From Corynebacterium hansenii (lineage in GTDB: Bacteria > Actinomycetota > Actinomycetes > Mycobacteriales > Mycobacteriaceae): 64,000 bases of DNA. Both the position numbers and the translations under genes were made by a program. The DNA is taken from the NCBI RefSeq assembly GCF_030408795.1, contig NZ_CP047211.1:2356001-2420000 (forward strand), written 5' to 3'. Below, one piece after another: positions 1 through 64,000 of this stretch; the first letter of the stretch is position 1, and every line of letters begins with the position of its first letter. The notes beneath the pieces were generated by a model that worked only from the letters and a program-made list of their open reading frames with translations, did not search any database and had not been told where the DNA came from.

Positions 1-113
1 ACGGTTGCCCGTTGCCAGCGTTCGTACTCGGCAAGGTGCCGGCGGCAGCGCCCGAAGGACACCGCAAGCTCCGGGCACCCGGGCTCCGAGCAGACGGTCC
101 TCGCTCGGGCCAT
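1..113 (-). CDS. HNH endonuclease, N-terminal part (runs off left edge)
   Basis: The start codon at 113 overlaps the preceding stop in a TGATG. The visible 37 residues include a CSEPGCPELA stretch followed by GRCRRHLAEYERW. This Cys-x4-Cys ... Cys-x2-His pattern is the usual N-terminal zinc knuckle of phage HNH endonucleases, which in many actinophages sit just before the small terminase gene. The catalytic HNH part lies outside the window, so the family call rests on the N-terminus only. Confidence 0.6.
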   Translation of the reverse strand, partial: MARARTVCSEPGCPELAVSFGRCRRHLAEYERWQRAT

Positions 114-229
114 CAGCGCCCCGATCCCAGTGAAGGGTGGTGCAACGACAAACGCCGCGTGCCTCCCGTATCCGGGCAGCCGCGACGATCAAGCGCAGCG
201 TACCACACAACGTGGGCACCGCTGGTCAC
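113..229 (-). CDS. Small phage protein, 38 aa
   Basis: This is a GTG-initiated frame coupled at both ends: GTGA overlap with the stop of the HTH gene at 226 and TGATG overlap with the HNH gene at 113. It has no recognisable domain. The support is only that it fills the gap in an operon where every other junction is overlapped the same way. Confidence 0.4.
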   Translation of the reverse strand: MTSGAHVVWYAALDRRGCPDTGGTRRLSLHHPSLGSGR

Positions 230-891
230 AGCGCTGCACCATGATCGGTCGCGCGCGTCGCCGCAGTCCGCTCGTCCATGCCGCGCGCCCATTCAACGAC
301 CTCGGCAAGCCGGTACTTGCGGCCGCCGTCATCGTCGTGCCGTACGCCGATGGCGCCCTGCTCTCCCCATCTCCTGATGCTGCGGCGGGACACGCGGACG
401 CCCAACACTTCACAGGCCCTGGCCATCTCCAGCTCCGTGCCCCACTGCTCGGCGACGGGTGTGCGTGGTGGCGCATCCGGTGCAGCGGCCGGAGCCGGCG
501 GGTCAACCAGGTCGGCCACCTCGCGGGCGGACTGGGCGATATGTCCGGCGAGCTCACGAGCCCACGGCATCTCGCTGATGACCGGGAGCTGCGCATGCAG
601 GTGCGCGGCCACCACGTGCATCTCGTTGCCGCCCGGCGCGCCAACCCCGGCAGTGCTGGCCAGGCGCATGCACCACCGGGCCATGCGCACGCCGACGTCC
701 ATGCGCACCTGCATCACCCGCAGTACCGCCGGCGGGCGGGAGCCCGGGCGCTTGGCAGGGCGGCCAGCGTTCGTCCCGGAAGAGGGAGTCGTCGGCTCCA
801 GCATGTCGGCGAGCAACGGGCCCAGGACCTCCAGCGTGTGCAGGTCACGGCCCAGCATGTCCTGCTCGACTTCAGTCAAGTAGTTCTCCAT
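226..891 (-). CDS. Phage protein with C-terminal HTH
   Basis: A protein of 221 residues. The N-terminal half is helical and lacks a family signature. Residues of roughly 155-210 read like a MerR/excisionase-type winged helix: a segment ending SRRSIRRWGEQGAIGV is followed by a short acidic-glycine turn and KYRLAEVVEWARGM. A DNA-binding role in late replication or packaging control is inferred. The start overlaps the stop of the upstream HNH-repeat gene (TGATG), so the two are translationally coupled. Confidence 0.6.
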   Translation of the reverse strand: MENYLTEVEQDMLGRDLHTLEVLGPLLADMLEPTTPSSGTNAGRPAKRPGSRPPAVLRVMQVRMDVGVRMARWCMRLASTAGVGAPGGNEMHVVAAHLHAQLPVISEMPWARELAGHIAQSAREVADLVDPPAPAAAPDAPPRTPVAEQWGTELEMARACEVLGVRVSRRSIRRWGEQGAIGVRHDDDGGRKYRLAEVVEWARGMDERTAATRATDHGAAL

Positions 892-2243
892 CAGCGCCTG
901 CGCTTCCTTCTCGATCTCGAACCCCTGGTCTTCTTCCGGGAAGAGGGCATGCGGCGGCCAGGCTCTGCCCGGCCCTCCACAGGCCCAGCCCCACCCGACC
1001 CGACCCGGCCCGTCCCGGACAGTCCAGATCTGTCAGCCCTGCGATCTAGATCCGGGATAGATCCCAGATCTAGATCCGGAGGCGGCGGCGGATCATCCGG
1101 CGCCGCGGCCGCCGGCGGCGGTGGGGCAGGCCGCGGCAGCTGTGCATCGGTGGGCTTGTGCGTGCTCCCGCTGGCGGCGAGGTCGCTAGCCCTGGGGTGG
1201 ATACGGTCGGAGTGCTCGTGCGCCGGCTGGCTGCCGGGTCGATGCTGCATATGCGTGCTCCCGCTGGCGGCGGGGTCGCTAGCCCATTCGGGAATGGCGG
1301 CGACGTCGTCGTCCCATTCGGTGGTGGGCTTCGTGCTCCCGCTGGAGGCGAGGTCGCTGCCCTGGTGGTGGGCACCCGGCATGTGCGTGCTCCCGCTGGA
1401 GGCGAGGTCGCTAGCCGGGTGCGGCTGCTCTGCGTTCGCCGGCTGGCTGCCGGGTCGCGGTTGAATAGCGGTATCCGACTGGTTGCCGGGTCGCTCCGGG
1501 TTGCCCGGCTGGTTGCCGGGTCTCGGGTGCGCGAGGGGCAGCTGCTCCTGGCGCGGGTCTTCGTCCAGGGACAGGCCGAACATCTCGGCCCATCCCTTGC
1601 GCGCCCAGAAGGCGCGGGTGCTGTCGGTGTATCGGGGGCGGTTCGGGGCGGGCAGCAACCACAGCCCGGCCGATCCGTTGGCGTCGCCATCGTTACGCTT
1701 CGAGTTGCAGCTGCGGCACGCCACGACCATGTCGTCCGGGCCGAGATCATCGCCCCGGCGCAGGTGGTCGTAGGTCGCGCCACGGTTGCCTCGGCGGTCG
1801 GCCCACTCGACGGAGACGCCGCACCATCGGCAGCAATCGCCGTCGCGGTGCCGGACGTGCGCGATGAGTTCCTCGTCGCGGTTGTCGCGCTTGCGCTGAC
1901 GGTCGTTCTCGACCTGCCATGCCTCCTTGAAATCCACGAACTCCACGTCCTTGAGCAGCTTCCACTGCTCGACGTCGCCACCTTGGTCGATCCTCGTCAT
2001 CAGCCCGGCGCGTTCGCAGATGCCGATGAGGTGGGATGCGGTGGCGCGGTCGCCGAAGGCGGCCATGATGGCCTCGCCGAATCCGACGACGCCGTCGGTG
2101 AGGTGGCCGGCGGTGAGGGTGACCAGGCCCATGTAGAAGCCGTAGGCGGCCGGGGCGTAGACGGGGTGGATATCTCGGCGCGCGGCGATGGACAGCAGGC
2201 GGGGGTTGGTGAGCGCGTCGTCGCTGGACTTGACCCATGGCAT
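891..2243 (-). CDS. Phage replication-type protein with internal HNH and repetitive C-terminus
   Basis: A protein of 450 residues. The first 110 or so (MPWVKSSDDALTNPRLLSIA start, a GFGEAIMAAFGD segment, then WKLLKDVEFVDF) resemble the winged-helix N-terminus of phage replication-initiator proteins. Residues of roughly 120-190 form an HNH domain: CCRWCG, then YDHL, then VVACRSCNSKRND. After about residue 245 come low-complexity repeats: several RPG(N/S)QP units and four copies of a (G/A)SD(L/P)A(A/S)SGST unit, then a proline run and a very basic tail. The start overlaps the preceding small gene (TGATG). Replication or DNA processing is inferred; the fusion and the repeats are visible. Confidence 0.7.
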   Translation of the reverse strand: MPWVKSSDDALTNPRLLSIAARRDIHPVYAPAAYGFYMGLVTLTAGHLTDGVVGFGEAIMAAFGDRATASHLIGICERAGLMTRIDQGGDVEQWKLLKDVEFVDFKEAWQVENDRQRKRDNRDEELIAHVRHRDGDCCRWCGVSVEWADRRGNRGATYDHLRRGDDLGPDDMVVACRSCNSKRNDGDANGSAGLWLLPAPNRPRYTDSTRAFWARKGWAEMFGLSLDEDPRQEQLPLAHPRPGNQPGNPERPGNQSDTAIQPRPGSQPANAEQPHPASDLASSGSTHMPGAHHQGSDLASSGSTKPTTEWDDDVAAIPEWASDPAASGSTHMQHRPGSQPAHEHSDRIHPRASDLAASGSTHKPTDAQLPRPAPPPPAAAAPDDPPPPPDLDLGSIPDLDRRADRSGLSGTGRVGSGGAGPVEGRAEPGRRMPSSRKKTRGSRSRRKRRR

Positions 2244-2371
2244 CAGGCATCACTCCCGGAACGGGGCTGCCCGACGTGGTGTCGGTCTGCGTGCGGCGGC
2301 ATTGTGGTCTCCATCTGCTGGTCATCAAGCGCGGTCATCATCGGTGGGGCGTGGTCTAGGGGTCGCGGCAT
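2243..2371 (-). CDS. Small phage protein, 42 aa
   Basis: An ATG frame with an AGGAG about 11 nt upstream. Its stop overlaps the start of the HNH-repeat gene in a TGATG. The product is His/Pro/Met-rich and matches nothing I recognise. It could equally be a translational-coupling leader for the next gene. Confidence 0.4.
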   Translation of the reverse strand: MPRPLDHAPPMMTALDDQQMETTMPPHADRHHVGQPRSGSDA

Positions 2372-2385
2372 CGCATGGTGGTCTC

Positions 2386-2826
2386 CTATTCGTCGAGGGC
2401 CCGGTAGTCGGGGATCTCGGGCAGCGGGATTGAGCCGGACTCCCACTCGCGGCGCGTTGCGGCGATCGCGCAGGACTGGGCGACGGAGCAGACGTGCTCG
2501 GTGCCGTCTGGGTCTTCGACGACGATGCGGCGCTCCGTCCAGCCATCGGAGCCGCCAGCCGGCCAGTCTGGATTCCGGGGTACCGAGTAGGCTCGGACCA
2601 GGCGGCGCCACTGCACGGCGGTAGGCGCTGCCTGTGTCTCGGGGCGGCACCAGATCAACCGGCCCCACCATCGCGGGTCGTGCAGATGCCTGGTGCTCAA
2701 GCTGGCGGAGTAGTCGGGCTTGCGGAAGCCCTTGCCGTCGTCGGCGGGGACTTGCTCTCCGCAGTCGACGGCGGGCGCTGGCGAGATGAGCGTCCGCGGG
2801 ATGAGCTCCATCTGCGGCGCGCTCAT
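2386..2826 (-). CDS. Hypothetical phage protein
   Basis: A protein of 146 residues starting MSAPQMELIPRT; the start overlaps the stop of the WhiB-like gene by ATGA. It has a tryptophan-rich middle (DPRWWGRLIW) and a segment RRIVVEDPDGTEHVCSVAQS. No domain is recognised. The start was chosen for the 4-nt overlap typical of this operon. Confidence 0.6.
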   Translation of the reverse strand: MSAPQMELIPRTLISPAPAVDCGEQVPADDGKGFRKPDYSASLSTRHLHDPRWWGRLIWCRPETQAAPTAVQWRRLVRAYSVPRNPDWPAGGSDGWTERRIVVEDPDGTEHVCSVAQSCAIAATRREWESGSIPLPEIPDYRALDE

Positions 2827-3287
2827 GATGCGTCTCGCTTCCTGCGGCGCAGCGTCGGGAACTGGCCGATGGTGCCGGCCCGCTTGTGCCGGGCACTGCA
2901 GGACTGGCACAGGCCGCGACCCGCGTGGCGGGCGAGCAGTGTGCCGTCGTCTGCGAGTCGCTCATGGAGCGGGGCGTGGCTCAGCGTCATGGCGATGCCG
3001 CAGTCCCGACACGAGGGGACCTCCGGTGTGGTGACGCGCAGGCGGCGCCAGCGGCGGCCGGCGACGATGCCGTCGAGCGGTTCGCCATCCGCTTCCTTGT
3101 CCTGCAGGTACCGCGTGCAGGCGTCGAGAGCGGGACAGCGGCGGCAGCGGAGGATCGCGGTGCGGTGGCGGCGTGCCACCACGCGATGGTCCTCGCCCTC
3201 GTGCTGGGAGTCCCAGGCTTCCGGAGATGTGCGGCACGGTGCCGCGGCCATCGCAGCCTCCGGGGACATTCGTGGATGACGAGTCAT
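2823..3287 (-). CDS. WhiB-like phage regulator
   Basis: A protein of 154 residues. The segment ILRCRRCPALDACTRYL followed by DGIVAGRR matches the Cys-x2-Cys-x5-Cys core and the glycine turn of WhiB-like iron-sulphur regulators, found only in actinobacteria and their phages. A further Cys at residue 18 could be the fourth ligand, though it sits further away than usual. The C-terminal third has two more Cys-x2-Cys pairs (SCRDCG and LCQSC), which suggests an added zinc ribbon. Phage WhiB proteins are known to modulate host septation and superinfection; which applies here is not visible. Both ends overlap neighbouring genes by ATGA. Confidence 0.65.
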   Translation of the reverse strand: MTRHPRMSPEAAMAAAPCRTSPEAWDSQHEGEDHRVVARRHRTAILRCRRCPALDACTRYLQDKEADGEPLDGIVAGRRWRRLRVTTPEVPSCRDCGIAMTLSHAPLHERLADDGTLLARHAGRGLCQSCSARHKRAGTIGQFPTLRRRKRDAS

Positions 3288-3397
3288 GCCGCGTCACCTG
3301 CCCTGATGAGGGCGTCGCGCTTGCGGGCCCGCAGGCGGCGCAGAACCCCGAGGATCTGATTCGCGCCGGCGGCAGCATCAAGGACGAGTGCAGTCAT
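3284..3397 (-). CDS. Small phage protein, 37 aa
   Basis: The ATG overlaps the upstream stop (ATGA) and its own stop overlaps the WhiB-like start. The product begins MTALVLDAAAGANQILGVLRR and ends in an Arg/Lys-rich segment, a possible small amphipathic helix. Function unknown. Confidence 0.45.
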   Translation of the reverse strand: MTALVLDAAAGANQILGVLRRLRARKRDALIRAGDAA

Positions 3398-3978
3398 GGC
3401 ACGATCTCCCAGCTGACGTACTGGTAGGGGCCCGAAACGTCGGGGTGGTGGACGATGTACCAGGTTGTTGCGCGAGTAATCGTCGTAGTTTCCAGGCCTG
3501 TTCGGTTCGCGGCGAAGTCCTCGAAGCACTGCTCAGGGGTCTCGTCGCCCATGTCCACGTAGACGATGTGCGGAGCGCCGCGCTTCGGCTGCCAGTTCTT
3601 GACGACCATCACCGTGTTGCCCGGCGCGATTCGCACTCCGTCGTAGGTCCGATAGCGGTCGCGGGCCTCTTCCAGAACCGCGGCAGGGTCGAGGCCGGCT
3701 TCCCGGCACCTTTCCTCGTACTTGGTGGTGTCCTCGCCGGTTTGCACGGCGCGGATGTAGTGGCCCGCGCGGTAGTACTGCTTCGAGCACTTCTCGCCGT
3801 AGATGGGGTGCTCGCGGAAGGGGAATCCCGCGATGGTGCCGTCTTCGCCGAATCCGTGGTTGGACTGCAGCAGGAAGCCTGCGCGCTCGGTCATTCCGCA
3901 GATGGGGCAGGTCTGGGGCATCTGGTGCCAGGTCGGGGCTTCTTTCGGGTCGTCGAACAGCGACAGCTGGTCAAGCAT
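3394..3978 (-). CDS. Hypothetical phage protein with zinc-finger-like N-terminus
   Basis: A protein of 194 residues starting MLDQLSLFDD. A CPICGMTERAGF segment near residue 24 looks like half of a zinc ribbon, with another Cys near residue 64. The remainder shows no motif I can name. The start overlaps the upstream gene by 8 nt, and the stop overlaps the next small gene by ATGA. Confidence 0.6.
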   Translation of the reverse strand: MLDQLSLFDDPKEAPTWHQMPQTCPICGMTERAGFLLQSNHGFGEDGTIAGFPFREHPIYGEKCSKQYYRAGHYIRAVQTGEDTTKYEERCREAGLDPAAVLEEARDRYRTYDGVRIAPGNTVMVVKNWQPKRGAPHIVYVDMGDETPEQCFEDFAANRTGLETTTITRATTWYIVHHPDVSGPYQYVSWEIVP

Positions 3979-4171
3979 TGTCTGCCTCCTGGTGGATGGT
4001 CACCGGGCGGGAGAGGTCTACGCGGGCGAGGTCTCGGGTGTCGATTTCTACGTTCAGGACCGTGGCGTAGACGCGCCGGTATGCGCCGGCGCGGCCACGC
4101 TCAGTGATGGTGCGGGTCTCGGAGCCGACGATCACGCCGGCGATCATCTGGGCATCTGGGTCTCGGCTCAT
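3971..4171 (-). CDS. Hypothetical phage protein, 66 aa
   Basis: Starts MSRDPDAQMIAGVIVGSE, with the ATG overlapping the stop of the 43-residue gene upstream. The mix of beta-prone segments suggests a small beta-barrel, but no family is recognised. Confidence 0.55.
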   Translation of the reverse strand: MSRDPDAQMIAGVIVGSETRTITERGRAGAYRRVYATVLNVEIDTRDLARVDLSRPVTIHQEADNA

Positions 4172-4299
4172 TGGGTATCGCCGTCCCAGGTAAATCGAGG
4201 ATCCGGGCGGACAGTGCCTACGGCGGACTCCCACAGGCCGTCTTCCCGGCGGCGCCAGACGAAGCCGTAGACATCGATGCGGGTGCTCTTCTCGGTCAT
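4168..4299 (-). CDS. Small phage protein, 43 aa
   Basis: An ATG frame overlapping the stop of the upstream gene (ATGA); its own TGA overlaps the next ATG. The product reads MTEKSTRIDVYGFVWRRRED, then tryptophan/aspartate-rich residues. Overlap at both ends is the main evidence that it is real. Confidence 0.5.
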   Translation of the reverse strand: MTEKSTRIDVYGFVWRRREDGLWESAVGTVRPDPRFTWDGDTQ

Positions 4300-4625
4300 C
4301 GCTGCACCACTCCCCACTCGGCGAGGCGGATCTGCTCCGCTTCGTCCAGTGCTGCGCGCACCTCGGCTACGGATGCGCCCGGCTGAAGCTCATCGAGCGG
4401 GGCGCGGGCCGGTGAGCGGCGCACACCCTGGGCCATGCGGAGCCACATCAGGTCGGCCTCCGCGATCTGCCCGTTCTGCGCGGTGCGGGCGAGGACGGTG
4501 GCGGCGGCCGGAATGTCGCGGTAGCCGATGATCGGCAGCTGCATGATCGACCAGTCCGCGTCCTCGGGGGTCAGGCCGGCGGCGACGAGCATCGCCCACG
4601 GCGTGATGGCGTAGTTGGTGATCAT
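4296..4625 (-). CDS. Hypothetical phage protein, 109 aa
   Basis: Starts MITNYAITPWAMLVAAG, coupled by TGATG to the upstream gene. It is predominantly helical, with an acidic C-terminal helix around LDEAEQIRLAEWG. No family is recognised. Confidence 0.55.
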   Translation of the reverse strand: MITNYAITPWAMLVAAGLTPEDADWSIMQLPIIGYRDIPAAATVLARTAQNGQIAEADLMWLRMAQGVRRSPARAPLDELQPGASVAEVRAALDEAEQIRLAEWGVVQR

Positions 4626-4921
4626 CACTCCGCACCGTCCTCGACCGGGATGGACGGGGACACCAGACGCCGGACGATCTGCACGACGTCGGCGTCCTCC
4701 ATGACGCGGGTGGCCTCGCGCTGGGCGGCGGCGATGGTTTCGTGCCACGTCCACGGCTCCCACAGGGGCCGGCCCTGCTCGCCGTAGGCCACGCCGTACT
4801 CCGCGCGCATCTGCGCCTGGTCCTCGAGCACGGTGCGCAGCAGGTCGTGGGCCTCGTCGTTGCTCATGCCCTGCCACTGGTCCATTCGGGCCAGGGCGTC
4901 ATCGGCTTCCTGCGGGGTCAC
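4625..4921 (-). CDS. Hypothetical phage protein, 98 aa (GTG start)
   Basis: The GTG at 4921 overlaps the stop of the clamp-like gene (GTGA), which fixes the start; the open frame extends further upstream, but that part is a basic shadow of the clamp gene. The product starts VTPQEADDALARMDQWQGMS and is acidic and helical. Function unknown. Confidence 0.6.
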   Translation of the reverse strand: MTPQEADDALARMDQWQGMSNDEAHDLLRTVLEDQAQMRAEYGVAYGEQGRPLWEPWTWHETIAAAQREATRVMEDADVVQIVRRLVSPSIPVEDGAE

Positions 4922-5766
4922 GACAGGCCCCCGATCGGCTTGGCACTCACGACCCGCAGGGCTGGGCTCGATTCCTGGCCATGGCTCTCGACGTCGCCGG
5001 TGGCTCCGTCGACGATCGGGCCCGGCGGCGTGCCGTCCCCGTCGTCCTCGCCGTCGTTTTCGTCGGCGTCGTCGCGGCGGCACACCCACACGGCGGCGAA
5101 GTCGCCGGCACGCGCGAAGAACCGGCCCCCGATCTCCGTGGCCTCGAGGCGAAGCACCTCGCCCAGCGACGCCGCGGCTTTCATCAGCTCGGAGGCCTGC
5201 GTCGGCGTCATCTCCACGGCGGTATCCGCGAAACCAGGGCCGGCTTCATCGCCGTAACCATCGGCGGCGGCCATCGCCGCGTCGTGCATCTCTTCGACCT
5301 CCACGGCGACCTCGCGGATCGCCGCGAACACAGCGCCCTCCTTCTGCCGCCAGGACAGGGCCGGGCGGCGGGTGCGGTGCGTGCAGATCGGCAGCCCATA
5401 GAGCAGCTCGAGCTCCAGCGCATCAGCCGTGTGCGTCAGAAGTGCCTCGACCGGGTTGTCCTTCGACACCTTGTGACGGCAGATCTTCGCCAACTCGCGG
5501 GCCGTGGCCGGGGTGATCTCCACCGCGCCGGCCGAGATCGCATCGGCCTCGGGAACGATGCACGCCGCCATCGTCTGCGGATTGCGGGCGGTGACCACCA
5601 TCGCGCCGGTGTCGGACACCTCGATGCGCACCGTGTCGAACGTCGCCGATTCATCGCGGGCGTCGGCGATATGCGCCACCGACATCAGGGCGCGGGCCAG
5701 CTGCTCGGCCGGGGCCTGCGCCTGGATCCGTGAGATCGCGGACTTTGGCTCTTCAACAGCGCTCAT
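4918..5766 (-). CDS. Sliding-clamp-like phage protein
   Basis: A protein of 282 residues. Its repeated beta-strand/helix pattern resembles the DNA polymerase III beta-clamp fold seen in actinophage early regions. Examples are a helix QLARALMSVAHIA, strands around VRIEVSDTGAMVVTARN, helix TPATARELAKICRH, and a second module with TPTQASELMKAAASLGE. The C-terminal 50 residues are acidic and disordered-looking. A role as processivity factor or clamp decoy is inferred from this pattern alone; a tailored replication accessory protein of another fold is the alternative. The start overlaps the stop of a 52-residue gene (ATGA). Confidence 0.45.
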   Translation of the reverse strand: MSAVEEPKSAISRIQAQAPAEQLARALMSVAHIADARDESATFDTVRIEVSDTGAMVVTARNPQTMAACIVPEADAISAGAVEITPATARELAKICRHKVSKDNPVEALLTHTADALELELLYGLPICTHRTRRPALSWRQKEGAVFAAIREVAVEVEEMHDAAMAAADGYGDEAGPGFADTAVEMTPTQASELMKAAASLGEVLRLEATEIGGRFFARAGDFAAVWVCRRDDADENDGEDDGDGTPPGPIVDGATGDVESHGQESSPALRVVSAKPIGGLS

Positions 5767-5921
5767 TGTTGCGCCTCCTTCATTTCAATGGCCAGCTGGC
5801 CAGGGATTTCGTCGGGTTCGTGCTTCTTCGATTCGATCCAGCGGTGGATACCCGCGCGGCGCCCCGGCGGCAGGGACTCCCACCACCGCCACGCCTCTCG
5901 GTCGTCGTCCTCAGCGGTCAT
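5763..5921 (-). CDS. Small phage protein, 52 aa
   Basis: An ATG frame linked to both neighbours by 4-nt overlaps. The product is acidic at the start (MTAEDDDREAWRWWESLPPG) and ends in KEAQQ; tryptophan-rich. It is too short for a domain call. A purine-rich AAGGAGG near its own 3' end serves the next gene. Confidence 0.5.
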   Translation of the reverse strand: MTAEDDDREAWRWWESLPPGRRAGIHRWIESKKHEPDEIPGQLAIEMKEAQQ

Positions 5922-6283
5922 TCGCCCCTCCCCCGATGCCGACGGCGCGAGCCGCGCTTGGCCATCTCCAGGCGGATGCGCTCCGCCGGGTCCCGCCGGC
6001 GGCGGATGCGCTCGCGGTGCTCCGGCGGCATGCCGACGCCACTGTGCGGGCGGCGGGCGACGCAGGAGACCACGTGCGGGCGGAAGAGCAGCTCGCCGGC
6101 GGCGCGCCGCTCCTCGGCGTCATGGCGGCCCAGTACCTCGGCGCGGCCGGCGACCAGACGGACCACGCCCGCCGGATCACACGACGCATCGAGCGCAAGG
6201 CGTTTTCCCGTCGTGGTTTCGCGCCACATGATCGGGTCGCCGCAATCGCGGCAGTACGCCTCGTCCGGGCCGCGGGGTGCCAT
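5918..6283 (-). CDS. Zinc-binding-like phage protein, 121 aa
   Basis: Starts MAPRGPDEAYCRDCGDPIMW. The YCRDCGDPI segment looks like the first half of a zinc ribbon, with a GKRLALDASCDP segment after it. The C-terminus is strongly basic (RRRHRGRGE), suggesting nucleic-acid contact. It is coupled by TGATG to the 39-residue frame upstream. Confidence 0.55.
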   Translation of the reverse strand: MAPRGPDEAYCRDCGDPIMWRETTTGKRLALDASCDPAGVVRLVAGRAEVLGRHDAEERRAAGELLFRPHVVSCVARRPHSGVGMPPEHRERIRRRRDPAERIRLEMAKRGSRRRHRGRGE

Positions 6284-6402
6284 CAGCGCCACCGCCTCGG
6301 AACCAGCAGCCCCACGGTCTCGCGGACGGCGATCCACGCACACGCACGAATGCTCGGCCTCCGCGGCGCCTCGGCACGACGGCGAGTCGTCAGGATGGTC
6401 AC
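6283..6402 (-). CDS. Small basic phage protein, 39 aa
   Basis: The GTG at 6402 overlaps the stop of the small membrane-protein gene (GTGA), and the TGA overlaps the next ATG (TGATG). The product is basic with one hydrophobic patch (CAWIAVRETVGLLV). It closes an otherwise 115-nt hole in the operon, which is the main support. Confidence 0.4.
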   Translation of the reverse strand: MTILTTRRRAEAPRRPSIRACAWIAVRETVGLLVPRRWR

Positions 6403-6638
6403 GCGACCACCGCCAGCAGCACCAGCCACGCGATGGCCAGCACGGCGACGATCACACCGGTGACGATGGCCACGACGGTGGCGTCGCCCGTGATGCGGCG
6501 GCGCCGGCGATGCCGCGGACGCGGGCGGGGGCCGTAGGTGCGCGGCACCCGGTCGGCGTAGAGCATCCGGGCCGTCGACAACCACGTCGGGGTGACGGGG
6601 CCGTCTTCGGCGCGGCGGGACGAACGGTGGGTGGTCAT
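6399..6638 (-). CDS. Small phage membrane protein, 79 aa
   Basis: The N-terminal 50 residues are Arg-rich. The last 27 or so form a single strongly hydrophobic segment (VVAIVTGVIVAVLAIAWLVL). The basic side before the helix predicts an N-in orientation. No similarity I can name; small single-span proteins in phage early operons often act in superinfection exclusion, which is only a possibility here. Confidence 0.55.
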   Translation of the reverse strand: MTTHRSSRRAEDGPVTPTWLSTARMLYADRVPRTYGPRPRPRHRRRRRITGDATVVAIVTGVIVAVLAIAWLVLLAVVA

Positions 6639-6961
6639 CGTGTGGACTCCGAATCGTGGTCAATGGCGTCGGCCCAAGCGATGAAGTTCGCCAGGGCGGC
6701 GCGGGTTTTCTGGTCAGGCTGGTCATCAATCCAGGTGCGTAGGTCCGCCAGGGGCACGAAGCGGCCCATGCCAACCTGCGGGGGCCGCGGCAGAGTGGCC
6801 CGGCGGGGAATCACGAACGCGCGCGGCATGACGTCGCAGACGTCGCCGAGGTGAAGGGCGTCGACGCGGCGGGGCTCGGCGGCGGGGTCGACCCACGTCA
6901 CCATCACCAGGCGGCCGCCGGCGGCCGGATACCGCAGTCGCGCGAGGAGCTGGGTCGTCAT
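6635..6961 (-). CDS. Hypothetical phage protein, 108 aa
   Basis: Starts MTTQLLARLRYPAAGGRLVM; the start is fixed by ATGA overlap with the upstream membrane-protein gene. A helix near the C-terminus (KTRAALANFIAWADAID) is the only clear element. No family is recognised. Confidence 0.55.
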   Translation of the reverse strand: MTTQLLARLRYPAAGGRLVMVTWVDPAAEPRRVDALHLGDVCDVMPRAFVIPRRATLPRPPQVGMGRFVPLADLRTWIDDQPDQKTRAALANFIAWADAIDHDSESTR

Positions 6962-7272
6962 GGCACGACCTCTTCGATCCGGCGGGCGGTGCACCACAGC
7001 TCGCGGGCCGCCCACGTCCAACCCACAACGCCGACGCCCCAGAGCAGAGGCACAGCGTTGAGCGTCTCGGACGCGGTCACGGCGGTCTGCACCAGCGCGT
7101 GGACGGCCATCACGCCGGCGGAGACGGAAAGCAGCCGGCCGACGGTGGCGATGCGGTCGCGGGCATCCCACACCGCGCGGTACGCGCCGCGGTAGCGATT
7201 CGGGAAAAGCGCTTCGGCGAGCTCGTGCTCGGCGTCGAAGTCGACGGAGACCCAGTGCGGAAGATCAGGCAT
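6958..7272 (-). CDS. Phage membrane protein, 104 aa
   Basis: Starts MPDLPHWVSVDFDAEHELAE. There are two hydrophobic stretches, around residues 48-68 (VGRLLSVSAGVMAVHALVQ) and 74-90 (LNAVPLLWGVGVVGWTW), compatible with a two-span membrane protein. The start overlaps the redoxin gene by 8 nt. Function unknown. Confidence 0.55.
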   Translation of the reverse strand: MPDLPHWVSVDFDAEHELAEALFPNRYRGAYRAVWDARDRIATVGRLLSVSAGVMAVHALVQTAVTASETLNAVPLLWGVGVVGWTWAARELWCTARRIEEVVP

Positions 7273-7576
7273 TGTTGGCCGCCTTCCGGGCCAGGCCGAC
7301 GAACTCGGCAATGCGCTCGAAATCCATGCCGGACCACCACTCGGATGTGCCATCCGGGCGGACGCCAAGGACGACAGGCGCCTCGCGGAATCCGGCCTCC
7401 TCGGCGAAGGCGAGAATGCTGTCGTCGAGCGCCTTCACGGTGACCGGAACGTCGTGCCGGGTGAGCATGGCCTGGGTGCGGCGGCACTGCGGACAGTTCG
7501 GCGCCGTCCACATCACGACGGACATCGGCTCGGCCGTCGGCGGGCGAATGCCCCGCAGGTCTTGACGGAGTCCCAT
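7265..7576 (-). CDS. NrdH/glutaredoxin-like thiol redoxin
   Basis: A protein of 103 residues. The segment VVMWTAPNCPQCRRTQAML carries the Cys-x-x-Cys redox site of NrdH-type redoxins, preceded by the usual first beta-strand and followed by a redoxin-like APVVL cis-proline segment near residue 66. NrdH proteins donate electrons to class Ib ribonucleotide reductase; a phage copy would raise dNTP supply during replication. The N-terminus is about 15 residues longer than typical NrdH, so translation from a later start (MSVVMW) is possible. It overlaps the HTH gene by ATGA. Confidence 0.75.
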   Translation of the reverse strand: MGLRQDLRGIRPPTAEPMSVVMWTAPNCPQCRRTQAMLTRHDVPVTVKALDDSILAFAEEAGFREAPVVLGVRPDGTSEWWSGMDFERIAEFVGLARKAANNA

Positions 7577-7806
7577 CAGGCCACCTGCCTCGGGTCGACG
7601 GGGAAACCCTCAACCATGACGCGGTCGACCTCGGCCGCGAGGATCTTCCAGTGCTCGCGGGAGCCCGCGCGCTTCGGCATCGTGCGGAGCCGGCCGCACT
7701 GGCACCAGCGGTAGACCCGCTGGACGTCGATGTCGAAAATCGACGCGAATTCGGCGACGGATACGGTCCGGCGGCCGGTGACGGGCTGAGTGACGTGATC
7801 GGCCAT
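7576..7806 (-). CDS. HTH (excisionase/MerR-like) protein, first gene of the leftward operon
   Basis: A 76-residue product with a helix-turn-helix near SVAEFASIFDIDVQRVYRW followed by a short basic wing; this is the layout of excisionase-type DNA-binding proteins. It is the first gene of the long overlapping leftward operon. Two in-frame starts are plausible: the ATG at 7806 with GAGGGG 7 nt upstream, and the ATG at 7851 with AAAGGA 6 nt upstream, which would add 15 residues. It could act as excisionase or as operon regulator. Confidence 0.6.
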   Translation of the reverse strand: MADHVTQPVTGRRTVSVAEFASIFDIDVQRVYRWCQCGRLRTMPKRAGSREHWKILAAEVDRVMVEGFPVDPRQVA

Positions 7807-7847
7807 CGTCAACACCCCTCGGGGATTGGATCGAGATCGGGTAGGAT

Positions 7848-7913
7848 GCATGTCAGTTCCTTTCGAACTGGACGGTCCGCGATACCTGTTGCAGCAGGTG
7901 CGGGCCGTTTTTT
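7848..7913 (+). ncRNA. Candidate small RNA with terminator
   Basis: On the + strand a TAGGAT box (about 7842-7847) is followed by a hairpin, CAGTTC-loop-GAACTG, then a long hairpin whose outer arms are ACGGTCCGC and GCGGGCCGT (7872-7910), then a run of six T. Box, two hairpins and T-run form a self-contained 60-70-nt transcription unit with no open frame. It is antisense to the possible extended 5' end of the HTH gene. The -35 region is not convincing. Confidence 0.35.
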
Positions 7914-8210
7914 CGTATGGGTGGATTGGTGGTGCGCAGCCCTGCCGGCCTGAGGAGAGCGCCGGAAACGCGCAGGCCATGGGGCGGGCTTTACGGCGAA
8001 GAACAAGAAAGACCGCGTTGACGCACCGGCTAGATGGGGCCCGGGTGTGCATCGGTGGCCCCGGGGTGGGACCGGCAGCCGACGCCGCGGGGGAAGCAAC
8101 CCCGGGTCCCGGTGCCCGCCGGGGACTCGAACCCCGGTGTCGGCCAGTCGGGCCGCGCCACCGCCGAAGCGGGGCGTCTTCGCGTCATGACCTGCCGGTA
8201 TGCTGGGAAC

Positions 8211-8909
8211 ATGGCGAATCCGGCAGAACTTCTTCACGCTCAACTCACGGCGTGGAACCATGACAACTCGAAGACGACGGCCGTCGGCAGGGAGCTGGCT
8301 AAAGACCCTCAGTGGCGTTCTCACCGCACGGCTGTCGAACTTTTGGGCGCGATCGAGACGCTTCTCGACGAGTACGCGACAACCGGCGAGCTCGACGTGT
8401 CCGAGTGGAAGAAAGAGTTCCCGAATTGGTGCAGAGCTGTCTTCGCATATCCCAACGGGTGGAACACCGCGAACAGCAGCATCGATCCTCAATCGCTTCG
8501 AATGCTGGCGATGCTCGGCACAATGTTGCGGATGACGCAACCGAAGATCACGTCCGAAGGCGTCGAGCAAATGAACGCCAGGCTGGACGAGGTTCGCCAG
8601 ACTCAACGAGACCGGGCCGAACACGTTCCACACGACCTGAATCGCCACCTGACTTACGTCATTGCGCACCTCCAGTTGTGCCTGGACGACTTTGCGCTCC
8701 GGGGCGAGTTTGATCTGCAGAAGGCCTTGATCGAGCTGCGAAGCATCATCGTGCTGCTCACGGAAGCCGACCCGGAAGGCGAAACCTTCTGGGCGAAATT
8801 CAAGGGCTGGTTCGGCGACGTTTTCGTTGGGGGCGTGGCTGGTGCTGCAAGCAAGCAGATCGGCATCGCGGCGGTAAACGCAGCGTTGCCTCCGGGGATG
8901 GGAAGCTGA
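8211..8909 (+). CDS. Unknown prophage cargo gene (moron-like)
   Basis: A protein of 232 residues starting MANPAELLHAQLTAWNHDNS. It stands alone on the + strand between two leftward gene blocks. A TATGCT box ends 7 nt before the ATG, so it probably has its own leaderless promoter. The base composition looks less GC-rich than in its neighbours. It is helical throughout, with a C-terminal small-residue hydrophobic segment (FVGGVAGAASKQIGIAAVN) that could insert into or lie on a membrane. Lone, independently promoted genes in prophages are often expressed in the lysogen and act in superinfection exclusion or defence; that is an inference. No family is recognised. Confidence 0.65.
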   Translation: MANPAELLHAQLTAWNHDNSKTTAVGRELAKDPQWRSHRTAVELLGAIETLLDEYATTGELDVSEWKKEFPNWCRAVFAYPNGWNTANSSIDPQSLRMLAMLGTMLRMTQPKITSEGVEQMNARLDEVRQTQRDRAEHVPHDLNRHLTYVIAHLQLCLDDFALRGEFDLQKALIELRSIIVLLTEADPEGETFWAKFKGWFGDVFVGGVAGAASKQIGIAAVNAALPPGMGS

Positions 8910-8910
8910 C

Positions 8911-9120
8911 CTACCCATCGCCCCGCCCTCCCCTGCCGGCGAGGTCGAGCAGCTCGTCCATTGCCTCGTTGATGACGCGGCCTGACGGCCGGCCCGACAG
9001 GACCTGTTCGCGGATCCGGACGAGCACGCGGTAGGCGGTGAAGTACTCCAGGAGCGGAAGCCCCTCGGGTGCGTAGCGGCGACCGTTCATGGCGACGTCG
9101 CCTGGCTTGATGCCGCTCAT
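8911..9120 (-). CDS. Hypothetical phage protein, 69 aa
   Basis: Starts MSGIKPGDVAMNGRRYAPEG; TGATG overlap with the upstream gene (an in-frame GTG sits one codon earlier). It has a helix LLEYFTAYRVLVRIREQVL. It is the last gene of the cro-side leftward transcript and ends one base from the convergent lone gene. Function unknown. Confidence 0.5.
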   Translation of the reverse strand: MSGIKPGDVAMNGRRYAPEGLPLLEYFTAYRVLVRIREQVLSGRPSGRVINEAMDELLDLAGRGGRGDG

Positions 9121-9335
9121 CACGCCACCTCATCGTCGGTGGTCGGCCCGAGGGAGCCGCGGACGATCCACTCGTCAGCGTCCGCCGCGTCGAGCTGATT
9201 GATGTCGGTGATGCCGTCGGCGAGCATCTCGTCGGCGACGGTCTCGACGTAGCAGCGGTCGGCCCAGTCGTCGCCGAGGACGGCGGCAGCGCGGCGGCGG
9301 ATCTGCGTGGTCAGCCAGATACGTGCGTCTTCCAT
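9120..9335 (-). CDS. Hypothetical phage protein, 71 aa
   Basis: Starts MEDARIWLTTQIRRRAAAVL and is acidic in its second half (INQLDAADADEWIV). The ATG overlaps the antirepressor stop (TGATG); a GTG one codon upstream is an alternative. Function unknown. Confidence 0.5.
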   Translation of the reverse strand: MEDARIWLTTQIRRRAAAVLGDDWADRCYVETVADEMLADGITDINQLDAADADEWIVRGSLGPTTDDEVA

Positions 9336-10105
9336 CACGCGGCCCCCGCTTTCCGCTTGTCGACGCCAGGCAGCGGAGGATCGATTCGCTCGAATCCGAG
9401 CTTCTTGCGGATGAAGTTGATTCCCGACGGCTGCACGTACGTCGTGTACGAGCAGCCAACGTCGCCGTTCTTCTTCTCGAACTCGTGCGGGATAACCTCG
9501 AAGTGGTGCATGTACTTCTGATATGGAGTGTTGCGCTTGCTGCCGGACGCAATGAACACGCCTCGGTTGCGCAACTCGCGGAACAGCCGGTTCTGGCCGA
9601 TTCCGAGCATCTTTCCGACGTTGCCCACCGAGTACTTGCCGGTGGCGTCGAGGAAGGAGTCGTATGCCTCGGCTTTCGGCTCGAGCTCCTTGTTCTTCGC
9701 CTCGAGCTGGAGCCGCTCGGTCTCGGCGTTCATCGCGATCTGGATGAGCTCCATCCGCGTGATCGACGCGCCGTCGATGGGCGGCGCGGCGAGGCGCTTC
9801 TCCATCTCGGTGAACGCGCGGATGAGGGCCTTCTTGAATTCGATGACGACGGCGTTGTTGCGGAACAACGTCATCGCGAACATCGCGTGCTCGCGGTTGA
9901 GGACGGCGACTTCTCGACTCTGCGTTCCTCCCGCCGTTTCGAAGGGTCGGATTTCAAATCCGACCCTTCCGAAGTCCTCGAAGTCGGTGAGGTTGGTGCG
10001 GATCAGCTTGATCACGCTGGCGTGCTGCAGCCCGGTCCCAGCCGCGATTACCTCGCTGGTCGTCGTCGGGATGCCGTTGGCGTTGGTCTGGACGAGGTCG
10101 TTCAT
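9335..10105 (-). CDS. Rha/KilAC-type phage antirepressor
   Basis: A protein of 256 residues. The N-terminal 100 residues match the Rha-type phage regulatory domain: SEVIAAGTGLQHASVIKLI, later REVAVLNREHAMFAMTLFRN and FKKALIRAFTEMEKRL. The C-terminal 100 match the KilAC/ANT DNA-binding domain: a segment AYDSFLDATGKYSVGNVGKM, then GQNRLFRELRNRGVF and YQKYMHHFEV. Such proteins counteract repressors to promote induction. The gene lies second in the leaderless leftward transcript behind the Cro-like gene, with TGATG coupling at both ends. Confidence 0.8.
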   Translation of the reverse strand: MNDLVQTNANGIPTTTSEVIAAGTGLQHASVIKLIRTNLTDFEDFGRVGFEIRPFETAGGTQSREVAVLNREHAMFAMTLFRNNAVVIEFKKALIRAFTEMEKRLAAPPIDGASITRMELIQIAMNAETERLQLEAKNKELEPKAEAYDSFLDATGKYSVGNVGKMLGIGQNRLFRELRNRGVFIASGSKRNTPYQKYMHHFEVIPHEFEKKNGDVGCSYTTYVQPSGINFIRKKLGFERIDPPLPGVDKRKAGAA

Positions 10106-10443
10106 CACGCGGCCCCCGCTTCCCGCTTCGCGACGCCCGGCGCGACAGCCTTTTGCCGCTTGGGCGGATAAGCGGTTTCAAGCGATCCAGCCTCGAGCCC
10201 GTAGGCGCGCTCGAGATGTCCGAGCAGCTCTACGCTGGCTCCGCGGTGGCCGAGTTCGACGGCCGAGATAGTCCCGCGGCCGTACTGGTGCCCAGTCATT
10301 TCGAAGATGCGGGCGCGCAGCTCGTCGATGGTGATGCCGATTGCCAGTCTGAGGCTCCGGATCGAGAGCATCGGGACCCGATCATTCCGAAGTCGATCTT
10401 CGAAGGACTCTTGCACGAGACCCTTGGGTTCCTTGGTTTCCAT
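10105..10443 (-). CDS. Cro-like XRE-family regulator
   Basis: A 112-residue protein starting METKEPKGLVQ. Residues of about 30-85 form an XRE helix-turn-helix: SLRLAIGITIDELRARI, then GRGTISAVELGHRGASVELL and a helix LERAYGLEAGSL. The longer open frame upstream was rejected because the ATG at 10443 lies 7 nt after a TAGGTT box with TTGACA 16 nt further back, giving a leaderless start. It diverges from the repressor gene and begins the transcript carrying the antirepressor, the position expected of Cro. Confidence 0.75.
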   Translation of the reverse strand: METKEPKGLVQESFEDRLRNDRVPMLSIRSLRLAIGITIDELRARIFEMTGHQYGRGTISAVELGHRGASVELLGHLERAYGLEAGSLETAYPPKRQKAVAPGVAKREAGAA

Positions 10444-10530
10444 GCTTGCAAACCTACCGCAATCCAAAGCGTTGTCAAGCCCAAGCTTGGATATCTGTCG
10501 ATGAAATGCAGAAACACAAGCTTGATTTTC
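10444..10530. promoter_or_regulatory. Immunity control region: leaderless leftward promoter and operator candidates
   Basis: For the leftward transcript, TTGACA (10473-10478, minus strand) and TAGGTT (10451-10456) are 16 nt apart, and the ATG is 7 nt beyond. Candidate operators share a CAAGCTTG core: CCAAGCTTGG at 10481-10490 (perfect palindrome), CAAGCTTG at 10517-10524, and an imperfect GCTTGCAAACC at about 10444-10454 that overlaps the -10 box. The spacing lets a repressor cover both the -35 flank and the start. The rightward repressor promoter is less clear. Confidence 0.6.
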
Positions 10531-10608
10531 AAGGTCTGCGCAGCTCACAGCGTTGTTGTTCGCCGTTCCGCCCTTTGGTTTGCTCAACTTTTCCGGCACA
10601 CTGAAGGC

Positions 10609-11400
10609 ATGACACGATCTGTGGAACGCTTGGGAATCCATGTTCTTCGCCGCCGCGAGGGGCTTCGGATGAGCCAGATCGACGTCTGGAAGGCCGGCGG
10701 ACCGTCGAACAGCGTCATGACCGGCCTCGAACGCGGTAACGCGAAAAGCGTCTCAGCGAAAACGCTGGCCAAACTCGATGTCGCGCTCGAGTGGGAACCC
10801 GGCAGCGCCCGGCGCGTTTACGAGGAAGGCGGTGAGCCTGTCGAGTTGGCGAGGCCCGGACTGTCGCATAGCGGCAGTGTTCTGAGTGGCCCGGCCGGGC
10901 CTCTTCCCAGGGGTCGCGGCGCGCCCGGCGCGTCGTTGGTTGGAGATTCCGAAACTGCAGGGTTGGAACGCGGTGTGGACACGATCGGAAGTCCGCTTGC
11001 ATCCATCGATCTCAGCGGCATCATCTGGCCATCGATGCTCGACGCCGTCACCGCCGCGGGAGTGCCCAAGGACATTGTGTCCACGTTCAAGCGGGCCTCC
11101 GACACCGCCGGTTCCATTCTCCTCGACAAGCTGACCCCGCACCTACCCGTCGAGGAGCGAGCGCGGCTGGCGTGGGAGATCGTTGAGCGACTGAAGGCAC
11201 GGGGCATCGACGTCGAGAAGCTGATCGATGAGCAGGAATCCGCAAGCGATGAGCTCGCCGCACGGCGCGATTCGAACAGCGAGGTCCGTTCGATCCGGAA
11301 CGTGGTGGATGATGACGATCCGACGGCCGGCATCGATCCGACGAGGTACGCGGCGCATCCGCAGACCGAGCCGTTGGAGGAAGACAACCCGACGCCATGA
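10609..11400 (+). CDS. Phage repressor, XRE/CI-like
   Basis: A 263-residue protein. The N-terminal 70 residues are an XRE helix-turn-helix: IHVLRRREGLRMSQIDVWKA, then SNSVMTGLERGNAKSVSAKT and LAKLDVALEWEPG. The remainder is a longer helical C-terminal part with an acidic tail, not a LexA-type peptidase domain. It is followed with a 4-nt overlap by an ImmA-type peptidase gene, so repression is likely relieved by peptidase cleavage, as in ICEBs1. The ATG at 10609 is preceded by AAGG at short distance; the open frame further upstream is non-coding control DNA. Confidence 0.75.
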   Translation: MTRSVERLGIHVLRRREGLRMSQIDVWKAGGPSNSVMTGLERGNAKSVSAKTLAKLDVALEWEPGSARRVYEEGGEPVELARPGLSHSGSVLSGPAGPLPRGRGAPGASLVGDSETAGLERGVDTIGSPLASIDLSGIIWPSMLDAVTAAGVPKDIVSTFKRASDTAGSILLDKLTPHLPVEERARLAWEIVERLKARGIDVEKLIDEQESASDELAARRDSNSEVRSIRNVVDDDDPTAGIDPTRYAAHPQTEPLEEDNPTP

Positions 11401-11807
11401 CGAGGAGGACACCGTTGCTCGACGTTCCCGATCAGCTGGCCGCCGGCATGGGGCTGCGCGTCGACGAAGTGCCCCTCGATGACGGATGGCCGCACGGCTT
11501 GTGGGTGCCGGAGCGGCGGCAGATCATCCTGCGGTACGGGCTCGATCGCGTTACCCGCCGGTGCGTGCTGGCGCACGAGCTCGGGCACGCCCACCACCGC
11601 GACGTCCGCAGCGGGTTCGACTCGCTGGATAGCAGGGCAGAGCGCCGCGCCGACGCGTTTGCGGCGCTGCTTCTGATCTCGCCGGTCGAGTACGCCCTGG
11701 CCGAAGAGCTCCACGGGCCGTCGATCGCCGGCCTCGCGCACGCACTCGACGTCACCCCTCACCTGATCCGCGTGTGGCGCGGAGAACATGAAAGGACTGG
11801 AGGATGA
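11397..11807 (+). CDS. ImmA/IrrE-type metallopeptidase
   Basis: A 136-residue protein with the zinc motif in RCVLAHELGHAHHRD (HExxH form, HELGH near residue 59) and a downstream ERRADAFAALLLI segment typical of ImmA/IrrE anti-repressor peptidases. The C-terminal helical part (IAGLAHALDVTPHLIRVW) is also usual for the family. It overlaps the repressor gene by ATGA and the next gene likewise, forming a repressor-antirepressor pair. Family function: site-specific cleavage of the adjacent repressor. Confidence 0.85.
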   Translation: MTRRTPLLDVPDQLAAGMGLRVDEVPLDDGWPHGLWVPERRQIILRYGLDRVTRRCVLAHELGHAHHRDVRSGFDSLDSRAERRADAFAALLLISPVEYALAEELHGPSIAGLAHALDVTPHLIRVWRGEHERTGG

Positions 11808-12478
11808 GTGGAAACCACCGGATGGCCGCCAGCAAAAGCGCCACCGTCGCCGCCGTAGGTGAGCACGCCTACAAACCGGCGCTACGCAACGTCCCCGGCG
11901 GCGAAGTATGGGTTGAGCTGATCCCCGAACCCGACAACCCCTACGACTCGCACGCCATCAGCGTCCGCTACCGAGGCAACGTGATCGCCTACGTTCCACG
12001 CGATCGCACCGGCCGCTACTGGAACAACGTGTGCCGCATCGTCGCAAGCGGAAAGACCCCGACCGCAAAGGCGAAGATCTACCATTCCAGCGGCGACTTC
12101 CACGAAGTGAGCCTCTTCATCCTCGCCGGAGACCGCGGTCTCGGTTCCACAGCTGGACTCGTCGCGAAGGCAGACAGCTACGACGTGCCCGGCGCGTACC
12201 GGAAGACCGCCGGCGCGCCGCGCAAGAGTTCATCGAGCCAGCCGCGGCTTTCGGCACCGTCTGAGAAGTTCGGTGCGCCCCGGCCCAGCGACGTCGCGTT
12301 CACGGACCGCGACCGGCAGCGCGAGGCACAACGGCGCCGCCTGGAGCAAGAGAAGCGAGACCGCGAAATCACCAGGGCGGCCAACCCGACCGAAGACAAC
12401 AAGTCAGGTGAGAGCACCGCAGGCCTGATCGTTGTGATCGGGGCCATCCTGTTCCTCCTACTGCTCCTCGTCCTCTGA
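11804..12478 (+). CDS. HIRAN-like domain protein with C-terminal membrane anchor
   Basis: A protein of 224 residues. Residues of about 15-110 (VGEHAYKPALRN, then ELIPEPDNPYDSHAISVRYR, then NVIAYVPRDRTGRYW) follow the pattern of the HIRAN domain, which in helicases binds single-stranded 3' DNA ends. A charged, Arg/Glu-rich linker follows, and the protein ends in one hydrophobic span (AGLIVVIGAILFLLLLLVL). It is the third gene of the repressor-ImmA operon, overlapping by ATGA. Membrane anchoring of a HIRAN domain in a lysogenic operon suggests a lysogen-stage role such as defence or DNA-end sensing; that is speculation. Confidence 0.65.
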   Translation: MSGNHRMAASKSATVAAVGEHAYKPALRNVPGGEVWVELIPEPDNPYDSHAISVRYRGNVIAYVPRDRTGRYWNNVCRIVASGKTPTAKAKIYHSSGDFHEVSLFILAGDRGLGSTAGLVAKADSYDVPGAYRKTAGAPRKSSSSQPRLSAPSEKFGAPRPSDVAFTDRDRQREAQRRRLEQEKRDREITRAANPTEDNKSGESTAGLIVVIGAILFLLLLLVL

Positions 12479-12496
12479 CCGGCAGAAGCAAAAACG

Positions 12497-12540
12497 CCGG
12501 CCCTGCCGCTCACCTGGGCAGTGACACGCGGCAGGGCCGG
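12497..12540. terminator. Strong hairpin before the integrase gene
   Basis: The arms CCGGCCCTGCCGC and GCGGCAGGGCCGG enclose about 18 nt. The T-run lies on the minus-strand side (AAAAAC before the left arm on +), so it would best stop leftward, anti-integrase transcription, though it could also slow rightward readthrough from the lysogeny operon. Confidence 0.6.
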
Positions 12541-12588
12541 GGATACGGTGCCGCCGCGTGGGCGGCCCGCTGACACGAAGGATACGGC

Positions 12589-13704
12589 ATGGCGTCGATC
12601 ACCCCGTACAAGACAAAGTCCGGGCGCCGCTGGCAGGTGCAGTACACAAAGCCAGACGGCACCAGAAGCAAGAAACGCGGCTTCGCCACAAAAGCCGACG
12701 CCACTGCTTGGGAACAGGACCAAGGCCACGCCAAACGCGCCGGCACCTGGGTAGACCCTGCACGGGAGCAGACCACCATCGAAGCCATCGGCACCCGATG
12801 GCTCGCCGCACAGACCCACCTCAAGCCCTCCACGACAGCGGTAACCGAACAGGCGTGGCGCATCCGCGTGCAGCCACGATGGGGAGCCCGCACAGTAGGC
12901 AGCATCAGGCGCTCCGAAGTTCAGGAATGGGTCGCCAGCCTCAACACCTCCGCCTCCACCGCCCGGCGCGCCCACTCGTGCCTCGCGCAGGTGCTGGACA
13001 TGGCGGTGGCTGATGGGTGCCTGTCGGTGAATCCAGCGCGGGGGATCACGCTTCCGCGGCGGTCGAAGGGCGTGAAGGTGTACCTGACGATGGAACAGGT
13101 GCGGTCGTTGGCCGAGCACTGCACGGTGAAGTCGGAGATCATCTGGGTGCTGGCGACGACGGGGATGCGGTGGTCGGAGCTGGCGGGGCTGCAGGTCGGT
13201 GATCTCGACCTCGAGCGGCGGCGGGCGCGGTTGCAGCGCGCGGCCGTGACCGTCAACGGACGCGTCGAGGTGGGCACGCTGAAGTCCCACGAGGCCCGCA
13301 GCGTGGCTATCCCCGCCTTCGTGTGCAACCTGCTCGCCCCGCTCGTGGAGGGGCGCCCACGGGGCGCGTGGGTGTGGGAACGGGCAAACGGCGAGCCACT
13401 CGTCCTGATCGGCAAGAAGACGTGGTTCCACGGGGCCCGCGATCGGACGATGGCCGATGACCCGGATTTCCCGCGAGTGACGATCCACGGGCTGCGGCAC
13501 GTCGCCGCGGGGCTGCTGGTGTCGGCGGGCGCGAGCGTGAAGGTCGTCCAGAGGCAGCTGGGGCACTCGTCGGCGGCGATGACTCTGGACGTGTACGCGG
13601 ACCTGTTCGACGGTGACCTCGACGCTGTTGCCGACACGATGGAGGAAATCCACAACGGGCTCGGCGCCCTGCGGCCGGCACCCGACGAGGCGAAACGCGC
13701 GTAG
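12589..13704 (+). CDS. int: Tyrosine recombinase, phage integrase
   Basis: A protein of 371 residues. The N-terminus (MASITPYKTKSGRRWQVQYT ... GFATKADATAWEQD) is the arm-type DNA-binding domain of phage integrases, followed by a SAM-like core-binding domain. The catalytic domain shows the conserved residues: Arg in ATTGMRWSELAGLQ, His-x-x-Arg in HGLRHVAAGLL, His in LGHSSAAMTLDVY and the Tyr nucleophile in VYADLF. The length is normal for actinophage integrases. It lies at the prophage edge pointing toward the chromosome, as usual for integrases beside their attachment site. Confidence 0.95.
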   Translation: MASITPYKTKSGRRWQVQYTKPDGTRSKKRGFATKADATAWEQDQGHAKRAGTWVDPAREQTTIEAIGTRWLAAQTHLKPSTTAVTEQAWRIRVQPRWGARTVGSIRRSEVQEWVASLNTSASTARRAHSCLAQVLDMAVADGCLSVNPARGITLPRRSKGVKVYLTMEQVRSLAEHCTVKSEIIWVLATTGMRWSELAGLQVGDLDLERRRARLQRAAVTVNGRVEVGTLKSHEARSVAIPAFVCNLLAPLVEGRPRGAWVWERANGEPLVLIGKKTWFHGARDRTMADDPDFPRVTIHGLRHVAAGLLVSAGASVKVVQRQLGHSSAAMTLDVYADLFDGDLDAVADTMEEIHNGLGALRPAPDEAKRA

Positions 13705-13971
13705 CAAAGTGAGCCAAAAGTGAGCCACGAGCCACCGTTCCCCATTTTTGTATGCAGGTCAGAGGTGTTTTTTGGCCTAATCACATCCGGCTTCGAGTCC
13801 TGGCGGGGGAGCTTTTCCATCCATCGCACCGGGCGCGTTTCTTTGCACCGGACCGGGCCCTCTTCTTTCCGCCGCACCGCGCCCGCGCGCGCCACGCGAA
13901 TTCGTCAAATCCGGTTCGACTTAGGGAACACTCGGTCGAAATGTCGGGGTGCAGGCCGATAACCTGCAGGC
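13705..13971. other. Prophage-chromosome junction with candidate attR
   Basis: The gap has no gene. Around 13,787-13,808 the sequence TTCGAGTCCTGGCGGGGGAG reads like a tRNA T-loop, the 3' half of a T-stem and a 7-nt acceptor 3' strand plus discriminator, followed by T-rich DNA. Such a partial tRNA end just beyond an integrase gene is the classic form of attR. The upstream half (TCCGGC) pairs poorly as a T-stem, so only the 3' part would derive from a tRNA. A TAACCT box 6 nt before 13972 is the promoter of the next gene. Confidence 0.4.
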
Positions 13972-15252
13972 ATGGCGCTCTACGACAAACTGGTCTCCCC
14001 CGCCGACACCTCGGACATGCCCGACGAGGTCGCCCGCGACATCCCGGCCAACGGCATGAAGTTCATCGCCGCCAACGGCCTGCAGAACGCCGGCGACCAG
14101 GTGATCAACCCCAAGACGGTGCTGCCGTGGCTGCTGACGGCCCAGGGCGCGCCGGGGCTGGCCATCGCGCTGCTGGTCCCCGTCCGCGAGTCGCTGTCGA
14201 TGCTGCCCCAGGCCGCGATGACGCCGTGGGTGAAGCGCCGCGCCCACCGGAAGTCGGTGTGGGTCGGCGGTTCGGTGACGCAGGGCGCGATGGCGCTGAT
14301 CATCGCGTTGGCGGCGGCGGTGCTCGACGGCACGGTCGCCGCGGTGGCCATCCTCGCGGCGCTGGCCGTCTTCGCGCTCGGGCGCTCCATGTGCTCGATC
14401 GGCTCGAAGGACGTCCAGGGCCGCACCATCCCGAAGGGCCAGCGCGGACAGATCACGGGCTTGGCGACGGTCCTGTCCGGCGTCGTCGCCATCACCCTCG
14501 GACTGGGCATCCGCTGGCTCGGCGGCGACGACCTGCCGAAATCGGTGCTGACGTGGATGATCGCCGCCTCCGCCCTGACGTGGTTCATCGGCGCGGTCAT
14601 TTTCCACCGCGTCACCGAACCGGCGGGCGAGACGTCCGAGGAATCCGCGGGATCGTGGGTGAAGGACTCGTGGGACCTGCTCGCCGGCGACGCGCCGTTC
14701 CGCAACTTCGTCATCGTCCGCTCGCTGCTGCTCGTCTCCGCGCTGTCACCGGCCTTCTTCGTGTCGCTGTCGGCCGAACGCGGCGGCGGGGAGCTCTCCG
14801 GGCTGGGCCCCTTCCTCATCGCCTCGGGCGCCGCGGCCATCTTGGGCGGCGAGGTCTCCGGCAAGCTGAGCGACAAGTCGTCGAAAAGCACCATGACCTG
14901 GGGCGCGGGCCTGGCCTCCGTGATCCTGCTCGCCGTGATGGCGCAGGTGACCTTCGCCGAGAGCTGGTCCGGCTGGGCGCTGCCGGTCGCGTACTTCCTG
15001 ATCACCCTGACGCACACCGGCGTGCGCGTGGCCCGCAAAACCTACGTCGTGGACATGGCCGAAGGCGACCAGCGCACCACCTACGTCGCCGTGGCGAACT
15101 CGGCGATGGGCGTCATTTTGCTGGCCACCGGCGCGATCTCGGGAGGCCTGGCGACGCTCGGCACCATGTGGGCGCTCGGCTTCTTCGCCCTGCTCGGCTT
15201 CATCGGCGTCGCCATGGCCAGCGCACTGCCGGAAGTGTCGGCCAACGCCTGA
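13972..15252 (+). CDS. MFS transporter
   Basis: A 426-residue integral membrane protein with about ten to twelve hydrophobic spans in two blocks separated near residues 215-235 by a hydrophilic loop with an acidic stretch ([20 protein letters not shown]), the usual MFS halves. [11 protein letters not shown] segment after a span in the second half resembles the short basic cytoplasmic loop of the superfamily. The substrate is not deducible. The ATG at 13972 lies 6 nt after a TAACCT box, suggesting a leaderless transcript. It is the first chromosomal gene after the prophage. Confidence 0.7.
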
Positions 15253-15340
15253 CCCGTGGCGGGGCGGCGCGGCGGGTAGGGTTTCCGGAGGATCCACGAC
15301 GAACCGCACGTCCCACGACGAACCGCACGAGGAGGCTCAC

Positions 15341-16870
15341 ATGAGCAACGGCACCGGCACGCCGACCGCCGTCGTCATCCTGGCCGCAGGCCAGGGCACC
15401 CGCATGAAGTCGGACACCCCGAAGATGCTGCACGCGATCGGCGGGCGCACGATGCTGGAGCATGCCCTGTATGCCGCCCACGGCGTCGGCCCGGCCGAGA
15501 TCGCGGTCGTCGTCGGGCACCAGCGCGAGAAGGTCATCGACGCCATCTCCGGGTGGACCGCCGACCAGCCCGAGGGGGCGCTGCCCAACGGCGTGGGCAT
15601 CGCCCACCAGGAGGAGCAGAACGGCACCGGCCATGCCGTGCAGTGCGCCCTCGCGGACGCCACGCTCGCCGAGTTCGAGGGCACCGTCCTGGTGACCACC
15701 TCGGACGTGCCGCTTCTCGACGCCCCGACGCTGTCCGCGCTGCTCGCCGAGCACAACCGCAAGCCGCGCGCCGCGGTGACCGTGCTGACGTCCACGGCGG
15801 AGAACCCGCACGGCTACGGCCGCATCATCCGCAACTCCGACGGCGAGGTCCTGCGCATCGTCGAGGAAAAGGACGCCACCGACGACGAGCGCCAGGTCAC
15901 CGAGGTCAACTCCGGCGTCTACGCCTTCGACGCCGCCACGCTGCGCGACGCGCTGACCAAGCTGAACACCGACAACGCGCAGGGCGAGCTGTACCTCACC
16001 GACGTCATCGGCATCGCCCGCGAGGCCGACCGCTCCGTGCGCGGCCACCGCCTGGACGACGCGATGGTCGTCGCCGGCGTCAACGACCGCGTGCAGCTGG
16101 CGAACCTGGGCGCCGAGCTCAACCGCCGCCTCACCGAGAAGGCGATGCGCGGCGGCGCCACCATCGTCGACCCGGCCACCACGTGGATCGACGTCGACGT
16201 CGAGATCGGCCGCGACGTCACCATCCTCCCCGGCACCCAGCTGCTGGGCGCCACCAAGATCGCCGACGGCGCCACCGTCGGCCCGGACACCACCCTGCGC
16301 GACGTGACCGTCGGCGAGGGCGCGACGGTCTTCCGCGTCCACGGCACCGACTCCGTCATCGGCGCCGGCGCCGAGGTCGGCCCGTTCACCTACCTCCGCC
16401 CCGGCACGGTGCTCGGCGAGGAGGGCAAGCTCGGCGGCTTCGTGGAGACCAAGAAGGCCGTCATCGGCCGCGGCTCGAAGGTCCCGCACCTGACCTACGT
16501 CGGCGACGCGGAGATCGGCGAGCACTCCAACATCGGCGCGTCCAGCGTCTTCGTCAACTACGACGGCGTGAACAAGCACCGCACCGTCATCGGGTCCCAC
16601 GTGCGCACCGGCTCCGACACCATGTTCATCGCCCCCGTAAAGGTCGGTGACGGCGCGTATTCCGGGGCGGGTACTGTAATCAAGGACGACGTTCCCCCCG
16701 GGGCGTTGGCGGTCAGCGGTGGCCCCCAGCGAAACATCGAGGGGTGGGTCCAGCGGAAGCGGCCGGGCACCCCGGCGGCGGAGGCGGCCGAAGCGGCGCA
16801 GGCCGCGGCGGGCGAATCCTCCTCCGACTCCGACGGTGTCCCGGGCGACAACCCCGACGCCTCCGCGTAA
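15341..16870 (+). CDS. glmU: Bifunctional N-acetylglucosamine-1-phosphate uridyltransferase / glucosamine-1-phosphate acetyltransferase
   Basis: A 509-residue cytoplasmic enzyme making UDP-GlcNAc for peptidoglycan. The N-terminal nucleotidyltransferase domain has the signature [17 protein letters not shown] and later a DVPLLD segment. From about residue 260 the left-handed beta-helix acetyltransferase domain follows, with hexapeptide turns and the [20 protein letters not shown] region. The C-terminal 45 residues are an Ala/Glu/Ser-rich extension common in mycobacteria and corynebacteria. GAGGAGG precedes the start; a TAGGGT box lies at 15277-15282. prs follows 34 nt downstream, the usual pairing in Corynebacteriales. 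Confidence 0.95.
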
Positions 16871-16904
16871 GCCGAAGAACGACCAGGAAGGCCAGGCCGA
16901 CTAG

Positions 16905-17882
16905 ATGACCGGCGAGTGGATCGAAAACCGAAAGAACCTCATGATCTTCTCCGGGCGCGCGCACCCGGAACTGGGCGAGGCCGTGGCGAAGGAGTTGGGC
17001 GTCGAGCTGACGCCGATGACCGCCCGGGACTTCGCCAACGGCGAGATCTTCGTGCGTTTCGAGGAGTCCGTCCGAGGCTGCGACGCCTTCGTCCTGCAGG
17101 CGCACCCGGCGCCGCTGAATAAGTGGCTCATGGAGCAGCTGATCATGATCGACGCGCTGAAGCGCGGCTCGGCGAAGCGCATCACGGCGATCCTGCCGTT
17201 CTTCCCCTACGCGCGCCAGGACAAGAAGCACCGCGGCCGCGAGCCGATTTCCGCCCGCCTGGTCGCGGATCTGCTCAAGGCCGCCGGCGCGGACCGCATC
17301 GTGTCGGTTGACCTGCACACCGACCAGATCCAGGGCTTCTTCGACGGCCCGGTGGACCACATGCACGCCATGCCGATTCTGGCGGACTACATCAAGGCCA
17401 ATTACTCGATGGAGAACCTCTGCGTGGTCTCCCCCGACGCCGGCCGCGTGAAGGTGTCGGAGAAGTGGGCGAACACGCTGGGCGATGCCCCGCTGGCGTT
17501 CATCCACAAGACCCGCAGCGTGGACGTGGCCAACGAGATCGTGGCCAACCGCGTCGTCGGCGACGTCGACGGCCGCGTGTGCCTGCTCATCGACGACATG
17601 ATCGACACCGGCGGCACGATCGCCGGCGCGGTGAAGGTGCTGCGCGAGGCCGGTGCGGCCGACGTCATCATCGCCACCACGCACGGCGTGTTCTCGGGCC
17701 CGGCGGCGGAGCGCCTGTCGCAATGCGGCGCGCGCGAGGTCATCACCACCGACACCCTGCCGCAGAGCACGGAGGGCTGGGACAACCTGACCGTCCTGCC
17801 GATCGCGCCGCTGCTGGCGCAGACGATCCACGAGATCTTCGAGAACGGCTCCGTCACCACCCTTTTCGAGGGCCAGGCGTAG
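16905..17882 (+). CDS. prs: Ribose-phosphate pyrophosphokinase (PRPP synthetase)
   Basis: A 325-residue enzyme converting ribose 5-phosphate and ATP to PRPP for purine, pyrimidine, histidine, tryptophan and (in these bacteria) decaprenyl-phospho-arabinose synthesis. It shows the ARQDKKHRGREPISARLVAD flexible-loop region, the divalent-cation site VDLHTDQIQGFF and the PRPP-binding loop LLIDDMIDTGGT. The length is normal for class I enzymes. It is cotranscribed with glmU by proximity and followed by a clear intrinsic terminator. Confidence 0.95.
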   Translation: MTGEWIENRKNLMIFSGRAHPELGEAVAKELGVELTPMTARDFANGEIFVRFEESVRGCDAFVLQAHPAPLNKWLMEQLIMIDALKRGSAKRITAILPFFPYARQDKKHRGREPISARLVADLLKAAGADRIVSVDLHTDQIQGFFDGPVDHMHAMPILADYIKANYSMENLCVVSPDAGRVKVSEKWANTLGDAPLAFIHKTRSVDVANEIVANRVVGDVDGRVCLLIDDMIDTGGTIAGAVKVLREAGAADVIIATTHGVFSGPAAERLSQCGAREVITTDTLPQSTEGWDNLTVLPIAPLLAQTIHEIFENGSVTTLFEGQA

Positions 17883-17904
17883 TTTCCCGTTCCGCTTCAC
17901 GACG

Positions 17905-17941
17905 TCCCGGCCGCACGCCATGCGCGGCCGGGATTTCTTTT
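17905..17941 (+). terminator. Intrinsic terminator after prs
   Basis: The arms TCCCGGCCGC and GCGGCCGGGA enclose 9 nt and are followed by TTTCTTTT. It ends the glmU-prs unit. A variant of the dispersed 11-mer (GCTTCACGACG, 17894-17904) lies directly before the stem. Confidence 0.85.
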
Positions 17942-18079
17942 CGCCCGCGCAGCGCTTTTGACCTGGCCCCGCTTATCGTCAGCGCACCATTCGTCGCCGG
18001 TGCACCATTCGTCGCCAGCGCTCCACATCTGACCCGGCCACAACTGCTCACCCCGTCCACCGCAACCTTTTGGAGAATC

Positions 18080-18577
18080 ATGAGCACCGACGCACCCGTG
18101 TACCGCCCCGCCACCGAGGCCGACCGCCCGCTGATCCGCCGCTTCCACGAGCTGGCGGACGCGTGGGGCGATGAACCCGCCGAGCGCGGCGAGAGCTTCG
18201 AGCAGGACGAGGTGCGCTACGTCGACCAGTGGTCGGCCGAAGCCGACGGCGGCATCATCGTCGAGATCGGCGGGGAGGTCGCCGGCGGCGCCTGGTTGCG
18301 CCACTTCACCGAGGACAACCCCGGTTGGGGCTACGTCGCCGACGAATACCCCGAGGTCGCCATCGCCCTCGAGTCCGAGCACACCGGCCGGGGTCTCGGC
18401 GGCGAGCTCATGCGGCGGATCCTCGACGTCGCGCGGGAGCGGGATGCGCCCGGGGTGTGCTTGTCGGTGGAGGTCGGCAATGAGCGGGCGATCCGCTCGT
18501 ACAAAAAGGTCGGTTTCGGGCTCGTCGGCGACGGCGACGATGGGGCCGGCGGTTACACCATGCTGTACCGCTTCTGA
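18080..18577 (+). CDS. GNAT-family N-acetyltransferase
   Basis: A 165-residue protein. The acetyl-CoA-binding motif A is visible as HTGRGLGGELMRRILDVARE (Q/R-x-x-G-x-G/A pattern), and motif B as SVEVGNERAIRSYKKVGFGL. The N-terminal portion (YRPATEADRPLIRRFHELAD) is the usual first strand and helix. Acceptor substrate unknown. The ATG at 18080 is chosen for TGGAG about 5 nt upstream; the longer open frame overlaps prs and is not coding. It sits alone between the prs terminator and a repeat-rich gap. Confidence 0.85.
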   Translation: MSTDAPVYRPATEADRPLIRRFHELADAWGDEPAERGESFEQDEVRYVDQWSAEADGGIIVEIGGEVAGGAWLRHFTEDNPGWGYVADEYPEVAIALESEHTGRGLGGELMRRILDVARERDAPGVCLSVEVGNERAIRSYKKVGFGLVGDGDDGAGGYTMLYRF

Positions 18578-18717
18578 GGTTCGCTTTCCGACGGCTTCGG
18601 CCCCCGGTTCCGCCCCGCACCAGTGGCTTCGACCCCGGTTCCGCCCCGCCCCCAAGACTTCGGCCCCGGTTCCGCCTCGACCGTGCGGCACCGCCACGCA
18701 TGTCGCCAACCCTCCCA

Positions 18718-18792
18718 CAGATGCGCCAGTTACGTGCAGATGCGCCTGTTGCAACGGGCGCATCTGCATGTAACGGGCGCATTTGGCGGAGG
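18718..18792. repeat. 75-bp inverted-repeat element, copy 1
   Basis: A nested palindrome. The inner arms GCAGATGCGCC and GGCGCATCTGC are perfect around a 10-nt loop; the outer arms CAGATGCGCC and GGGCGCATTTG are imperfect. A second, nearly identical copy (two or three substitutions) lies at 18981-19055. It could form a long cruciform or RNA hairpin. Confidence 0.85.
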
Positions 18793-18980
18793 TACCTCAT
18801 ACTGCGGCGGTGAGCGGGGCGGCGAATCCGGGGACCGTGAAACCGGCTCCGGCACCGACCCGGCGGTGACGCTTCCCGCCGCCGTTCATTTCGGCGGGCC
18901 GAACCTACGGGGATGCTGCCCGCCCACTTCGAATGCCGCCGCTGGCGCTCCCAGATGCGCCAGTTCCCGCCGACTTTTCC

Positions 18981-19055
18981 CAGATGCGCCAGTTCCGTGC
19001 AGATGCGCCTGTTGCAACGGGCGCATCTGCATGCAACGGGCGCATTTGGCGGAGG
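18981..19055. repeat. 75-bp inverted-repeat element, copy 2
   Basis: Same unit as at 18718-18792, with the same inner 11-bp stem. A truncated copy of the first arm (CAGATGCGCCAGTTCCC) occurs at about 18953, so the element appears to be partly duplicated locally. Confidence 0.85.
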
Positions 19056-19471
19056 AGTTTCATGATGCGGCGGTGGAGCCGGTTCCAGCGCCTGCTCCGC
19101 GTGCAAATCGGCCCATACGGCGTTAAACAGGTCGGCGGGTGCACCGGGGCTGGTGGGCCGTCGTCAAGCGAGTCGGCACCCAAGCCGTCAAGCACGCCGA
19201 CACCCATGCCGCCACGCAAGAGAAGCCCACGCCGCAGCGCAAAACCAACCCGGGCGATTTCGCCCGCCGCAACCCATCGGGTACCATTCCACGAGTTATG
19301 TCTCGGCGAGGGTGGCCCGAGGCGCGGGAACGGTCCCGCGGCAACGGCCCCGTTATCGACGCGACGCATGCAGCACCCGGCGCCCGCCGCTCCCCACCGG
19401 GGAACCGCGGCCGACCCGGACGCGTGCCACGTGATCGACTCCCGAACCCCGACGATTTGCAGGAGTCAGAT

Positions 19472-20125
19472 ATGGCGAAGCCCAACATCATCAAGCTGGA
19501 AGCCCGCGAGCGCACCGAGTTCGGCAAGGGCGCCGCCCGCCGCGCCCGCGTGGCCGGCGACATCCCGGTGGTCATCTACTCGAAGGACCTGGACGCCCCG
19601 AAGCACGTCCTGGTCGACTCGATCGAGTTCCACGGCGTCATCCGCAACTACGGCGTCAACGCCGTCCTCGACCTCGACATCGAGGGCGAGTCGCAGCTGT
19701 CCATGGTCAAGGCCCTGGACCAGAACCCGCTGACCCTCAACATCGACCACGCCGACCTGCTGGGCATCCACCGCGGCGAGAAGGTCGAGGTCGAGGTCCC
19801 GGTCGTCGCCGAGGGCGAGCTGGCCCCGGGCAACGCCCTGCTCATGCAGGACGCCGACACCATCCTGGTGCTCGCCCCGGTGCTGTCCATCCCGGAAGAG
19901 ATCACCGTGTCCGTCGAGGGCCTGGACGTGGGCGCGCAGATCCACGCCGAGGGCGTCACCCTGCCGGAGGGCCTGGAGCTCGCCGACGATCCGGAGCTGC
20001 TGATCTTCAACATCGTCGAGCCGGAGGAGGACCCGGCCGGCGACGTCGACGCCGACATCGAGGGCATGGGCGACGCCGAGCTGCCCGAGGAGCCCAAGGC
20101 CGAGGAGGGCGAGGGCGAGGAGTAA
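19472..20125 (+). CDS. rplY: 50S ribosomal protein L25, CTC type
   Basis: A 217-residue protein. The N-terminal 95 residues (ARERTEFGKGAARRARVAG, then DIPVVIYSKD, later LNIDHADLLGIHRGEKVEVE) are the L25 5S-rRNA-binding domain. Residues of 96-190 form the beta-rich TL5/CTC C-terminal domain (EEITVSVEGLDVGAQIHAEG), and the last 30 are acidic. The ATG at 19472 follows AGGAG at suitable distance; the open frame upstream is not coding. A strong terminator follows. The position between prs and pth is conserved in corynebacteria. Confidence 0.95.
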   Translation: MAKPNIIKLEARERTEFGKGAARRARVAGDIPVVIYSKDLDAPKHVLVDSIEFHGVIRNYGVNAVLDLDIEGESQLSMVKALDQNPLTLNIDHADLLGIHRGEKVEVEVPVVAEGELAPGNALLMQDADTILVLAPVLSIPEEITVSVEGLDVGAQIHAEGVTLPEGLELADDPELLIFNIVEPEEDPAGDVDADIEGMGDAELPEEPKAEEGEGEE

Positions 20126-20172
20126 TTCCTCCCCCGCGCCGGTCCCCGACCGGTTGCCCCTGCTTTGCGACG

Positions 20173-20204
20173 AGCCCCCGCCGGATTCGGTTCCGGCGGG
20201 GGCT
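20173..20204 (+). terminator. Hairpin terminator after rplY
   Basis: The arms AGCCCCCGCCGG and CCGGCGGGGGCT enclose 8 nt; there is no long T-run. The dispersed 11-mer GCTTTGCGACG (20162-20172) abuts its left arm. Confidence 0.75.
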
Positions 20205-20286
20205 TCGCCGTGTCCGAGGGGCGGGGGCGACGGCGTGGGAGAACGTCCGCTCCATGTTTGCCCGGGCGGGCGTAGCATTTCCGCTC

Positions 20287-21450
20287 ATGAACCGCATGCG
20301 CGATCGGCTGGCCCGCGATCTCCCCTATCCCGTCGTCCTCGCGGCGGCGTGGGCTGCGTGCGCGGTGCTCATCGCGGGCGCGGCGTGGGTGGCGGGGACG
20401 GTGGTGGGCAAGCTGCTCATCGTGATCATCCCGCTGGCGGTGGCGGTGCTGTTCTCCGCGATGCTCTCGCCGCTGGCCCGGTTCCTGCGGCGGACGCTGC
20501 GGTTCCCGAGCGCCCTGGCCGCGCTGGCGTCGGTGTTCGTGCTGCTCGGCGTTTTCGTCGGCGGTTTCGCGCTGGCCACCGAGCGCCTGGCGGTGGGATT
20601 CGGGCAGCTGCGGCAGGGCGCCCGCGAGGGCATCGACCAGGTGATGGCGTGGCTGCGCACCGGCCCGCTGCACCTGTCCATCGACCCGGGCACCGACGTC
20701 ACCGCCGGGATCCGCGACTGGGCCGGGCAATCGTCGGGCGCATTGGCGTCCGGGGCGCTGAGCATCGGCGCGACGGCCGTCGACGTCATCGCCGGAATGC
20801 TGATCTGCCTGCTCTCCCTGTTCTTCTTCCTGCACCAGGGCGACCGGATCTGGCGGTTCTGCCTGCGCTTCGTCCCCCGCGGCGCCCGCGCCGAATTCCA
20901 CGAGGCCATGCGGCGCGGCTGGGTGAGCCTGGGCAACTACAGCCGCACCCAGATCGGCGTGGCCGCCATCAACGCGGCCGGCATCGGCATCGGCGCCTGG
21001 ATCATGGGCATCCCGCTGGTCATCCCGTCGACCATTCTGGTGTTCCTGGCGTCCTTCGTGCCCATCGTCGGCGCCATCGTCTCCGGCGCCGTGGTGGTGC
21101 TGATCGCGATGGTGGACAAGGGGGCGATGGCCGCGCTGATCATGCTGGCGATCGTCGTCGGCGTGCACTTCCTGGAGACCCACGTGCTGCAGCCGTTCCT
21201 GATGGGCCACGCCGTCAGCATCCACCCGCTGGCCGTCATCGTGGTCGTCGCGGCCGGCACCTACCTGTTCGGCCTCGCCGGCGCGCTGTTCGCGGTCCCG
21301 CTGACCGCGCTGCTGAACAGCTCCATCGGGTACGCCATGGGCAATGATCCTTTCCCCGCGCTGGTCGACGGCGGGCCGGGGGCTGGCGGGGAAACCGCGG
21401 GAGAAGCCGCCGTGGAACCGGATGGGCATCGCCCGCGGGGGTCGTCGTAA
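20287..21450 (+). CDS. AI-2E/PerM-family membrane permease
   Basis: A 387-residue membrane protein with a hydrophobic N-terminal block (residues of roughly 10-110, ending in a helix containing ERLAVGFGQLRQGAREGIDQ), a central soluble stretch, and a C-terminal block. The C-terminal block includes SFVPIVGAIVSGAVVVLIAM and HFLETHVLQPFLMG, the hallmark of the AI-2E transporter/PerM family. Family members export quorum signals or exchange ions and metabolites; the substrate here is unknown. The ATG at 20287 lies 8 nt after a TAGCAT box (leaderless); an ATG at 20254 is less likely. Confidence 0.85.
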   Translation: MNRMRDRLARDLPYPVVLAAAWAACAVLIAGAAWVAGTVVGKLLIVIIPLAVAVLFSAMLSPLARFLRRTLRFPSALAALASVFVLLGVFVGGFALATERLAVGFGQLRQGAREGIDQVMAWLRTGPLHLSIDPGTDVTAGIRDWAGQSSGALASGALSIGATAVDVIAGMLICLLSLFFFLHQGDRIWRFCLRFVPRGARAEFHEAMRRGWVSLGNYSRTQIGVAAINAAGIGIGAWIMGIPLVIPSTILVFLASFVPIVGAIVSGAVVVLIAMVDKGAMAALIMLAIVVGVHFLETHVLQPFLMGHAVSIHPLAVIVVVAAGTYLFGLAGALFAVPLTALLNSSIGYAMGNDPFPALVDGGPGAGGETAGEAAVEPDGHRPRGSS

Positions 21451-21462
21451 AGCTGCTGTGGG

Positions 21463-22119
21463 ATGATGGCGGACATGTTCGGTCGCTCGAAGCCCTCCCC
21501 CGCCCCCTCCGACGCCCCGCCGATCCTCGTCGTCGGCCTGGGCAATCCCGGCCCGAAGTACGCCGACACGCGGCACAACGTCGGGCAGATGGTGCTCGAC
21601 GAACTCGCCGATCGGACGTTGCCCATGCCGTCGACGTTCTCGGCGCACAAGCGCTCCAACGCGGAAATCGTGCAGACGCGCTGGACCGTCGGCGCCGGCG
21701 ACGAGGCAGTCGAGCGGCAGGTGATCCTGGCCAAGCCGCGGACGTACATGAACGTCTCCGGTGGGCCGATCAGCGCGCTGGCGAAGTTCTTCAACGTCGA
21801 GCCCGGCGACGTCATCGTGGTGCACGACGAGCTGGACCTCGACCCCGGCGTCATCCGCCTGAAGCGCGGCGGCGGCGAAGGCGGGCACAACGGCCTGCGG
21901 TCGACGTCGAAGTCGCTGGGCACCAAGGACTACCTGCGGGTGCGCGTGGGCATCGGCCGCCCGCCGGGGCGACAGGACCCGGCCGATTTCGTGCTGCGCC
22001 CGTTTTCCACCGCCGAGCGGCGCGACCTGCCGTTCTGGCTGCAGGACGCCGCCGACGCGGTCGACCTGCTGGCCCGCCACGGCCTGGAGGCCGCGCAGAA
22101 CCAGGTGCACCAGCGGTAG
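21463..22119 (+). CDS. pth: Peptidyl-tRNA hydrolase
   Basis: A 218-residue enzyme that releases tRNA from prematurely dissociated peptidyl-tRNA. The signatures are visible: [20 protein letters not shown] at the N-terminus (catalytic His in the TRHNVG segment), [40 protein letters not shown] with GHNGLRS, and [11 protein letters not shown]. Starts at 21463, 21466 or 21475 are all possible; the last would fit a leaderless transcript. It lies 12 nt after the permease gene. An imperfect copy of its stop-codon region occurs just downstream. Confidence 0.95.
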
Positions 22120-22200
22120 GGGCTCGGAGGCGGTCGGCGTTCAGCGGGAGGTAGGGGTTCAGGGGCGGCCGGGCGCCCGACGTTCAGGTGCGCCGTTCGT

Positions 22201-23538
22201 TCACGGGCGGTGCCCCGCCGAACGTCCCCGGCGCAGCATCACGGCACCCACCGCCGCAACGAGGACCAGGTCCGCGACCGCCATCGCGATGAGCATCATC
22301 CCGGGCCCCGCGGCCGCCGCGATCGCCCCGCAGACGATGGCGCCCGCGGGGATGAGCACGCGATCGGCCGACGCGAAACCGAGCACCGCGCCACGGCTGT
22401 CCGGCGGGCTGAGGGCGATGACGGCCAACCGGTTCGTCGTCCGGTAGATCTGCCCGATCGCGCCGAGAACCGCGAACGCGGCCAGCGCCGCGAGCAGATG
22501 GCCCTTCGACGGCGGCTGCCCCGCAACGACGAGCGCGCCGCCCGCTACGAGCACCGGGACCGCGACTGCCGCGGCGGACACCGCGGCCCACCGGCCGGGG
22601 TCGCGGACCTTCCTTTTCCGCAGCCACAACGTCGCCGCGACCGCGCCGAGGGCGGCGCTCGCCGACCCCGCGGCGGCACCGACGCCCCTCGCCCCGAATG
22701 CCCCATCGGCGAACACCACGGGGATCATCGCGGTGTAGGGGAACACGGCCAGCATCGGCCCGATGGCCAATGCGATTTGCGGCCCCAGGAGCGGCTCCGC
22801 ACGCAGCGCGGCACGGAGACCCCGCGGCGACTCCCGGTCGCGCTTGACGACGGACCCGCCGCCGCGCGCAGCGGCCCGCTCGACGGAACCGAGGATCACC
22901 GCGGAGCCGGCGGCATGCGCGACGAGCACGGGCATCATGGCGGCGACCGGACCCGAGGCCGCGAGCAGCAGGCCGCTCACCATCGGCCCGACGATCAGGC
23001 TGAGGGTGCCGATGGTCGCCAAGTCGGACATGCCGCGGACCATGCCCCCTTCGCCGGTGGCGCGGGTGACCGCGATCTGCCGGATGGCGGGTTCCGGGGC
23101 CGTGAGCAACGATCGCGCACCGATGATCCCGATGGCCGCCCACGCCCACGGCGCGGCCGGAGCAGCAGGAGCGACCGCCGTGGCCGCCGTGGCCGCCGCA
23201 GGCGCGGCAGAGGACGGGTCCGTGGGAACAGCCGGAGCCGCCGCCATGATCGCCGCGATGCCGACCGTCGCCACCGTCGCCGCGCACCCCATCCACAAGA
23301 GCAGTCGCGCGGGATTGCCCCGATCGGCGATCGCCCCGGCTACGGGGCCGGCGAAGAGAAGCGGCACCAGTCGGGCGGCCGTGGCCACCCCGATCATCCG
23401 GGGATCACCGGTGACGGCCAGCACCCACCAATTGAGCACCACCAACTCCGCGGCACCCGCGAACCGTACCGCGGCCGCCGACGTGAGCAACCGCTTCAGC
23501 GGCGCCGCGGAGCCATCGGCCCTGCGACGCAGCATCAT
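22201..23538 (-). CDS. ciuF: MFS exporter, probably siderophore export (CiuF-like)
   Basis: A 445-residue MFS protein with spans throughout, a LLFAGPVAGAIADRGNPARL loop matching the MFS motif-A region between spans 2 and 3, and a hydrophilic central loop (residues of roughly 200-225). It is the last gene of the iron-siderophore operon; its ATG overlaps the synthetase stop. In C. diphtheriae an MFS gene, ciuF, follows the synthetase ciuE in the same order, so export of the newly made siderophore is the expected role. The symbol rests on operon position and family. Confidence 0.75.
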   Translation of the reverse strand: MMLRRRADGSAAPLKRLLTSAAAVRFAGAAELVVLNWWVLAVTGDPRMIGVATAARLVPLLFAGPVAGAIADRGNPARLLLWMGCAATVATVGIAAIMAAAPAVPTDPSSAAPAAATAATAVAPAAPAAPWAWAAIGIIGARSLLTAPEPAIRQIAVTRATGEGGMVRGMSDLATIGTLSLIVGPMVSGLLLAASGPVAAMMPVLVAHAAGSAVILGSVERAAARGGGSVVKRDRESPRGLRAALRAEPLLGPQIALAIGPMLAVFPYTAMIPVVFADGAFGARGVGAAAGSASAALGAVAATLWLRKRKVRDPGRWAAVSAAAVAVPVLVAGGALVVAGQPPSKGHLLAALAAFAVLGAIGQIYRTTNRLAVIALSPPDSRGAVLGFASADRVLIPAGAIVCGAIAAAAGPGMMLIAMAVADLVLVAAVGAVMLRRGRSAGHRP

Positions 23539-26500
23539 CGGCCGACGACCCCCGCACGTTCGCGTTCGTGGGACGGGGCCAGCAGCGGGTTCGGCACCGC
23601 GACGTAATCGTCGCCGCCCGAAGTTCCGAGGGCCATGGTGACGAAGGCCTTCTGGTCGAGCGTCGGGCCGAGGAGAGCCTCCGCGTCGCCGTCGGGCACG
23701 TGACCGCGGTGCTCGTCCAGAAGATCGTCGACCACCCGGCGGACCACGGCCCACCACTGGGCCGCGTCACCGCCGAAGACCCTCCGCAACTCCTCGACGA
23801 TCCCGTCGAGGTTGCCGAAGAACAGGGCGTAATGCCCCTTGCGCCGGAACTCCGCCACATCGTCGGTCACGGTGACCGCACCGTCGCGGGCGGGAACCGC
23901 GAACCCGGATTCGCGGAGCCGCGGCGGGAAGATGCGCAACCCCGAGAAATCGCGGAGCATCAGCCCCCGGTACCGCACGGCTCCCCCGTCGACGGCCACG
24001 CGCACCATCGTGTTCTGCAGGTGCGCTTCCAGGGCGACGCCGTGCCGCCACATCAACGGAAGCGCGAGTCCCAGCAGATCCCGGGCGTAGGCGCGCAGCC
24101 AACCACGTGGATCCGACTCCGCCAGCGCCGCGACCGGGCTTTCCTCGCCCGCGGGAAGCCCGCGCAGCGAATTCGCGCCGACGACGATCTCATCCGCGCC
24201 CGCCAGCGCGGAGGGATCTTCCCTGATCAGGCAGGACAGGCCGCGGCGGACGGCCGGTTCGTCCCGAGGTCCGCGATAGGCGACGCCCGCGATCTCCGGA
24301 ACGATGATGGTCGGTCGTTCCTCCCGCCGGGCGACGGAGTCGGCGAGAGTGCGGACCAGATCCGCGACGGCCGGGGTACCCAGGGCCGACTCCTGCGAGA
24401 TGGACCGCCGCGTCGACGTCAGCGTCACGTCGAGGGCGGTCTTTATCATCGGCCGCCTGCCATCGATCCCGGGTGCCACCGGAACCGAGGTCCGCAGCGA
24501 AATCGTCGGACGGACCGGAAGAGTCGCCGTCGTGGCGGGCACGATCAGGCCTTCCTCGACTTCGCGGGAGAACTCGGACGCGATGATCGACGAGTACTGC
24601 CAGGGGTGAACGGGGATGATCCGCGATGCCCCGATCAAGTGAGGAGCGCGCGCACCGATTTCGGCGTCCACGGCGTCGAAGAGGTCCGGGTAGCAGCGGC
24701 GCAATTCGCCCTCGACGCCCCGGACCCCGACCTCTTCGACCAGTCCTTCCGACACGGCGACCAGCAGCAGCTCGACGACGGGCCCGTGCTCCGGGCCGAA
24801 GCGGACCGAATCCGCCGGCGAGAACCCCCTGCGCAGTTTCGCCAGGGGGTGCACGTTGTGGCCGGCGACGACGAGCGAATCGGCCAGGGGGCCGGCCAAC
24901 TGCTTCGGTGCCGTCCCCAGCGTTTCCCAGTGCCGCCCCGCGCCGCCGGCCGCCTTCTCCCGCAGACGCATTCCGCGCAGCCGCCGATCGACGGCGGCTG
25001 CGGTCAGGGCGAGGTTGTCGGACGCATTCGACGTGTCCCGGGCCAGCGCGGCCAAACGATCGGGGGCCACGCCCTCGATTCGCGCGCTGGTTTCGAGCCG
25101 GTCCGCCACGATCCGGCGCGCCTCGCCGTCGTCGGCCCGGTGCCGGGCCGGGGCGGCCCCATGCAGCGGGTTGTCGACGCGGACGTACTCTTGGTCGGTC
25201 ACCGCACCGCTCAGGCGCATGGCCAGCACCCGTTTCAGGGGCAGCTCCGGTCCGAGCATCGCCTCGAACACCGCCTCCGCGTCGCCGAGACGGCCATCGC
25301 CGGGAAGGCCGGAAAACGCTCCGGAGCACCGCGCCGCTTCTTCGGCGATGCGTTCCGCGACCACCCCGTATGGCACGGACGCCGGAACGGACGCGTCTTC
25401 GGCCACGCGGGCCAGTCCGACGATCGTGTTCATCAGGAGCGGGTAGGAGAGTTTGTCCACCGCGGCGCGGCGGTCGCCGGCGACGAGCGCCGTCCCCTCG
25501 AGGCTGCTCATCAACTCGTCGGCCGCCGTTGCTCCGGCCAATCGCGACCCCGCCACCACGCGGGCGCCGCCGTTGTCCCTGACCACCGCGCACCGGGGCA
25601 TGCCGTCGCGCAAAACGAGAACCGCATTCTGGGGATGCGGCTCCAGCGCCACGCCCCACCGGGCGAGCAGCGCGATGGACGGCGCGACGAGGACGTCGGC
25701 AAGCGCCGCGAACCATGCCTCGGCGACCTCCGCCACAGTCATGGGCACGGCCGCACGCCCGCGGATCGATTCGAAGACGTCGATCAGGATCGGACGCCCG
25801 GTCAGCGGGTTGGACGCCTGCAGCGCGGCGATCGGCAGGGGCACGTCTTCCCCAATGGCCGGGGCCGCGGGATCATCGCGGACGATGGCCCCGAAGCAAT
25901 GGGCCCGGATCCCCTCCTCCGCGCGGAACCCGACGCCGGCCATGTCGTCGGCGACGTGGAACGCGGGCGCGTCGTCGCCGGTGCGGGGGATGAAGCCGGG
26001 GTCGAGGGCGAGGGCTCGCCGCACGGAGCCGGAAACCGCCGGCCCCGCCAGCGCTCCGCGGGAGATGCCGCGGATGGCTCCCGTGAGTTGGGCTTCCAGG
26101 GCCAATTTGACGTGGACCGCACCCGAGCCGTCGTCGGCGCCCACCCGCACGGTGCGCACCGACATCAGCGGTTCGGCGGACGCCGTCGCGTCCAGCAAAA
26201 CGACGCGGCCGGCGTCGATCTCGGCCGCGAATTCCGTGGAGATGACCTGCTCCCACTGCCATGGATGCACGGGGATGACCGCGAATCCGGCGATGTTCCG
26301 GGCGTCGAGTTCCTCCCGGATGGCACCGGCCAGCGCCGGCAGCCTCGCTCCGAGGGCCTCGAGGATCGGCCTTCCGGTCTCGACGACCTTCGCCGGGTCG
26401 ACGGCGGCGAATCGAAGGGTCACCCGTTCGACCTGCTCCGGCAGCACGTCGCGGTAGCCGTCGCCGAGCCCGAGGCTCGTCTTCGCGCACGGGTGGGCCG

Positions 26501-27011
26501 GGTGCCCCTCCCCCACGAGTTGCTCGAAACGCGCCAGGAGGGCCGACGGCCCACGGTCCCCGGGAAGGCACCGCCGCCGGCATTCCCGGACCAGCGCATC
26601 GAAGCCCGATTCCTGCGAGGCTCGACCGGCGGTATTCGCCTGCTTTGCGACGGCCCACCGTTCGCGCAGACCGGCCCGTGCCCGCGCCAATCCCGTCACC
26701 CCATCGGAGAGCTCTTCGAGGAGCCGAGGCAGATTCGGGACAGGGCCGGCGAATCTTCCCGCTCGCGCGAGTTCGCCGACGATTTCCGCCGGTTCTCCGG
26801 CTGCCCGGAACTCATCGGCCTCCCGCTCCGTCAGCGGCGGGGCGAGCAACCTTTCCCGGTCGAGCGCGGTGAGCAGGCGCTCGACGATCTCGGCACGCGC
26901 GCCGGGATCCGCGCCGCCATCCCCCGTTTCCTCCCCCGCTCCATCACCGTTCGTCGAACCGACGAGTCTTCGTCGGTGTTCACGTGCATTGGACTCCAGA
27001 TCGAAAACCAT
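23535..27011 (-). CDS. ciuE: Double-domain NIS siderophore synthetase (IucA/IucC fusion, CiuE-like)
   Basis: A 1158-residue protein made of two NRPS-independent siderophore synthetase modules of about 550 residues. Each shows the family's landmarks: GHPAHPCAKTSLGLG versus HNVHPLAKLRRGFS; VIPVHPWQWEQVI versus IPVHPWQYSSII; SVRTVRVG plus a Lys segment versus SLRTSVPV plus IKTALDVTLTSTRRSIS; ALEPHPQNAVLVL versus ALEAHLQNTMVRV. Both therefore look catalytically intact, fitting two successive ATP-dependent condensations on carboxylates such as citrate. Single-polypeptide fusions of this kind are known from corynebacterial corynebactin synthesis. The ATG at 27011 is chosen because TAGCCT lies 7 nt upstream, inside a DtxR-like box. 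Confidence 0.9.
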   Translation of the reverse strand: MVFDLESNAREHRRRLVGSTNGDGAGEETGDGGADPGARAEIVERLLTALDRERLLAPPLTEREADEFRAAGEPAEIVGELARAGRFAGPVPNLPRLLEELSDGVTGLARARAGLRERWAVAKQANTAGRASQESGFDALVRECRRRCLPGDRGPSALLARFEQLVGEGHPAHPCAKTSLGLGDGYRDVLPEQVERVTLRFAAVDPAKVVETGRPILEALGARLPALAGAIREELDARNIAGFAVIPVHPWQWEQVISTEFAAEIDAGRVVLLDATASAEPLMSVRTVRVGADDGSGAVHVKLALEAQLTGAIRGISRGALAGPAVSGSVRRALALDPGFIPRTGDDAPAFHVADDMAGVGFRAEEGIRAHCFGAIVRDDPAAPAIGEDVPLPIAALQASNPLTGRPILIDVFESIRGRAAVPMTVAEVAEAWFAALADVLVAPSIALLARWGVALEPHPQNAVLVLRDGMPRCAVVRDNGGARVVAGSRLAGATAADELMSSLEGTALVAGDRRAAVDKLSYPLLMNTIVGLARVAEDASVPASVPYGVVAERIAEEAARCSGAFSGLPGDGRLGDAEAVFEAMLGPELPLKRVLAMRLSGAVTDQEYVRVDNPLHGAAPARHRADDGEARRIVADRLETSARIEGVAPDRLAALARDTSNASDNLALTAAAVDRRLRGMRLREKAAGGAGRHWETLGTAPKQLAGPLADSLVVAGHNVHPLAKLRRGFSPADSVRFGPEHGPVVELLLVAVSEGLVEEVGVRGVEGELRRCYPDLFDAVDAEIGARAPHLIGASRIIPVHPWQYSSIIASEFSREVEEGLIVPATTATLPVRPTISLRTSVPVAPGIDGRRPMIKTALDVTLTSTRRSISQESALGTPAVADLVRTLADSVARREERPTIIVPEIAGVAYRGPRDEPAVRRGLSCLIREDPSALAGADEIVVGANSLRGLPAGEESPVAALAESDPRGWLRAYARDLLGLALPLMWRHGVALEAHLQNTMVRVAVDGGAVRYRGLMLRDFSGLRIFPPRLRESGFAVPARDGAVTVTDDVAEFRRKGHYALFFGNLDGIVEELRRVFGGDAAQWWAVVRRVVDDLLDEHRGHVPDGDAEALLGPTLDQKAFVTMALGTSGGDDYVAVPNPLLAPSHERERAGVVGR

Positions 27012-27031
27012 GAAGGTGAGGCTAACCTTTA
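27012..27031 (-). promoter_or_regulatory. DtxR-like box with embedded -10, before the synthetase gene
   Basis: Read on the minus strand, AAAGGTTAGCCTCACCTTC matches the corynebacterial DtxR consensus (AGGTTAG-C-CTAACCT core) at most positions. TAGCCT inside it is 7 nt from the ATG at 27011, so repressor binding would directly block the promoter. The box overlaps the 3' end of the ATPase gene. Confidence 0.7.
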
Positions 27032-27849
27032 ACAAGAAGGTTGACATGCGGAATCGGCAATTCCCTTCCCGTTTCCGGATCGCGCACCATCAGACAATCG
27101 ACGCCGAAAACGTCGCGCACCAGGTCACGGGTGAGCACCTCCCCCGCCTCCCCTTCGGCGACGATGGCGCCACCGGACATCGCGATGACGTGGTCGGCGA
27201 ACCGGGCCGCCTGCGTCATGTCGTGGAGGACCATCGCCACGGTGCGCCCCTCGGCGTTGAGCCCCCGGACCAGCTCCAGCGTCGCCAGCTGATGGGCGGG
27301 GTCGAGGTAGGTCGTCGGCTCGTCGAGAAGCAGAATCCCCGCCTCCTGCGCGACGGTCATGGCGATCCACGCCCGCTGCCGCTGGCCGCCGGACAGCGCG
27401 GTGGCGGGCGCGTCGAGAAGCTCCGCCACCCCGACGCGCGCGGCGGCGGATTCCACGGCGCGGTGATCGACCTCCGACAGCGCCGCGAACGCGCCGGTGA
27501 AGGGGTACCGGCCGAAGGCGATGAGCTCCCGCACCGTGATGCCCTCCGGCACGACGGGCTGCTGCGGCAGGAAGGAGACCTCCCGCGCGAACGCGCGTGC
27601 CGACGATGCGCCGACGTCCGCCCCGCCCAGGCGCGCCTGGCCCGCCGACGGCCGCAGCTGGCGGCCCAGGGTCTTCAGCAGCGTCGACTTGCCGCACCCG
27701 TTCGGGCCGATCAGCGCGGTCACGCGACCGTCGGGGATGGCGACGTCGACCCCGTCGAGCACCGGTTCGCCGCCGTAGCCGACCACGAGGCCGACGCCGG
27801 ACAGGCCCTTTTCCGGGGCTTTCCGATTCCGCGGAGTTTTCACGATCAC
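27022..27849 (-). CDS. ciuD: Iron-siderophore ABC transporter ATPase (CiuD-like)
   Basis: A 275-residue FepC/FecE-type ATPase. Walker A is GPNGCGKSTLLK, the Q-loop region FLPQQPVVPEG, the signature ALSGGQRQRAWIAM, Walker B GILLLDEPTTYLD, and the H-loop VAMVLHDMTQAARFA. The TTYLD form and overall length are typical of ferric-siderophore importers. It follows the two permease genes directly and energises them. Its 3' end contains the regulatory box of the synthetase gene. Confidence 0.95.
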   Translation of the reverse strand: MIVKTPRNRKAPEKGLSGVGLVVGYGGEPVLDGVDVAIPDGRVTALIGPNGCGKSTLLKTLGRQLRPSAGQARLGGADVGASSARAFAREVSFLPQQPVVPEGITVRELIAFGRYPFTGAFAALSEVDHRAVESAAARVGVAELLDAPATALSGGQRQRAWIAMTVAQEAGILLLDEPTTYLDPAHQLATLELVRGLNAEGRTVAMVLHDMTQAARFADHVIAMSGGAIVAEGEAGEVLTRDLVRDVFGVDCLMVRDPETGRELPIPHVNLLVKG

Positions 27850-27850
27850 G

Positions 27851-28858
27851 TCACACCTTCGTCAATCTCAACAACAGGAACACGAAATACGGCGCGCCGA
27901 CGATGGCGATGAGCGCGCCGACCGGGATCTCGGTCGGCGCGAACAGCCATCGCCCGACGGCGTCGCACCCGACCACCAGCGTGGCGCCGAGCATCGCCGC
28001 CACCGGGATCTGCCGGGACAGCGGCCCGCCGACAAGCAGCCGCGCGGCATGCGGCACGATCAGGCCGGCGAACCCGAGCACCCCGGCCGCCGCCACGGCA
28101 CCCGAGCCGCACGCGACGGCCAGCACCACCGCGACCACGCGCCAGCGCACGGGGACCACGCCGATGCCCGCCATCACGGCGTCGTCCAGGCGCAGCGCAT
28201 CGAGGTGGCGCGACACGATCAGCGCCGCCACCAGGCCGAAGGCCACGACGGGGGCGACGACGGCGGCGTCGGAAAGCGTCCGCGCGTACAGCGAGCCCTT
28301 CAGCCAGGTCATCGCGGCGCCCGCCTCGGGGGCGGCGCGCACGAGCAGCAGCTGCGTCGCAGCGGCCAGCCCGACGGACACCGCCACGCCGGTCAGGGCC
28401 AGCCGCACGGGGTCGCCGATGCCGCGCCCGGCAAGCGCGAGCACCACCCCGGCGCCGATCAGCGCCCCAACGAAAGCCACGGGTGTGAGCGCCTGCGCCG
28501 GCAGCGCGCCCGCGCCCAGCAACGCCGCGACCGCGGCCAGGCCACCGCCCGCGGTGATGCCGACCGTGTCCGGCGCCGCCAGCGGATTGCGCAGCCCCAC
28601 CTGCAGCAGGCACCCCGCCACCGCCATGCCGACGCCGGCGATCGCGCCGACCAGGATTCGCGGCAGCCGGTACTTCCAGATCAAGTTGTCGCCGCCGACC
28701 AGCCTGGCCACCACATCGCCGGGCGGCACCTGGACCGCCCCGATGCCCAGCGCCAGCACGACCACGGCCGCAAGCGCCGCGACGAGCACCGCCACGATGG
28801 CGGCCGTGCGGGCGCGGGTGCGGGGCGTGCTTTGCGACGAAGCCGTCCTCGCCATCAT
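27851..28858 (-). CDS. ciuC: Iron-siderophore ABC transporter permease (FecCD family, CiuC-like)
   Basis: A 335-residue FecCD/BtuC-family permease with about nine to ten spans. Family landmarks: RLPRILVGAIAGVGMAVAGC near residue 65, NPLAAPDTVGITAGGGLAAV, and a C-terminal GFAGLIVPHAARLLVG segment, the loop that contacts the ATPase. It pairs with the preceding permease as a heterodimer. The start overlaps the stop of that gene by ATGA. It carries one copy of the dispersed 11-mer in its first codons. Confidence 0.9.
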   Translation of the reverse strand: MMARTASSQSTPRTRARTAAIVAVLVAALAAVVVLALGIGAVQVPPGDVVARLVGGDNLIWKYRLPRILVGAIAGVGMAVAGCLLQVGLRNPLAAPDTVGITAGGGLAAVAALLGAGALPAQALTPVAFVGALIGAGVVLALAGRGIGDPVRLALTGVAVSVGLAAATQLLLVRAAPEAGAAMTWLKGSLYARTLSDAAVVAPVVAFGLVAALIVSRHLDALRLDDAVMAGIGVVPVRWRVVAVVLAVACGSGAVAAAGVLGFAGLIVPHAARLLVGGPLSRQIPVAAMLGATLVVGCDAVGRWLFAPTEIPVGALIAIVGAPYFVFLLLRLTKV

Positions 28859-30045
28859 GCCGATCCCTCCCCGGAAGCGAAGCGTCCATTCAGCGGGCGC
28901 GGAAGCGTGGGGGTTTCAGGCGTGGCGCCATTCGACGCCGCGCGTTTCGATGCCGCGCGGTTCGGGGCGCCGCCGTTGCGGGTGCCGCGCAGGGAGCCGA
29001 TGCCCCACAGCAGGACGGGGACGCCGATCAGGGCCGTCACGATGCCCACCGGAGTTTCCGCCGGCGCCCACAGCCACTGCCCGACGGTGTCGGCCACGAG
29101 CAGGACGGCCGCGCCGAGCACCGCGGCGACGGGCACGGCCGAGCGATGGCGGGGGCCGCACACGCGGTGCGCGGCAACGGCCGCCATGAGCCCCAGGAAA
29201 CCGATCGGCCCCGCGGCGGCCACGCACGGCGCGATGAGCAGCACCGCCGCGGCCACGGCGAGCACCCGGGTCAGCCGGGGACGCGCCCCGACCGCGGTGG
29301 CGACCGAATCGCCGACGACGAGCGCATCGAGCCCGCGGGCACCCGCGATCACGGCGGGGGCCACGACGGCGGCGACGATCATCGCCGGGACGACGTCGGC
29401 CATGCGCACTCCGCCGAGACGCCCCGACAACCAGGACAACACGGTAGACAGCTGGGCTTCGTCGAGAACCAGGATGATCGCCGTCAACGCGCTGAACAGC
29501 GCGGAGACCGCCATGCCGAGCAGCACCATGCGCTGCACGGCCATCGCCGAGGACGTCGCGGCCCTCCCGCGCATGCCGAAGGTGATCGTCGCAGATGCCG
29601 CGACGACCGCCCCGGCGAGTGCGCCGGGCAGCAGGGCGGCGCCGCCGACGGAGCCGGTCACCGTCGTCGCCAACACCGCGCCGAAGGCGGCGCCGGAGTT
29701 GACGCCGGTGATTTCCGGGTCGGCCAGCGGGTTCTTCGTGGCCGTGCGCAACAGGACGCCCGCGATGCCCAGGCAGGCGCCGACGACGACCGTCGCCGTC
29801 AGCCGGTCGACGGCGACCGAGTGCAGTTCGGCGCCGAGCCATTCCGCACCCTCCGGAGCCGCGACGGCCGAAAGCCGCCCCCACGCGAGGGCGGCGATGA
29901 GTCCCGCTCCGCCGGCGAGCGCGGCGATGATGCCCGCCGCACGGTGGCGGGACGGGCGGTTAGCCGGCCCCGAGGAGAACTTCGCGGAGCCGGACGGGCG
30001 GGAACGGGAGGGGCGGGGCGCCGGCGTGCGTGGCCCCGGGGTCAC
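28855..30045 (-). CDS. ciuB: Iron-siderophore ABC transporter permease (FecCD family, CiuB-like)
   Basis: A 396-residue FecCD permease with a basic, proline-rich N-terminal extension of about 45 residues, then about ten spans. Landmarks: GACLGIAGVLLRTATKNPLA and DPEITGVNSGAAFGAV, and later GPIGFLGLMAAVAAHRVCGP. The GTG at 30045 overlaps the binding-protein stop (GTGA), which sets the start; the frame stays open further upstream. It is the first permease of the operon and the likely partner of the next gene. Confidence 0.9.
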   Translation of the reverse strand: MTPGPRTPAPRPSRSRPSGSAKFSSGPANRPSRHRAAGIIAALAGGAGLIAALAWGRLSAVAAPEGAEWLGAELHSVAVDRLTATVVVGACLGIAGVLLRTATKNPLADPEITGVNSGAAFGAVLATTVTGSVGGAALLPGALAGAVVAASATITFGMRGRAATSSAMAVQRMVLLGMAVSALFSALTAIILVLDEAQLSTVLSWLSGRLGGVRMADVVPAMIVAAVVAPAVIAGARGLDALVVGDSVATAVGARPRLTRVLAVAAAVLLIAPCVAAAGPIGFLGLMAAVAAHRVCGPRHRSAVPVAAVLGAAVLLVADTVGQWLWAPAETPVGIVTALIGVPVLLWGIGSLRGTRNGGAPNRAASKRAASNGATPETPTLPRPLNGRFASGEGSA

Positions 30046-30941
30046 TTCGCTTCGGCGATGATCTGGTCGAGCATCGCTTCCGCCGCGAGCGGGCCGCGCG
30101 ACCGCGACCACGTGTCCTGCTCAACGTCGATGACCTTGTCCACGACCCCGCCGTAGGGGCTGGCGCGGAAGCCCTCGGTGTCGTTGTAGAGGTACGCGAC
30201 GTCGAGCTTCATGCCCGGCAGCTTGTCCCCGGTCAGCTCGGCGACGTCGGTCTTCGACTCGATGGCGGACTTCTCGCCGTCGTAGCCGTACTCGTACCCG
30301 ACGGCGGTGAGCAGCGAACCGGAGAAGGACTTCGCGATCCACGTGTAGAGCGTGTCCTTCGACCAGCCGATGACGGCGGCGCGGGTGCCCGGCTTCACTG
30401 CCTTCTTCGCTTCGGCGATCTTGCCGTCGATGCGGGAGCGCACCTCGCCGGCTTCCTTCTCCTTGCCGAGCTTCGCGGCGATGGCGTCCATCGCGTTGAG
30501 CACGTCGACATAGGAGGTGTCCGCGTAGGTTTCCGTCGGCGCGATGCCCTTGAGCTGATCGAGGATCGCGGCATGCCGGGTGGGGCTGGCGAGGATCAGA
30601 TCCGGCTCGAGGGACTGGATGACCTCGAGGTTCGGCTGCTTGGCCTGCCCCACCGACGTCGCGCCGTCGAGCTTCCCCTTCAGCGTCTGCGGTTCGGCGG
30701 ACTTGCCGATCTCGACGGTGCCCACCGGTGTGACGCCGAGGGCGACGAGGATCTCCTCGTAGCGCCAATCGAGGGCGACGACGCGGAGTTGGTCGGAGCC
30801 GGCCCCGGCGCCGTCTCCGGTCTTTTCTCCCCCGGAGTCCGACGAGCAGGCGACGAGCGACAGGACGAGCCCGAGCGCGAGGGCGAGTGCCGCGGCGACC
30901 CGCCCGGCGGACCACCGAACATTGATCAAGGAAGTGTGCAT
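30042..30941 (-). CDS. ciuA: Iron-siderophore substrate-binding lipoprotein (CiuA-like)
   Basis: A 299-residue lipoprotein. A signal peptide (VAAALALALGLVLSLVACSS) ends in an LVAC lipobox. The mature part has the FepB/FhuD-type bilobal fold pattern: RVVALDWRYEEILVALGVTP, PNLEVIQSLEPDLILASPTR, a long linking helix, and AVIGWSKDTLYTW. It captures ferric siderophore outside the membrane and delivers it to the two permeases encoded next. It is the first gene of the operon, with TATGCT (30954-30959) as probable -10 and a DtxR-like box upstream. Confidence 0.92.
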   Translation of the reverse strand: MHTSLINVRWSAGRVAAALALALGLVLSLVACSSDSGGEKTGDGAGAGSDQLRVVALDWRYEEILVALGVTPVGTVEIGKSAEPQTLKGKLDGATSVGQAKQPNLEVIQSLEPDLILASPTRHAAILDQLKGIAPTETYADTSYVDVLNAMDAIAAKLGKEKEAGEVRSRIDGKIAEAKKAVKPGTRAAVIGWSKDTLYTWIAKSFSGSLLTAVGYEYGYDGEKSAIESKTDVAELTGDKLPGMKLDVAYLYNDTEGFRASPYGGVVDKVIDVEQDTWSRSRGPLAAEAMLDQIIAEAK

Positions 30942-30981
30942 GCCCTCAATGAAAGCATACGTTCCACCTAAACAACATCAC

Positions 30982-31000
30982 TACGGTCAGGTTCACCTAA
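30982..31000 (-). promoter_or_regulatory. DtxR-like box upstream of the siderophore operon
   Basis: On the minus strand, TTAGGTGAACCTGACCGTA matches the DtxR core at about 11 of 15 central positions. It lies about 23 nt before the TATGCT -10, over the expected -35 region. A second weaker AGGT-containing half-site lies at about 30963-30970. Iron-dependent repression of the whole operon is inferred. Confidence 0.6.
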
Positions 31001-31119
31001 TTGCCCCGGGCGCCGCCCGTCGACGATTGCCGCGGGCGCCGACCCTCGGGCCGCCGATTTACGGGTCGACGGCTTTCGGGTCGGCGAATTGCGGTGCCGG
31101 CGACTGACGAGCCGCTGAC

Positions 31120-32571
31120 TTACAGGTCGACGAGGTGCTTGCGCTTCGGGTAGATGCGCGGGCGGGTGCCCAGCACCTCCTCGGCGACGCGGATGACCTG
31201 GTTCGAGTAGCCGAACTCGTTGTCGTACCAGACGTAGAGCACCAGGTGCTTGCCCTGCGTGATGGTGGCCAGGCCATCGACGATGCCGGCGTGGGTGGAA
31301 CCGACGAAGTCGGTGGACACGACCTCCGGCGAGTGGATGTAGTCGATCTGTTGGCGCAGCACGGAGCGCAGCGAAACCTCGCGGAGGTACTCGTTGACCT
31401 CGTCGCGGTCGACCTCGGTCTCCAGCGTCAGGTTGAGCACCGCCATGGACACGTCCGGGGTGGGCACGCGGATGGCGTTGCCCGTGAGCTTGCCCTCGAA
31501 CTCCGGCAGGGCCTTGGACACGGCCTTCGCGGCGCCGGTCTCGGTGAGCACCATGTTCAGCGTGGCGGCGCGGCCGCGACGGGTGCCCTTGTGGAAGTTG
31601 TCGATGAGGTTCTGGTCGTTGGTGAACGAGTGCACCGTCTCGACGTGGCCGTGCTCGACGCCCCACTTGTCGTTGACGACCTTCAGCACCGGCGTGATGC
31701 CGTTGGTGGTGCAGGACGCGGCGGAGAGGATCTTCTCCTCCGGGTCGATGCCCTTGTGGTTGATGCCGTAGACGATGTTCGGGATGTCGCCCTTGCCCGG
31801 GGCGGTCAGCAGGACCTTGGACACTCCCTTGGACTTCAGGTGCTGGCCCAGGCCCTCGCGGTCGCGCCAGCGGCCGGTGTTGTCGATGACCAGGGCGTCG
31901 TCGATGCCGTAGGCGGTGTAGTCGACGGTGGCCGGGTCGGACGAGTAGATGACCTGGATCGGGGTGCCGTTGGCCCAGATGATGTCGTTGTCCCGGTCGA
32001 CGGTGATGGTGCCGTCGAACGCGCCGTGCACGGAGTCGCGGCGCAGCAGCGAGGCGCGCTTGACCAGATCCTCGTCGCCGTTCTTGCGCACGACGATGGC
32101 GCGCAGGCGGGCGCCGTTGAACAGCGCCTGTCGCGACAGCAGGATGCGGGCCAGCAGACGGCCGATGCGGCCGAAGCCGTAGAGCACGACGTCGGACTGC
32201 GGGGTTTCGTGGGCGGTGCCGATGACGTCGGCGAGCTCGCGCGCGAGGAACTCGGCGAGGTCGCCGCCCTCCTCCTCGAACTTGGTGGCCAGGGCGCCGA
32301 GGTCGATGGAGGCGGTGCCCAGGTCCATCTGCACCAGCTGCTCGATGATCGGCAGGGTCTGTGACAGCGGCAGCTCCTGCGAGGTGATGCGCCGGGCGTA
32401 GCGGTGCGACTTGATGATCGACGTCTCGGTCGGGTTCTCCAGCAGGCGGCCGAAGATCGAGGTGACGACGTTCTTCTCGCGCCGCAGCTGGCCGAGCAGC
32501 GGAATCATCTTCTCCGCGAGGACGACTCGCTCGTTCCAGTCGCTGTGGTTGATCGGTGCCGGCGTCGCCAT
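31120..32571 (-). CDS. gapB: Glyceraldehyde-3-phosphate dehydrogenase, GapB type
   Basis: A 483-residue enzyme. The first 125 residues are an extension absent from ordinary GAPDH, and that form is known from corynebacterial GapB (about 480 residues). Then follow the nucleotide-binding start VVLYGFGRIGRLLARIL, the catalytic SAASCTTNGITPVLK with the active-site Cys, THAGIVDGLA and the C-terminal WYDNEFGYSNQVIR. In C. glutamicum GapB works mainly in the gluconeogenic direction. The ATG at 32571 follows CCAGGAGGATCC, a strong ribosome-binding site. A degenerate copy of its stop-codon region lies just downstream. Confidence 0.93.
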   Translation of the reverse strand: MATPAPINHSDWNERVVLAEKMIPLLGQLRREKNVVTSIFGRLLENPTETSIIKSHRYARRITSQELPLSQTLPIIEQLVQMDLGTASIDLGALATKFEEEGGDLAEFLARELADVIGTAHETPQSDVVLYGFGRIGRLLARILLSRQALFNGARLRAIVVRKNGDEDLVKRASLLRRDSVHGAFDGTITVDRDNDIIWANGTPIQVIYSSDPATVDYTAYGIDDALVIDNTGRWRDREGLGQHLKSKGVSKVLLTAPGKGDIPNIVYGINHKGIDPEEKILSAASCTTNGITPVLKVVNDKWGVEHGHVETVHSFTNDQNLIDNFHKGTRRGRAATLNMVLTETGAAKAVSKALPEFEGKLTGNAIRVPTPDVSMAVLNLTLETEVDRDEVNEYLREVSLRSVLRQQIDYIHSPEVVSTDFVGSTHAGIVDGLATITQGKHLVLYVWYDNEFGYSNQVIRVAEEVLGTRPRIYPKRKHLVDL

Positions 32572-32870
32572 GGATCCTCCTGGGTTCAAGGGGCGTTGAT
32601 GGGGGCAGTCAATGGGGCCCGCGGTCGGCCCCCGGGGAGCTCGTTTCACGGGCTGCGAGGTACTTTTCGGTTCGAAGAGTCCTCCTTTAAAACTACGTCG
32701 TCGCGTTCCGGCACGCCCCATCGGGTGTGCCGCGGCGCCCGAAACGGGCATCGGGCCGGTGGGCGATGACGCCGATCCGGAAATGCATGTACCCTTCCCC
32801 GGCGCCCCCAAATCGGGCGCGAACCGCATCGGCGCGTCACATCGGCGTCCGATGCCAAGGAAGGACGCCA
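32572..32870. promoter_or_regulatory. Divergent promoter region gapB / ABC exporter
   Basis: About 300 nt between divergent starts. Toward gapB a TAGTTT box lies about 120 nt before the start, followed by a purine-rich TAAAGGAGGA with no start codon behind it. On the exporter side only the ribosome-binding site AAGGAAGGA is clear. I see no gene. Confidence 0.4.
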
Positions 32871-33818
32871 ATGCCAATCATCGAGGCGGAGGGCCTGACC
32901 AAGGTCTATTCCGCAGCATCCGGAGAGGTCCGCGCGCTCGACGGGCTGGATCTGGCGGTCGAGGAGGGCACGGTGCGCGGCATTCTCGGCCCGAACGGGG
33001 CCGGCAAGACCACGACCGTGAAAATCCTGACCACCCTCATCCGCCCCACCGCCGGATCGGCGCGCGTGGCGGGCATCGACGTGCTCGCCGAGCCCTCCAG
33101 GGTGCGCGACGTCATCGGGGCATCCGGCCAGTACGCGGCCGTCGACGAGCAGCTCACGGCCCGCGAGAACCTGCGCCTGATCGGCCGCCTGTACCACCTG
33201 AGCCGTTCGCGCGTGGAGGAGCGCGCCGACGAGCTCCTGCACGCCTTCGACCTCGCGGACGCCGCCGACCGACCTGTGAAGGGCTTCTCCGGTGGCATGC
33301 GCCGCCGCGTGGACCTCGCCGGCGCGCTGGTCGCGGAACCGAAGGTGCTGTTCCTCGACGAGCCGACCACGGGGTTGGACCCGAAGGCCCGCATCGGACT
33401 GTGGGACGTCATCCGCGATCGGGTCAGCCGCGGCGTGACGGTGCTGCTGACCACGCAGTACCTGGAGGAGGCCGATCAGCTCGCCGACGACATCAGCGTC
33501 GTCGATCACGGCCACATCATCGCCGAGGGCACGGCCGACGAACTGAAGGCGACCGTCGGCGGGCAGCAGGTCGAGGTCACGGCCGCCCGCGGCGATGACG
33601 TCGCCGCGCTGCGCGATGCGCTGGCCCGCCACGCCATCGGACCGGTGACGGTCGACGGCCCGTCGCTGAAGGCCCCGGTGGCCGACGGGGCGGCGTCGCT
33701 GACGCGGTTCCTGTCGGAGGTGGAGGGCATCGAGCTTCACGACGCCGGCCTGCGCCGTCCCACGCTCGACGAAGTGTTCCTGTCCATGACGGGCGACCGC
33801 GGGGAGGATGCGCGATGA
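32871..33818 (+). CDS. ABC exporter ATPase, DrrA-like
   Basis: A 315-residue ATPase. Walker A is GPNGAGKTTTVKIL, the signature GFSGGMRRRVDLAGAL, Walker B VLFLDEPTTGLD, and the H-loop LLTTQYLEEADQLAD. The TTQYLEEADQLA form and the C-terminal 90-residue domain ending RRPTLDEVFLSMTG are characteristic of the DrrA/CcmA drug-resistance subfamily. It forms an exporter with the overlapping downstream permease gene. The substrate is unknown; daunorubicin-type names only reflect the family. Confidence 0.9.
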   Translation: MPIIEAEGLTKVYSAASGEVRALDGLDLAVEEGTVRGILGPNGAGKTTTVKILTTLIRPTAGSARVAGIDVLAEPSRVRDVIGASGQYAAVDEQLTARENLRLIGRLYHLSRSRVEERADELLHAFDLADAADRPVKGFSGGMRRRVDLAGALVAEPKVLFLDEPTTGLDPKARIGLWDVIRDRVSRGVTVLLTTQYLEEADQLADDISVVDHGHIIAEGTADELKATVGGQQVEVTAARGDDVAALRDALARHAIGPVTVDGPSLKAPVADGAASLTRFLSEVEGIELHDAGLRRPTLDEVFLSMTGDRGEDAR

Positions 33819-34600
33819 GCAATTGGTTCGGCGACGTCGCCGCGGTGATGAGCCGCAACTTCTCGCGCCTGAGGCGCTCCCCCGACGTCATCGGTTTCGC
33901 GCTGTTCCAGCCGATCATGTTCGTGCTGCTGTTCAGCCAGGTCTACGGCGGCGCGATTCAGGTGCCGGGGTCGAATTACACGGACTTCCTCATGGCCGGC
34001 ATCTTCGCGCAGACGGTGGTCTTCGGCGCGACGTTCTCGGGCACGTTCATGGCGCAGGATCTGAAGGAGGGGATCATCGACCGTTTTCGCACGTTGCCCA
34101 TGTCGCAGTCGGCGGTGCTTTTCGCCCGCACCTTCACGGACCTGGCCATCAACGCGGTGTCCATGGCGGTGATGATCCTCACCGGCCTCGCCGTCGGCTG
34201 GCGTTTCCACGACGGTCTGCCGAATTTCCTGGCGGGCGTGGCCATCCTGCTGTTCTTCGCGTGGGCGTTTTCGTGGGTCCTGGTGTTCGTCGGCCTGATG
34301 GTGTCGACGCCGGAGACGCTGAACAACGCGGTGTTCATCATCCTGTTCCCGCTGACGTTCATCTCCAACGCATTCGTGCCGTCGGAGACCCTGCCGACTG
34401 TCCTGCGGGTCATCGCCGAATGGAATCCGGTGTCCGCGCTGGTCCAGGCCGCCCGCAGCCTTTTCGGCAACTTGCCCGATGGCCCGGTGCCCGACGTGTG
34501 GACCATGCAGCACCCGGTGCCCGCGGTGATCATCGGTTCGGTGGCCATCGCCGCCGTGTTCATGCCGTTGTCCGTGGCGCGGTTCCGCCGCCGCGAGTAA
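33815..34600 (+). CDS. ABC-2 type permease, DrrB-like
   Basis: A 261-residue membrane protein with six spans, starting MSNWFGDVAAVMSRNFSRLR. The segment DRFRTLPMSQSAVLFARTFT and FPLTFISNAFVPSETLPTVL match the ABC-2 transporter pattern of DrrB proteins. Its start overlaps the ATPase stop by ATGA, so the two are made together. Probably a two-component drug or lipid exporter. Confidence 0.9.
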   Translation: MSNWFGDVAAVMSRNFSRLRRSPDVIGFALFQPIMFVLLFSQVYGGAIQVPGSNYTDFLMAGIFAQTVVFGATFSGTFMAQDLKEGIIDRFRTLPMSQSAVLFARTFTDLAINAVSMAVMILTGLAVGWRFHDGLPNFLAGVAILLFFAWAFSWVLVFVGLMVSTPETLNNAVFIILFPLTFISNAFVPSETLPTVLRVIAEWNPVSALVQAARSLFGNLPDGPVPDVWTMQHPVPAVIIGSVAIAAVFMPLSVARFRRRE

Positions 34601-34658
34601 CCTCCCCGACCCCTGCCCCGCTCTTTCCCAACCCGGGCAACCCCTCCCCAAACACGAC

Positions 34659-34687
34659 GACCGGCCGCCCCGCGGGTGGCCGGTCGC
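34659..34687. terminator. Hairpin between convergent genes
   Basis: The arms CGACCGGCC and GGCCGGTCG enclose about 11 nt, located between the permease (+) and the cupin gene (-). No T-run is present on either side, so it is a weak or factor-assisted terminator. Confidence 0.5.
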
Positions 34688-34704
34688 GCCGTTCTTCGGC
34701 GGAA

Positions 34705-35181
34705 TCAGGCGTGCTTGTCGTCCGCCTGGTTCTCGGGCTGGACGGTCCACTCCGGCGGGACGTCCTCGCCGGATTCCTCGTCGCGCTCGGCGTCTTCGAA
34801 GGTGGCCTGCACGATGCCCTGGGCGTGGTGCGACGGGGCGTAAACGGAGTACAGGCGCAGGGGTTCGTCGCCGGTGTTGACGACGTCGTGCCAGGCGCCG
34901 GCGGGCACCACGATGGCCCAGCCGTCGGAAATTTCCTGCTCGAAGTTCAGGTCGTCTTCGGCCGGGCCCATCTTGCACACGCCCTTGCCGGCGTCGACGC
35001 GCAGGAACTGGTCGGTGTCGGGGTGCGCCTCCAGGCCGATGTTCCCGCCCGGCTCGATGGACATGAGGGTGACCTGCAGGTACTTGCCGGTCCAGGCGAC
35101 CGTGCGGTAGTTGGCGTTGTCGCGGGTCTCCGTCTCGATGTCGAAGGCGTTCGGCTTGGGTCCGATGTCGCTGATGCTCAT
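34705..35181 (-). CDS. Cupin-domain protein
   Basis: A 158-residue protein with a single cupin barrel: GGNIGLEAHPDTDQFLRVDA (first metal-ligand motif: a His followed by the DQF segment) and GWAIVVPAGAWHDVVNTGDE (second motif, with His after the PAG turn). The C-terminal 35 residues are acidic and disordered. Enzymatic or binding role unknown. The ATG at 35181 follows GGAAGGAAAGGG; the far longer open frame is the antisense of prfC and is not coding. Confidence 0.8.
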   Translation of the reverse strand: MSISDIGPKPNAFDIETETRDNANYRTVAWTGKYLQVTLMSIEPGGNIGLEAHPDTDQFLRVDAGKGVCKMGPAEDDLNFEQEISDGWAIVVPAGAWHDVVNTGDEPLRLYSVYAPSHHAQGIVQATFEDAERDEESGEDVPPEWTVQPENQADDKHA

Positions 35182-35370
35182 GTAAATGCCCTTTCCTTCC
35201 GATTCCATCCGTCTTGGTCCGGCGCGGGTGCGGGGGCTTTGCGACGGCCTCCGCAGCCGCCGGTCGGCGCCGCTCGGCGCGTCCACCCCCATCGTGCCAC
35301 CGGTCACGCCGTTCGCGCATGGGCCGAAGCGCGTTCGGGCCGGTCCGCCGCGGCGGATAGACTGCCCACT

Positions 35371-35940
35371 ATGACCCGCAACGACGAAGGTAAAGCGCCG
35401 AAGGTCCTCGCCACCGCGTCGATCCCGGCGGGCGACGCGGACGTCGTCGCCGCGCTGCTGGACGGCGAGTACGCACTCGGCGAGGTCGACGAGGCCCTGG
35501 ACGCCTACGAGGGCACGGGCATGGACCGGTGCCTGAAGGCGGCGCTGGAACTGCGCGCGCTGCTCCACGAGCACGGCTGGTATTTCGCGCCGGACTCGGG
35601 CCTGGTCGAATTCCTGTTGTTCCCGTCCGACCCGGCCGCCGTCGACGCCGCGCCGACCGTGACCTTCGGCGTGGAATGGCCGACCAACCCCATCACCGGT
35701 CTGCCGCGGGCGGTCCACGACGTCAGCGTCTCCGCTCCCCTCCCGGACGACCCCGGCGCGGCCACCGCCATCCGGTTCCGGTCGGTCAAGGAGTTCGCCC
35801 CGTACGCGGCCGCCGTCAAGAACCCCGACCCCGACACGTGGCCGGAGGAACTGCAGGACCGCCGCTTCGACCCGGACGACGAGATCCGCGCCTACGCCGA
35901 GCGGCTCAGCAAGAGCGGGTCCGGCGGGGACGAAGTCTGA
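35371..35940 (+). CDS. Conserved-looking hypothetical protein, 189 aa
   Basis: Starts MTRNDEGKAPKVLATASIPA and has a helical N-terminal part (VAALLDGEYALGEVDEALDA) and a beta-rich middle. No signal peptide or membrane segment; acidic, so cytoplasmic. TAGACT (35358-35363) lies 7 nt before the ATG, giving a leaderless start. It is flanked by inverted copies of the dispersed 11-mer (35236-35246 and 35958-35968). Function unknown. Confidence 0.75.
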   Translation: MTRNDEGKAPKVLATASIPAGDADVVAALLDGEYALGEVDEALDAYEGTGMDRCLKAALELRALLHEHGWYFAPDSGLVEFLLFPSDPAAVDAAPTVTFGVEWPTNPITGLPRAVHDVSVSAPLPDDPGAATAIRFRSVKEFAPYAAAVKNPDPDTWPEELQDRRFDPDDEIRAYAERLSKSGSGGDEV

Positions 35941-36025
35941 ACCGGGAGCGGCGTCGGCGTCGCAAAGCACCGCGACTATCCTTGACCACCTGCCACCCGC
36001 AGGGAAACGACCAGCAAAGGAACCC

Positions 36026-37672
36026 ATGAGCACCCTCGCCGATGAGGCCGCACGCCGCCGCACGTTCGCGGTCATCGCGCACCCCGACGCCGGCAAGTCC
36101 ACGCTGACCGAGGCGCTGGCGCTGCACGCGCACGTCATCAGCGAGGCCGGCGCCGTGCACGGCAAGGCCGGCCGCAAATCCACCGTCTCCGACTGGATGG
36201 ACATGGAGAAGGACCGCGGCATCTCCATCGCCTCGTCGGCGCTGCAGTTCGAGTACGCGCCCGAGGGCCACGACGGCGAGCCGTACATGATCAACCTGGT
36301 GGACACCCCCGGCCACGCGGACTTCTCCGAGGACACCTACCGCGTGCTCACCGCCGTCGACGCCGCCGTCATGCTCGTCGACGGCGCAAAGGGCCTGGAG
36401 CCGCAGACCCTGAAGCTGTTCCGCGTGTGCAAGTCGAACGGCATCCCGATCGTCACGGTGATCAACAAGTGGGACCGCCCGGGCAAGGCGCCGCTGGAGC
36501 TCATGGACGAGATCGTCGAGGAGATCGGCCTGCAGCCGACGCCGCTGTTCTGGCCCGTCGGCGAGGCCGGCGACTTCCGCGGCCTGCTGCGCCGCGGCGA
36601 GGACGGCGAGGCGGAGGAGTTCATCCGCTTCGAGCGCACCGCCGGCGGCTCCACCATCGCGGAGGAAACGCACCTGACCCCCGACGAGGCCGCCGCCGAG
36701 CAGGGCGAAACGTGGGAAACCGCCGCCGAGGAATCCGAGCTGCTGTCCGCCGACGGCGCCGACCACGACCAGGAGCTGTACCTGGCCGGCGACACCTCGC
36801 CGGTGATCTTCGCCTCCGCGATGCTCAACTGGGGCGTCCACCAGATCCTGGACACCCTCTGCGAACTCGCCCCGGCGCCCGCCGCCCGCGAATCCGACCC
36901 CGCCGCCATCGAGGCCGCGGCCGCCGGAGGGCAGGGCGCGATCGACGAGATCCGCAACCCCGAAGACGATTTCGCCGGCGTGGTGTTCAAGGTGCAGGCC
37001 GGCATGGACGCCCACCACCGCGACAAGCTGGCGTTCATGCGCGTCGTCTCCGGCGAGTTCGACCGCGGCATGCAGGTCACGCACGCCCAGTCCGGCCGGA
37101 GCTTTTCGACGAAGTACGCCCTGACCGTGTTCGGCCGCACCCGGTCGACCGTCGAAACCGCCTACCCGGGCGACATCGTCGGCCTGGTCAACGCCGGGTC
37201 GCTGGCGCCGGGCGACACCATCTACGCGGGCCGCAAGGTGCAGTTCAAGCCGATGCCGCAGTTCGCACCGGAGCACTTCCGCACCCTGCGGGCGAAGTCG
37301 CTGGGCAAGTACAAGCAGTTCCGCAAGGCCATCGAACAGCTCGACGCCGAGGGCGTGGTGCAGATCCTGCGCAACGACGCCCGCGGCGACGCCGCCCCGG
37401 TGATGGCCGCCGTCGGCCCCATGCAGTTCGAGGTCATGCAGGCGCGCATGCAGGTCGAGTACAACGTCGAGACCGTCGCCGACCCGATCCCCTACTCCGT
37501 CGCGCGCCGCACCGACGCCGAAACCGCGCCGGCGCTGGCCAAGCAGCGCGGGGTGGAGATCTTCACCCGCTCCGACGGGGCGCTTATCGCGCTGTTCGGC
37601 GACAAGTGGAAGCTGCAGTTCATCGAGAAGGAGCACCCGGAGTTCACGCTGGAGACGCTGGTCGCGGACTAG
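36026..37672 (+). CDS. prfC: Peptide chain release factor 3
   Basis: A 548-residue GTPase that recycles RF1/RF2 from the ribosome. G1 is AHPDAGKSTLTEAL, switch/G2 region KGRGIS-like as KDRGISIASSALQ, G3 VDTPGHADFSEDTY, and G4 VINKWDRPGKAPLELMDEI. The later GHVVR-type and MQFEVMQARMQVEYNVE segments identify RF3 rather than EF-G. An insert rich in Glu/Ala near residues 210-250 makes it a little longer than E. coli RF3. AAAGGAACCC precedes the ATG, and TATCCT (35977-35982) is the likely -10. Confidence 0.95.
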   Translation: MSTLADEAARRRTFAVIAHPDAGKSTLTEALALHAHVISEAGAVHGKAGRKSTVSDWMDMEKDRGISIASSALQFEYAPEGHDGEPYMINLVDTPGHADFSEDTYRVLTAVDAAVMLVDGAKGLEPQTLKLFRVCKSNGIPIVTVINKWDRPGKAPLELMDEIVEEIGLQPTPLFWPVGEAGDFRGLLRRGEDGEAEEFIRFERTAGGSTIAEETHLTPDEAAAEQGETWETAAEESELLSADGADHDQELYLAGDTSPVIFASAMLNWGVHQILDTLCELAPAPAARESDPAAIEAAAAGGQGAIDEIRNPEDDFAGVVFKVQAGMDAHHRDKLAFMRVVSGEFDRGMQVTHAQSGRSFSTKYALTVFGRTRSTVETAYPGDIVGLVNAGSLAPGDTIYAGRKVQFKPMPQFAPEHFRTLRAKSLGKYKQFRKAIEQLDAEGVVQILRNDARGDAAPVMAAVGPMQFEVMQARMQVEYNVETVADPIPYSVARRTDAETAPALAKQRGVEIFTRSDGALIALFGDKWKLQFIEKEHPEFTLETLVAD

Positions 37673-37700
37673 CCGCCGCGCCCCTCCGTACCCTGGTGCC

Positions 37701-38552
37701 ATGAGGTCGATTTTCATCACCGGGGCGGCGTCGGGGCTCGGCGCCCGGACGGCGCGGAAGTTCGCGGACGAGGGGTGGGCGGTCTTCGGCGCCGACCGCG
37801 ATGAGCTCCCGGAGGACCTGCGCACCCGGGGAGTGACGGGTTTAGTCGTCGACGTCACCGACGACGCCTCCGTCGCCGACGCCATGGACGAGGTCGCGCG
37901 GCTGACCGGCGGCAGCCTCGACGCGGTGGCCGCATTCGCCGGCGCCCTGGGCATCGGCGCGCTGACGGACATCCCCGGCGACCGCATGACCGCCATCCTC
38001 GACCTCAACGTCACCGGCCAGGCGCGGGTGCATCGGGCCGCGCTGCCGCTGCTCATGGCCGCGCGGTGGGAGGGCCGTTCGCCGCAGGTGCTGGTCATTT
38101 CCTCGGAGACCGGCCGCCAGCAGGCGATGCCCACCAACGGGTTGTACGCCATGTCGAAGCATGCGGTGGACGCCTACGGCGATGCTCTGCGACGCGAGCT
38201 CGCCCTGCTCGGCATCGGCGTGACCATCATCGAGCCGGGGCCGTTCCGCACGAACATGACGAAGGGGATCCGGCAGGCGTTCATCGACGCCACCCCGGAG
38301 GGTTCCCCGTTCGCCGACCTAATGGCGGTGGCGGGTGAGAGCGCCGCCCGCACCGACGGCGAGGCCGCCGACCCCGCCCTGCTCGCCGACGCGGTGTTCG
38401 ACGCGGCCGTCGCCGCCAAGCCGCCCATCCGGGTGAAGGTCGCCCACCATCGGGGTCGCGCGCTGCTCGATCTGCTGCCGCCGGCGCTCGGGGACAAACT
38501 GATCGTCGGCGGGTTGAAGCGCGCCATCGCGAAGCGCGCCCGCGGGCGCTGA
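37701..38552 (+). CDS. Short-chain dehydrogenase/reductase
   Basis: A 283-residue SDR. The cofactor motif is FITGAASGLGARTARKFADE, the catalytic Ser lies in VLVISSETGRQQAMP, and the Tyr-x-x-x-Lys in LYAMSKHAVDAYGDALRREL. The downstream IEPGPFRTNM is typical of the classical family. It binds NAD(P); Asp-Arg after strand 2 (GADRDEL) hints at NAD preference. Substrate unknown. A TACCCT box 6 nt before the ATG indicates a leaderless transcript. Confidence 0.88.
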   Translation: MRSIFITGAASGLGARTARKFADEGWAVFGADRDELPEDLRTRGVTGLVVDVTDDASVADAMDEVARLTGGSLDAVAAFAGALGIGALTDIPGDRMTAILDLNVTGQARVHRAALPLLMAARWEGRSPQVLVISSETGRQQAMPTNGLYAMSKHAVDAYGDALRRELALLGIGVTIIEPGPFRTNMTKGIRQAFIDATPEGSPFADLMAVAGESAARTDGEAADPALLADAVFDAAVAAKPPIRVKVAHHRGRALLDLLPPALGDKLIVGGLKRAIAKRARGR

Positions 38553-38600
38553 CCTCGCCTGGCGCCAGTTACCCCAACCACCGGTTACCCCGACCACCCG

Positions 38601-38948
38601 TCAGTCTCGCCGCACGTGCCGGTTCCTGCTCCGGCGCGCGAAGTGTGCGTCGACGGCGTCGCCCACCGGGAGCAGCACCAGCGAGACCCCGAACACGGCG
38701 ACGAAAACGATCCCCCAAATGAGCAGCATCACGGGGTACGCGAGCACGATCACCGCCGCGAGCAGTGGCAGCGCGGCATCCATCCCCTTCGACCACGCGA
38801 TGACCGCCCACACGATCAACGCCACCACCAACAGCGGGATGGGGCGGAACGTCGTTCTGTCGCCGGCGGCCTGCTTCGCTTCCCGGACGGCCCGGCGCCA
38901 TAGCGACTCGCGGCCGCCGCCCGGCCCCGGCATGCCGTCGCCCCTCAT
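38601..38948 (-). CDS. Small membrane protein, 115 aa
   Basis: Starts MRGDGMPGPGGGRESLWRRA. Three hydrophobic segments follow (PIPLLVVALIVWAVIAW, AALPLLAAVIVLAYPVML, WGIVFVAVFGVSLVLL), and the tail is basic. It starts 8 nt after the stop of the nucleosidase gene, so the two form an operon. No family is recognised. A 16-bp tandem repeat lies beyond its stop. Confidence 0.65.
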   Translation of the reverse strand: MRGDGMPGPGGGRESLWRRAVREAKQAAGDRTTFRPIPLLVVALIVWAVIAWSKGMDAALPLLAAVIVLAYPVMLLIWGIVFVAVFGVSLVLLPVGDAVDAHFARRSRNRHVRRD

Positions 38949-38955
38949 CGCCGCA

Positions 38956-39615
38956 TCACCGCCCGGCGCGGCCGCCGAACCGCCGCCCCAGGTGCTCACC
39001 CAGCACCCGCGAGCATTCCGCGACGCCCTCCGTCCACAGCTCGCCCGCGGATTCGTCGGCGGGGTCGGACACCAGCTTGATCAGCTCCACCGGCACCCCG
39101 AACCGTCGCGCCACCCACGCGATGGCGTAGCCCTCCATGTCCACGAGGTCGGCCGTCTCGGCCAGGCGGGCGCGGGTCGCGGAGTCCTCCACGAACAGGT
39201 CGCCGGTGGCCAGCACCTTCCCCGGCGCGCCTTCGCTTGACGACGGCCCTTCGCCGCGCACCCCATCGTCCCGGGCATCCACGTCGATGGGCGGATAGGC
39301 GTCCGCGCCGGCCAGCCTGCGCACCGCCGAGTGCGAGAAGTCGTGGAGCAGGACCCTGGAAATGCGGTGGACGCCGTGGAGCCCGGACGCCGGGCCGTCG
39401 TGAAGCGAACCGGCGGTGCCCACGTTCAGGATCGACGCCGGAAGCGGCCCCCGGGCCAGCGTCTCGGCCAGCGCGGCCGTGGCGTTGATGCGGCCGATTC
39501 CCGTGAGCAGGACGGGCACGTCGGCGCCGAGATGCTCGGCCTCCTCGCGGGTGGCCACGACCAGCAACGGGGCGCCGGGATCGACGGGGGCGAGCAGTTC
39601 GGGGGAAGTCAGCAT
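38956..39615 (-). CDS. Nucleoside phosphorylase/hydrolase family protein (MTA/SAH nucleosidase-like)
   Basis: A 219-residue protein with the family's landmarks: PVLLTGIGRINATAALAETL, ILNVGTAGSLHDG, LVDMEGYAIAWVARRFGVPV (the MEG ribose-binding residues) and KLVSDPADESA (catalytic Asp after Ser). This is the pattern of 5'-methylthioadenosine/S-adenosylhomocysteine nucleosidases; a futalosine-hydrolase-like role is the alternative. A TACCCT box (39622-39627, minus strand) lies 6 nt before the ATG at 39615, indicating a leaderless start. Confidence 0.8.
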   Translation of the reverse strand: MLTSPELLAPVDPGAPLLVVATREEAEHLGADVPVLLTGIGRINATAALAETLARGPLPASILNVGTAGSLHDGPASGLHGVHRISRVLLHDFSHSAVRRLAGADAYPPIDVDARDDGVRGEGPSSSEGAPGKVLATGDLFVEDSATRARLAETADLVDMEGYAIAWVARRFGVPVELIKLVSDPADESAGELWTEGVAECSRVLGEHLGRRFGGRAGR

Positions 39616-39838
39616 GCGGCCAGGGTATCGGTGACCAGGCGCGGCGGCGGCGAACGACGGCGAGCATTGACGCGACCCCCGACCGTGGTTAGGTTCGGAT
39701 GGCAACGCACCGTGTGGCGCGGATCACTTTTTGCGGCGATCCGCGCGGCACGCGCGCATCCCCACGATCCCCGCCGCCACGGGCCCCGACCAACGACGGC
39801 CCGACCCCGCGGCACACCCACCACCAGGAGGAACACCG

Positions 39839-41362
39839 ATGACCACCTACGCCCACCCCGGATCCGACGGCGCGAAGATGTCGTTCGAGCCCCGCTACGG
39901 CAACTGGATCGACGGCGGGTTCCAGGACCCCGTCGACGGCAACTACTTCGAGGTCATCTCCCCCGTCACCGGCGAGGTGTTCACCGAAGTCGCGCGCTCG
40001 AACGAAAAGGACATCGAGAAGGCCCTCGACGCGGCCCACGCCGCCGCGCCCGCGTGGGGGTCGACGCCGCCGGCCGAGCGGGCCAAGGTGCTGAACAAGA
40101 TCGCCGACCGCATGGAAGAGCACCTCGAGGAAATCGCGGTCGCCGAAACGTGGGACAACGGCAAGCCCATCCGCGAGTGCCTCGCCGCCGACATCCCGCT
40201 GGCCATCGACCACTTCCGCTACTTCGCCGCGGCCGCCCGCACCCAGGAGGGCCGCCTGTCGCAGATCCAGGACGACCTGGTCGCCTACCACTTCCACGAG
40301 CCGCTGGGCGTCGTCGGGCAGATCATCCCCTGGAACTTCCCCATCCTCATGGCCACCTGGAAGCTCGCCCCCGCGCTGGCCGCCGGCAACTGCGTGGTGC
40401 TCAAGCCCGCCGAGCAGACGCCGGCCTCGATCCTCCACCTGATCGGCATCATCGGGGATCTGCTGCCGAACGGCGTGGTCAACATCGTCAACGGATTCGG
40501 CGAGGAAGCCGGCGCCGCGCTGTCCGGCTCCGACCGCATCGCGAAGGTCGCCTTCACCGGCGAGACGACCACCGGCTCGACGATCATGAAGGCCGCCGCC
40601 GACAACCTCGTGCCCGTCACCCTCGAGCTGGGCGGCAAGTCGCCCAACATCTTCTTCGAGGACATCATGGACGCCGAGGACTCCTTCCGCGACAAGGCCG
40701 TCGAGGGCTTCGCCATGTTCGCCCTCAACCAGGGCGAGGTGTGCACCTGCCCGTCGCGCGCGCTGGTCCACGAGTCCATCGCCGACGAGTTCGTGCAGCT
40801 GGGCATCGAGCGCGTGTCCAACATCCGCCGCGGCGACCCGCTGGACACCGACACCATGGTCGGCGCGCAGGCGTCGAAGGAGCAGCTGGACAAGATCCTG
40901 AAGTACATCGAGATCGGCAAGACCGAGGGCGCGAAGCTCGAGCTCGGCGGCGGCCAGGCGAAGCTGGAGGGCAACCTGTCCGGCGGCTACTACATCGAGC
41001 CGACCATCTTCTCCGGCGTCAACGACATGCGCCTGTTCCAGGAGGAGATTTTCGGCCCGGTGCTCGGCGTGACCACGTTCAAGTCGCTGGACGAGGCCGT
41101 GAAGATCGCCAACGACACCATGTTCGGCCTCGGCGCCGGCGTGTGGTCGCGGTCGAACAACAACGTGTACAAGGCCGGCCGCGCCATCCAAGCTGGCCGC
41201 GTGTGGTGCAACGCGTACCACGTGTACCCGGCGCACGCGGCGTTCGGCGGCTACAAGAAGTCCGGCATCGGCCGCGAGAACCACCTGATGATGCTCTCGC
41301 ACTACCAGCAGACCAAGAACCTCCTGGTCAGCTACGCCACCGACCCGACGGGCCTGTTCTAG
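39839..41362 (+). CDS. NAD-dependent aldehyde dehydrogenase (AcoD/AldB type)
   Basis: A 507-residue enzyme oxidising an aldehyde, probably acetaldehyde, to the acid. The N-terminus [20 protein letters not shown] matches the AcoD/AldB branch; [20 protein letters not shown] is the cofactor-binding segment, [15 protein letters not shown] carries the general-base Glu, and [15 protein letters not shown] the catalytic Cys. A very similar enzyme supports ethanol use in C. glutamicum. The ATG at 39839 follows CCAGGAGGAACACCG; the open frame upstream is not coding. Confidence 0.92.
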
Positions 41363-41432
41363 GCGCAGCACCCGGCGAGGCTGGTCCGGCGGCAGCGCCC
41401 GGCGGGGTCTGCCTCCCACCCCACCTCCCGCC

Positions 41433-41497
41433 AACCCACCCCGAATGCGCAGACCCACCCGTTACAGCGGGTGGGTTGCCCAATTCAGGGTGGGTTA
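41433..41497. repeat. 65-bp inverted-repeat element, copy 1
   Basis: A nested palindrome after the aldehyde dehydrogenase gene. The outer arms are CCCACCCCGAATGCG and an imperfect reverse copy ending AGGGTGGG; the inner arms ACCCACCCGTTA and GCGGGTGGGT form a tight hairpin. A close relative lies at 51754-51817. Confidence 0.8.
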
Positions 41498-41592
41498 GCT
41501 GCGTGAGGCGGCGGAGCGGGCATGCGGCGGCACCGACCCGCGCCCCACCCGATCGGCCCACGTTGTCCGCGCCCGTCCGTAGGATGGGCCGC

Positions 41593-42285
41593 GTGACTTT
41601 CCGATCCGACAATTCCCGTTCCGCCCGCGCCTCCCACGCCGAGGAGCGCGCACGCCTGCTGGTGCAGGAGGTGCTGGATCGCGATGAGCGCCTGCGCTCG
41701 AATTTGTCGTCGCCCGACGTCGACCCGTGGGAGCACCGTTTCATCGCGGACGATTCCATCGTCGAGGGCCCCATCGCGTCGTGGCGCGACGACGCCGCCC
41801 GCGCCCGCCGCCTGCTGCGCCGCTACGACATCCAGGCGGGGTACCGCGAGAAGATGCGCGACATGGAGCGCCGCATCGACGCGATGCTCCACCTCGCCGA
41901 GAGCCTGGAGGAAAGCTGGGACGCCGCGGCCGCCGCGTCCAAGCGGCTTTCCGACGCCGAGGCCCGCGACGCGGAGGCCTTCGCCCGCGAGAGGGACCGC
42001 CAGTCCGATGCGGCGGAGTTGAAGCGCCGCCGCGAGGAGAAGCGCGAGGAGCTGCTGCGCAAGGCCGAGCATCTGGCCACCGACGCCTTCGACCGCACGC
42101 GCGACGTCGGCGGCGAGGTGCTGCGCCGGTCGCTCGACGCCGGCCGCGAGGCCCTGGAGAAGCTGCCGGGCCTGAGCTCGTGGCCGTTGAACCGCCCGGG
42201 CCGCAAGCGGGAGGACGAGCCCCGCGAGGTGCGCCGCGCCGAGGCCCGCGACCTGCGCCATGAGCCGCCGCTGCCAGAGGACTAG
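41593..42285 (+). CDS. Hypothetical coiled-coil protein, 230 aa (GTG start)
   Basis: Highly charged, Ala/Glu/Arg-rich and almost wholly helical; from about residue 70 to 165 it has the heptad character of a coiled coil (REKMRDMERRIDAMLHLAES, then ELKRRREEKREELLRKAEHL). The C-terminus is basic and disordered. No signal peptide or membrane span. TAGGAT (41580-41585) lies 7 nt before the GTG at 41593, which fixes a leaderless start; an ATG at 41584 overlaps that box. Function unknown. A 23-bp duplication spans its stop codon. Confidence 0.7.
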   Translation: MTFRSDNSRSARASHAEERARLLVQEVLDRDERLRSNLSSPDVDPWEHRFIADDSIVEGPIASWRDDAARARRLLRRYDIQAGYREKMRDMERRIDAMLHLAESLEESWDAAAAASKRLSDAEARDAEAFARERDRQSDAAELKRRREEKREELLRKAEHLATDAFDRTRDVGGEVLRRSLDAGREALEKLPGLSSWPLNRPGRKREDEPREVRRAEARDLRHEPPLPED

Positions 42286-42433
42286 CGCCGCCGCTTCCCG
42301 AGGACTAGCGCCGCCGGAGAGATGGGCGCGCGAGCGTTCGGGGGGGGGAGGAACTCCGGGCGGGCACCGGACATGACCTCCGCCGCCGATGCCCGCTTAT
42401 GCCCGATACGGTTCGGGGACTAGTGTCGCGGTC

Positions 42434-43339
42434 ATGCGCGAAACACCCACTCGCCCCGATTCCACCCGGCATCCCCGGCCCTCCGACTTCCCCGCAGCCC
42501 CGGCGGATCTGCGCCTGGTGGTCGTGGACATGGACGGCACGCTTCTCGACGGCGACGGCAACCTGCCCGCCGATCTGCCGCGGATCCTCGACCGGCTCAA
42601 GGCCGGCGGCATCACGTTCGCCCCGGCGTCCGGCCGGCAGTACGCCACGCTGCGCGACATGTTCGGCGGCGTCCGCACCGAATCCGGCGCGACCGTCGAT
42701 TCCTTCATCGCGGAGAACGGCAACGTCGTGGTCCGCGACGGGGAGTTGTCGGCCGCCGACGGCATGGACCCGGCCGTCGTCGACGAGGTCATCGACGCCG
42801 TGCGCGCCGCCCGCGCCGAGGGCCGCCCGATGGGCCTGATCGTCTGCCACCCGGAGGTCGCCTACGTGGAGATCGACCAGCCGGGGTTCAACGACGAGGC
42901 CGCGAAGTACTACCACTCGCGGGCCGTCGTCGACGACTTGCACGAGGTCAACGACGGCGCGATCAAGCTGGCCGTCTACGACGCGCGCGGCTCCGAGGTC
43001 GACGCCGCGCCGCTGATGAAGAGCGTGGTCGGAGACCGCCTCGAAGTCGCGGTGTCGGGCCAGTGCTGGGTGGACATGATGGTTCCCGGCCGGCACAAGG
43101 GCCACGCGGTCGCGGAGCTCCAGGAGCGCCTCGGCGTCACGCCGGCGCAGACCGCCGTCTTCGGCGACTTCCTCAACGACCTGCAGATGATGGCCGCCGG
43201 CGAGATGTCCTTCGCCATGGCCAACGCCCACGAGGACATCAAGGCCGCGTCGAACTACCTGGCGCCGTCGAACACGGACTCGGGCGTCGTCGTCACGCTG
43301 GACAGGCTGCTGGACGAAGCCGCCGCCGTGCGTTCCTGA
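42434..43339 (+). CDS. HAD-superfamily phosphatase, Cof type
   Basis: A 301-residue phosphatase. Motif I is LVVVDMDGTLLDGDGNLPAD, motif II lies in FAPASGRQYATLRDM, the Lys and motif III in MVPGRHKGHAVAELQERLGV and AVFGDFLNDLQMMAAGEMSF. The long C2-type cap between motifs II and III is characteristic of Cof sugar-phosphate/flavin phosphatases. Next to ribM it could act on FMN or a related phosphate, but that is only context. TAGTGT (42421-42426) gives a leaderless ATG at 42434. Its 3' end overlaps the convergent ribM gene by 85 nt. Confidence 0.88.
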   Translation: MRETPTRPDSTRHPRPSDFPAAPADLRLVVVDMDGTLLDGDGNLPADLPRILDRLKAGGITFAPASGRQYATLRDMFGGVRTESGATVDSFIAENGNVVVRDGELSAADGMDPAVVDEVIDAVRAARAEGRPMGLIVCHPEVAYVEIDQPGFNDEAAKYYHSRAVVDDLHEVNDGAIKLAVYDARGSEVDAAPLMKSVVGDRLEVAVSGQCWVDMMVPGRHKGHAVAELQERLGVTPAQTAVFGDFLNDLQMMAAGEMSFAMANAHEDIKAASNYLAPSNTDSGVVVTLDRLLDEAAAVRS

Positions 43340-44019
43340 CGCCGCCCGACGCGGCGCTGGACCCGCAGCCAGGTGACGAAACCCCAGGTGACGAAGCCCG
43401 CATAGAACAGGTACAGCGCCGCCGACGGGTAGTAGCCGCCGAGGAACAGCAGGGGCACGCCGACGACGTCGACGGCGATCCAGATGAGCCAGAACTCGGT
43501 CCAGCCCTTCGCCATCCCCCACGTGGCCAGCATCGAACCGACGAAGATCCACGCATCCGCCCACGGGCCCCACGACCCCAGGGCGCCGAAGATCTTCGCG
43601 CACACCACGGTGCCGCCCACGGCGATGGCGAGCATGGCCATCCGCTCACGTGCGGACGCCCATCGGGGCACCACGGCGGCGTCGGAAAGCGAGGCCTCCC
43701 CGCCCGCCGCGGCCCGGCGCGTCTGCGCCCACCGCCACCAGCCGTAGACGCTGACCACCAGGAACATCACCTGGCGGCCGGCCTGGCCGTAGAGGTCGAG
43801 GTCCTGCGGCGTGTGGAAAACGCCGCCGAGGAACACGGTGAACAGCAGGATGTTGCCGGCGATGCCCACCGGCCAGGCCCAGACGAGGCGGCGCATGCCG
43901 AAATAGGCCGAACCCAGCCCGAATACGTTGCCTACGACCTCGCGCACCAAAATGGGCACGCCCCCGATGGTCAGCTGCGCGGTCAGAAAACCGGCGAGCG
44001 CGGACATGACGGAATCCAC
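43255..44019 (-). CDS. ribM: Riboflavin transporter RibM (PnuC-type)
   Basis: A 254-residue membrane protein of the PnuC/NMN-transporter family: GGVPILVREVVGNVFGLGSA, the central LVVSVYGWWRWAQTRR (the Trp-rich PnuC signature) and WTEFWLIWIAVDVVGVPLLF. It has about seven spans and a 30-residue hydrophilic tail. In corynebacteria the PnuC homologue under an FMN riboswitch is the riboflavin uptake protein RibM, and an FMN riboswitch precedes this gene. The GTG at 44019 follows AAGGAG by 7 nt. The 3' end overlaps the HAD gene on the other strand. Confidence 0.92.
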   Translation of the reverse strand: MDSVMSALAGFLTAQLTIGGVPILVREVVGNVFGLGSAYFGMRRLVWAWPVGIAGNILLFTVFLGGVFHTPQDLDLYGQAGRQVMFLVVSVYGWWRWAQTRRAAAGGEASLSDAAVVPRWASARERMAMLAIAVGGTVVCAKIFGALGSWGPWADAWIFVGSMLATWGMAKGWTEFWLIWIAVDVVGVPLLFLGGYYPSAALYLFYAGFVTWGFVTWLRVQRRVGRRQERTAAASSSSLSSVTTTPESVFDGAR

Positions 44020-44033
44020 GGTGAATCTCCTTC

Positions 44034-44170
44034 TCTCCCATCCGGACTATGACCGTCGGTTCCGGGTTCCAACCGGATCTGCTGACCTCCCTCGCGGGAG
44101 CGCTCGCGGACTCGTCCGGGCCACGCATGGCCCGGCGTCACCGCCGGTGGGGAATTCCACCCCGCCCTGA
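44034..44170 (-). promoter_or_regulatory. FMN riboswitch (RFN element)
   Basis: On the minus strand the conserved RFN blocks appear in order: AGGGCGGGGTGGAATTCCCC, ACCGGCGGTGA, a variable GC-rich arm, CCGCGAGCG, GGTCAGCAGATC, GGAACCCGGAACCGACGGTC and TAGTCCGGATGGGAGAGA. It lies between the promoter side and the ribM start, about 15 nt before the GTG, so FMN binding probably hides the ribosome-binding site or terminates transcription. Confidence 0.95.
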
Positions 44171-44277
44171 GAACTTGTGCCGACGACGTTAGCAGCGATG
44201 CGCGGCGGCGGTCCCCGAATGGGTGGAAAAACTCACTTTAATGCCCATTTGCCATTCGCATTAGTAGGCTGTGGGGC

Positions 44278-45048
44278 ATGGCCAAACCCCGCTCACGCCG
44301 CCGCGCACCGGGCTGGGTGCCCGATCAGCACGGCGCCTGGTTCATGGTCACCGTCCCCGCGGTCACCGGCGTGATCCTCGCGCCCTCATGGACCGCGATT
44401 CCCCTGCTGCTGACTTGGTGGCTGGGCTATTTCACGTTCTTCGCGGGCAGCGTGTGGATCCGCTCCCGCTTCCGCGACCGCAACCGGCCGCCGGTGCTGG
44501 TCTACGGGTCACTGACCGCGGCGGCGGGCTTGACGACGCTGCTGTTCGACTGGCGGCTGCTCACGTGGGTTCCGGCGTTCGCCCCGCTGGTGGCGGTGGC
44601 CGTCTACGAGGCGTGGAAGCGCCGCCCGCGGTCCCTGTTGTCGGGATTGTCCACCGTCGTCGCGGCGTGCCTGATCCTGCCGGTCGCCGCATGGGCGGGC
44701 GGGGGCCTCGACGGCCGGGCATGGGCGGCGTTCGGCGTGTACCTGGCGTTCTTCGCGGGCACCGTGCCGTACGTGAAGACGCTCATCCGCGAGCGCGGGT
44801 CGAAGCCATGGTTCATCGGGTCCGTCGCCTATCACGTGGCGATGCTGGCGGCGGCCATCGCGGCGGTGCGGATCACCGACGGCGACCCGGTGCACCCGCT
44901 CGCGATCGCCGTGGCGGTCGTGCTGCTCGCGCGGGCTGTGCTCATGCCCGTCACCGGTGCCCGGCGCGAACGCCCGTGGCAGCCCAAGACCGTGGGGCTG
45001 CTCGATGCCGCCAACACGGTGCTCGTCGTCATCGTCGCCCTGCTCTGA
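44278..45048 (+). CDS. YwiC-like family membrane protein
   Basis: A 256-residue membrane protein with about eight spans. The segment PGWVPDQHGAWFMVTVPAVT near the N-terminus is the hallmark of the YwiC-like family, whose function is not established. Other spans include LTTLLFDWRLLTWVPAFAPL and TVGLLDAANTVLVVIVALL. TAGGCT (44265-44270) lies 7 nt before the ATG (leaderless). It diverges from ribM. Confidence 0.85.
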   Translation: MAKPRSRRRAPGWVPDQHGAWFMVTVPAVTGVILAPSWTAIPLLLTWWLGYFTFFAGSVWIRSRFRDRNRPPVLVYGSLTAAAGLTTLLFDWRLLTWVPAFAPLVAVAVYEAWKRRPRSLLSGLSTVVAACLILPVAAWAGGGLDGRAWAAFGVYLAFFAGTVPYVKTLIRERGSKPWFIGSVAYHVAMLAAAIAAVRITDGDPVHPLAIAVAVVLLARAVLMPVTGARRERPWQPKTVGLLDAANTVLVVIVALL

Positions 45049-45107
45049 CGGGGCTGACGCGAGCACTGCGGTCGCGCACAACCGGGGCCTGGGGTAGCTT
45101 GCCGGGC

Positions 45108-46187
45108 ATGAGGGGGGACTCATACGGCGCGTCGGCGCCGTCTCAGCAGATCATCTTCGACCCGACCGTGCGCACGCATGCGCTGCCCACCCGGCGACCA
45201 TCGCGGCAAGCACAGGAGGGCGCGCGGGAAAGCGCGCGCGACGACGCACCCGATTTCGACGGCAGGCCCTTGACCGTCGGGGACATCGCCGGCCTCGTCG
45301 CCGAACGGCCCCGCCCCGGCCGGGGCTGGCGCGCGGCGGTGCACCGGGCGTCGGGAGGGCGGCTCAACCCCGGCGAGTCGCCCGCCGAACGCGACGAGCG
45401 CGAGCTCCTCGAACGCATCCGCCGCCCCGTCATCGGCGATTACCGCGTGGCGGTGCTCAGCGTGAAGGGCGGCGTGGGCAAGACCTCCACGACCATCGGC
45501 CTCGGCGCGACGTTCGCGTCGCTGCGCGGCGACCGGATCATCGCCATCGACGCCAACCCCGACTTCGGCACCCTCGCCCACCGGGTGGCCGATCCGAACC
45601 CCGCCACGGTGCGCGACCTTCTCCGCGCCCCGTCGACCGACCGTTACGCCGAAGTGCGCTCGTACACCACTCAGGCGCCCTCGCGGCTGGAGATCCTGGG
45701 CAGTGAACGGGACCCGTCGATAAGCGAAGCGTTTTCCGCCGCCGACTACGACCGCGCCCTGGGCATCCTGCGCAGGCACTACAACATCCTGCTGACCGAC
45801 TGCGGGACCGGCATCGTCCACGACACAGTCGGGGCGATCCTGGCGCACGCGAACTGCCTGGTCCTGGTGGCCACGCCCGCGCTCGACGGCGCGAGGTCGG
45901 CGTGGGCGACGCTCGATTGGCTGTCCGCGCACGGGTGGGCGGACCTGGTGTCGTCGACGGTGGTCGTGGTCAACCAGCTCACCGACGTCGGCGCCGACGC
46001 GGACTCCCTGCGCGACCTGTTCGGGCAGCGCTGCCGGGCCGTGCAGGTGATCCCGCACGACCCGCACATCGCGCGCGGAGCGGACATCGACATCGACCTG
46101 CTGCGCCCCGCCACGCGCCTGGCCTACCGGGAGTTGGCCGCCATGATCGCCGACGACTTCGCCCAGCCTGGAGGCCGGCACCGCTGA
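45108..46187 (+). CDS. MinD/ParA-family ATPase, ESX-associated-like
   Basis: A 359-residue protein. About 110 disordered N-terminal residues precede a deviant Walker A VLSVKGGVGKTSTTIGLGAT; a second Asp segment (IAIDANPDFGTLAHRVADP) and ILLTDCGTGIVHDTVGAIL (Walker B region) follow. This arrangement, with the NPDFGTL stretch, is typical of the EspI-like MinD ATPases found with type VII secretion in actinobacteria rather than chromosome-partitioning ParA. No ESX genes are nearby. TAGCTT (45095-45100) lies 7 nt before the ATG, so it is leaderless. Confidence 0.8.
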   Translation: MRGDSYGASAPSQQIIFDPTVRTHALPTRRPSRQAQEGARESARDDAPDFDGRPLTVGDIAGLVAERPRPGRGWRAAVHRASGGRLNPGESPAERDERELLERIRRPVIGDYRVAVLSVKGGVGKTSTTIGLGATFASLRGDRIIAIDANPDFGTLAHRVADPNPATVRDLLRAPSTDRYAEVRSYTTQAPSRLEILGSERDPSISEAFSAADYDRALGILRRHYNILLTDCGTGIVHDTVGAILAHANCLVLVATPALDGARSAWATLDWLSAHGWADLVSSTVVVVNQLTDVGADADSLRDLFGQRCRAVQVIPHDPHIARGADIDIDLLRPATRLAYRELAAMIADDFAQPGGRHR

Positions 46188-46211
46188 CCGCGCATGGCTC
46201 GAACGCGGGCT

Positions 46212-47024
46212 TTACGACGCCTGGCACGACGGGCAGTAGAAAACCCGCCGGCCCTCGATCTGCGTCTCCGCCACCGGGGTGCCGCAGACGTGGCACGGCT
46301 GGCCCGTGCGGCGGTAGACGTACACCTCGCCGCCGTGGTCGTCCTCGCGGGGCTCGCGGCCCATCGCCTCCGGGGTGTGCTCCGGGCGGACGGTGTCGAT
46401 GCGCCCGACGCGCACGCCGTCCTCCATCAGCTCACGCAGATCGACCCACATCGCGTCGAGCGTCGCCGGTTTCAGCTCGGCGCCGGGCGTCAGGGGGTGG
46501 ATGCCCAGGCGGAACAGGGTTTCGGTGCGGTAGATGCTGCCCACCCCGGCGTAGAGCTTCTGGTCGACCAGCAGCGCGCCGATGGGCCGGCGCGACCGGC
46601 GCACCCGGCCGACGATCGCACCCGGGTCGGCGTCGGCGCGCAGCGGATCCTCCCCCACCTTCCCGATCGCCGCCGCCCGGACCTCATCGGTCACCAGGCG
46701 GCACCACTGCGGGCCCCGCAAATTCGCCGACTCCTCGCCGTTGGAGACGTGCAGCCGCACCTGGCCGCCGACGTCATCGGGGCCCTCGAACCTCAGGCGC
46801 CCGATCAACCCCAGGTGAATGTGCACGATGGCGTCGGGCCGCGGCACGTCGAACTCGACGAACAGGTGCTTGCCCCAGGCTTCGGCGCGGGCGAGCTCAT
46901 GGCCGTCGAGAAGCGACGCCTCCGCCGCGAACCTCCCCTGCGGGCTGGTCACCGACAGCGGCCGACCCGCGAACCGCGCGTTCAGATCACGCGCGAGACG
47001 ATGGATGACATGACCTTCGGGCAT
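46212..47024 (-). CDS. nei: DNA glycosylase/AP lyase, Fpg/Nei family
   Basis: A 270-residue base-excision-repair enzyme. The N-terminal Pro-Glu catalytic start is MPEGHVIHRLARDL (PEG-H form as in actinobacterial Nei), with GKHLFVEFDVPR carrying the conserved Lys. The C-terminal zinc finger is CHVCGTPVAETQIEGRRVFY plus CPSC. It removes oxidised bases and nicks the abasic site. The end lies 24 nt from the MinD-like gene, convergent. The length is normal. Confidence 0.9.
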   Translation of the reverse strand: MPEGHVIHRLARDLNARFAGRPLSVTSPQGRFAAEASLLDGHELARAEAWGKHLFVEFDVPRPDAIVHIHLGLIGRLRFEGPDDVGGQVRLHVSNGEESANLRGPQWCRLVTDEVRAAAIGKVGEDPLRADADPGAIVGRVRRSRRPIGALLVDQKLYAGVGSIYRTETLFRLGIHPLTPGAELKPATLDAMWVDLRELMEDGVRVGRIDTVRPEHTPEAMGREPREDDHGGEVYVYRRTGQPCHVCGTPVAETQIEGRRVFYCPSCQAS

Positions 47025-47045
47025 GCCCTCCAGGCTACTTCGGGG

Positions 47046-48095
47046 CTACTGGCCCACCGCCCGGCGGTACGGGGTCGGATCGACCTCGCCGGTCGTCTTC
47101 GGCTGCCACTGCGCATTGCGGTCCTTGTCCACCAGCACGGCGCGGACGCCCTCGGCGAAGTTCGGGTCGTGGCGCAGGATGCGGCCGACGTTGTACTCGT
47201 TGCGCAGGCCCGTGCGCAGATCGACGCCCTCGGCCGCGTTGGCGGCGTAGAGCTCGGCGCCGGCGACCAGCGACGTCGGGGCGGCCGAGCGCAGCAGGTC
47301 GTTGATCACGCGGCGCTCCTCGCCGGAGCACTTGCCGCCGTCGAGGGCGTTTTCGATCTCCCGCCACGTGTCGAAGCCGAAGACCTGGCGGGCGCACGGC
47401 GCGAACGCCGCGAGCTTCGACTCGCCGGCCTCGGCGGGATCCTCGGCGAACTCGACGAGCGCCGCCTCGATGCCGTCGGCGTCGACCGCGCGCAGGAAGT
47501 TCTCCAGCGAATCCTGCGGCACGAAGTGCGTGGCCCAGCCCGCCCACAGCAGGTCGGCGGCGTCGAGGCGGTAGCCGGTCAGGCCCAGGAAACGCGCGAT
47601 CGCCGGCTCCGGGTGGCCGGAGGCGGTGGCGACGTGCTGGGAGAACCACGAAATGCCGACGTCGGGAAGGAAACCGATGGCCATCTCCGGCATCGCGGCG
47701 GAGGCGCGCTCGGTGACCACGCGGTGCGAACCGTGCAGCGACACGCCCAGGCCGCCGCCCATGGCGATGCCGTCGATGACCGCGACGTACGGCTTGGGGA
47801 ACTCCGCGATCGCGGCGTTCATCTCGTACTCCTCGGTGAAGAACGCATCACCCTCGGCGGAATTTCCCGCCACCTGGGCGTCGCGCACCTGGCGCACGTC
47901 GCCGCCGGCGCAGAAGGCCTTCGGGTGCTCCGACACCACGACGACCTGCTCGACGGCGTCATCGTCGCGCCAGGCGTCGAGGGCCTCGTTGATCTGCCGG
48001 ACCATGCCCAGGTCCAGCGAGTTGAGCGCCTTGGGGCGGTTGAGGGTCAGTCGGCCCGTGCGGCCGGAAACATCCTTGATCACCGAATCAGTCAT
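47046..48095 (-). CDS. Enoyl-CoA hydratase-family protein, 3-hydroxyisobutyryl-CoA hydrolase-like
   Basis: A 349-residue protein with the crotonase core: LNRPKALNSLDLGMVRQINE, PKAFCAGGDVRQ (oxyanion-hole Gly-Gly) and PYVAVIDGIAMGGGLGVSLH, then ASAAMPEMAIGFLPDVGISW. The MPEMAIGFLPDVG segment and the C-terminal EYNVGRILRHDPNFAEGVRA identify the hydrolase subgroup (valine degradation) rather than a true hydratase. The ATG at 48095 is preceded by CACACT at leaderless distance. It is upstream of nei in the same direction with a 21-nt gap. Confidence 0.85.
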   Translation of the reverse strand: MTDSVIKDVSGRTGRLTLNRPKALNSLDLGMVRQINEALDAWRDDDAVEQVVVVSEHPKAFCAGGDVRQVRDAQVAGNSAEGDAFFTEEYEMNAAIAEFPKPYVAVIDGIAMGGGLGVSLHGSHRVVTERASAAMPEMAIGFLPDVGISWFSQHVATASGHPEPAIARFLGLTGYRLDAADLLWAGWATHFVPQDSLENFLRAVDADGIEAALVEFAEDPAEAGESKLAAFAPCARQVFGFDTWREIENALDGGKCSGEERRVINDLLRSAAPTSLVAGAELYAANAAEGVDLRTGLRNEYNVGRILRHDPNFAEGVRAVLVDKDRNAQWQPKTTGEVDPTPYRRAVGQ

Positions 48096-48163
48096 GCCGA
48101 CCAGTGTGGCACACGACACATGTGCCCCGCCACAGAAAGTTAACCGCGATTCGCGGAAACTAC

Positions 48164-48252
48164 ACCCGTTAGCCGGTGGGCCGGGCTACTTCCACCCGTT
48201 AGCCGGCGGGACCCCTACTTCCACCCGTTGGCCGGTGGGCCGGGCTACTTCT
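48164..48252. repeat. Three-copy 29-30-bp tandem repeat overlapping the ppk2 stop
   Basis: The units begin ACCCGTT(A/G)GCCGG at 48164, 48194 and 48223; the last unit runs into the ppk2 stop codon at 48245-48247. Each unit repeats the CTACTT (AAGTAG on the coding strand) of the gene end. Confidence 0.85.
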
Positions 48253-49150
48253 TGCCGGACTTCGACTTTTCCGCCTTGGCCTTGCCCGACTTCCCGCCCT
48301 TCTTGGCGGACTTCTTCGCCTTGGGCGCGTCTTCCTCGAACTTGCTGGCCACGTCCGGCACGTACCGGAACTCGGTCCGCGGCGGGCGCTCGTAGGACGC
48401 CTCCGACGCCGGGCGCTCCGGGATCTCCGGCATCTCGCGCTCGATGTGCTCGTACGGAATGGTCGACAGGAGGTGGTTGATCACGTTGATGCGCGACCGC
48501 TTCTTGTCCTCCGACTCCACCGTGTACCACGGCGCCGACGGGATGTCGGTGTGGATGAACATCTCGTCCTTCGCGCGCGAGTAGTCCTCCCACCGCGTGA
48601 TCGACTCCAGGTCCATCGGCGACAGCTTCCACCGGCGCAGCGGGTCCTCGCGGCGAGACTCGAAGCGGCGGACCTGCTCCTCGTCGGACACCGAGAACCA
48701 GTACTTGCGCAGCATGATCCCGTCCTCGACCAGCAGGCGCTCGAAGATCGGCGCCTGATGCAGGAAACGGCGGTACTCCTGCGACGTGCAGAAGCCCATG
48801 ACGCGCTCCACGCCGGCGCGGTTGTACCAGGAGCGGTCGAAGATGACGATCTCACCGGCGGTGGGCAGCTTCTCCACGTAGCGCTGGAAATACCACTGGC
48901 CCGACTCTCGCGACGTCGGCGCCGGCAGCGCCTCGATGCGGCAGGTACGGGGATTGAGGTACTGCGTGATGCGCTTGATGGCGGAGCCCTTGCCCGCCGC
49001 GTCGCGGCCCTCCATGATCACCACGACGCGCGCGCCGGTCTCGACGACCCACTGCTGCATCTCGACGAGCTCGGCCTGCAGGCGCTTGAGCTCCTTCTCG
49101 TAGGCTTTCTTCTTGAGCTTCGGCGGGCGCTGCACGTCGTCGTTGGTCAT
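48245..49150 (-). CDS. ppk2: Polyphosphate kinase 2
   Basis: A 301-residue PPK2-family enzyme using polyphosphate to phosphorylate nucleoside diphosphates (or the reverse). Walker A is VVVIMEGRDAAGKGSAIKRI and Walker B IVIFDRSWYNRAGVERVMGF; the lid segment EEQVRRFESRREDPLRRWKL follows. The DRSWYNRAGVE block is diagnostic. The C-terminal 45 residues are a Lys/Ala-rich tail (KKSAKKGGKSGKAKAEKSKS), probably binding polyphosphate or nucleic acid. The ATG at 49150 was chosen over an open extension that antisenses map. Confidence 0.95.
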   Translation of the reverse strand: MTNDDVQRPPKLKKKAYEKELKRLQAELVEMQQWVVETGARVVVIMEGRDAAGKGSAIKRITQYLNPRTCRIEALPAPTSRESGQWYFQRYVEKLPTAGEIVIFDRSWYNRAGVERVMGFCTSQEYRRFLHQAPIFERLLVEDGIMLRKYWFSVSDEEQVRRFESRREDPLRRWKLSPMDLESITRWEDYSRAKDEMFIHTDIPSAPWYTVESEDKKRSRINVINHLLSTIPYEHIEREMPEIPERPASEASYERPPRTEFRYVPDVASKFEEDAPKAKKSAKKGGKSGKAKAEKSKSGKK

Positions 49151-49261
49151 GACCGGAAGTTTACCCGCCGAGCCGCGGCGCCCGGAACTTCCGCGCCTGT
49201 GAGATTGCCCGGGCGGCGGATAGTCTGAACGTCTCCGCATCGCCCAACCGAAAGATGGCCC

Positions 49262-50011
49262 ATGATCATCGAAGACGCCGACCAGCTCGAAGGCCTCAAG
49301 GCCGCCGGCGCGGCAGTCGCCGCCACCCTGCACGCCATGAAGAAGGCCGCCGAGCCCGGCATCAGCACCGCGGAACTCGACCGGATCGGCGTGAAGATGA
49401 TGGAGGACCTCGGCGTCGCGCCCGCACCGCCGACCCGCGGATTCCCCGCCGCGACGTGCATCAGCATCAACGACGTCGCCGCCCACGGCATCCCCTCCCC
49501 CGACACGATCGTGCGCTCCGGCGACATCGTGAACATCGACATTTCCGGAAGGCTCGGCGAGTTCTGGGCGGACAACGGCGAGAGCTTCGCCGTCGGCGAG
49601 GCCGACCCGGTGGTACTCGCGCTCGTCGCCGCCTCGCACGAGGCCAACGCCGCGGGCATCGCCGCCGCGAGGGCGAAGAAGCCGGTGTGGCGCATCGGCT
49701 CCGCATGCGAGCGCGTCATCCGCCGCCACGGCTTCCACGTGGTCCGGAACCTCTGCGGCCACGGCGTCGGCGCCGACCTGTGGGAACCGCCGCAGATCCT
49801 CGGCTACGCCGACCGCACCGCCACCACCCGGCTGCGGGAGGGCATGGTGCTGGCCATCGAGCCGTTCGTCTCCGAGACCGCCACCTGGGCTGACGAAGAC
49901 GAGGACGACGGCTGGACGCTGCGCACGCCGGGCAGCCGCTCCGCGCAGCGGGAACACACCATCGTGGTGACGAAGGACGAACCGATCATCGTCACCGAGC
50001 AGCCCGAGTAG
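49262..50011 (+). CDS. map: Methionine aminopeptidase
   Basis: A 249-residue type I enzyme removing N-terminal Met. The active-site pieces are present: ATCISINDVAAHGIPSPDTI, two metal Asp residues in DIVNIDISGRLGEFWADNGE, His in RNLCGHGVGADLWEPPQIL, Glu in GMVLAIEPFVSE and the last Glu in REHTIVVTKDEPI. The GEFWADNGESF form differs slightly from the GYHGD(T) of classical enzymes, so this may be a second, divergent Map. A TAGTCT box lies about 40 nt upstream. Confidence 0.88.
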   Translation: MIIEDADQLEGLKAAGAAVAATLHAMKKAAEPGISTAELDRIGVKMMEDLGVAPAPPTRGFPAATCISINDVAAHGIPSPDTIVRSGDIVNIDISGRLGEFWADNGESFAVGEADPVVLALVAASHEANAAGIAAARAKKPVWRIGSACERVIRRHGFHVVRNLCGHGVGADLWEPPQILGYADRTATTRLREGMVLAIEPFVSETATWADEDEDDGWTLRTPGSRSAQREHTIVVTKDEPIIVTEQPE

Positions 50012-50021
50012 CCGGGCCGCG

Positions 50022-50924
50022 TCACTTCCTCGAGTAGAACCTCAGCGTCAGCTGGGCCGTGATGCCTGCGAACACGGCGCCGACGGCGACGATGATCGGC
50101 GCGACCAACCAAATGTCCGTCGCAGTGACGGGGGCGACGAGCTGCGCCCGGTACAAGCCATCCATGGCAGGGTCGATGACCGCGGCCTTGCCGATGAACA
50201 GCCCCGCGACGGCCAGCAGGCCGCCGATGACGGCGGCGATGACCGCCTCGAGCACGAACGGCGCCTGGGTGAACCAGCGGGTCGCGCCGACCATGCGCAT
50301 GATCTCGACCTCCGTGCGGCGCGAGTACGCGGCGATCTGCACCATGTTGGCGATGAGGAAGATCGCCGCCAGCGCCTGGATGCCCGCGATGAGGAACGTC
50401 GCGTTTCGGATCGAGTCGAGGTTGGAAGCCGCATTGCCGATGTCGTCGCGCTGATCGGTGACGTGGACGACCTGCTTCATGTCACGAACCGGGTCCAGCG
50501 GCGACACGTCGGTCGGATCCTTAAGCCGCACCAGCAGCACGGCGGGCAGCGACTCCGGCGTCGCATTGGCCACCAGCGCCGGGTCGGTCTTCTCGAACAG
50601 CGCCACGAAGTGCTCGTAATTCTGCTGGCGGTTGCGGTACGTCACCTGTTCGACGCCGTCCTGCGACTCGAGCTTCTCGCGCACCTCGGCGCAGGCCTCG
50701 GACGAGCAGGTTTCATCGCCCGCGGAGATCTCCTCGTCGAGTTCGATGAGCACCTCCACCCGATCCAGGTACAGGTTCTTGGTGTCGTTGGTCATGCCCG
50801 TGACCAGCATGCCGGACGCGAGCAGCGCCAGCGAGATGGCGGTGGTGATGATCATCGCCACCGTCATGGTCACGTTCCTGGTCAGTCCGGAGAGAGCTTC
50901 CCCGAGCACGAAACGGGTCTTCAT
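50022..50924 (-). CDS. ftsX: Cell-division protein FtsX
   Basis: A 300-residue membrane protein with the FtsX layout: one N-terminal span (MTVAMIITTAISLALLASGM), an extracellular domain of about 130 residues with a Cys pair (DETCSSEACAEVREKLESQD), then three spans starting AGIQALAAIFLIANMVQIAA. With FtsE it relays a signal to peptidoglycan hydrolases at the septum. The AAYSRRTEVEIMRMVGATRW loop is the family signature. It follows ftsE by 36 nt. smpB, usually next in this order, is not present here. Confidence 0.94.
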   Translation of the reverse strand: MKTRFVLGEALSGLTRNVTMTVAMIITTAISLALLASGMLVTGMTNDTKNLYLDRVEVLIELDEEISAGDETCSSEACAEVREKLESQDGVEQVTYRNRQQNYEHFVALFEKTDPALVANATPESLPAVLLVRLKDPTDVSPLDPVRDMKQVVHVTDQRDDIGNAASNLDSIRNATFLIAGIQALAAIFLIANMVQIAAYSRRTEVEIMRMVGATRWFTQAPFVLEAVIAAVIGGLLAVAGLFIGKAAVIDPAMDGLYRAQLVAPVTATDIWLVAPIIVAVGAVFAGITAQLTLRFYSRK

Positions 50925-50960
50925 CTTCTGCTACCTGATTCCTTTTCGTTCCCGGTCGCC

Positions 50961-51650
<690 letters not shown>

Positions 51651-51753
51651 GGAAATCACCCTAGTGGCCATGCGCACCATGTGTCACATGAGTTGCGTTG
51701 CATTCCGGCGCCATCGCCGCCCACGCGGGCGTCGTCGCCGCCCCCTGACGCAG

Positions 51754-51909
51754 ACCCACCCCGAATGCGCAGACCCACCCGCTATAACGGGTGGGGTTGC
51801 ACATTCGGGGTGGGTTAGCCACGAAGATTGTGCGGGCCAGTGCGATTCGGGGTGGGTTAGCCACGAAGATTGTGCGGGCCAGCGCATTCGGGGTGGGTTA
51901 GCCGCGAAG
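51754..51909. repeat. Inverted-repeat element copy 2 followed by 42-bp tandem repeats
   Basis: Positions 51754-51817 are a closer-to-perfect version of the 41433-41497 palindrome, with outer arms CCACCCCGAATGCGCA and GCACATTCGGGGTGG and an inner ACCCACCCGCTATAACGGGT hairpin. From 51803 the right arm continues as about 2.5 tandem units (starts at 51803, 51845 and 51886), each ATTCGGGGTGGGTTAGCC(A/G)CGAAG plus a spacer. It lies between ftsE's promoter and the prfB stop. Confidence 0.85.
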
Positions 51910-51935
51910 GACACGGCACCCGGGCGCCCCGCGGG

Positions 51936-53054
51936 CTACTCCTCGTTCTCGGAGTCCATGCGCCAGCGGATGCCGGCCTCGAGGAAACCGTCGATGTCGC
52001 CGTCGAGGACGGCCGACGGGTTGTTGACCTCGTGGTTGGTCCGCAGGTCCTTGACCATCTGGTACGGGTGCAGGACGTAGGAGCGCATCTGGTTGCCCCA
52101 CGACGCATTGCCTCCGGCGCCGAGCGCATCCATCTCGGCCTGCTCCTCCTGGCGCTTGCGCTCCAGCAGCTTCGCCTGCAGAACGCGCATGGCGGACGCC
52201 TTGTTCTGGATCTGCGACTTCTCGTTCTGGCAGGTCACGACGATGCCGGTGGGGATGTGCGTCAGGCGCACGGCGGAGTCGGTGGTGTTGACCGACTGGC
52301 CGCCCGGGCCGGAGGAACGGTAGACGTCGACGCGGACCTCGTTGTCGGCGATCTCGATGTGGTCGGTGGTCTCCACGACGGGCAGGACCTCGACCTCGGC
52401 GAACGACGTCTGGCGGCGCCCCTGGTTGTCGAACGGCGAGATGCGCACCAGCCGGTGCGTGCCCTGCTCGACGGACAGCGTTCCGTACATGTACTCGCCG
52501 TGGACGACGAACGTCGACGACTTGATGCCGGCTTCCTCGGCGTAGGAGATGTCGTAGACGTCGACCTTGTGGCCCTGCTTCTCCGCCCAGCGTGTGTACA
52601 TGCGCATGAGCATTTCGGCGAAGTCGGCGGCGTCGATGCCGCCGGCGCCGGCGCGGATGTTGATGACGGCCTCGCGGGCGTCGTACTCGCCGGAGAGCAT
52701 GGTGGTGACCTCGAGCGATTCGATGTCGGCGCGCAGGTCGGCGCGTTCGGCGTCGGCGAGCTCGGCGGCCTCGGCGGCGGCGTCGCCCTCCTCTTCGTCG
52801 GCCAGCTCGTACATGACGGGCAGGTCGTCGAGGCGCTCGCGCAGCGAGGTGACCTTCTTCAGCTTCGCCTGGACCTGCGACAGCTGGGAGGTGACCTGCT
52901 GGGCGTGGTCCTGGTCGTCCCACAGCGACGGGTCGGCGGCCTGCGCCTCCAGTTCGCGGACCCGATCGGACAGCTCCGCCGGGTCGACCACCTTTTCAAT
53001 GGTGGTCAACGTCGCGTCGAGGTCATTGAGGTCAGCGGTCACGTCGGGATTCAC
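51936..53054 (-). CDS. prfB: Peptide chain release factor 2
   Basis: A 372-residue class I release factor for UGA/UAA. The stop-recognition tripeptide lies in [16 protein letters not shown] (SPF) and the catalytic GGQ in [20 protein letters not shown]. There is no internal frameshift site, as in other actinobacteria. The GTG at 53054 ([13 protein letters not shown]) is preceded by TACAGT 7 nt away (53062-53067), so the transcript is leaderless. It lies upstream of ftsE-ftsX in the same direction, the conserved order. Confidence 0.95.
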
Positions 53055-53078
53055 GCGACCCACTGTAGCGAACGGCCC

Positions 53079-53146
53079 CGCGGCGATTTCGGCCGATGCC
53101 CGGGTATCGGCTCCGCGGCGATTTCGGCCGATGCCCGGGTACGGGC
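53079..53146. repeat. 34-bp tandem duplication between prfB and the phosphatase gene
   Basis: Two copies beginning CCGCGGCGATTTCGGCCGAT at 53079 and 53113 lie between the divergent prfB and phosphatase starts. No open frame of its own. Confidence 0.85.
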
Positions 53147-53168
53147 GCCCGCGTGCACAATGGGGGCC

Positions 53169-54107
53169 ATGACGGATGACGTGATGACCACCCGGACCGA
53201 TTCCCTCGACGCGGCAACCGACGCCGCAACTCCCGCGCCAACCCCCGCGCCAACTCCCGCCCCTCCCCACACCCCCGCCACCGCGGACGGCGGCGAGACC
53301 TCCCGCACGAGCCCCGACCGGACCGTCGATCCGTCCATCGACGACGCTTCCCTGGCCGCCCACGTGGTCGAGCGCGCCGCGGAGCTGGCCGCGCAGATGC
53401 GGGCGGAGGGGCTGGAAACCGAATTCAAGACCTCCATCTCCGACGTGGTCACCGCCGCCGATCGCGCGGCGGAGGAGCTCGTGGTGTCCGAACTCGCGCG
53501 CCTGCGCCCGGAGGACGGGATCCTCGGCGAGGAGGGCTCCGCCAAGGAGGGAATCTCGGGCCGTACGTGGGTGATCGACCCCGTCGACGGCACCTACAAC
53601 TTCACCTCCGGCTCGGATTACTGGTGCTCGGCCGTGGCGCTGGTCGAGGGCTCGCCCGATTCCCCCGACCGGGTCATCCTCGGCGCGGTGCACCGCACGG
53701 CGGGCTCGGCCACGTGGGTCGGTGGCCCGGATCTGCCGACCACGCGCACCGATGAGCGCGGCATCGTCGAATTGCCGCCGTTGGCGGATGCGGACGCGGG
53801 TGCGCTGAGCGTGGGCACGTACCTGCATTCGGCTCGGCTTGACGACGACGCCCTGGTGGCGCCGTGGCTCGAAGCCGCCGGGAAGTTCGCCACGTGGCGC
53901 ATGCTCGGGTCCGCGTCGGTGGATCTCGCCGGGGTGGCGGAGGGGCGCATCGGAGCGTGGTTCCAGCATTCGGTGGCGTCGTGGGATTGGCTGCCCGGCC
54001 ACGCCCTGGTCGCGGGCGTCGGCGGCGCTTCGGCGCTGGTCGACGGATGGCGGATCGCCGGACCCGCCTCCGTCGTCGCGGAGCTGGCGGAGACGCTGAA
54101 GAAGTAG
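53169..54107 (+). CDS. Inositol monophosphatase-family phosphatase
   Basis: A 312-residue protein. After about 60 disordered residues with a Pro-Thr-Ala-rich run come the family's metal sites: [31 protein letters not shown] and the C-terminal [20 protein letters not shown]. It hydrolyses a phosphomonoester; histidinol phosphate, inositol phosphate or fructose bisphosphate are all possible in the family. The closely placed hisN suggests paralogues. CACAAT lies 7 nt before the ATG (near-leaderless). It diverges from prfB. Confidence 0.87.
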
Positions 54108-54216
54108 CGGCGGACGCGGCGCCGTCAGTTGCGGCGGGGCCGAACCGGTGGGGCGGGGGCGTCGTCAAGCGGAAAAGCCGCACGCGCGCGACGCCGCACG
54201 CAACGGCACGCGAGCA

Positions 54217-54867
54217 CTAGAAGTGCAGCAGGCCGATGACGATGAGCAGCACCGCCACCAGGTATCCCGCGCCGCGGGAAAACGCCTCACGGTTGTCGCG
54301 GGCGCGCTGGAAGAGCACGCCCAGCCACGACGTCGGATTGAGGCGGACCAGGCCGACGCCGACGGCGACGAGCGTCGGCAAGCTCAGCGCCACCGACGCA
54401 TAGAGGATCAGCCCCAGGTACCGGTCCGCGGTGGGCAGCCCGCCCGCCGACAGCACCGCCAGCCCCAGGAAAAACGGCCCCGACGTCACCGACTGGATGG
54501 CGCCGAGCACGAACCCCGTGGCCACGGTCATCGGCGACGGCGTGCGCAGCGGCGCGAGGATCTTCGCCACCAGGGCCGAGGAATCGCCGCCGCGCCAGGT
54601 CATCACGGCCGACGCGATGCCCGTCAGGATCAGCAGCACCCCGAACAGCGGCGATTCGACCAGCGCCTTGATCTGCTCGCCCAGCCCATCGAAGACCAGC
54701 AGCACCGCCAGCGCCAGCACCGCGACCCCCAGCCAATCGCCGAAGATGAGCAGCGGCGTGATGCGGCGGTAGCGGCCGGCCGGGAGCATGAGCCCCAGCG
54801 CGACGACGACGGCGATCAGCAGAACGTTGATCGAATCGATGAACGCGTAAGTCAGGGCGTGGAGCAT
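54217..54867 (-). CDS. Six-span membrane protein (GAP/LysE-like layout)
   Basis: A 216-residue protein starting [20 protein letters not shown] with six hydrophobic segments and a short Arg-rich loop after the second. The gene diverges from hisN: TAGTCT on the minus strand overlaps hisN's TAGACT on the plus strand. The layout resembles GAP/LysE-type small exporters, but no signature is decisive. A ribosome-binding GGAAGG lies about 8 nt before the ATG. Confidence 0.7.
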
Positions 54868-54906
54868 GCGGGGGCCTTCCGGTCGGGCCGGTCTAGACTA
54901 CCCTTC

Positions 54907-55734
54907 ATGAGCGCTTACGCCGATGACCTCGCCCTCGCCCACCGGCTCGCCGATCTCGCCGACGCGGTGACGCTGCCGCGCTTCGGTGCCGCGGACCTCG
55001 ACGTCGAGTCGAAGCCGGACCTCACGCCCGTGTCCGACGCGGACCTCGCCTGCGAGCGGGATCTGCGGGAGTTGCTGTCCGACGAGCGCCCCGACGATGA
55101 CGTCGTCGGCGAGGAGTTCGGCGGCGACGCGACGTTCGAGGGCCGCCAGTGGGTCATCGACCCGATCGACGGGACGAAGAACTTCGTGCGCGGCGTGCCG
55201 GTGTGGGCGACGCTGATCGCGCTGCTGGTCGACGGTGAGCCGGTGGTCGGCGTGGTGTCGGCGCCGGCGCTGGGCCGCCGCTGGTGGGCGGCGAAGGACG
55301 GCGGGGCGTGGCGGTCGGTTGCGCTGGGTTCGCCGGCGACGTCGGAGGCCCCGGCGGAGACGCCGGGTGCGTCGGCGCCGAAGCGCATCACGGTGTCGCG
55401 CGTCGGCGACGTCGCCGACTGCTCGGTCGCCATTTCGTCACTGACCGGCTGGCGGGACCGGGGGCTGCGGGACCAGCTGATTTCGCTCACCGACGACGCC
55501 TGGCGCCTTCGCGGTTACGGCGACTTCTTCTCCTACTGCCTGGTCGCGGAGGGGGCGGTGGACGTCGCCGCGGAGCCGGAGGTGTCTCTGTGGGATCTGG
55601 CGCCGCTGGCGCTGCTGGTTTCCGAGGCCGGCGGCCGGTTCACGTCGCTGGCCGGCGAGGATGGGCCGCATGGCGGCGATGCCGTGGCCACGAATGGACT
55701 GCTTCACGACGCCGTCCTGGACTACCTGAAGTAG
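54907..55734 (+). CDS. hisN: Histidinol-phosphatase
   Basis: A 275-residue inositol-monophosphatase-fold enzyme catalysing the penultimate step of histidine synthesis in actinobacteria. Landmarks: [40 protein letters not shown] (metal Glu), [20 protein letters not shown], the [10 protein letters not shown] loop and [20 protein letters not shown]. The [16 protein letters not shown] block distinguishes HisN from SuhB-type enzymes. TAGACT (54894-54899) lies 7 nt before the ATG; the open frame upstream is not coding. Confidence 0.92.
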
Positions 55735-55880
55735 GTTCGGCGCGGGGACGTCGTAAAGCGGGGAACCACCGCGGCTGCGCCGGTGGAAAGGCGGTCGCGC
55801 CCACCGCACGAACATGCCGAGCGCGTCTGCACGCCCCTCCCCCGCACACCCGCCGCGCGCCCACGGCTAACGGCCTTGCC

Positions 55881-55899
55881 TGAGGTGACGCTAACCTGA
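55881..55899 (+). promoter_or_regulatory. DtxR-like box before the Lys-rich Cys-motif gene
   Basis: TGAGGTGACGCTAACCTGA matches the 19-bp corynebacterial DtxR consensus at about 15 positions and contains TAACCT (55892-55897), a plausible -10, 36 nt before the ATG at 55934. Binding would block the promoter when iron is plentiful. Confidence 0.6.
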
Positions 55900-55933
55900 T
55901 CCGCAAAAGTTCACGGAGAAGGGAACGCGGGGA

Positions 55934-56314
55934 ATGGCCAAGGGCGGCAAGAACGCCAAAGGCAAAGGTAAAGGCAAGGACGGCGGCAAGGCCAAGGTCA
56001 AGGACGAAGACAAGGCCAAGGGCCCGGCCAAGAGCAAGAAGAAGTCGGGCAAGGCGAAGTCGAAGAAGGCCGCCGCCGGGACCACGCTGCGCCTGCCGGA
56101 GTGCTCGAAGGCCGAGGCCAAGGCCGCGAAGAAGCTCGCCGGCAAGGACCCGTTCCGCCTGGCCGCGATGTCTCCGAAGAAGAAGTGCTGCAAGTCCGGC
56201 ACGCGCTGCCTGCGGTGCCCCGTCGTGCTGCACAAGCTCAACCGCGAAATCCGCAACGGCGAAGTCGACCGCGACGCGCTGCTGCTCGTCGCCGCAAAAG
56301 CGCGGGTGCGCTGA
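55934..56314 (+). CDS. Lys-rich protein with Cys cluster, predicted iron-regulated
   Basis: A 126-residue protein. Residues 1-50 are a Lys/Gly/Ala-rich disordered tail (about half Lys). The folded part ends in KKKCCKSGTRCLRCPVVLHK: Cys 85, 86, 92 and 95, with Cys 57 upstream, i.e. CC-x5-C-x2-C, a possible metal or cluster site. No signal peptide, so cytoplasmic; the tail suggests nucleic-acid or polyphosphate binding. GGAGAAGGG precedes the ATG. A DtxR-like box covers the promoter, so expression is probably raised in iron limitation. Function unknown. Confidence 0.75.
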   Translation: MAKGGKNAKGKGKGKDGGKAKVKDEDKAKGPAKSKKKSGKAKSKKAAAGTTLRLPECSKAEAKAAKKLAGKDPFRLAAMSPKKKCCKSGTRCLRCPVVLHKLNREIRNGEVDRDALLLVAAKARVR

Positions 56315-56324
56315 CCCCGCGCCA

Positions 56325-56401
56325 GGCCGCGCGCCCGCCTACGCCAGCTGGAATCCGCCGCCCGGCCGCGCGCCCGCCTACGCCAGCTGGAATCCGCCGC
56401 C
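56325..56401. repeat. 39-bp tandem duplication spanning the protease stop
   Basis: Two copies, identical over at least 38 nt, begin GGCCGCGCGCCCGCCTACGC at 56325 and 56364. The second contains the stop and last seven codons of the serine protease gene; the first is an exact non-coding echo of them. Confidence 0.9.
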
Positions 56402-57433
56402 GGGCCCGCCGTGGAGGTTCATGTCGTCGATCTGCGCCCGCACGGACGTCACGATCGTCGGCGCGAACGCCGGCCCCTGCAGCGGCGTGACGCAGGCGGG
56501 GGCGGAATCGGCGCCCTTGATCATCCCGACCAGGCGCTCGCCGACGAACACCGGCGCGCCCGAATCACCCGGCGCCGCGCAGATCTGCGTGGACACGTGC
56601 GGGTCGGAGGCCGAGCCCGGCGCCCCCTGGACCCACGTCGGGCCACAGGTGCGGCCGGTGGCGACGCCCTGCTTGCAGGCGGTCTCCCCCGTCTTCGGCA
56701 GGTCGCCGACGGAGGTGACGCGGGTGTCGCCGTAGGTGGACGTCGGCACGGCGTTGCCGCCCAACACCAGAACCGCGTAGTCGTAGGTCGCATCGACGCG
56801 CTGGACGGTGCCGATCACGCCCGCCTCGACGGCATCCATCGAGCGCACGGGCGCACCGGTGGCGCCGCAGTGCCCGGCGGTCAGGCCGATGAGCCGCCCG
56901 CCCGCGTCGCGCCCGGCGGCGGCCAGCGTGCAGACGTTGCGCGCGTCGCCGTCGCCCACCAGGATCGGCGTGCCCGGCCCGACGAGCGCGCGCCCCTCAC
57001 CCGCGAGGCGCTCGGCTTCGGCGGGCGCGGTGGGCGAGGGGAACCACACGCCGTCGACGCGATTGTGCACGGGCCCGGGCGTCGCGCCGAGGATCTTGGA
57101 CACGGGGGCTTCGGCCACCGGATGCGGCTCCATGGCCAGCTCGCGCGCGGCTCCATCGAGTGCGGGGCCGGTGCCGTTTGCGCCGTCCGCGGCATCCGGC
57201 TTGACGACGGCCGACGCCGCCGATTCAGCGGCCTCCGCCAGATCGGCGACGGGGCCATTCGGGGCCGGTGCGACGGCCGGTGGAGCCGCCGGGGCCGGAT
57301 CCGAGACGTCGGGAAGCGAGGGAACGGCCATCGCCGCGGCACCGCCGAGGCCCGTCGCGGCAAGCACGGCGCAGGTTACGGCGGCCACGCGGCCACCCCA
57401 TCGTAGTGCCGCCGCAGTGTGAATGCCGATCAT
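56378..57433 (-). CDS. Secreted chymotrypsin-like serine protease
   Basis: A 351-residue secreted protein. A signal peptide covers residues of about 1-38 (WGGRVAAVTCAVLAATGLGG), followed by a Pro/Ala-rich propeptide-like stretch. The S1 triad is visible: His in LIGLTAGHCGATGAP, Asp in RVDATYDYAVLVLGG, Ser in ICAAPGDSGAPVFVGERLVG. Cys pairs near the His and in KQGVATGRTCGP fit disulphides. It ends in GGGFQLA, just at the duplicated sequence. The ATG at 57433 is chosen for the signal peptide. The substrate is unknown. Confidence 0.88.
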   Translation of the reverse strand: MIGIHTAAALRWGGRVAAVTCAVLAATGLGGAAAMAVPSLPDVSDPAPAAPPAVAPAPNGPVADLAEAAESAASAVVKPDAADGANGTGPALDGAARELAMEPHPVAEAPVSKILGATPGPVHNRVDGVWFPSPTAPAEAERLAGEGRALVGPGTPILVGDGDARNVCTLAAAGRDAGGRLIGLTAGHCGATGAPVRSMDAVEAGVIGTVQRVDATYDYAVLVLGGNAVPTSTYGDTRVTSVGDLPKTGETACKQGVATGRTCGPTWVQGAPGSASDPHVSTQICAAPGDSGAPVFVGERLVGMIKGADSAPACVTPLQGPAFAPTIVTSVRAQIDDMNLHGGPGGGFQLA

Positions 57434-57718
57434 GTTTGAGCCGTGCCCCGTTCGTGTGAGAAGTGTCCCCGAAATACGTTCTGGCCAGTCATTTCGGGAT
57501 GCCGGGGCAACCATACCGCGCCACCCGGATTCGCAAAGAATGTTGCGGAAGTTGCGGGTGTGACTGTGTCGATCGGAGGTGGCGGCGCGGTTCACGGCGG
57601 GCGCCGCACGGGTCTTCGCCGAACGTCGCCCCGGAGGCGCGATCGGATCACCGCATGAACGCGATCGAATGGGCTCATCATCTCGCAAATCCGGATTGCG
57701 CGGTGGTATTTTTCGGAA

Positions 57719-59413
57719 ATGGCCCCGAAATCACAGCCGCATCCGTCGGCGATCACCCGTCGTGACTTCCTTCGTGGCGCAACGGCTCTCGCGGCCGGCG
57801 CCGCAGCCGCGCCCGCAATCGGGCGCGCACATGCCGCCCCCGCGCACTCACCGGGAGACGCCCGGGCGCTGGCCGATCCCTCCCGCCCGCGCACCGCGAT
57901 CATCATCGGCTCCGGTTTCGGCGGCTGCGTCGCGGCGCTGCGGCTGGGCCAGGCCGGTTACCGGACCACCGTCTTCGAGCGGGGGCGCCGCTGGAACACC
58001 GAGGGCGGCGAGGACGCGTTTCCGCTGCTGATGAAGCCCGACCGCAGGACCGCGTGGTTCTCCGATCACCCGAACATCAACCAGCTCACGCGCGTCACGC
58101 CGATCGAGCGTTACCCCGGTCTCATCGACCGCATCCACGGCCAGGGCGCCGACGCGGTCTTCGGCGCCGGCGTCGGCGGCGGTTCGCTGACCTTCGGCAC
58201 CTTCTCCATCCAGCCGCGCCGCCGCGAGTGGGACATGATCTACCCGGAGGCGATCGAGTACGACGAGATGGACTCCACCTGGTTCCCGCTGGCCAGGAAG
58301 GAAACGGGGGTGTCCCCGCTCCCGGAGGATCTGCTCGAGCTGCCGCAGTGGCGCGGCGCGAAGGCGTGGCTGGAGACCGTCGCCGACGCGGGGCTGGAAA
58401 CGACCCGGCACCATTTCGCCATCGATTGGGACCGCGTCCGCGAGGAGCTCGACGGGCGCCGCCCGCCGTCGGTGTCCGTCGGCGAGTACGTCTACGGCAC
58501 CAACTCGGGCGCGAAGCTCTCGCTCGACCGCTCCTACCTCGCGCGTGCCGAAGCGACGGGCAACGTCGAGGTGGTGCCGATGACGGAGGCCATCGGCATC
58601 GACGAGCTTCCCGACGGCCGCATGCAGGTGACGTCGAAGCTCATCGATGACTCCGGCAAGGAGCTGACGCGGCGCACCGACGTCGCCGATGTCGTGGTCA
58701 TGGCGGCGGGCGCGTTCCACTCGACCGCGCTGCTGGCGCAGATGCGGGCGGCGGGCCGCCTGCCGAAGTTGTCGCCGATGGTCGGCGAGAACGTGGGCAC
58801 CAACGGCGATTTCCTCGTCGGACAGACCCTGCAGCGCAAGGACTTCGGGTCGAAGCAGGGCGGGCCGGGCGTCGGCGTCGTGTTCGACGAAGGCCCCCAG
58901 GGCCCGTACTCGCTGTCGTGGGAGGGCGCGCCGATCCCGGACTTCGCCGGCGGCTTCACCACCACGCACCTGATGCAGGTGATGACGGACGAGCGCGGCA
59001 GCATCACCGCCGACCCCAACACCGGCACCGCGACGCTGGTGTACCCGCACCCGCGCGCCAACACGGAGGTCGACAAGAAGGCCCGCGCCGCTGCGCTGCA
59101 CTTCAAGTACCTCGCCCACGATCGCCATGGTTTCCCGCAGGCCGGTGTGCCGGTATGGTCGCAGGCCGCCGATTTCGGCACCGCCTGCACGTGGCACCTG
59201 TTGGGCGGCCTGGTCATGGACGGCGCCCGCGCCCACGGCGGTGCCGCCGGCGCGGCGGATGCCCAGGGCCGCGTCCACGGTTATCCGGGGCTCCTCGTCG
59301 TCGACGGCTCCCTGCTGCCGGGCAGCACCGGCATGGTCAACCCCTCGCTGACCATCACCGCGGTGGCGGAGCGGTGCATGCACAAGTACCTGGCCGACGC
59401 CGCCAAGGAATAG
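57719..59413 (+). CDS. Cholesterol-oxidase-like FAD flavoprotein (GMC family), Tat-exported
   Basis: A 564-residue flavoenzyme. A Tat signal (SAITRRDFLRGATALAAGAA) leads into the FAD motif IIIGSGFGGCVAALRLGQAG. GAGVGGGSLTFGTFSIQPRR and a C-terminal NPSLTITAVAERCMHKYLAD with GLLVVDGSLLPGSTGMVNPS are the landmarks of the GMC cholesterol oxidases (ChoD-type). It would oxidise sterols or other secondary alcohols at the cell surface. TATTTT (57707-57712) lies 6 nt before the ATG, so it is leaderless. An imperfect duplication of its stop-codon region follows. Confidence 0.85.
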   Translation: MAPKSQPHPSAITRRDFLRGATALAAGAAAAPAIGRAHAAPAHSPGDARALADPSRPRTAIIIGSGFGGCVAALRLGQAGYRTTVFERGRRWNTEGGEDAFPLLMKPDRRTAWFSDHPNINQLTRVTPIERYPGLIDRIHGQGADAVFGAGVGGGSLTFGTFSIQPRRREWDMIYPEAIEYDEMDSTWFPLARKETGVSPLPEDLLELPQWRGAKAWLETVADAGLETTRHHFAIDWDRVREELDGRRPPSVSVGEYVYGTNSGAKLSLDRSYLARAEATGNVEVVPMTEAIGIDELPDGRMQVTSKLIDDSGKELTRRTDVADVVVMAAGAFHSTALLAQMRAAGRLPKLSPMVGENVGTNGDFLVGQTLQRKDFGSKQGGPGVGVVFDEGPQGPYSLSWEGAPIPDFAGGFTTTHLMQVMTDERGSITADPNTGTATLVYPHPRANTEVDKKARAAALHFKYLAHDRHGFPQAGVPVWSQAADFGTACTWHLLGGLVMDGARAHGGAAGAADAQGRVHGYPGLLVVDGSLLPGSTGMVNPSLTITAVAERCMHKYLADAAKE

Positions 59414-59464
59414 ATGGCTAAGAAGTAGGCGGAGCCGGCGCCCGACGGTCGAGGGGCGCCGGCC

Positions 59465-60046
59465 TCAGCCGAGCGCGAGGGCCGCGCCGACGACGATGAA
59501 CCACAGGGGCGTCGCGGTGAGGAATACGCGTTCGGTCGCGCCGATCACGCGCTCCCGAAGCGGAGGCAGCACCAGCGTGGCCAGGAAGGCGTAGAAGCTC
59601 ACGCGGATCACCCACCGCATCGCCGATTCCATGTCCGCGGACACGATGCCGGTCAGGTCGAAGTTGACCATCGCCACGAAGAACCCGGCGAACTGCACGA
59701 CGGCCAGAATCCAGTGCATGCGACCCGTTTTGGTCCTCTGCTCGCCGGTGACGTCGGTGGGGAACGCCAACATGGCCAGCAGCGCGGCGATGCCGATGCC
59801 CAGGGCGACAAGCGGGACGCGGGGCCCCACGCCCTGAATGAGGAACGCCACGAACATCAGCGCATAGGCGATGGCGCCCAGAATGCCCATCACCGTGAAC
59901 TCTTTGCGGGAACCCCCGGTGCCCAGGTCGCTGACGGTGTTGCGCAGCGGGCTGAGGTCCCGCCGCACGACATGGAGGTGGATGAATGCGCCGGTCCGCA
60001 GGACCAGCAGGATGACGGCCGCTGCCGCCACGAACACCGTGCTCAT
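59465..60046 (-). CDS. DUF998-like membrane protein
   Basis: A 193-residue protein with about six spans. The segment LRNTVSDLGTGGSRKEFTVM, after a first span near residues 5-24, is typical of DUF998-type proteins, whose function is unknown. TAGAAT (60054-60059, minus strand) lies 7 nt before the ATG at 60046, so the start MSTVFVAAAAVILLVLR is leaderless and the longer open frame is rejected. Confidence 0.75.
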   Translation of the reverse strand: MSTVFVAAAAVILLVLRTGAFIHLHVVRRDLSPLRNTVSDLGTGGSRKEFTVMGILGAIAYALMFVAFLIQGVGPRVPLVALGIGIAALLAMLAFPTDVTGEQRTKTGRMHWILAVVQFAGFFVAMVNFDLTGIVSADMESAMRWVIRVSFYAFLATLVLPPLRERVIGATERVFLTATPLWFIVVGAALALG

Positions 60047-60190
60047 GCGCGGTATTCTAGTGCCCCTCACTCCATCGGATCTACTGTTCAGAGGGAGCTT
60101 TTTCGACGTTTCCTCCGATCGTTCACACGAGGAAATCAGCGCAATCGCCGGGCGCCCGTTCCCTCGCGCGGCCCCTCCCCCGGATACGAC

Positions 60191-60220
60191 GAAGGCCCCC
60201 GGCTGATGCCGGGGGCCTTC
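60191..60220 (-). terminator. Terminator after the initiator tRNA
   Basis: GAAGGCCCCCGGC-TGAT-GCCGGGGGCCTTC is a perfect 13-bp stem with a 4-nt loop. It lies about 10 nt beyond the tRNA's 3' end in its transcription direction. Confidence 0.85.
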
Positions 60221-60230
60221 GTTCACGTGG

Positions 60231-60304
60231 TAGCGGGGGCAGGATTCGAACCTACGACCTCTGGGTTATGAGCCCAGCGAGCTACCGAGCTGCTCCACCC
60301 CGCG
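60231..60304 (-). tRNA. tRNA-fMet (CAU), initiator
   Basis: A 74-nt tRNA on the minus strand. Acceptor CGCGGGG pairs with CCCCGCT except for the C1-U72 mismatch. The anticodon arm is CTGGG-CTCATAA-CCCAG, with the three G-C pairs that mark initiators; the T-arm is GTAGG-TTCGAAT-CCTGC. No CCA is encoded. Mismatch plus GGG/CCC pairs separate it from elongator tRNA-Met. Confidence 0.95.
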
Positions 60305-60496
60305 TCGACTGCTTGTCCAGGATAAGACGGAACCATCTGATTCCATAATCACCCCGCTTGCAGTGGGTGCCGGCCATCCGAGATTTTCTCTCGCCGACCA
60401 ACGAGACGTAACAGTAGCACCGCGGGCCGAGCGTTGGCCAATCCCCTGGTCAGCGCACTGCACGGGCTTTGCGACGGCCACCCGCCCCAACGGAAA

Positions 60497-60535
60497 CCGG
60501 GCCGCACCGGAGGAATCGCCCCCGGTGCGGCCCGG
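60497..60535. terminator. Hairpin after the UPF0182 gene, flanked by inverted 11-mers
   Basis: The arms CCGGGCCGCACCGG and CCGGTGCGGCCCGG enclose 11 nt. Outside it, GCTTTGCGACG (60466-60476) and CGTCGCAAAGC (60539-60549) form an outer stem. It terminates leftward transcription before the tRNA. Confidence 0.75.
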
Positions 60536-60560
60536 CCCCGTCGCAAAGCAACCGGATCGG

Positions 60561-63548
60561 CTACTGCCCGTTCGCCTTCTGGTAGTCGGCGACGGCCTTG
60601 TCCAGATCCGCCAGCGCCTGGCCCTGGGCGGCGAAGTCGCCCTTCTCCTGGGCCGCCTTCAGGCGCTTGAGAATCTCGGAGATGCGGCCGGCGGCTTCGT
60701 CGCGCGCGGCGACGTCGACCTTCTTCTCCTCCTCCGGCTTCGGCGCACCGGCACCGGCCCCGGGCTTGGCGGCATCGCCGCCGGTCTCGCCGGGCATGGC
60801 GTTTTCCTCGCCGCGCTTGCGGGCGACGGCGCTGGAATCGATGCCCACCTGGCGCAGCGCCTCCGACAACGTGGGCGCGTAGCCGACCTCGCCGCGGTAG
60901 GACACGAGGATGCGCAGCAGCTTCGGGAACGCCGTCTCCTGCCCCTGGCGCTGCGTGTACACCGGCTCGACGTACAGGATCTCGCCGTCGCCCACGGGCA
61001 GCGTCAGCAGGTTGCCGTTGGTCACCACGTTGGTGCCCTCCAGCAGCGTGCGGTCCTGGGCGACCTCGTTGGCCGACATCATCGTGTCCTGCGCCTGCTT
61101 CGGGCCCATCGTCTGGGTGTTCGTCGGCAGGGCTCGGATGGTGATGCGCCCATAGGTCTCCGGATCCGACGACACCGCCATGTGCGCCGACAGGAACTCG
61201 CGCTCCAGGCCGCGGAAGGCGGAAATCAACTGGAAGCTTGAGCGGCCCGTCTTCGGGTCGGCCGCCACCACGTAGTACGGCGGCTGCGACAGGCCCTTGT
61301 CCTCCGGCGCGGTCGGGTCGCTGGGCACCGACCAGAAGGCGTCGTTGGTGAAGAAGATGCCCGGGTCGGACACGTGGTAGCGCGCCATCAGCTCACGCTG
61401 GACCTTGAACAGGTCCTCGGGGTAGCGCAGGTGCTGCTGCAGCGAGTCCGAGATCTCCGACTTCGGCTTGACGACGCCCGGGAACACGCCGCGCCACGCC
61501 TTGAGCACGGGATCGTTCTCGTCGAATTCGAAGAGCTCCACAGTGCCGTCGTACGCGTCGACGGTGGCCTTCACCGAGTTGCGGATGTAGCTGACCTCGC
61601 TGTTGGGCAGCGGCCGCGACGTGCCGTCCGGGTTCAGCGAATCCTGCGTCGCCTCCTGCAGGCTGGTGCGCTGCGAGTACGGCATCGACGCCAGCGTGGT
61701 GTAGCCGTCGACGATCCACTTGATCCGGCCGTCGATGACCGCAGGGTACGTGCGGGTGTCGGTGGTCAGCCACGGGGCGACCTTCTGCACGCGCTCGCGC
61801 GGGTCGCGCTCGTAGAGGATCTTCGACTCGGGGCCGACGCGGTCCGACAGCAGGATGTTGACTTCCTGGTAGCGCGTCGCGAACACCAGGCGCTCGAAGA
61901 GGTTGCCGATGTCGACGCCGCCCTTGCCGTCGTACGTGAAGTTCCGGCCGTCGGCGTCGTACTCGATGTCCGTGCCGTCGCCGGTACCGCCGACGATGGC
62001 GTAGTCGGCGTCGGAGTTGGCGATCACCGGGCCGTAGTAGATGCGGGGCTGCTCGAGGTTGAGGTTCATCCCGTTGGGGTCCTCGGACTCGAACAGGTCG
62101 GCCACGGTGTACAGCGGGTAGCCGCCGCGGGCGGAGCCCGCCTCGGTGGCGACCTCGTCGACCCGGTTGGCCGGGGCCGCGACGAAACCGTTGCCGTGCG
62201 TGTACACGGTGTGGCGGTTGATCCAGTCCTGCTGGTTGCCCTGCAGGGTCCGCGGGTTCAGCTCGCGGGCGGCGACGACGAAGTCCCGCATCTCGCCGTC
62301 GACCTGATAGCGGTCGATGGACAGCGACTCGGGGAAGCCGTAGAAGTTCTTCAGCTGGCGCTGCTGGGTGAATGTCGGCGACAGCACCTCGGGGTCGAGG
62401 ATGCGGATGTTCGCCAGGGTGTTGGTGTCCTGGGCGATGGACTCGGCGCCCTCCTCCTGCGAGGCGGCGTCCTCCTCCTTCTCGCCCGGCACGCCCCAGT
62501 TGCGCTCGACGCTGACCTTGTCGTCGGTCAGGCCGTAGTGGTAGCGCGTCGACTCGATGTTGCGGGCGATGTACTCCCGCTCCTTGGCGGCGCGGTTCGG
62601 CGACACCGAGAACTGCTCGACGACCAGCGGCCACGCCACGCCGATGATGCCCGCCGAGACGAGCATGAGCACCGTCGCCATCGCGGGGATGGCCAGGTTG
62701 CGCAGGAAGATCGACGCGAAGAACGCAGCGGCGACGACGATCGAGATGACCAGCAGCACGATCTTCGCCGGCAGGAGCGCATTGATGTCGGTGTAGGAGC
62801 CGCCGGTGAACGTCTGCTGGCGGTTGCCCAGCATGTCGTAGCGGTCGAGCCAGTAGGCGACGGCCTTGAGCAGCATGAACACGCCGGCCCACGACGCCAG
62901 CTGGGCGCGGGCCGCACCGGAGACGCGGGTCTTCTCGCCGGTGGTCGGGTTGCCGGCGCGGATGCCGCCGAGCATGTAGTGCGTGACCAGCGACAGCAGG
63001 AACGCCACGATCACCGCGAGGATGGCGGTGTCCACCAGGAACCGCCAGAACGGCAGATCGAAGGCGTAGAACCCGAGGTCCTTCTGGAACTGCGGGTCGG
63101 CCTTGCCGAACTCCCCGCCGTTGAGGAACAGCTGCACGGTGCGCCAGCCGGCCTGCCCGACCAGGCCGGCGAACAGGCCGAACACCAGCGGCACGCCGAG
63201 CAGGACCGGGCGGTGGGCCGATTCGACCATGCGGCGGTAGACGGCCTGGGGGCTCTGCGGGTCCATCGGGCCGGGATCGTCGGGGCGGTGGCGCCACGCC
63301 AGCCACATCGACAGGAAGACGACGCCGCCGACGAGCGCGCCGATGACGAAGAACAGAATGACCCTGGTCACCCACGTTTTGGCGAAGACGCCGCGGAAGC
63401 CCACCTCCCCGAACCACTGGAAATCGACGTAGACGTTGACGATGACGGGAACGAGCAAAGCAAGGATCGCGAGGATCATCACCGTGGTGGCGAGCCACCC
63501 CGGTCTCGGCATGCCCGTGCGGCCCAGTCTGGTCGGGCTGGTGGACAA
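60561..63548 (-). CDS. UPF0182 family membrane protein
   Basis: A 995-residue protein with about seven N-terminal spans in the first 310 residues (TTVMILAILALLVPVIVNVY; LFFVIGALVGGVVFLSMWLA; and others) and a very large extracytoplasmic part, ending in a helical Lys/Ala-rich tail. The long globular portion contains segments such as NILLSDRVGPESKILYERDP and WIVDGYTTLASMPYSQRTSL that are strongly conserved in UPF0182 proteins of actinobacteria. The function is not known. The start is a TTG at 63548 with AGGAG upstream; the first ATG is at residue 13. Confidence 0.9.
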   Translation of the reverse strand: MSTSPTRLGRTGMPRPGWLATTVMILAILALLVPVIVNVYVDFQWFGEVGFRGVFAKTWVTRVILFFVIGALVGGVVFLSMWLAWRHRPDDPGPMDPQSPQAVYRRMVESAHRPVLLGVPLVFGLFAGLVGQAGWRTVQLFLNGGEFGKADPQFQKDLGFYAFDLPFWRFLVDTAILAVIVAFLLSLVTHYMLGGIRAGNPTTGEKTRVSGAARAQLASWAGVFMLLKAVAYWLDRYDMLGNRQQTFTGGSYTDINALLPAKIVLLVISIVVAAAFFASIFLRNLAIPAMATVLMLVSAGIIGVAWPLVVEQFSVSPNRAAKEREYIARNIESTRYHYGLTDDKVSVERNWGVPGEKEEDAASQEEGAESIAQDTNTLANIRILDPEVLSPTFTQQRQLKNFYGFPESLSIDRYQVDGEMRDFVVAARELNPRTLQGNQQDWINRHTVYTHGNGFVAAPANRVDEVATEAGSARGGYPLYTVADLFESEDPNGMNLNLEQPRIYYGPVIANSDADYAIVGGTGDGTDIEYDADGRNFTYDGKGGVDIGNLFERLVFATRYQEVNILLSDRVGPESKILYERDPRERVQKVAPWLTTDTRTYPAVIDGRIKWIVDGYTTLASMPYSQRTSLQEATQDSLNPDGTSRPLPNSEVSYIRNSVKATVDAYDGTVELFEFDENDPVLKAWRGVFPGVVKPKSEISDSLQQHLRYPEDLFKVQRELMARYHVSDPGIFFTNDAFWSVPSDPTAPEDKGLSQPPYYVVAADPKTGRSSFQLISAFRGLEREFLSAHMAVSSDPETYGRITIRALPTNTQTMGPKQAQDTMMSANEVAQDRTLLEGTNVVTNGNLLTLPVGDGEILYVEPVYTQRQGQETAFPKLLRILVSYRGEVGYAPTLSEALRQVGIDSSAVARKRGEENAMPGETGGDAAKPGAGAGAPKPEEEKKVDVAARDEAAGRISEILKRLKAAQEKGDFAAQGQALADLDKAVADYQKANGQ

Positions 63549-63664
63549 GGGGTCTCCTAGTCGTTACGGGTTGTTGTCGTTACGGTTTGTTCAGTCTCCC
63601 CTACTCTATTGAAAAACCCCCTGGGGCAAACCCCATTGGTTTCCGCCGACCAGAAAGCGCCGCC

Positions 63665-64000
63665 ATGCCCGACGATCGCACCCTGTCCCCGCAGGCCCTC
63701 AACCGCGCCGTGCGCGAGGCCGTCGATTTCGTCCACGCCGAAGGGTGGGACGCGCCGCCGACGCTGTTCGCGCTGGTGCCCACCGAACTCGTCGCCGACG
63801 CGCTCGACCCGGACCTGCTCGACGAGTCGCCGCTGACGGTCGTCGTGCAGGAGGACCTGCCGGAGGGCATCGACGGCGGTTCGCCCGAACTGTCCGACTT
63901 CATCGCGCGCACGTCGTGGCCGGAGGGCGTCGTCGGGGCGGTGCTGGCGCAGGAGATCCTCATCGTCGCGCCGGAGGACGCCGACTCCGTCGAGGGGCTC
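63665..64000 (+). CDS. PPA1309-family protein, N-terminal part (runs off right edge)
   Basis: The visible 112 residues start MPDDRTLSPQALNRAVREAV and contain FVHAEGWDAPPTLFALVPTE, VVVQEDLPEGIDG, SDFIARTSWPEGVVGAVLAQ and EILIVAPEDAD. This is the signature of a conserved actinobacterial family of unknown function that lies divergent from UPF0182 genes, as here. TACTCT near 63602-63607 overlaps the opposite gene's TAGAGT box. Confidence 0.85.
   Translation, partial: MPDDRTLSPQALNRAVREAVDFVHAEGWDAPPTLFALVPTELVADALDPDLLDESPLTVVVQEDLPEGIDGGSPELSDFIARTSWPEGVVGAVLAQEILIVAPEDADSVEGL

Follow-up and report, generated by a model that had tools for sequence, protein, structure and literature searches.

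The window, that is, the whole stretch of 64,000 nt analysed here, carries on its forward strand a gene for a basic protein of 126 residues (55934..56314, stop codon included). The upstream neighbor, mentioned as context only, encodes a HisN-type phosphatase (54907..55734, +; NCBIfam TIGR02067, Pfam PF00459). Directly 3′ of the gene there is a direct duplication of 38 bp (56325-56362 and 56364-56401), which lies at the end of a convergent trypsin-like gene (56378-57688, −).

The protein has a pI of 10.4 and contains 30 Lys, 19 of which are found within residues 1-50 (55934..56083, +), a part whose length varies among relatives. The Lys-rich stretch is thus N-terminal and not the tail reported in the preliminary description, which had nevertheless recognized the gene itself correctly, with its product of 126 residues and its box-bearing promoter. 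Five Cys are present (57, 85, 86, 92, and 95). The last four compose the cluster CC-KSGTR-C-LR-C (residues 85-95, 56186..56218, +), that is, a CC-x5-C-x2-C motif. The position of Cys57 is occupied by Tyr in the relatives P0008 and P0012, and therefore only the four-Cys cluster is conserved; the earlier count of four Cys holds for this cluster, but omits the fifth, unconserved residue. The protein showed no family match in Pfam, and the searches of Pfam and NCBIfam, of PDB sequences and of known folds provided no relative with an established function.

A DtxR-type box of 19 bp, TGAGGTGACGCTAACCTGA, is located 5′ of the gene (55881..55899, +), as judged from its matrix score, its mismatch count and its retention among relatives. 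The probable -10 element TAACCT (55892..55897, +; extended -10 GCTAACCT) lies within the box, and a probable ribosome binding site, GGAGAAGGG, read by eye, is positioned 10 nt 5′ of the ATG (55915..55923, +). With up to two mismatches, the pattern TWAGGTNANSCTNACCTWA is found at three places in the genome (3.1 Mb), all inside the window and including 55881. When three mismatches are allowed the pattern becomes weak, with 21 + 19 matches on the two strands versus 12 + 11 for the reversed control. A symmetrised matrix was built from 31 DtxR sites of Corynebacterium glutamicum, belonging to genes with altered expression in a dtxR mutant (Table 1, PMC1382209), with cg1070 and eight other negatives left out of the training set. 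The box scored 16.3 in this matrix, being third among 63,982 window positions, and none of 60 simulated sequences of 64 kb reached this score. The near-consensus site over a probable -10 that the preliminary description had noticed is accordingly present.

Two sites at nearby iron genes were used as yardsticks. The best site of the window (27012..27030, score 20.6) is at the 5′ end of the gene for an IucA/IucC siderophore synthetase (23535-27047, −), and the second best (30982..31000, score 17.4) lies 41 nt before the gene of a periplasmic binding protein of iron-siderophore type (30042-30941, −; PF01497 above cut-off, NCBIfam below cut-offs). The box at 55881 is about as good as these two. 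The region 23535-31000 as a whole is a siderophore block with the synthetase, an ABC ATPase and permeases (read by eye), and the binding protein. The fourth-best match of the matrix, TTTGGTTTGCTCAACTTTT at 10574-10592, is AT-rich and may be due to chance. Rfam gave no match at 55600-56600 up to an E value of 1.

A functional DtxR-type operator is very probably located at 55881-55899, as predicted. The genome encodes three DtxR-class proteins (PF01325 matches above cut-off), among which L254 was read by eye as DtxR. With three such proteins, another regulator of the same class might use the box, and one of them might sense manganese. The matrix, on the other hand, derives from sites of an iron regulator and the published irp5 data, in the parts covered, concern DtxR, which renders such a substitution very improbable.

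The window protein is almost certainly a member of the Irp5 family (DIP0894/CE1009/cg1070). It is therefore a homologue of named proteins and not simply the "unknown" product it was initially taken for; in the parts of the literature covered, no function is given for the irp5 product. In C. diphtheriae, footprinting identified eight DtxR operators, including that of irp5 (gene DIP0894, a conserved hypothetical), which reads CTAGGATTGCCTACACTTA (PMC524172). The gene is listed as DtxR-regulated in both PMC524172 and PMC1382209. Irp4 was considered as the identity of the gene and rejected, since the table of PMC524172 gives irp5. The same 19-mer, CTAGGATTGCCTACACTTA, sits 6 nt 5′ of the family gene in L109, and P0134, a near-identical protein, bears the name C. 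diphtheriae. The site predicted for CE1009 of C. efficiens, TTAGGCATCCCTTGCCTCG (PMC1382209), is found before the family gene in L114. For cg1070 of C. glutamicum, the predicted site ATAGGTTATCCAAGCCTAA (PMC1382209) is present in one of 242 genomes (G065), 18 nt before the start of its family gene, and cg1070 is regarded as the ortholog because the published site adjoins the family match in that genome.

The expression of cg1070 did not change in the dtxR mutant, either by array or by RT-PCR, and the authors rate such non-responding sites as most likely false positive (PMC1382209); the band shifts described in the parts covered of that paper took in the 31 other sites, the cg1070 site not being among them. 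In an RNase J mutant, irp5 fell by 1.33 log2 units (PMC7917786). The sites of DtxR-repressed genes in C. diphtheriae either cover the -10 or lie beyond the start point (PMC5784534), and the window gene, with its box over the -10, matches this layout. As far as covered (for 2018, minus the body of Table 3), the main text of two papers on C. diphtheriae, from 2018 and 2026, does not mention DIP0894/irp5, nor does the main text covered of the 2025 ChAP-Seq paper mention cg1070.

Homology extends over the Cys core. In one and the same search, profile A2 returned the window gene (9.5e-23), the irp5-like gene of L109 in G039 (3.4e-12), the second copy of L109 (8.5e-21) and the G065 gene resembling cg1070 (2.2e-12). 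The single-sequence search provided 20 close proteins, with C. freneyi among those named; further named records of relatives come from C. xerosis, from a Corynebacterium MAG and from an entry titled C. halotolerans. A profile detected relatives that carry the Cys motif in 80 of the 242 Corynebacterium genomes. The remaining 162 gave no match in this profile search, so that the protein is either dispensable there or was missed. The family was found in 132 of 397 genomes of the order (39 of 85 genera) and, with a wider profile, in 77 of 394 genomes of the class (21 of 137 genera). A search with an alignment of 69 rows returned 634 proteins; among the 120 matches listed, the genera named include Corynebacterium, Rhodococcus, Nocardia, Gordonia, Williamsia, Tsukamurella, and Mycolicibacterium.

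The CC-x5-C-x2-C motif is kept in all 30 loci found by the single query. In 57 of 60 larger loci it is followed by P or A, while one of the other three has Q after the motif and two are one residue longer; the count of 57 used an expression demanding the motif, and the single-query loci and the variant check supply the remainder. Conservation of the cluster among orthologues had been proposed as a check, and the cluster is indeed kept. In the aligned relatives, a Lys three residues before the cluster is also conserved, and Lys and Arg rank among the best-conserved positions other than Cys.

P0128, a family member from C. ulcerans, carries the public name "30S ribosomal protein". L185 and L188 (near position 4000) encode proteins ending in KCCRSxPRCxxCPY(T/V)GGNP, which share the Cys spacing but have neither a Lys stretch nor a box, and perhaps represent a different family sharing the motif. 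Tandem pairs of family genes are found in species of the C. glutamicum/C. efficiens type (L107, L110, L114, L117, and L119), with a box before the first gene, weak in the case of L107, and none before the second. In L109, the two family copies are 4.7 kb apart and the second has no box.

In the nearest species (L009-L017) the box is retained in slightly altered form, and many relatives retain it in diverged form. Its core, AGGN4GCTAN3T, occurs 30 times in 1.45 Mb on both strands (60 loci of ~12 kb each), and 22 of these occurrences fall in the 400 nt before the family Cys motif, where 0.14 are expected. Expressed per gene, it precedes 22 of 63 family genes (0.14 expected), and the shorter GCTAN3T precedes 34 of the 63 (5.7 expected). 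At least six of the eight core positions are retained in 53 of 72 promoters, in which 10 of the 11 remaining positions, i.e., those not used in choosing the promoters, favor the base of the DtxR consensus; for the 44 promoters outside the nearest species group, the respective figure is 9 of 11. When 64 promoters outside that group were scored with the C. glutamicum matrix, 45 ranked within the top 5% of local windows and 35 within the top 1%.

Near-perfect boxes are frequent in other families of the order (for instance, TTAGGTTCACCTAACCTAA in L184 and ATAGGTTCGCCTAACCTAA in L178) and exist in some loci of other orders (ATAGGTAAGCCTTACCTAT in L248 and TTAGGTAAGCCTCACCTAC in L245). The notion that the right half is too degenerate for DtxR was dropped in view of these palindromes and of the IdeR of Saccharopolyspora, shown to be capable of binding one half site only (PMC8464063).

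When the loci are taken in three groups, the box outscores every other site of its locus in 33 of 59, 32 of 36 and 18 of 29 cases; the loci come from related species and hence are not independent. The expectation by length alone is 1.5, 1.4 and 2.1 loci. Because intergenic DNA is AT-rich, 200 column-shuffled matrices reached higher means (4.4, 6.2 and 5.8 loci), which are thus the fairer baseline; their maxima (22, 30 and 18) came from shuffles of the same columns. The groups entered with 60, 39 and 30 loci, of which 59, 36 and 29 had a family gene that could be placed. Group L094-L153 contains three loci of another family (L151-L153), and L221 of the last group belongs to the window's own family and has no box, the count without it being 18 of 28. 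The loci covered 42 of 83 same-order and 30 of 54 other-order genomes with a match, and L230, which has no motif, was left out of the box count. A chance origin of the box is ruled out by these family-wide data.

Outside the nearest species group, 15 of the 21 complete core matches end 4-7 nt before the start codon, start codons having been chosen by hand, and those transcripts should therefore be leaderless. In the window's clade, the box is 31-37 nt from the start.

The -10 element makes up half of the box, and the latter might be nothing else than an extended -10 of a gene outside iron control. This would agree with the enrichment of GCTAN3T by itself, with the indifference of cg1070 to the loss of dtxR (PMC1382209) and with the one genus that has no box. 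On the contrary, AGG with precisely this spacing precedes 22 of 38 GCTAN3T sites near the family genes versus 8 of 330 others, species of the C. glutamicum and C. efficiens type have the box beside a separate TACACT -10, other families possess the near-perfect palindromes described above, and the irp5 operator was footprinted (PMC524172). A plain promoter element is hence an improbable explanation, and repressor control remains the preferred one.

The genus without a box is g2 (Mycobacterium type), in which none of 18 loci, drawn from the 20 g2 genomes with a profile match, has a box score of at least 10. Such a score is reached in 10 of 14 loci from other genera of the window's own family (from L202-L218, L212, L213, L216, and L218 are included in the own-family box count). 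Several g2 loci (e.g., L137-L139, L141, L142, and L221) are divergent from a gene of TypA length. Several second paralogs and some other-order loci also have no box. Control was thus lost, or was never present, in some lineages, and the boxless g2 offers a natural contrast to the box-bearing genera.

Control by a repressor of the DtxR/IdeR type is well supported at the level of the family, and we infer it for the window gene. The DtxR control suggested by the preliminary description agrees with the retention of the box in much of the family, the footprinted irp5 operator (PMC524172) and the DtxR-like protein encoded in the genome; cg1070 and g2 are the contrary cases. Since a family with the Cys core and a frequent iron box spans the order and reaches other orders, irp5, otherwise a lone hypothetical gene, is probably an old component of how actinobacteria respond to iron.

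The AlphaFold model of residues 51-126 (pLDDT 85, pTM 0.70) has helices at 9-17, 23-27, 46-57, and 63-75 in the numbering of the model. The four Cys (model positions 35, 36, 42, and 45) are placed in the loop before the third helix. The fold search gave no clear match among solved folds; weak Foldseek rows to chains of the mitochondrial ribosomal small subunit (prob 0.10-0.14) were set aside. In the 72 relatives measured, the family core is basic, with a pI of at least 9.5.

The family gene changes its genomic place among loci; it follows hisN in the window and has other neighbors elsewhere. Within 1 kb of the family gene, 15 of 57 loci have a divergent gene of TypA length, 19 a member of the Pth cluster and 13 one of the L25 cluster. 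Single examples of TypA, RF3, Pth, L25, Prs, and GAPDH were named by NCBIfam. In two species (L094 and L095, ~5600-6100), a gene of the metal-sensitive repressor class, with PF02583 found for L094, stands in divergent orientation to the family gene, and the intergenic region shows repeats of the ACCCC...GGGTAT type.

These features bear on what the protein does. A small cytosolic carrier or buffer is one option, in which the four Cys would hold iron, an Fe-S cluster or zinc and pass it on under scarcity, the Lys part being incidental or an aid to partner binding. The conserved cluster and the iron-type promoter are consistent with it, as is the metal-sensitive repressor gene (PF02583) adjoining the family gene in L094, with a gene of the same cluster in L095. 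The conservation of Lys and Arg besides Cys and the prevalence of translation genes among the neighbors point elsewhere, and a carrier is therefore considered unlikely.

The preferred reading combines a metal site with binding of nucleic acid or the ribosome. Iron-loaded DtxR would occupy the box, cover the -10 and keep the gene off; for the window gene this step is deduced from the conserved sequence, and for irp5 the binding of the operator was shown by others. During iron starvation, DtxR would leave the box and the gene would be expressed, yielding the small Irp5-family protein. Its four Cys probably hold a single metal site, be it zinc or an Fe-S cluster, which would shape the basic loop. 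The loop and the Lys-rich N-terminus may then bind RNA or the ribosome, a putative activity which, judging from charge and gene neighbors, is about evenly poised between true and false. The protein might finally serve an iron-sparing response after transcription, much like the Fur-controlled FbpA, FbpB, and FbpC of Bacillus, a role which is drawn by analogy and is tentative, being rather less likely than the binding itself. The proposal of a DtxR-repressed Irp5-family protein with a metal site, RNA or ribosome binding and iron sparing has roughly an even chance. Its broadest form, an old actinobacterial iron-starvation protein under IdeR/DtxR that carries a Cys4 metal, binds nucleic acid or ribosome and spares iron after transcription, is doubtful. 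If it is true, the metal site could sense iron directly.

As for novelty, the DtxR control of irp5 and the site predictions for CE1009 and cg1070 are already in print, and the new part is the breadth of the family beyond Corynebacterium. Neither this breadth nor the Cys core is mentioned in the parts covered of PMC1382209, PMC12327846, PMC524172, PMC5784534, PMC13001254, PMC7917786, PMC8464063, PMC12161575, PMC8464778, PMC6701010, and PMC3022926.

Among known systems, a comparison can be drawn with the iron-sulphur loop of EndoIII/MutY, which has the C-x5/6-C-x2-C spacing with basic residues, as does the window protein. The two HhH-GPD proteins of the same genome carry VCRTRPECGACPVRESC (read as MutY) and CHSRRAACGACFLAADC (read as Nth), versus CCKSGTRCLRCPVV here, and CP is shared by the loop of the MutY-like protein and the window protein. 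The family might thus provide a helper in DNA repair or DNA binding, given that DNA needs protection under iron stress. The likeness was, though, judged by eye and bears no statistic. In place of the fourth Cys of the glycosylases there is an adjacent CC; in the aligned relatives, the fourth-place Cys of C-x5/6-C-x2-C-x5-C is not conserved. The window protein also has no glycosylase domain and no Pfam match, and none of the five Pfam families matched by 22 members (E up to 10) is glycosylase-like, in a search where HMMER filters remove most weak matches. A DNA helper is accordingly a poor candidate.

The closest counterparts of the window protein are Irp5, CE1009, and cg1070, which share its Cys core (P0134; L109 and L114; L162) and a DtxR-type operator just 5′ of the start. 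Relative to these three, the Lys-rich N-terminus of the window protein is longer and its core is longer by one residue; the gene stands after hisN and has a probable leader of ~30 nt, whereas the start in the other three is some 6-18 nt past the box.

By description, the window protein also resembles FbpA, FbpB, and FbpC of B. subtilis, for which a post-transcriptional action in iron sparing is postulated and RNA binding is unproven in the part covered of PMC8464778. All are small, basic and under an iron repressor, the control in the window being concluded from sequence; the repressor in Bacillus is Fur, unlike the DtxR type, and no homology is claimed. If the proposed role is true, the Irp5 family would play the part that falls to the Fbp/FsrA and RyhB arms in Fur bacteria.
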